From positions 1-12,018 of the forward strand of contig JALRBB010000364.1 in assembly GCA_023257915.1 (NCBI GenBank): a stretch of 12,018 bases of DNA, in the 5' to 3' direction. Made by a program: the position numbers and the translations under genes. Shown here piece by piece: positions 1-12,018 of the stretch (position 1 is the first letter of the stretch; every line of letters begins with the position of its first letter). A model generated the notes under the pieces. That model was not told the DNA's origin and made no database searches. It saw only the letters and a program-made list of their open reading frames with translations. The DNA comes from Quisquiliibacterium sp. Its GTDB lineage: Bacteria; Pseudomonadota; Gammaproteobacteria; Burkholderiales; Burkholderiaceae_E.

Positions 1-280
1 CCATCAGGCATATCGTGGCGTGCTGAGGAAGCGCATCCAGCGCCCCCTCGGCAAACAGCACCTGCTCGGCTTGCGCCGCGTTCACGACCATCAGGATCAG
101 GAAGTCGGCATTTCGGCAGGCGTCAGCCGGGTTGGCCGCGGCAATTCCGCCCTCTGCCTGCAAGCTAGCCAGCGAAGCGGGGTTGATGTCGGTGCCACGC
201 ACCACGTAATTGGCGCGCAAGAGATTGCTGGCCATGGGCAGCCCCATGGCGCCGAGGCCGGCGAATGCGATGATGGTCAT
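1..280 (-). CDS. Beta-hydroxyacid dehydrogenase (3-hydroxyisobutyrate dehydrogenase family, L-threonate dehydrogenase-like), 5' part only
   Basis: The first 93 codons of a leftward gene that continues beyond base 1. The reading frame starts MTIIAFAGLGAMGLPMASNL, with the Rossmann dinucleotide motif GLGAMG at residues 8-13. An Asp (D31, in RGTDIN) sits at the end of the second strand, which in this family favours NAD over NADP. The segment LMVVNAAQAEQVLFAEG (about residues 67-83) resembles what I recall of L-threonate dehydrogenases (LtnD), so that subfamily is my best guess, though 2-hydroxy-3-oxopropionate or 3-hydroxyisobutyrate dehydrogenases remain possible. The substrate motif and catalytic Lys lie outside the window. 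The start is forced, because an in-frame TAG lies only two codons upstream (287-289). I see no Shine-Dalgarno sequence, so translation may be weak or leaderless. It is a second member of the family also found at 4999-5892, suggesting the catabolic locus extends to the left. Confidence 0.85.
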   Translation of the reverse strand, partial: MTIIAFAGLGAMGLPMASNLLRANYVVRGTDINPASLASLQAEGGIAAANPADACRNADFLILMVVNAAQAEQVLFAEGALDALPQHATICLM

Positions 281-319
281 AACTAACTAGATCGACTGTG
301 TGCGTGTTGGAATTTGCCT

Positions 320-330
320 TTGTCCGACAA
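320..330. promoter_or_regulatory. Candidate GntR/FadR-family (FCD) operator, TTGTCCGACAA
   Basis: A perfect inverted repeat, TTGTC-C-GACAA, 40 bases upstream of the leftward dehydrogenase start (280) and 118 bases upstream of the rightward start (448). It fits TNGTNNNACNA, the consensus known for FadR/FCD-type GntR repressors, at every fixed position. These repressors commonly control sugar-acid and organic-acid catabolic genes, which fits the leftward gene. No regulator gene lies in the window and there is only one copy, so the assignment is inference. Confidence 0.4.
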
Positions 331-447
331 GATACACGCAAGCCTCGCCACAGGGCTCCCGAGCCCGCCGAGACAGCCAAAGATCCACTGACTGCGGTAT
401 CTTGTGCGCTCACACCGGTTTGTACGGATCTCCATTTCACCAGGCTG

Positions 448-2973
448 ATGATGTCGCTGGCCCCGCTTTCCTGGCTCGCGCGAATGCTGGCCCTGTCGCT
501 GCTCGTTTTCGGTCCGGCACGCACTGCCCTGGCCGCGGGCGAGCGTGACGTCATCCATCACGGTCCCGCGCTCGACGTGCAGATTGAGCGTGGCTCGACG
601 CGCCTGCCCTTGTCGCTGGTCAACCGCCTACTAGCGGGTGATCGCGTACTGGTTCGACCGGAAAAAGACACCCTCGCCAAAGGCGACTGGGTGCTGTTGC
701 TGGCGCGGGTCTCAGCGCGCGGCAACCAGGTGCAGTCCCAGCACTTCGATCTCGCCAAACTGACCGACCATGCGGCGATCGAGATCACCGATGATGGCCA
801 GGTGCCGGTGATCATGCTAGCCCCGCAGCTGCGCAATCTGTTTGGACTGAACACCAGTCTGCTGGAGTCAAGCCGCCTGCTCGACGAGGTCTTGCGCGCG
901 GACCCGCAGCGTTTTCACGATCTGCAGCGTGCTGACCAGATCAACCAGGCGATCCAGGCCCTGAGCCGAGGAATCGAGCGACGCGTCAGTGGACAGCAGC
1001 ATGCCCAGGCGGTGCAGGCCGCCCGCGAGGTCGCGGCGCGGTTCGGGGTGCGACAGGTCGACGATGAATGCTTCAAGACCCAGACCGTCAATACCGAATG
1101 CGTGGCGACCAGCATCGTCGCGAACCGCGACTTCGTGCTGCCCGGCGCCAAGGATCTCAGCGAGATGATCGGCCTGCGCAAGGGCGCTGACCTGAACAGC
1201 TTTCTAACCGCCGAGCTGCGCGTGCTGTCGCAAGCTACCGAATACCTGGGGAGCAAATACCGCGACACCTACGATTTCGCCCCAACCTTCGGGCGCCGTC
1301 AGCCACGCGGCTCGAGAGTTGAGCTGTTTTCGATCGCTCGCTTTCGCAGCGGCTCGATCAAGACCGCATACATCTATGTGCCGTCCTGGTTTGCCGGGCA
1401 GGTTCCCCGTCTGCGCCCCCGAGATGGACTGGCGCCCTGCTACGCCGCCGGACGACTGCCGATGCAGGTGATCGGCACCTTGCCGCTTGGAAACTACTGG
1501 CACGACTGGCTCATGACGGTCACCGACCCGAGCGATGATCAGACCCTGGTCGAAGTCGAAGGCCTGCGCTTCGATCCCGACTCGGGCACCTTTCGCTTTG
1601 ACGCGGCGTTCACCGACATTCCTGCTGCCCGCCGAGGCAACTCGGTCAAAGTCACTTTATCGGGCCAATTCGGCTTTGATCCGGTCGATGTGGACCCGAT
1701 CGAGATGATGCTGCCACTGCGCACTGCTCGCCAGGTCACAGATGCCATCAAGTGGCTGGATCAGCTTGTGGCAGGCGAGCGATTGCGCCTGGCACTGAGC
1801 GATGCAAGTGCCGGCGCCTGTGTGACCGGGATGACGCTCGAAACCTCGCAGGGCGCGATCTTTCGAAGCAGTCCGGACACTGCGGCTACGCTCGATCTGG
1901 ATCTCAGCGTTGCATCGGCCGGAACCGCCCGACTGAGTGTGCTGCAGTACGGCGTCGCGCCGCTGGTGGTGCCGCTGCGCATCAGACCAGCGGCGGCCAG
2001 GGTCGAGCAGCTCGAACATGCTGATCTAGACGACAAGCTCACGGTTCGCGGCAGCCGGCTTGAGCGCATCGCCAACATCGAAGTCGGGGGCATGATCTGC
2101 GATCCATCTGGTGCGATCGCATCATCGCCACGCGCTTCCGGGGACTCTGCGTCGCTGCAGCTGATCTGCCGCGGCGGCAGCTTCGAGAACGACCGTCTGC
2201 CCGACCAGGCGATCATTCATCATCGTGATGGGGAACCGCGGGCGTTCAGCGTGCCGCTGCGCAAGAGCGCCGCCAAACCGGCAGTCCGCCTGATGTCGGA
2301 CACGCCGACCGGCTTGCTGGTCACTCCATCGGCAAAAGCTCTGCAATGGCAGTTATCGCCCCAGGAAACCTATCTGACGGAGGATTCCGGACTGAGCCTG
2401 CTGCTGCAGACCATTCCCCCCTACCGACTGGCTCGCAGCGCCTACCAATTGCAGTTGCGTGTCGCCGACGATCCGCGCTCAGACCGCGAGCCGTTCACTG
2501 CTGCGCTGATTGCCGACTTTTCTCACGACGAATTGCGGACCCGTAATCCAGTGAACTTTCAACGGGACCTGCTGCCCAGTGTGGTCAATCCGCTCGAATT
2601 CCGGGTCATGCATCAGGCCAGCCAACTGGCAAGCGACTGGCAGCCGATCGGACGCTCGGTGGTGCTGCTGCCGGATCTGGACAAGGCCTCCTGCTCCCCG
2701 GATGGCAGTACCCTGTGGATCAGTGGCCGCAACTTGGACCTGATCGATGGCATCCGCGTCGATGATCCAGCCCAGGGCGTGCCGAACCCGGTTTTCGCAC
2801 CGCCAAGCTTCGATCCATGCCCGAACGGCCTTTGCCTGCGGCTACCGGCGGGCGCCGAGGCGGCTGGGCGCATGCAAGTGCGTTTGCGCTGGGTCAGCGG
2901 GCGCGATTTCAGCGTGCGCATCCCGCCAGCAGACCTTGCGTGTGCACCAGGCCAGACGCCGACGAAGCGCTGA
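448..2973 (+). CDS. Large secreted protein of unknown function with possible Ig/TIG-like repeats
   Basis: I do not recognise this 841-residue protein. The frame is open from 298, but the start is placed at 448 (or the adjacent ATG at 451). From there the N-terminus is a good signal peptide: a short basic region (R13), a hydrophobic core LALSLLVF and small residues ending TALAAG (about residue 31). The 50 residues before it have no such character. The Shine-Dalgarno site is weak (CCAGG). The mature part is mostly polar and beta-like, with a helical stretch rich in Gln/Arg/Ala at about residues 150-215. Two segments, LTVRGSRLERIANIEVGG (about 531-548) and LWISGRNLDLIDGIRV (about 755-771), share the pattern 'hydrophobic-x-G-x-x-L-x-x-I-x-x-I-x-V', which resembles TIG/IPT immunoglobulin-like domains. 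About ten Cys fall after the signal, as expected for a disulfide-bonded periplasmic or surface protein. No C-terminal anchor is visible. It stands alone on its strand, and nothing links it to the dehydrogenases that converge on it. Confidence 0.75.
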   Translation: MMSLAPLSWLARMLALSLLVFGPARTALAAGERDVIHHGPALDVQIERGSTRLPLSLVNRLLAGDRVLVRPEKDTLAKGDWVLLLARVSARGNQVQSQHFDLAKLTDHAAIEITDDGQVPVIMLAPQLRNLFGLNTSLLESSRLLDEVLRADPQRFHDLQRADQINQAIQALSRGIERRVSGQQHAQAVQAAREVAARFGVRQVDDECFKTQTVNTECVATSIVANRDFVLPGAKDLSEMIGLRKGADLNSFLTAELRVLSQATEYLGSKYRDTYDFAPTFGRRQPRGSRVELFSIARFRSGSIKTAYIYVPSWFAGQVPRLRPRDGLAPCYAAGRLPMQVIGTLPLGNYWHDWLMTVTDPSDDQTLVEVEGLRFDPDSGTFRFDAAFTDIPAARRGNSVKVTLSGQFGFDPVDVDPIEMMLPLRTARQVTDAIKWLDQLVAGERLRLALSDASAGACVTGMTLETSQGAIFRSSPDTAATLDLDLSVASAGTARLSVLQYGVAPLVVPLRIRPAAARVEQLEHADLDDKLTVRGSRLERIANIEVGGMICDPSGAIASSPRASGDSASLQLICRGGSFENDRLPDQAIIHHRDGEPRAFSVPLRKSAAKPAVRLMSDTPTGLLVTPSAKALQWQLSPQETYLTEDSGLSLLLQTIPPYRLARSAYQLQLRVADDPRSDREPFTAALIADFSHDELRTRNPVNFQRDLLPSVVNPLEFRVMHQASQLASDWQPIGRSVVLLPDLDKASCSPDGSTLWISGRNLDLIDGIRVDDPAQGVPNPVFAPPSFDPCPNGLCLRLPAGAEAAGRMQVRLRWVSGRDFSVRIPPADLACAPGQTPTKR

Positions 2974-2976
2974 AGC

Positions 2977-2998
2977 CTGGCCGCCAGCGGCTACCCAG
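2977..2998. terminator. Possible weak bidirectional hairpin between convergent genes
   Basis: The 25-base gap between the convergent stops at 2973 and 2999 holds GCCGC-CA-GCGGC (2980-2991), flanked by CTGG and CCAG. This could fold as a short G+C-rich stem on either strand. No T-tract follows on either side, so intrinsic termination is only a possibility. Confidence 0.25.
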
Positions 2999-3832
2999 TC
3001 AGGATTCGAGACGCGCCACGCGGCGAAGGGTGTCGGCATCCGTTGTCGGCAAACCGAAAAACTCCAGGTACGGCGGGATCATCTCGATCAGCATGTCAGT
3101 CCCGACCAAGGTTCGGCAGCCTCGAGCCCGCGCCGCCGCCAGCAATGCGGTGCCTTCCGCCTTTAGAACCACCTCGCCAACAAAGGCCTGTGACTCGATA
3201 CGCTCGACATCGATCGGACAGGGATCGTCTGGCTGCATGCCGAGCGGCGTCGCGTTCACCACCAAGCGATGCCCTGCCGGATCACGGGAACCGGTTTGCA
3301 CCGTCACCGCCGGAAAATTCGCTCGCAAGCGCGCGGCCAAGGCAGCACAGGCGGCCTCGTTCAGATCGAACAGCATCAAGGCGCCAATACCGGCCTGGGC
3401 CAGCGACGCGGCGATCGCACTTCCCACGCCGCCAGAGCCGACCACCAGCGCAGTCGCCCCCTGAGCCTCGAAACCCTTTCGCCGCATGCCGCGCACGAAT
3501 CCGGTGCCGTCGAACATGTCGCCGGCGAGCCGTCCGTCTGGCAGACGCTTGACCGCATTGCAGGCGCCCGCAACCCGTGCGGTGGGGCTGATCTCGTCGA
3601 GCAGTCCGACAGTGGTGACCTTGTGCGGCATCGTCACCAGCGCCCCCCGAATGTTTTCCAGCGAAAACACCGAACGCAGCAAGTGTGGATAGTTCTCTGC
3701 CCGACAACCCATCGGAACGACCACCGCATTCAGGCCGATGCTCTCGAAGTACGGGTTATAGATCTTGGGCGCAGTGAAGGTATGCGTCGGGTAACCGATG
3801 TGGGCAATGATTTCGGTGTTTCCGTCGATCAT
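2999..3832 (-). CDS. Shikimate dehydrogenase-like oxidoreductase (AroE family, probably not a true AroE)
   Basis: A 277-residue member of the shikimate/quinate dehydrogenase family, of usual length. The N-terminal substrate domain shows the family signature as PTHTFTAP (15-22; Ser-x-Ser in AroE becomes Thr-x-Thr). It continues with VTMPHK containing the catalytic Lys (K71), ACNAV (N92) and GDMFDGTGF with the catalytic Asp (D108). The Rossmann part has GSGGVGS (132-138), then LFDLNEA, where D156 replaces the NADP-binding Asn-Arg-Thr of AroE and suggests NAD use. NATPLGM (193-199) is also typical. Departures from AroE are Asn-Thr-Asp to Met-Phe-Asp near D108, and Glu (E250, GTDMLIEM) where AroE has a substrate-binding Gln. 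Catalytic residues are kept while substrate-contact residues are changed, so a non-shikimate hydroxyacid substrate is inferred. The start at 3832 is preceded by AGGA; the open frame extends further upstream but lacks family sequence. It is the last gene of a three-dehydrogenase operon, 73 bases after its neighbour. Confidence 0.85.
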   Translation of the reverse strand: MIDGNTEIIAHIGYPTHTFTAPKIYNPYFESIGLNAVVVPMGCRAENYPHLLRSVFSLENIRGALVTMPHKVTTVGLLDEISPTARVAGACNAVKRLPDGRLAGDMFDGTGFVRGMRRKGFEAQGATALVVGSGGVGSAIAASLAQAGIGALMLFDLNEAACAALAARLRANFPAVTVQTGSRDPAGHRLVVNATPLGMQPDDPCPIDVERIESQAFVGEVVLKAEGTALLAAARARGCRTLVGTDMLIEMIPPYLEFFGLPTTDADTLRRVARLES

Positions 3833-3872
3833 GCTCGAATCCTGGCAGATCAAGATGCCGGCGAGGCAAGCG

Positions 3873-3887
3873 GCGTTTGCTAAACGC
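3873..3887 (-). other. Intercistronic hairpin between the two downstream dehydrogenase genes
   Basis: GCGTTT-gct-AAACGC is a perfect 6-base-pair stem with a 3-base loop, extendable by a G·T and a C-G pair. It lies in the 73-base gap between the stop of the decarboxylating dehydrogenase (3906) and the start of the shikimate-dehydrogenase-like gene (3832). No T-run follows in the leftward transcript. A role in mRNA processing, 3'-end protection or partial attenuation is inferred. Confidence 0.4.
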
Positions 3888-3905
3888 TGGCGCGATCGCC
3901 GGCAG

Positions 3906-4988
3906 TTACCGCATGGCCCGCAATACCGCCTCGGTGAATTCAGAACAGCGCGCGCTGCCGCCCTGATCGGCAGGCACGAGTTGCCCCTGTGCCAACACCG
4001 TCTCGACTGCAGTCTCAACACGGGTGGCATCGGCCAGCAGACGCTTGTCCTGATGGCGCTCTGCGAGCCAACGCAGCATTAGCGCCCCGGACAGCATCGT
4101 GGCGATCGGACTGGCCACATCCTGCCCGGCAATGTCGGGCGCCGAACCATGCGCTCCCTGGAACAGGCCATGGTTTTCGCCGAGTTCGGCCGATGAGGCC
4201 ACCCCGAGCCCGCCAACCGTGGCCGCCCCGAGGTCCGAGATGATGTCACCGAACATATTCTCGGCGACGATCACATCGTAAAAATCCGGCTTCTTGATCA
4301 TGTGCACCGTGATCGCATCCGCATAGGCGTAATCGATCTCGACATCTGGATAGCCGGCTGCCACTTCGGTGCTGACCGCACGAAAGAACGCATAGGTATT
4401 CAGAATATTGGCCTTGTCGCAGACCGTGACCCGGCGCTTTCCGTCGCGCGGCGCACCCCGGCGGCTGCGCGAGAGCTCGAACGAAAAGCGCGTCACCCGC
4501 TCGATGCCACGTCGAGTGACCACCAGCGTGTCGGTGGCCAGTTCGTCGCGCAGTCGCACGCCGCCACCGCGGCTCGCGTACAGACCCTCGGTGTTCTCAC
4601 GCACGATCACATAGTCGATCTGCCCTGGCTGCCAGCCGGTCAACGGGGAAGTCACCCCCTTGATCAGACGGATCGGCCGCACATTGGCGAACAGATCCAG
4701 CTTGAAGCGCAAGCGCAGGTGCAGATCGTTGCCGACCTCAGTGCCGTCCGGGTAGACGACACCGGGCAAGCCGGCTGCACCATGCAGGATCGCGTCGGAG
4801 TCGCGACAAGCCTGCAGAGTGTCCGCAGGCAGCACCTCACCACTGCGCAGGTAATGCCCCGCGCCTCCGTCGAAAGCCGAAAATTCGAGGCGATCACTTC
4901 CGCAGGCTTCGCGCAACACGCGAATGGTCGCCTGATTCACCTCCGGCCCGATGCCATCGCCGTCGATCGTGACGATCTTGTACGCCAT
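3906..4988 (-). CDS. Isocitrate/isopropylmalate-type beta-decarboxylating dehydrogenase, substrate unknown
   Basis: A 360-residue member of the metal-dependent, NAD(P)-linked decarboxylating dehydrogenases of 2-(R)-hydroxyacids (isopropylmalate, isocitrate, homoisocitrate, tartrate/D-malate). Visible motifs are DGDGIGPEV (10-17), Arg residues at R94 and R104, VRENTEGLY (129-137), DKANIL with catalytic Lys K192, YADA with a metal Asp (D224), MFGDIISD with metal Asp D248 and D252, and HGSAPDIAG (280-288). RENTEGLY is closer to isocitrate/homoisocitrate dehydrogenases than to LeuB (RELTGG) or tartrate dehydrogenase (RENSEGEY). The FEPVHG of most relatives reads FQGAHG here, a Glu-to-Gln and Pro-to-Gly change before the nucleotide loop. 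The start at 4988 has GAGGGA just upstream and opens directly with the family N-terminus; extending to 5174 would add sequence antisense-like in character. It follows the upstream gene's stop by 10 bases. A role in oxidative decarboxylation of a substituted malate is inferred. Confidence 0.9.
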   Translation of the reverse strand: MAYKIVTIDGDGIGPEVNQATIRVLREACGSDRLEFSAFDGGAGHYLRSGEVLPADTLQACRDSDAILHGAAGLPGVVYPDGTEVGNDLHLRLRFKLDLFANVRPIRLIKGVTSPLTGWQPGQIDYVIVRENTEGLYASRGGGVRLRDELATDTLVVTRRGIERVTRFSFELSRSRRGAPRDGKRRVTVCDKANILNTYAFFRAVSTEVAAGYPDVEIDYAYADAITVHMIKKPDFYDVIVAENMFGDIISDLGAATVGGLGVASSAELGENHGLFQGAHGSAPDIAGQDVASPIATMLSGALMLRWLAERHQDKRLLADATRVETAVETVLAQGQLVPADQGGSARCSEFTEAVLRAMR

Positions 4989-4998
4989 CTCAGTTCCC

Positions 4999-5892
4999 TC
5001 AGGCCTTGGCTTGCGGATTGCGAGCCAGCAAATCCACCAGTTGCAGCACCATGCCCTGCGGGTCACCCTTGTCGCAGGCTGCGTCCAGCGTCGCGAACAC
5101 ACCGTCAGCGATCTGGTGTGCCGCCGACTGGGCAATGGCCATTTGCCGGAAATAGTCGACGTCCTTGCGCGCATTGGCCAACGAAAAGCGAATCGCCGAA
5201 TTGTCGCCGCTCAGCAGGTAGGGTTTGACGCGCTCGAGCGCCGCACCCCAACCGCCCCCCTTGCCGAGGACATCAACGAACACTTCATCGCCGATCCCCG
5301 CGTCACGGGCGCATGCTGCCGCCTCGGCGATCAAGGCTACCGATCCAAGCGACACGAAGTTGTGCAGCAGCTTCATCTGGTGGCCGGCGCCAACCGGCCC
5401 GACATGCGTGATGTTCTCCGCAAAGCATTCGAGGATCGCTCGACACTGCGCCACATCGGCCGCATCGCCCCCGACCAGCAGATTCAGTCTTCCCTCGGCA
5501 GCTTCCTTCGGAGTGCGGGTCATTGGCGAGTCGACGAAACGTGCACCGGCCGCCCGAACTTGCGCAGCGACCCGCAGCGTTGACTCCGGCAGGCTGGTCG
5601 AGCAATCGATCACCAGACTGCCAGCACGAATTCCGGCAAGCAACCCTTGCGGCCCGGCAAGAATCGCCTCGACCTGCGGCGAAGCGCTAACGCACAGGAT
5701 GACGATGTCACTGACTCGCGCTAGCGCCTGCGGCGACTCCACACTGTCCACGCCGAGAGCGCGCAACGAGTCCAGCGGCTGGTTGCCCGCATGCTCCATC
5801 ACCGTCAGACGCTGTCCCTTACGTGCCAGGTTGCTGGCAATGCCAAGCCCCATCATTCCGACACCGATCAAACCGATACGCGCCTCTGTCAT
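4999..5892 (-). CDS. Beta-hydroxyacid dehydrogenase (3-hydroxyisobutyrate dehydrogenase family) with atypical Thr-Arg-Thr substrate motif
   Basis: A full-length 297-residue family member. The dinucleotide motif is GVGMMG (10-15). E33 at the end of the second strand suggests NAD. The catalytic Lys is K174 in GAGHQMKLLHNF, and the second conserved Lys is K243 in ARKDVDYF. The substrate loop, normally D-A-P-V-S-G-G, reads DSPMTRTP (121-128), so Ser-Gly-Gly is replaced by Thr-Arg-Thr. In sulfolactaldehyde reductase (YihU) a Gly-Arg-Thr in this loop binds the substrate's extra anionic group, so a substrate with a second acidic group (sulfonate or carboxylate) is inferred here, not the usual 3-hydroxyisobutyrate or tartronate semialdehyde. 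AGGAG lies 6 bases before the ATG. It is the first gene of the leftward operon and diverges from the TRAP transporter genes across 168 bases, which suggests shared control. Confidence 0.9.
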   Translation of the reverse strand: MTEARIGLIGVGMMGLGIASNLARKGQRLTVMEHAGNQPLDSLRALGVDSVESPQALARVSDIVILCVSASPQVEAILAGPQGLLAGIRAGSLVIDCSTSLPESTLRVAAQVRAAGARFVDSPMTRTPKEAAEGRLNLLVGGDAADVAQCRAILECFAENITHVGPVGAGHQMKLLHNFVSLGSVALIAEAAACARDAGIGDEVFVDVLGKGGGWGAALERVKPYLLSGDNSAIRFSLANARKDVDYFRQMAIAQSAAHQIADGVFATLDAACDKGDPQGMVLQLVDLLARNPQAKA

Positions 5893-5924
5893 ACAAAACT
5901 CCTGGATCTGAATTGGGAAAAGCG

Positions 5925-5947
5925 CGGAAACGATACCAGACGTTCCG
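5925..5947. promoter_or_regulatory. Candidate promoter and operator of the dehydrogenase operon
   Basis: Read leftward, TGG-TATCGT (5930-5938) is an extended -10 element (TG one base before a 4/6 hexamer) that would start transcription about 30 bases before the dehydrogenase ATG at 5892. No good -35 box is seen. The element sits inside an inverted repeat, CGGAA (5925-5929) and TTCCG (5943-5947), with 13 bases between. A second small repeat, GACG-N5-CGTC, spans 5939-5951. A regulator bound here would cover the -10 region. This is inference from pattern only. Confidence 0.3.
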
Positions 5948-6006
5948 CGTCAGCTTGACCCACTGCTCGTTTCGATGGTCTGATGCGATCGCCCGACTGC
6001 TTACGG

Positions 6007-6036
6007 TTGGCATCGCAACGGGATTTGCGCAATAAA
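6007..6036 (+). promoter_or_regulatory. Candidate promoter of the TRAP operon with overlapping inverted repeats
   Basis: TTGGCA (6007-6012, 5/6 to the -35 consensus) and AATAAA (6031-6036, 4/6 to the -10 consensus) are 18 bases apart. They would start transcription near 6043, leaving a very short leader before the GAGGAGA ribosome binding site and the ATG at 6061. Inside lie CGCAA (6014-6018) and TTGCG (6025-6029), a 5-6-5 inverted repeat, and the perfect palindrome TTGCGCAA (6025-6032). Either is placed where a repressor would block RNA polymerase. Confidence 0.4.
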
Positions 6037-6060
6037 TTAACGAATTAGAGGAGACCACCG

Positions 6061-7092
6061 ATGATCAGGAAATTCAGCACGAGCATTGCGATGCTCGCGA
6101 TTGCTAGCCTAGGAATGGCTAGCATGCCGGCTGCCGCCGAGAAGCTCAAGTTCCAGACCAGTTCCAACGCGAGCCACCTGTCGCTAACGATCCTGAATCG
6201 CGACTGGGTGCCGAAACTCAAGGAGCGCACCCAGGGCCGCTGGGAAATCGAACTGCTGCCGATCAAGGCAGTCGTACCCCATCGCGAAACTCCGCAGGCG
6301 GTCGCCAAGGGCATCCTGGACGGCGACATGACAGCGGTCAGCTATTTTTCGGGCAAAGACCCTGCGTTCGCACTGCTCGGTGACCTGATCGCAGGCTGGG
6401 ACAAGGTCGAGCAGCAAAATGATTATTGTCGTAACGGCGGTGGCAAGGAAATGCTGCAAAAGCTGTTCGCCAAGTACTTTTCCGGTGTCACGGTGATTGC
6501 CTGCGGCGCCTACAACAAGGAAGCCTTCGTCTCGAAGGTGCCGATCAAGTCGGTCGACGACCTCAAGGGGAAAAAGATTCGCTCACCTGAGGGGCTGGCC
6601 GCTGACGTGTTCCGTCGCGTTGGCGCCGCGCCTGTGTCGCTGCCGACCTCGGAAACCTATGGCGCGCTGGAAAAAGGCGTGATCGATGGGGCTGACAACT
6701 CGGCCTACTCGAACAACGATGCCAACGGCATGCACAAAGTGGCCAAGTTCCCGATCTATCCGGGTATCCACTCGATGCCGATGTTCCAGTTCACGATCTC
6801 GACCAAGACCTGGAAGAAGATGTCCGAACAGGACCGTAAGACGCTGGAGGACTGGTTTTACGAAGCCTACGACGCGCTGACCAAGGCAATCGACGCCGAG
6901 GATCAGAAGCTGGTGGCACGCGACAAGGCCGGCAAGGACATCACCATCATCGACTGGCCCCAGGCCGAGCGGGACAAGTTCCGTGCGATTGCAGAGCAGT
7001 CCTGGGCAGACTTCGCCAAGGGTTCGCCCTTCGCTAAAGAAGCGTTCGATACGCAGACGAAGTACATGCGTTCCAAGGGCCTGCTGAAGTAA
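6061..7092 (+). CDS. dctP: TRAP transporter solute-binding protein, DctP family
   Basis: A 343-residue periplasmic binding protein that delivers its ligand to the membrane subunits encoded next. It has a clear signal peptide (MIRK, a hydrophobic core, cleavage expected after Ala-Ala-Ala at residue 26). The mature protein begins EKLKFQTSS. SYFSGKDPAFALLGDLIAGW (94-113) resembles the mannitol/chloroaromatic/2-oxoacid branch of TRAP binding proteins. KIRSPEG contains the conserved Arg (R174) that in DctP proteins pairs with the ligand carboxylate, and SETYGALEKGVIDGADN (197-213) is the following family signature. The ligand is therefore probably a carboxylate. GAGGAGA lies 6-7 bases before the start. 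It is the first gene of the rightward operon and diverges from the dehydrogenase operon. Confidence 0.92.
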   Translation: MIRKFSTSIAMLAIASLGMASMPAAAEKLKFQTSSNASHLSLTILNRDWVPKLKERTQGRWEIELLPIKAVVPHRETPQAVAKGILDGDMTAVSYFSGKDPAFALLGDLIAGWDKVEQQNDYCRNGGGKEMLQKLFAKYFSGVTVIACGAYNKEAFVSKVPIKSVDDLKGKKIRSPEGLAADVFRRVGAAPVSLPTSETYGALEKGVIDGADNSAYSNNDANGMHKVAKFPIYPGIHSMPMFQFTISTKTWKKMSEQDRKTLEDWFYEAYDALTKAIDAEDQKLVARDKAGKDITIIDWPQAERDKFRAIAEQSWADFAKGSPFAKEAFDTQTKYMRSKGLLK

Positions 7093-7131
7093 GCCGGTCG
7101 GCAACTCCAGCGCTTCCAGGAAATCGGAATC

Positions 7132-9153
7132 ATGCAAGCAGCCGCAACCGATCAGATCGCGCCACGCTATAACGTGGTCGACCATCTGAGTCATTTCACC
7201 GGTGTCGCGGCATCGGTTCTGTACCTGGTCGCTGGGGTGGCCACGCTCTGGGAGGTCTTTGCGCGCTACGTTCTAAACGCGCCGACCTCCTGGGCGTTCG
7301 AGGTGGTGATGGTGCTTTGCGCTGCATCCTGGATGCTGTCTGCCGGGTACATCACGTTACGCGAGCGGCATATCCGGATTACGGTGATCTCCGATGCGGT
7401 ATCTCCGACCGCCGGGCATCGTCTGTCCGTGTTTTCTCACGTCGTTGGCATCGTTGCGCTTTACTTTCTCCTGACCGACGTCTTCCCGCTCGCAATCGAG
7501 GCGCTCAAAGAGGGCGAACTCACCGGCTCGGCGTTCAATTCGCCGATGCCGATGCTGCTCAAGGCATTACTGATGGTTGGCGCGACGATGTATTTCGCGC
7601 AATTGACGGTCAACTTGTATCGCAAGCTGCGCACGCCCCAGTCTCGCCAGGCGTTGCTGGCTGTCGCGACAATCATGACGCTGTATCTGCTCAACGGCAT
7701 CCTGGCCGAATTGTTCGGCGAGGAACTGGTATTCGGGCAATGGAAGTCAGCGATTGCCGACACGATTGACAGCTGGGATATTGAAAAACGCCTAAACCTC
7801 AAGTCTTACGGACTAGGCACGGTCTCACTGGCGATGGTCGTCGTGCTGGTCCTGCTGATGATGACCGGTATGCCGCTGGGCGTGCTGACGCTGATCGTGT
7901 CGGTGATCGTGGCGATTGGTTTTTTCGGGCCGCAGGGCATTTACCTGGTCTCGACCAACGCCGCCGGGCTACTCGATCACTATTCGCTGATCGCAATCCC
8001 GTTCTTCGTGCTGATGGCCTCGGTACTGGAACAAGCCGGCATTGCCGAGGACCTGTTCGACGCAATGGCGATCTTCGCCGGCAATCTGCGCGGCGGTGTC
8101 GCGGTACAGACGACGATCGTTGCGGTCATCCTTGCGGCGATGTCTGGCGTGATGGGTGGCGAGATCGTGATGCTGGGTCTGGTCGCCCTGCCGCAGATGC
8201 TGCGTCTGGGCTACGACCGCAAGCTGTCGATCGGCCTGATCTGTGCCTCCGGGGCACTCGCGACGCTGATCCCCCCTTCGGTTGTGATGATCGTCTATGG
8301 CCTGTCGGCCGAGGTCGGTATTGGCGATCTGTTCATGGCCGGATTCCTGCCCGGTCTGCTGCTGGCAACGCTGTACGTCATCTACGTGCTGGTGCGGGTC
8401 AATCTGAATCCGGCAATGGCGCCGACCGCGGCTGAAGTCGCCGAAAAGAACGGCAACAAGGCGCAATTGACGCCCCAGCGGGTCAAGGCGGTGATGCTCA
8501 GCATCGCGCTGATCGGCGGCGTGATGGGTTCCATCTATGCCGGCATTGCATCGGTGACTGAAGCTGCGGCGGTTGGAGCGATCGGCGCAATTGTGATCGC
8601 GTTCCTGCGCTCCGGATGGCGCCTGGACATTCTGCGCTATTCGCTGCATGGCGCGATGTCGACCGTCGGCACGATCATCTGGCTGATTCTTGGCGCGGTG
8701 TCCTTCGTCGGAATCTACAACCTGATCGGCGGCGCGGACTTCATGCGCTCGCTGTTCATGAACCTGGGGCTGCCTGCGATGGGCGTGATCCTGGTCATGA
8801 TGGCGATCCTGGTGGTGCTGGGCACCTTCATGGAGTGGATCGCGATCGTGTTCATCACGGTCCCAGTCTTCGCGCCGGTTGTGGTGACACTCGCCCCGGA
8901 ACTGGGCTTGACGCCAGATCAGGCCAAGATCTGGTTCGGAATCCTGTTCGTGATGAACATCCAGATCTATTTCTTGTCCCCGCCATTTGGCCCGGCCTGC
9001 TTCTGGCTGAAGTCAGTCGCCCCACCGGACATCACGCTGCAGGAGATCTTCCGCGCGGTCCTGCCCTATATCGCGCTGCAGATCGTCGGCCTGGTGCTGG
9101 TGATCATGTTCCCGCAGATCGCGCTGTGGTTGCCGGAAGCCCTGGGCAACTGA
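7132..9153 (+). CDS. dctQM: TRAP transporter fused permease (small DctQ plus large DctM subunits)
   Basis: A 673-residue inner-membrane protein that fuses both TRAP membrane subunits and uses an ion gradient (usually sodium) to import the ligand presented by the binding protein. Residues about 20-165 are the DctQ part: four hydrophobic helices with FARYVLNAPTSWAFEVVM (43-60) and TLRERHIRITVI (75-86). Residues about 173-195 form an additional hydrophobic helix, followed by a polar stretch (195-225), before the DctM part at about 228-673. DctM landmarks are IPFFVLMASVLEQAGIAEDLF (a segment at 289-309), SGVMGGEIVMLG (338-349), SGALATLIPPS (373-383), VTEAAAVGAIGA (475-486) and FLSPPFGPACFWLKSVAPP (614-632). 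The SPPFG...VAPP form is typical of the mannitol/chloroaromatic/2-oxoacid type rather than C4-dicarboxylate DctM. AGGAAA lies 8 bases before the ATG, 39 bases after the upstream stop. Confidence 0.93.
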   Translation: MQAAATDQIAPRYNVVDHLSHFTGVAASVLYLVAGVATLWEVFARYVLNAPTSWAFEVVMVLCAASWMLSAGYITLRERHIRITVISDAVSPTAGHRLSVFSHVVGIVALYFLLTDVFPLAIEALKEGELTGSAFNSPMPMLLKALLMVGATMYFAQLTVNLYRKLRTPQSRQALLAVATIMTLYLLNGILAELFGEELVFGQWKSAIADTIDSWDIEKRLNLKSYGLGTVSLAMVVVLVLLMMTGMPLGVLTLIVSVIVAIGFFGPQGIYLVSTNAAGLLDHYSLIAIPFFVLMASVLEQAGIAEDLFDAMAIFAGNLRGGVAVQTTIVAVILAAMSGVMGGEIVMLGLVALPQMLRLGYDRKLSIGLICASGALATLIPPSVVMIVYGLSAEVGIGDLFMAGFLPGLLLATLYVIYVLVRVNLNPAMAPTAAEVAEKNGNKAQLTPQRVKAVMLSIALIGGVMGSIYAGIASVTEAAAVGAIGAIVIAFLRSGWRLDILRYSLHGAMSTVGTIIWLILGAVSFVGIYNLIGGADFMRSLFMNLGLPAMGVILVMMAILVVLGTFMEWIAIVFITVPVFAPVVVTLAPELGLTPDQAKIWFGILFVMNIQIYFLSPPFGPACFWLKSVAPPDITLQEIFRAVLPYIALQIVGLVLVIMFPQIALWLPEALGN

Positions 9154-9181
9154 GCGCATTGAATCGACAGGAGACGCAAAC

Positions 9182-9304
9182 ATGCAAGGACGCGATGGTC
9201 TGGAAGAAGCCGATCGCTATGGCCCGATCGGCTGGATCGCAGGTGTCATCCTATCGGCGGCACTGATTCTGACGATGTTTCTGATGTCCAAGGGTCACTT
9301 CTGA
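9182..9304 (+). CDS. Small single-pass membrane protein in the TRAP operon (40 residues)
   Basis: An ATG at 9182, with a strong AGGAGA 7 bases upstream, opens a 40-codon frame ending TGA at 9302-9304, 28 bases after the permease stop on the same strand. The first 13 residues are charged and mostly acidic (E8, E9, D11 with R4, R12). Residues about 15-36 (PIGWIAGVILSAALILTMFL and the next two) form one uninterrupted hydrophobic helix, and the tail is KGHF. The positive tail predicts the C-terminus in the cytoplasm. Its size, strong ribosome binding site, spacing and membrane character argue for a real gene; it is too short for most ORF callers. I know of no standard third membrane component in fused-permease TRAP systems, so a role in assembly, stability or gating of the permease is only inferred. 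Confidence 0.75.
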   Translation: MQGRDGLEEADRYGPIGWIAGVILSAALILTMFLMSKGHF

Positions 9305-9349
9305 GCAAACGCCCGCCACCGTCACCCCTGCAAGCGAACCCTCGGCCTC

Positions 9350-10015
9350 TCATCGACTCGTCAGAGGTGCCAGCGGCGGCTCACCGCCGTTCGGGATCGG
9401 CGTGCGATCCACATTGAGCACCATCGAGATCAGCGAGTAGTAGCCATTGGTGCCGATCAGATCCATGACCCCCTGCTCACCGAACAGGTCCCGCACGCGG
9501 GCGTAACTCGCGTCGCTGACCTGTTTTTGCTGGTGCAACTCCAGGCTGAATTGATACACCGCTTCTTCGTCGGGCTGCATACCCTCAGGGGTTCGACCCT
9601 GCGCGATCGCCTCGGCGATCTTCGGATCAAGCCCCGCCTGCAAGGCAAGACGATGATGCGCAAACCATTCGTACTGCGCGCTCCAATGCCGCGCCGTGAC
9701 CAGGATCGCCAGTTCAGTGAGTTTGGGGCCGAGCGAACTCTCGAAACGAATGAAACTGCCGGCCTGCTGAAAGATCTCCCCGAGTTTCGGGCTACGAAGA
9801 AACACATTGAACGGCCCTCCAACGGAGCCGGGGGTCGCACTCGCGGCCGATCCTGCAACCTTGGACCTTGGACCTGACTGAATCGAGGCAACCAGTTCAC
9901 GCTGGCCCTCGGTCATCTGGTCGGGAGCGATTGGGTGAAAGCGCCCAACGGCAGCAGAGATTCCGGGTTCGACCGCATGGACGAGGGCGGGCACGAGTCG
10001 CGGCAACAGCTTCAT
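9350..10015 (-). CDS. Carboxymuconolactone decarboxylase/AhpD-like family protein
   Basis: A 221-residue protein of the alpha-helical CMD/AhpD-like family. The family core begins near RFHPIAPDQMTEGQRELVASI (a segment at 25-45) and continues with GGPFNVFLRSPKLGEIF (66-82). The conserved ELAILVTARHWSAQYEWFAH (101-120) contains E116 and H120/H121 at the CMD active-site positions, and is followed by ALQAGLD. There is no Cys-x-x-Cys, so it is not a peroxidase-type AhpD; a lyase/lactonase role or an undetermined role is more likely. About 22 residues precede the usual family start and include a moderately hydrophobic stretch (LVPALVHAV), which could be a poor export signal. The start at 10015 is fixed by AAGGAG 8 bases upstream; the open frame upstream is not family-like. 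It converges on the TRAP operon with a 45-base gap and may belong to the same metabolism. Confidence 0.85.
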   Translation of the reverse strand: MKLLPRLVPALVHAVEPGISAAVGRFHPIAPDQMTEGQRELVASIQSGPRSKVAGSAASATPGSVGGPFNVFLRSPKLGEIFQQAGSFIRFESSLGPKLTELAILVTARHWSAQYEWFAHHRLALQAGLDPKIAEAIAQGRTPEGMQPDEEAVYQFSLELHQQKQVSDASYARVRDLFGEQGVMDLIGTNGYYSLISMVLNVDRTPIPNGGEPPLAPLTSR

Positions 10016-10087
10016 TGAGGTCACTCCTTCACCAGGGCGCGAAAACCGTTTTCGGCGCCGTGGACCGCACGGCACGAATGCGCCGAA

Positions 10088-10116
10088 AGTGTCAGCGAGC
10101 GCCCGATTGAAGTCAA
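10088..10116 (-). promoter_or_regulatory. Candidate promoter for the CMD-family gene
   Basis: Read leftward, TTGACT (10111-10116, 5/6 to the -35 consensus) and GACACT (10088-10093, 3/6 to the -10 consensus) are 17 bases apart. They would give a leader of roughly 65 bases before the ATG at 10015. The -35 box and spacing are good, but the -10 box is poor. Confidence 0.35.
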
Positions 10117-10188
10117 CGCAGCGGTTTCGCTGGATGGCGAGCACCGAACGGGTGAGTATCCCGGGCCCGCGGGGGTTAGGCTGAAGAC

Positions 10189-10446
10189 GTGATGTTCCCG
10201 CGCGACGAAAAGGCTCACTCTCTGGGCATGGAAAACAATCACTCCCCAGTCGCCGTCGTGATCACTGCCGCCGGCATCCTCACCGTCATCTTCGACAACC
10301 AGCAGATCGTTTGCGTCGGTCCGCAAGGCGATCTCATCGAACTGATCGATGAACCAGACCCGGGGCTTCCCGGCACCCGACACCATGCTGCGAGCCGAAT
10401 CAACTTGCGGCCATCTGCTCCGCGCGCGCGACGAATGCGTCGATGA
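10189..10446 (+). CDS. Uncertain small ORF of unknown function
   Basis: An open frame of up to 85 codons with possible starts at GTG 10189, ATG 10192 or ATG 10228, none with a convincing ribosome binding site. Between 10228 and about 10375 the base composition by codon position (moderate G+C at position 1, low at 2, very high at 3, by eye) follows the pattern of real genes in this window. It does so better in this frame than in the aligned leftward frame. The predicted protein has a hydrophobic segment, VAVVITAAGILTVIF, then an acidic part GDLIELIDEPDPG. Its last 47 bases overlap the end of ratA on the other strand. I recognise no family. It could be a small gene, a gene remnant, or chance. 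Confidence 0.25.
   Translation: MMFPRDEKAHSLGMENNHSPVAVVITAAGILTVIFDNQQIVCVGPQGDLIELIDEPDPGLPGTRHHAASRINLRPSAPRARRMRR
10360..10373 (-). terminator. Hairpin downstream of ratA
   Basis: CCGGG-loop-CCCGG is a perfect 5-base-pair stem with a 4-base loop (AAGC in the leftward transcript), 26 bases after the ratA stop. No T-run follows, so it is at best a weak terminator or 3'-end stabiliser. Confidence 0.3.
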
Positions 10447-10831
10447 CATCACGACTTAGCCGCTCGACAATTCTTGAACCGACAGTGCGCTCGAGCAAGG
10501 GCGAGAACTCGCACTGCAAGTCGAAATCCACTTTGCAGGCATCGCGCGCGAGCGGCTTGAATCGCCAGGCGAGCTCAAGGCTCTGGAACGGTCCAGATTG
10601 CTGACGCACCGTGATCAGCTCCGGACGCGTCAAGCGGGTCAGCGCCGTCATATCGAACGCGAGCCGGCGCATGCCGATCCGCATCTCGGTCAGATACTGA
10701 GAACCCTGCTCCTGGCTAACAAGGATTCGCTCGCAGCCCGGCACGAATTGCGGATAGGCACGAACGTCGGCAATCAGATCGAAGATAGATTCTGCAGCTT
10801 GCGGAAGCAGTACCGAGTGAGTCACATGCAT
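10400..10831 (-). CDS. ratA: RatA/Coq10-type START-domain protein
   Basis: A 143-residue protein spanning the full length of the RatA/Coq10 family (SRPBCC/START-like fold). It opens with HSVLLPQAAESIFDLIADVRAY (a segment of residues 5-26), continues with YPQFVPGCE (26-34; YPxFLPWC in relatives) and SGPFQSLELAWRF (79-91), and ends with the long C-terminal helix VGSRIVERLSRDVIDAFVARA. In E. coli RatA was described as binding the 50S ribosomal subunit and blocking 70S association, while mitochondrial Coq10 binds ubiquinone. Which role applies here cannot be read from sequence. No strong Shine-Dalgarno sequence precedes ATG 10831. The usual neighbours (smpB divergent, an RnfH-like gene downstream) are absent. 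It lies 77 bases downstream of the cyclopropane synthase gene on the same strand. Confidence 0.9.
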   Translation of the reverse strand: MHVTHSVLLPQAAESIFDLIADVRAYPQFVPGCERILVSQEQGSQYLTEMRIGMRRLAFDMTALTRLTRPELITVRQQSGPFQSLELAWRFKPLARDACKVDFDLQCEFSPLLERTVGSRIVERLSRDVIDAFVARAEQMAAS

Positions 10832-10873
10832 CAGGCAACTTTAGACCAAGGCAGCAGATCGCGCGACTCCGGT

Positions 10874-10907
10874 CCGGCCTGATATCAGACCGGTACGCGC
10901 TTCGCGT
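10874..10907 (-). other. Two adjacent hairpins after the cyclopropane synthase gene
   Basis: The sequence at 10874-10893 is a near-perfect 20-base palindrome. In the leftward transcript it reads CCGGTCTG-ATAT-CAGGCCGG, an 8-base-pair stem whose only imperfect pair is an allowed G·U; on the opposite strand that position is a C·A mismatch. Immediately after the stop codon (10909-10911) lies ACGCG-3-CGCGT (10895-10907), a second small stem. No T-tract follows. The wobble pairing points to a function in the leftward RNA, as a terminator-like or 3'-stabilising structure between cfa and ratA. A protein-binding palindrome upstream of ratA is the alternative. Confidence 0.45.
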
Positions 10908-10908
10908 G

Positions 10909-12018
10909 TCATCGCACCGAGCGGTACACCGCGCGCCTGAGCCGGGGAGTCAGGACAAGCTGCCAGAGTTGCCCCTGGCGTGAGCGGAAGAACCCGGCGC
11001 AACAGTGCAGGTAATACTTCCACATCCGGTAAAACCGCTGATCGTAGCGATCGGCAAGTCGCAGCCAGGCCTTATCGAAGCGCTGCCACCAGGCCATCAG
11101 CGTCCGGTCGTAGTCTTGCCCGAAGTTGTGCCAGTCTTCGATGATGAAACGCCCCTCAAGTGCCTGGGTAAGCTCGATCGCCGAGGGCAGCTTGCCGTTC
11201 GGGAAGATGTATCGATCGATCCAGGGATCTGTATGCGCTGAGGTGACGTCGACACCGATCGTATGCAGCAGGAAGATTCCGTCCTCGTTGAGCAAGCGTC
11301 TCGCCGCACCGAAGTAGGCCTCGTAGTTTTTGGGCCCGACATGCTCAAACATGCCCACTGAGGCAATGCGATCGAAATGGCCGCTGAGTTCCCGGTAGTC
11401 GACCAGTTCGATCTGCACCGGCAGGCCCTTGCAACGCTCAAGCGCCAGCGCCTGCTGCTCCCGGGAAACCGTGACGCCGACGACACTGACTCCATAACGC
11501 TCCGCGGCAAAGCGCGCCAGCCCGCCCCATCCACAACCGATGTCGAGCAGCCGCATACCCGGCCTGAGCTGAAGCTTGCGGCAGATCAGGTCCAGCTTGT
11601 GCTCCTGAGCTTGCTCCAGCGTACTGGCGCTCGCCCAATAGCCGCAGGAATAGATCATCCGCGAATCGAGCATTGCCTCGAAAACATCGTTGCCGATGTC
11701 GTAATGCCTCTCGCCGACCTGATAGGCCCGCCGCGAGGATTGCAGGTTCAAAAAGCGGTGGCGGAGCAATTCGATCGCCATCCTCAGCCTGGCCGATCCG
11801 ACGACTCGTCGGTCTAGATTGGCAGACATCACGCGGGTAAAAAATTCGTCGAGCTGCTGGCAATCCCACATTCCATCCATGTAGGTTTCGCCGAGCCCGA
11901 GCGACCAGCGGGAAAATACTTCCCGGTACACCCGATCGTCGTGTACCAGCATGTCTGCCGGTCCGGATCCGTTGATGCAGACCGATGCGAGTTGCAGCAG
12001 TTCTGCGAGAACTGCCGG
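10909..12018 (-). CDS. cfa: Cyclopropane fatty acid synthase, 5' end missing at the window edge
   Basis: The enzyme transfers a methylene group from S-adenosylmethionine to unsaturated acyl chains of membrane phospholipids. The frame is open to base 12018, giving 369 residues. Sequence before the internal Met at 11952 (LASVCINGSGPADM) still matches E. coli Cfa, so only about 20 N-terminal residues are missing and the Met at 11952 is not the start. The match continues with SLGLGETYMDGMW, then ERHYDIGNDVF and the YSCGYW motif with the conserved Cys. LLDIGCGWGG is the SAM-binding loop. VGMFEHVGPKNY, FLLHTIG and NFGQDYD carry the Glu, His and Tyr that hold bicarbonate in Cfa. The end, TPRLRRAVYRSVR, is complete. 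In enterobacteria cfa is induced in stationary phase by RpoS; its promoter lies outside the window. Transcription may continue into ratA through two hairpins. Confidence 0.96.
   Translation of the reverse strand, partial: PAVLAELLQLASVCINGSGPADMLVHDDRVYREVFSRWSLGLGETYMDGMWDCQQLDEFFTRVMSANLDRRVVGSARLRMAIELLRHRFLNLQSSRRAYQVGERHYDIGNDVFEAMLDSRMIYSCGYWASASTLEQAQEHKLDLICRKLQLRPGMRLLDIGCGWGGLARFAAERYGVSVVGVTVSREQQALALERCKGLPVQIELVDYRELSGHFDRIASVGMFEHVGPKNYEAYFGAARRLLNEDGIFLLHTIGVDVTSAHTDPWIDRYIFPNGKLPSAIELTQALEGRFIIEDWHNFGQDYDRTLMAWWQRFDKAWLRLADRYDQRFYRMWKYYLHCCAGFFRSRQGQLWQLVLTPRLRRAVYRSVR

What the first reader, a model, noticed from the sequence alone, without database searches (positions are those of the whole stretch)
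2999..9304. Possible undescribed catabolic locus: three unusual dehydrogenases divergent from a fused-permease TRAP system
A 168-base divergent promoter region separates a tight operon of three NAD(P)-linked dehydrogenases from three different superfamilies (beta-hydroxyacid, isocitrate/isopropylmalate-type decarboxylating, shikimate-type) from a TRAP operon of the mannitol/chloroaromatic/2-oxoacid type. Each enzyme keeps its catalytic residues but departs from the canonical family at substrate-contact positions, which suggests they act on one uncommon acid. I know of no characterised pathway with exactly this set. A plausible but unproven order is alcohol oxidation, oxidative decarboxylation, then reduction or oxidation of the shortened acid.
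Basis: partly seen in the sequence, partly recalled or inferred. Interest (0 to 1): 0.75.

Follow-up and report, generated by a model that had tools for sequence, protein, structure and literature searches.

The report
Dehydrogenase operon for unusual sugar acid
This bacterial DNA carries three linked dehydrogenase genes beside an acid-uptake system; two of the three belong to an enzyme pair that, in a number of related bacteria, sits with genes for breaking down a rare branched plant sugar acid, so the locus is probably a sugar-acid degradation pathway whose exact substrate is still unknown.

Summary
The genes are as described: HIBADH-like, IsoDH-like and AroE-like genes, 168 bases from a divergent TRAP operon with fused DctQM. 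As one conserved four-part locus the idea is not supported: the two TRAP orthologue loci examined have other neighbours, and in 74 genomes of the host family IsoDH and AroE share a contig only in the window. What recurs is the HIBADH-IsoDH pair. In 13 orthologous IsoDH loci HIBADH is present in 10 and a D-apionate-type set (ApnO-like, RuBisCO-like, OiaK kinase) in 9; over all 22 IsoDH loci examined the counts are 13 and 11. The set is in 0 of 80 AroE-chosen and 0 of 11 HIBADH-only loci. The host has another IsoDH paralogue beside a RuBisCO-like gene and an OiaK fragment. AroE is a diverged branch of a family often found in quinate/shikimate-type operons. Best reading: catabolism of a polyhydroxylated, probably branched sugar acid, with IsoDH as oxidative decarboxylase. 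Substrate and reaction order are inferred. Interest is moderate.

The parts
4999..5892 (-). HIBADH-like beta-hydroxyacid dehydrogenase, 297 aa, subfamily with MTRTP in place of the SGG motif
   Evidence: Pfam NAD_binding_2 and NAD_binding_11; best NCBIfam 143 bits against a 341 cut-off; motif and tree
3906..4988 (-). Iso_dh family dehydrogenase, 360 aa, subfamily DGTEVGNDLHL
   Evidence: Pfam Iso_dh 287 bits; no NCBIfam cut-off met; signature in relatives; neighbourhoods
2999..3832 (-). AroE-like (shikimate dehydrogenase family) protein, 277 aa, diverged branch
   Evidence: Pfam Shikimate_dh_N; context of relatives; clade 99/100 and T21, L224, L243
5893..6060 (.). 168-base divergent intergenic region; a 7+7 inverted repeat at 5923-5949 may be chance
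   Evidence: no sigma-70-like match
6061..7092 (+). TRAP solute-binding protein DctP
   Evidence: Pfam DctP; NF037995 85 bits against a 50 cut-off; best match among solved structures 4pe3
7132..9153 (+). fused TRAP permease DctQ-DctM, 673 aa
   Evidence: Pfam DctQ 36-167 and DctM 236-663; TIGR00786 279 bits against a 268 cut-off

Best explanation
The minus-strand operon is a catabolic module for a polyhydroxylated, probably branched-chain sugar acid related to D-apionate. SHOWN: HIBADH and IsoDH belong to two subfamilies with their own signatures that are often gene neighbours (13 of 22 IsoDH loci) and in half of those loci (11 of 22; 9 of 13 in one family sample) lie beside an ApnO-like / RuBisCO-like / OiaK gene set; AroE belongs to a branch of a family often found with quinate/shikimate-type genes. 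INFERRED: HIBADH oxidises a hydroxymethyl or beta-hydroxyl group of the acid; an aldehyde dehydrogenase (encoded beside these genes in some relatives, not in the window) completes oxidation to a dicarboxylic acid with a malate core; IsoDH oxidises the 2-hydroxyl and removes the 3-carboxylate as CO2, giving a shorter 2-oxo acid; the AroE-like enzyme interconverts a keto and a hydroxyl group on a related or shortened compound. INFERRED and weaker: the divergent TRAP imports the acid.
For: IsoDH orthologues (74-84% identity) were found in 13 of 399 genomes sampled from the family of G503, which was itself chosen because it holds one; only the top five candidates per genome were scored, so 13 is a lower bound. 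In their 13 neighbourhoods (15-19 kb) HIBADH is in 10, ApnO-like, RLP and OiaK together in 9, ALDH in 6. The set is in 0 of 80 AroE-chosen loci and 0 of 11 HIBADH loci not chosen by IsoDH (Fisher 7e-10 and 6e-4; loci are related by descent and some are short, and the search proteins came from an IsoDH locus, so this is only indicative). The set also occurs in family member G022 (L133) and a Variovorax plasmid (L149). OiaK is above the NCBIfam cut-off of 700 in the four full-length copies tested: 716, 723, 784, 756 bits. The host's contig C86 has another IsoDH (49%) beside an RLP (489 bits to OiaX) and an OiaK N-terminal fragment at the contig end. In the host family all five IsoDH-positive genomes, host included, also hold HIBADH, against 27 of 74 overall. 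IsoDH and HIBADH are co-directional in some loci and divergent in others, which argues for a functional tie rather than recent common descent alone.
Against: No ApnO, RLP or OiaK lies in the window. 4 of 13 IsoDH loci lack the set; of six own-family IsoDH loci (five genomes, several short contigs) one has it, and of three plasmid loci one. In the HIBADH tree the window joins the apionate-linked L179/L180 only weakly (87/46); its nearest rows by path and its highest identity (62%, L054) are AroE-linked copies. The window's DctP is 23% identical to the one DctP of such a cluster that I compared (L149). The ApnO-like protein tested meets no NCBIfam cut-off and the five RLPs tested score 439-489 against 700 for OiaX, so even the reference cluster's substrate is inferred. 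No ALDH in the window. No activity data.
Confidence: 0.4

Rival explanations
1. Pantoate (pantothenate) breakdown: HIBADH oxidises pantoate, an aldehyde dehydrogenase makes 3,3-dimethylmalate, IsoDH decarboxylates it to 2-oxoisovalerate. The enzymology (recalled, 1960s work) has, to my recollection, no assigned genes.
For: A Paracoccus plasmid has HIBADH (48%), an aldehyde dehydrogenase, IsoDH (58%) and then, after an Lrp-type regulator, genes annotated as the branched-chain 2-oxoacid dehydrogenase complex. Amidase genes, as a pantothenase might be, lie near IsoDH in L150 and L158. ALDH is near IsoDH in 6 of 13 loci.
Against: H90, present in 120 of 120 listed relatives, is Leu in the four isopropylmalate dehydrogenases aligned, which suits a polar rather than a dimethyl side group. 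The Paracoccus IsoDH lacks the NDLH signature. The OiaK linkage is unexplained.
Confidence: 0.13
2. Quinate/shikimate-type cyclitol-acid catabolism, with AroE as the key enzyme and the other two as accessories.
For: AroE relatives lie with an AroQ-like gene in 47 of 80 loci, and in a Rhizobium plasmid with annotated type II 3-dehydroquinate dehydratase, a QuiC-like protein and protocatechuate genes. HIBADH lies near AroE in 6 of 80, and the window HIBADH is nearest by path to such copies.
Against: No AroQ or QuiC in the window. The window protein, its near-copy P0001, P0002 and P0003 change positions 21, 224 and 243, which are 96-99% conserved in the 206 other rows; one more distant protein, L016, shows the same kind of change. 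IsoDH has no place in that pathway and was found in 1 of 50 AroE-chosen genomes.
Confidence: 0.12
3. A mosaic: three separately recruited dehydrogenases and a TRAP that happen to be neighbours and do not act on one compound.
For: The four parts have different partners elsewhere. The orthologous TRAP of a same-genus genome (87%) has, in the 4 kb available upstream, a small ORF and a divergent iron alcohol dehydrogenase but none of the three dehydrogenases.
Against: The HIBADH-IsoDH pair recurs in rearranged orders. The shared contig length 14,128 for IsoDH (94%) and AroE (82%) relatives suggests the link is kept in another species. A 10-base gap joins HIBADH and IsoDH.
Confidence: 0.27
4. An ordinary tartrate/D-malate or threonate pathway.
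For: Tartrate dehydrogenase and L-threonate dehydrogenase models are among the hits, and an LtnD-like fragment lies at 2-280.
Against: Scores are far below curated cut-offs: 282 against 470 (IsoDH) and 119 against 350 (HIBADH).
Confidence: 0.08

Closest known systems
D-apionate / 3-oxo-isoapionate pathway (ApnO, OiaK, OiaT or OiaX; pathway description recalled, the original paper was not held)
   Same: IsoDH and HIBADH subfamilies lie beside this kind of gene set in 9 of 13 loci of one family sample, 11 of 22 overall; OiaK confirmed by curated cut-off in four copies
   Different: IsoDH, HIBADH and AroE are not, to my recollection, part of the described pathway; the set is absent from the window
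Tartrate/D-malate/isopropylmalate dehydrogenase family (Iso_dh)
   Same: family and conserved catalytic and malate-binding motifs
   Different: no equivalog cut-off met; own signature NDLH
Beta-hydroxyacid dehydrogenases (tartronate semialdehyde reductase, HIBADH, LtnD, sulfolactaldehyde reductase)
   Same: domains and the Lys/Asn that I recall as catalytic
   Different: SGG replaced by TRT; scores less than half of the cut-offs
Catabolic shikimate/quinate dehydrogenases (AroE family)
   Same: up to 72% identity to AroE proteins in loci with an AroQ-like gene, such as L045; K72/N93/D109 kept
   Different: changes at 21, 224 and 243; no AroQ or QuiC partner

Membership tests
D-apionate (ApnO-OiaK-OiaT) pathway | OiaK kinase, RuBisCO-like enzyme and ApnO in the locus | tested here: not met
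   none in the 12-kb window; present beside 11 of 22 IsoDH loci and, as RLP plus OiaK fragment, on the host's contig C86
Tartrate dehydrogenase (TIGR02089) | curated score 470.4 | tested here: not met
   281.8 bits
3-isopropylmalate dehydrogenase (TIGR00169 / NF002898) | curated scores 353.2 / 393 | tested here: not met
   240.9 / 312.6 bits
Tartronate semialdehyde reductase (TIGR01505) | curated score 340.75 | tested here: not met
   143.2 bits
L-threonate dehydrogenase (NF043037) | curated score 350 | tested here: not met
   118.6 bits for HIBADH
Shikimate dehydrogenase (NF001319, TIGR00507) | curated scores 252 / 200.2 | tested here: not met
   154 / 127.9 bits
Shikimate dehydrogenase superfamily | catalytic Lys, Asn, Asp | tested here: met
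   K72, N93, D109 aligned; their role is recalled
Quinate/shikimate catabolic operon | AroQ and 3-dehydroshikimate dehydratase alongside | tested here: not met
   absent from the window; elsewhere in the host not searched
TRAP transporter | DctP, DctQ and DctM | tested here: met
   NF037995 85 against 50, TIGR00786 279 against 268, Pfam DctQ
Any of the above | enzyme activity and substrate | not testable with these tools
   no assay

The most novel reading that the evidence does not exclude
The IsoDH/HIBADH subfamilies define an undescribed decarboxylating branch of branched-sugar-acid catabolism that runs beside the D-apionate pathway: a C3-branched aldonic acid with a second carboxylate (made by oxidising a hydroxymethyl of apionate or isoapionate, or taken from a 3-C-carboxy sugar such as aceric acid of rhamnogalacturonan II) is oxidatively decarboxylated by IsoDH. 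In the window's species a relative of the quinate/shikimate dehydrogenases was recruited as a third step.
Probability: 0.25. Interest if true: 0.62.

Novelty: new variant of a known kind. Interest (0 to 1): 0.42.

Why it matters
Branched plant sugar acids reach soils and fresh water, and few routes for their breakdown are known (general knowledge). An Iso_dh subfamily that recurs beside the 3-oxo-isoapionate kinase cluster gives a concrete, assayable function prediction for proteins that one source labels 3-isopropylmalate dehydrogenase, and suggests how a shikimate dehydrogenase relative may be recruited to a new acid.

Tried and rejected
Rejected: one conserved trio-plus-TRAP locus. Rejected: canonical shikimate, isopropylmalate, tartrate, threonate or tartronate-semialdehyde enzymes. 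Not kept as diagnostic: AroE positions 22 and 252 (loss of a Ser and a Gln that I recall as shikimate contacts), because A22 and M252 also occur in AroQ-linked relatives. Pantoate degradation was considered because of the Paracoccus locus and kept as a rival. Literature: searches for apionate with RuBisCO-like, pantothenate-catabolism terms, apiose/apionate/isoapionate, aceric acid with apiose, quinate with TRAP and OiaT/ApnO/OiaK were seen as listings only, with up to 30 titles each; I saw none on these genes, and no paper was opened. That no pathway with this set is in print is therefore suggested only for the open-licence library, those terms and those listings. The promoter scan gave nothing; no tRNA and no Rfam match above threshold in the window. 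No structure prediction was run. The order-wide IsoDH search (1 of 399, the host alone) scored only the top five candidates per genome and left out family members known to hold the gene, so I give it little weight. Gene calls in loci come from my own codon-usage script, not a standard gene finder; the regulator, VOC and TIM-barrel labels of the AroE operon are my reading of sequences, AroQ and TIM supported by matches of 39% and 35% to annotated genes of L155.
Full report
What is there. The window is contig C247 of a 3.03-Mb, 77.6% complete assembly. The dehydrogenase operon reads HIBADH-like (4999-5892), IsoDH-like (3906-4988), AroE-like (2999-3832), all minus strand, with gaps of 10 and 73 bases, and is separated by 168 bases from DctP (6061-7092) and a fused DctQM (7132-9153) on the plus strand. 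G+C is 62.5-63.4% over 3001-6000 and 58-62% over 6001-9000.

None of the three enzymes is a canonical family member by score. All fall well below the NCBIfam cut-offs of the models listed while keeping the motifs that I recall as catalytic. Of 29 HIBADH rows (chosen at 45% identity or more), 26 have MTRTP, two MTRLP and one MTRTA where four outgroup rows have SGG. IsoDH has DGTEVGNDLHL, with His at position 90 in all 120 listed database relatives; in the four isopropylmalate dehydrogenases aligned that position is Leu, and in tartrate dehydrogenase it falls in a gap. AroE has T21, L224 and L243 where 98%, 96% and 99% of 206 other rows have K, M and Q. P0002 and P0003 share T21 and L224 and also lack Q243; with the near-copy P0001 they form a clade with the window at 99/100 support. 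A more distant protein from the host's family, L016, also has T21, L224 and V243 but was not placed in that clade; its branch is long.

Where the AroE family comes from. In 47 of these 80 loci an AroQ-like gene is near, typically as regulator, DctQ, DctM, DctP, AroQ, AroE, VOC-domain and TIM-barrel genes (labels partly my reading). In a Rhizobium plasmid the annotated neighbours are type II 3-dehydroquinate dehydratase, a sugar phosphate isomerase / 4-hydroxyphenylpyruvate domain protein and protocatechuate genes. In several genomes nearer to the host (G034, G026, G038, G070, G071) relatives sit instead with genes matching a Liv-type ABC transporter. So the family is often, not always, a quinate/shikimate-type catabolic dehydrogenase, and the window's copy is a diverged branch without those partners.

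Where the IsoDH-HIBADH pair belongs. In the host's family IsoDH is in 5 of 74 genomes, AroE in 9 and HIBADH in 27 at the thresholds used, host included. All five IsoDH genomes also hold HIBADH, adjacent to IsoDH in the window and in G022; IsoDH and AroE share a contig only in the window. In the sampled family of G503, IsoDH is in 13 of 399. In those 13 loci HIBADH is present in 10, the ApnO-like/RLP/OiaK set in 9, an aldehyde dehydrogenase in 6, and a glyoxylate-reductase-like enzyme in 3. Adding six own-family loci (five genomes) and three plasmid loci (three picked from the 15 listed of 712 records) gives HIBADH in 13 of 22 and the set in 11 of 22. The set is in 0 of 80 AroE loci and 0 of 11 HIBADH loci not chosen by IsoDH. 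OiaK was named by its curated cut-off in the four full-length copies tested; a truncated gene call in L190 (474 bits) and the contig-end fragment in the host (218 bits) fall below it. The five RuBisCO-like proteins tested score 439-489 against the OiaX cut-off of 700, so they may be the OiaT type (recalled). In the host itself, contig C86 carries an IsoDH paralogue (49%) with TctA and TctC transporter genes, a BKACE enzyme, an RLP and the OiaK fragment.

What this implies. The IsoDH family oxidises the 2-hydroxyl of a malate-type acid and removes the 3-carboxylate (general knowledge). An alcohol dehydrogenase, an aldehyde dehydrogenase and this enzyme together would turn a hydroxymethyl group into CO2. 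Apionate and isoapionate carry such groups. This fits the recurring neighbours, but the reaction is inferred.

The weak parts. The TRAP is not seen with the dehydrogenases elsewhere. In a same-genus genome the 87% orthologue (L140, a 5.2-kb contig) has upstream a 121-residue ORF and a divergent iron alcohol dehydrogenase; a 71-72% orthologue (L141) sits with a galactarate/altronate-type dehydratase, an IlvD/Edd dehydratase and an RraA-like protein. Among the 120 best DctP relatives none lists a longest contig of 14,128 bases. IsoDH occurs in 1 of 50 AroE-chosen genomes. Half of the IsoDH loci lack the OiaK set. The window HIBADH joins L179/L180 only weakly and is nearest by path to AroE-linked copies. 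The Paracoccus locus points instead to 2-oxoisovalerate metabolism.

Verdict.

Noticed in passing
window 2-280 (-): N-terminal part of another beta-hydroxyacid dehydrogenase (best model L-threonate dehydrogenase, 76 bits over 93 residues) cut by the contig end; divergent from a long ORF.
   Followed up: no
window 298-2973 (+): Long ORF (891 aa from the first start; my script aa from 484) with no Pfam or NCBIfam match; by eye its start looks like a signal peptide.
   Followed up: no
G000:C86 (L038) 3-9024: Another acid-catabolic cluster in the same genome: OiaK fragment, RuBisCO-like protein, LysR, alpha/beta hydrolase, BKACE, IsoDH paralogue, TctA and TctC.
   Followed up: partly
G000:C186 (L132) 3-3224: A HIBADH-like (36%) and an AroE-like (31%) gene lie close together beside a CoA-transferase III gene.
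   Followed up: no
L145 and L146: IsoDH relatives at 47% identity sit with a Gfo/Idh/MocA oxidoreductase and a TRAP system; in L145 also a gluconolactonase-like (SGL) gene and a GntR regulator, a layout that would suit sugar to lactone to aldonate. The proteins tested met no NCBIfam cut-off.
   Followed up: partly
L151 (Paracoccus seriniphilus plasmid): HIBADH, aldehyde dehydrogenase and IsoDH next to a branched-chain 2-oxoacid dehydrogenase operon, a possible pantoate route.
   Followed up: partly
window 11943-12018 and G000:C190:1-76: 97% match between the window's right end and the start of another contig, probably an assembly overlap inside the cyclopropane fatty acid synthase gene.
   Followed up: no
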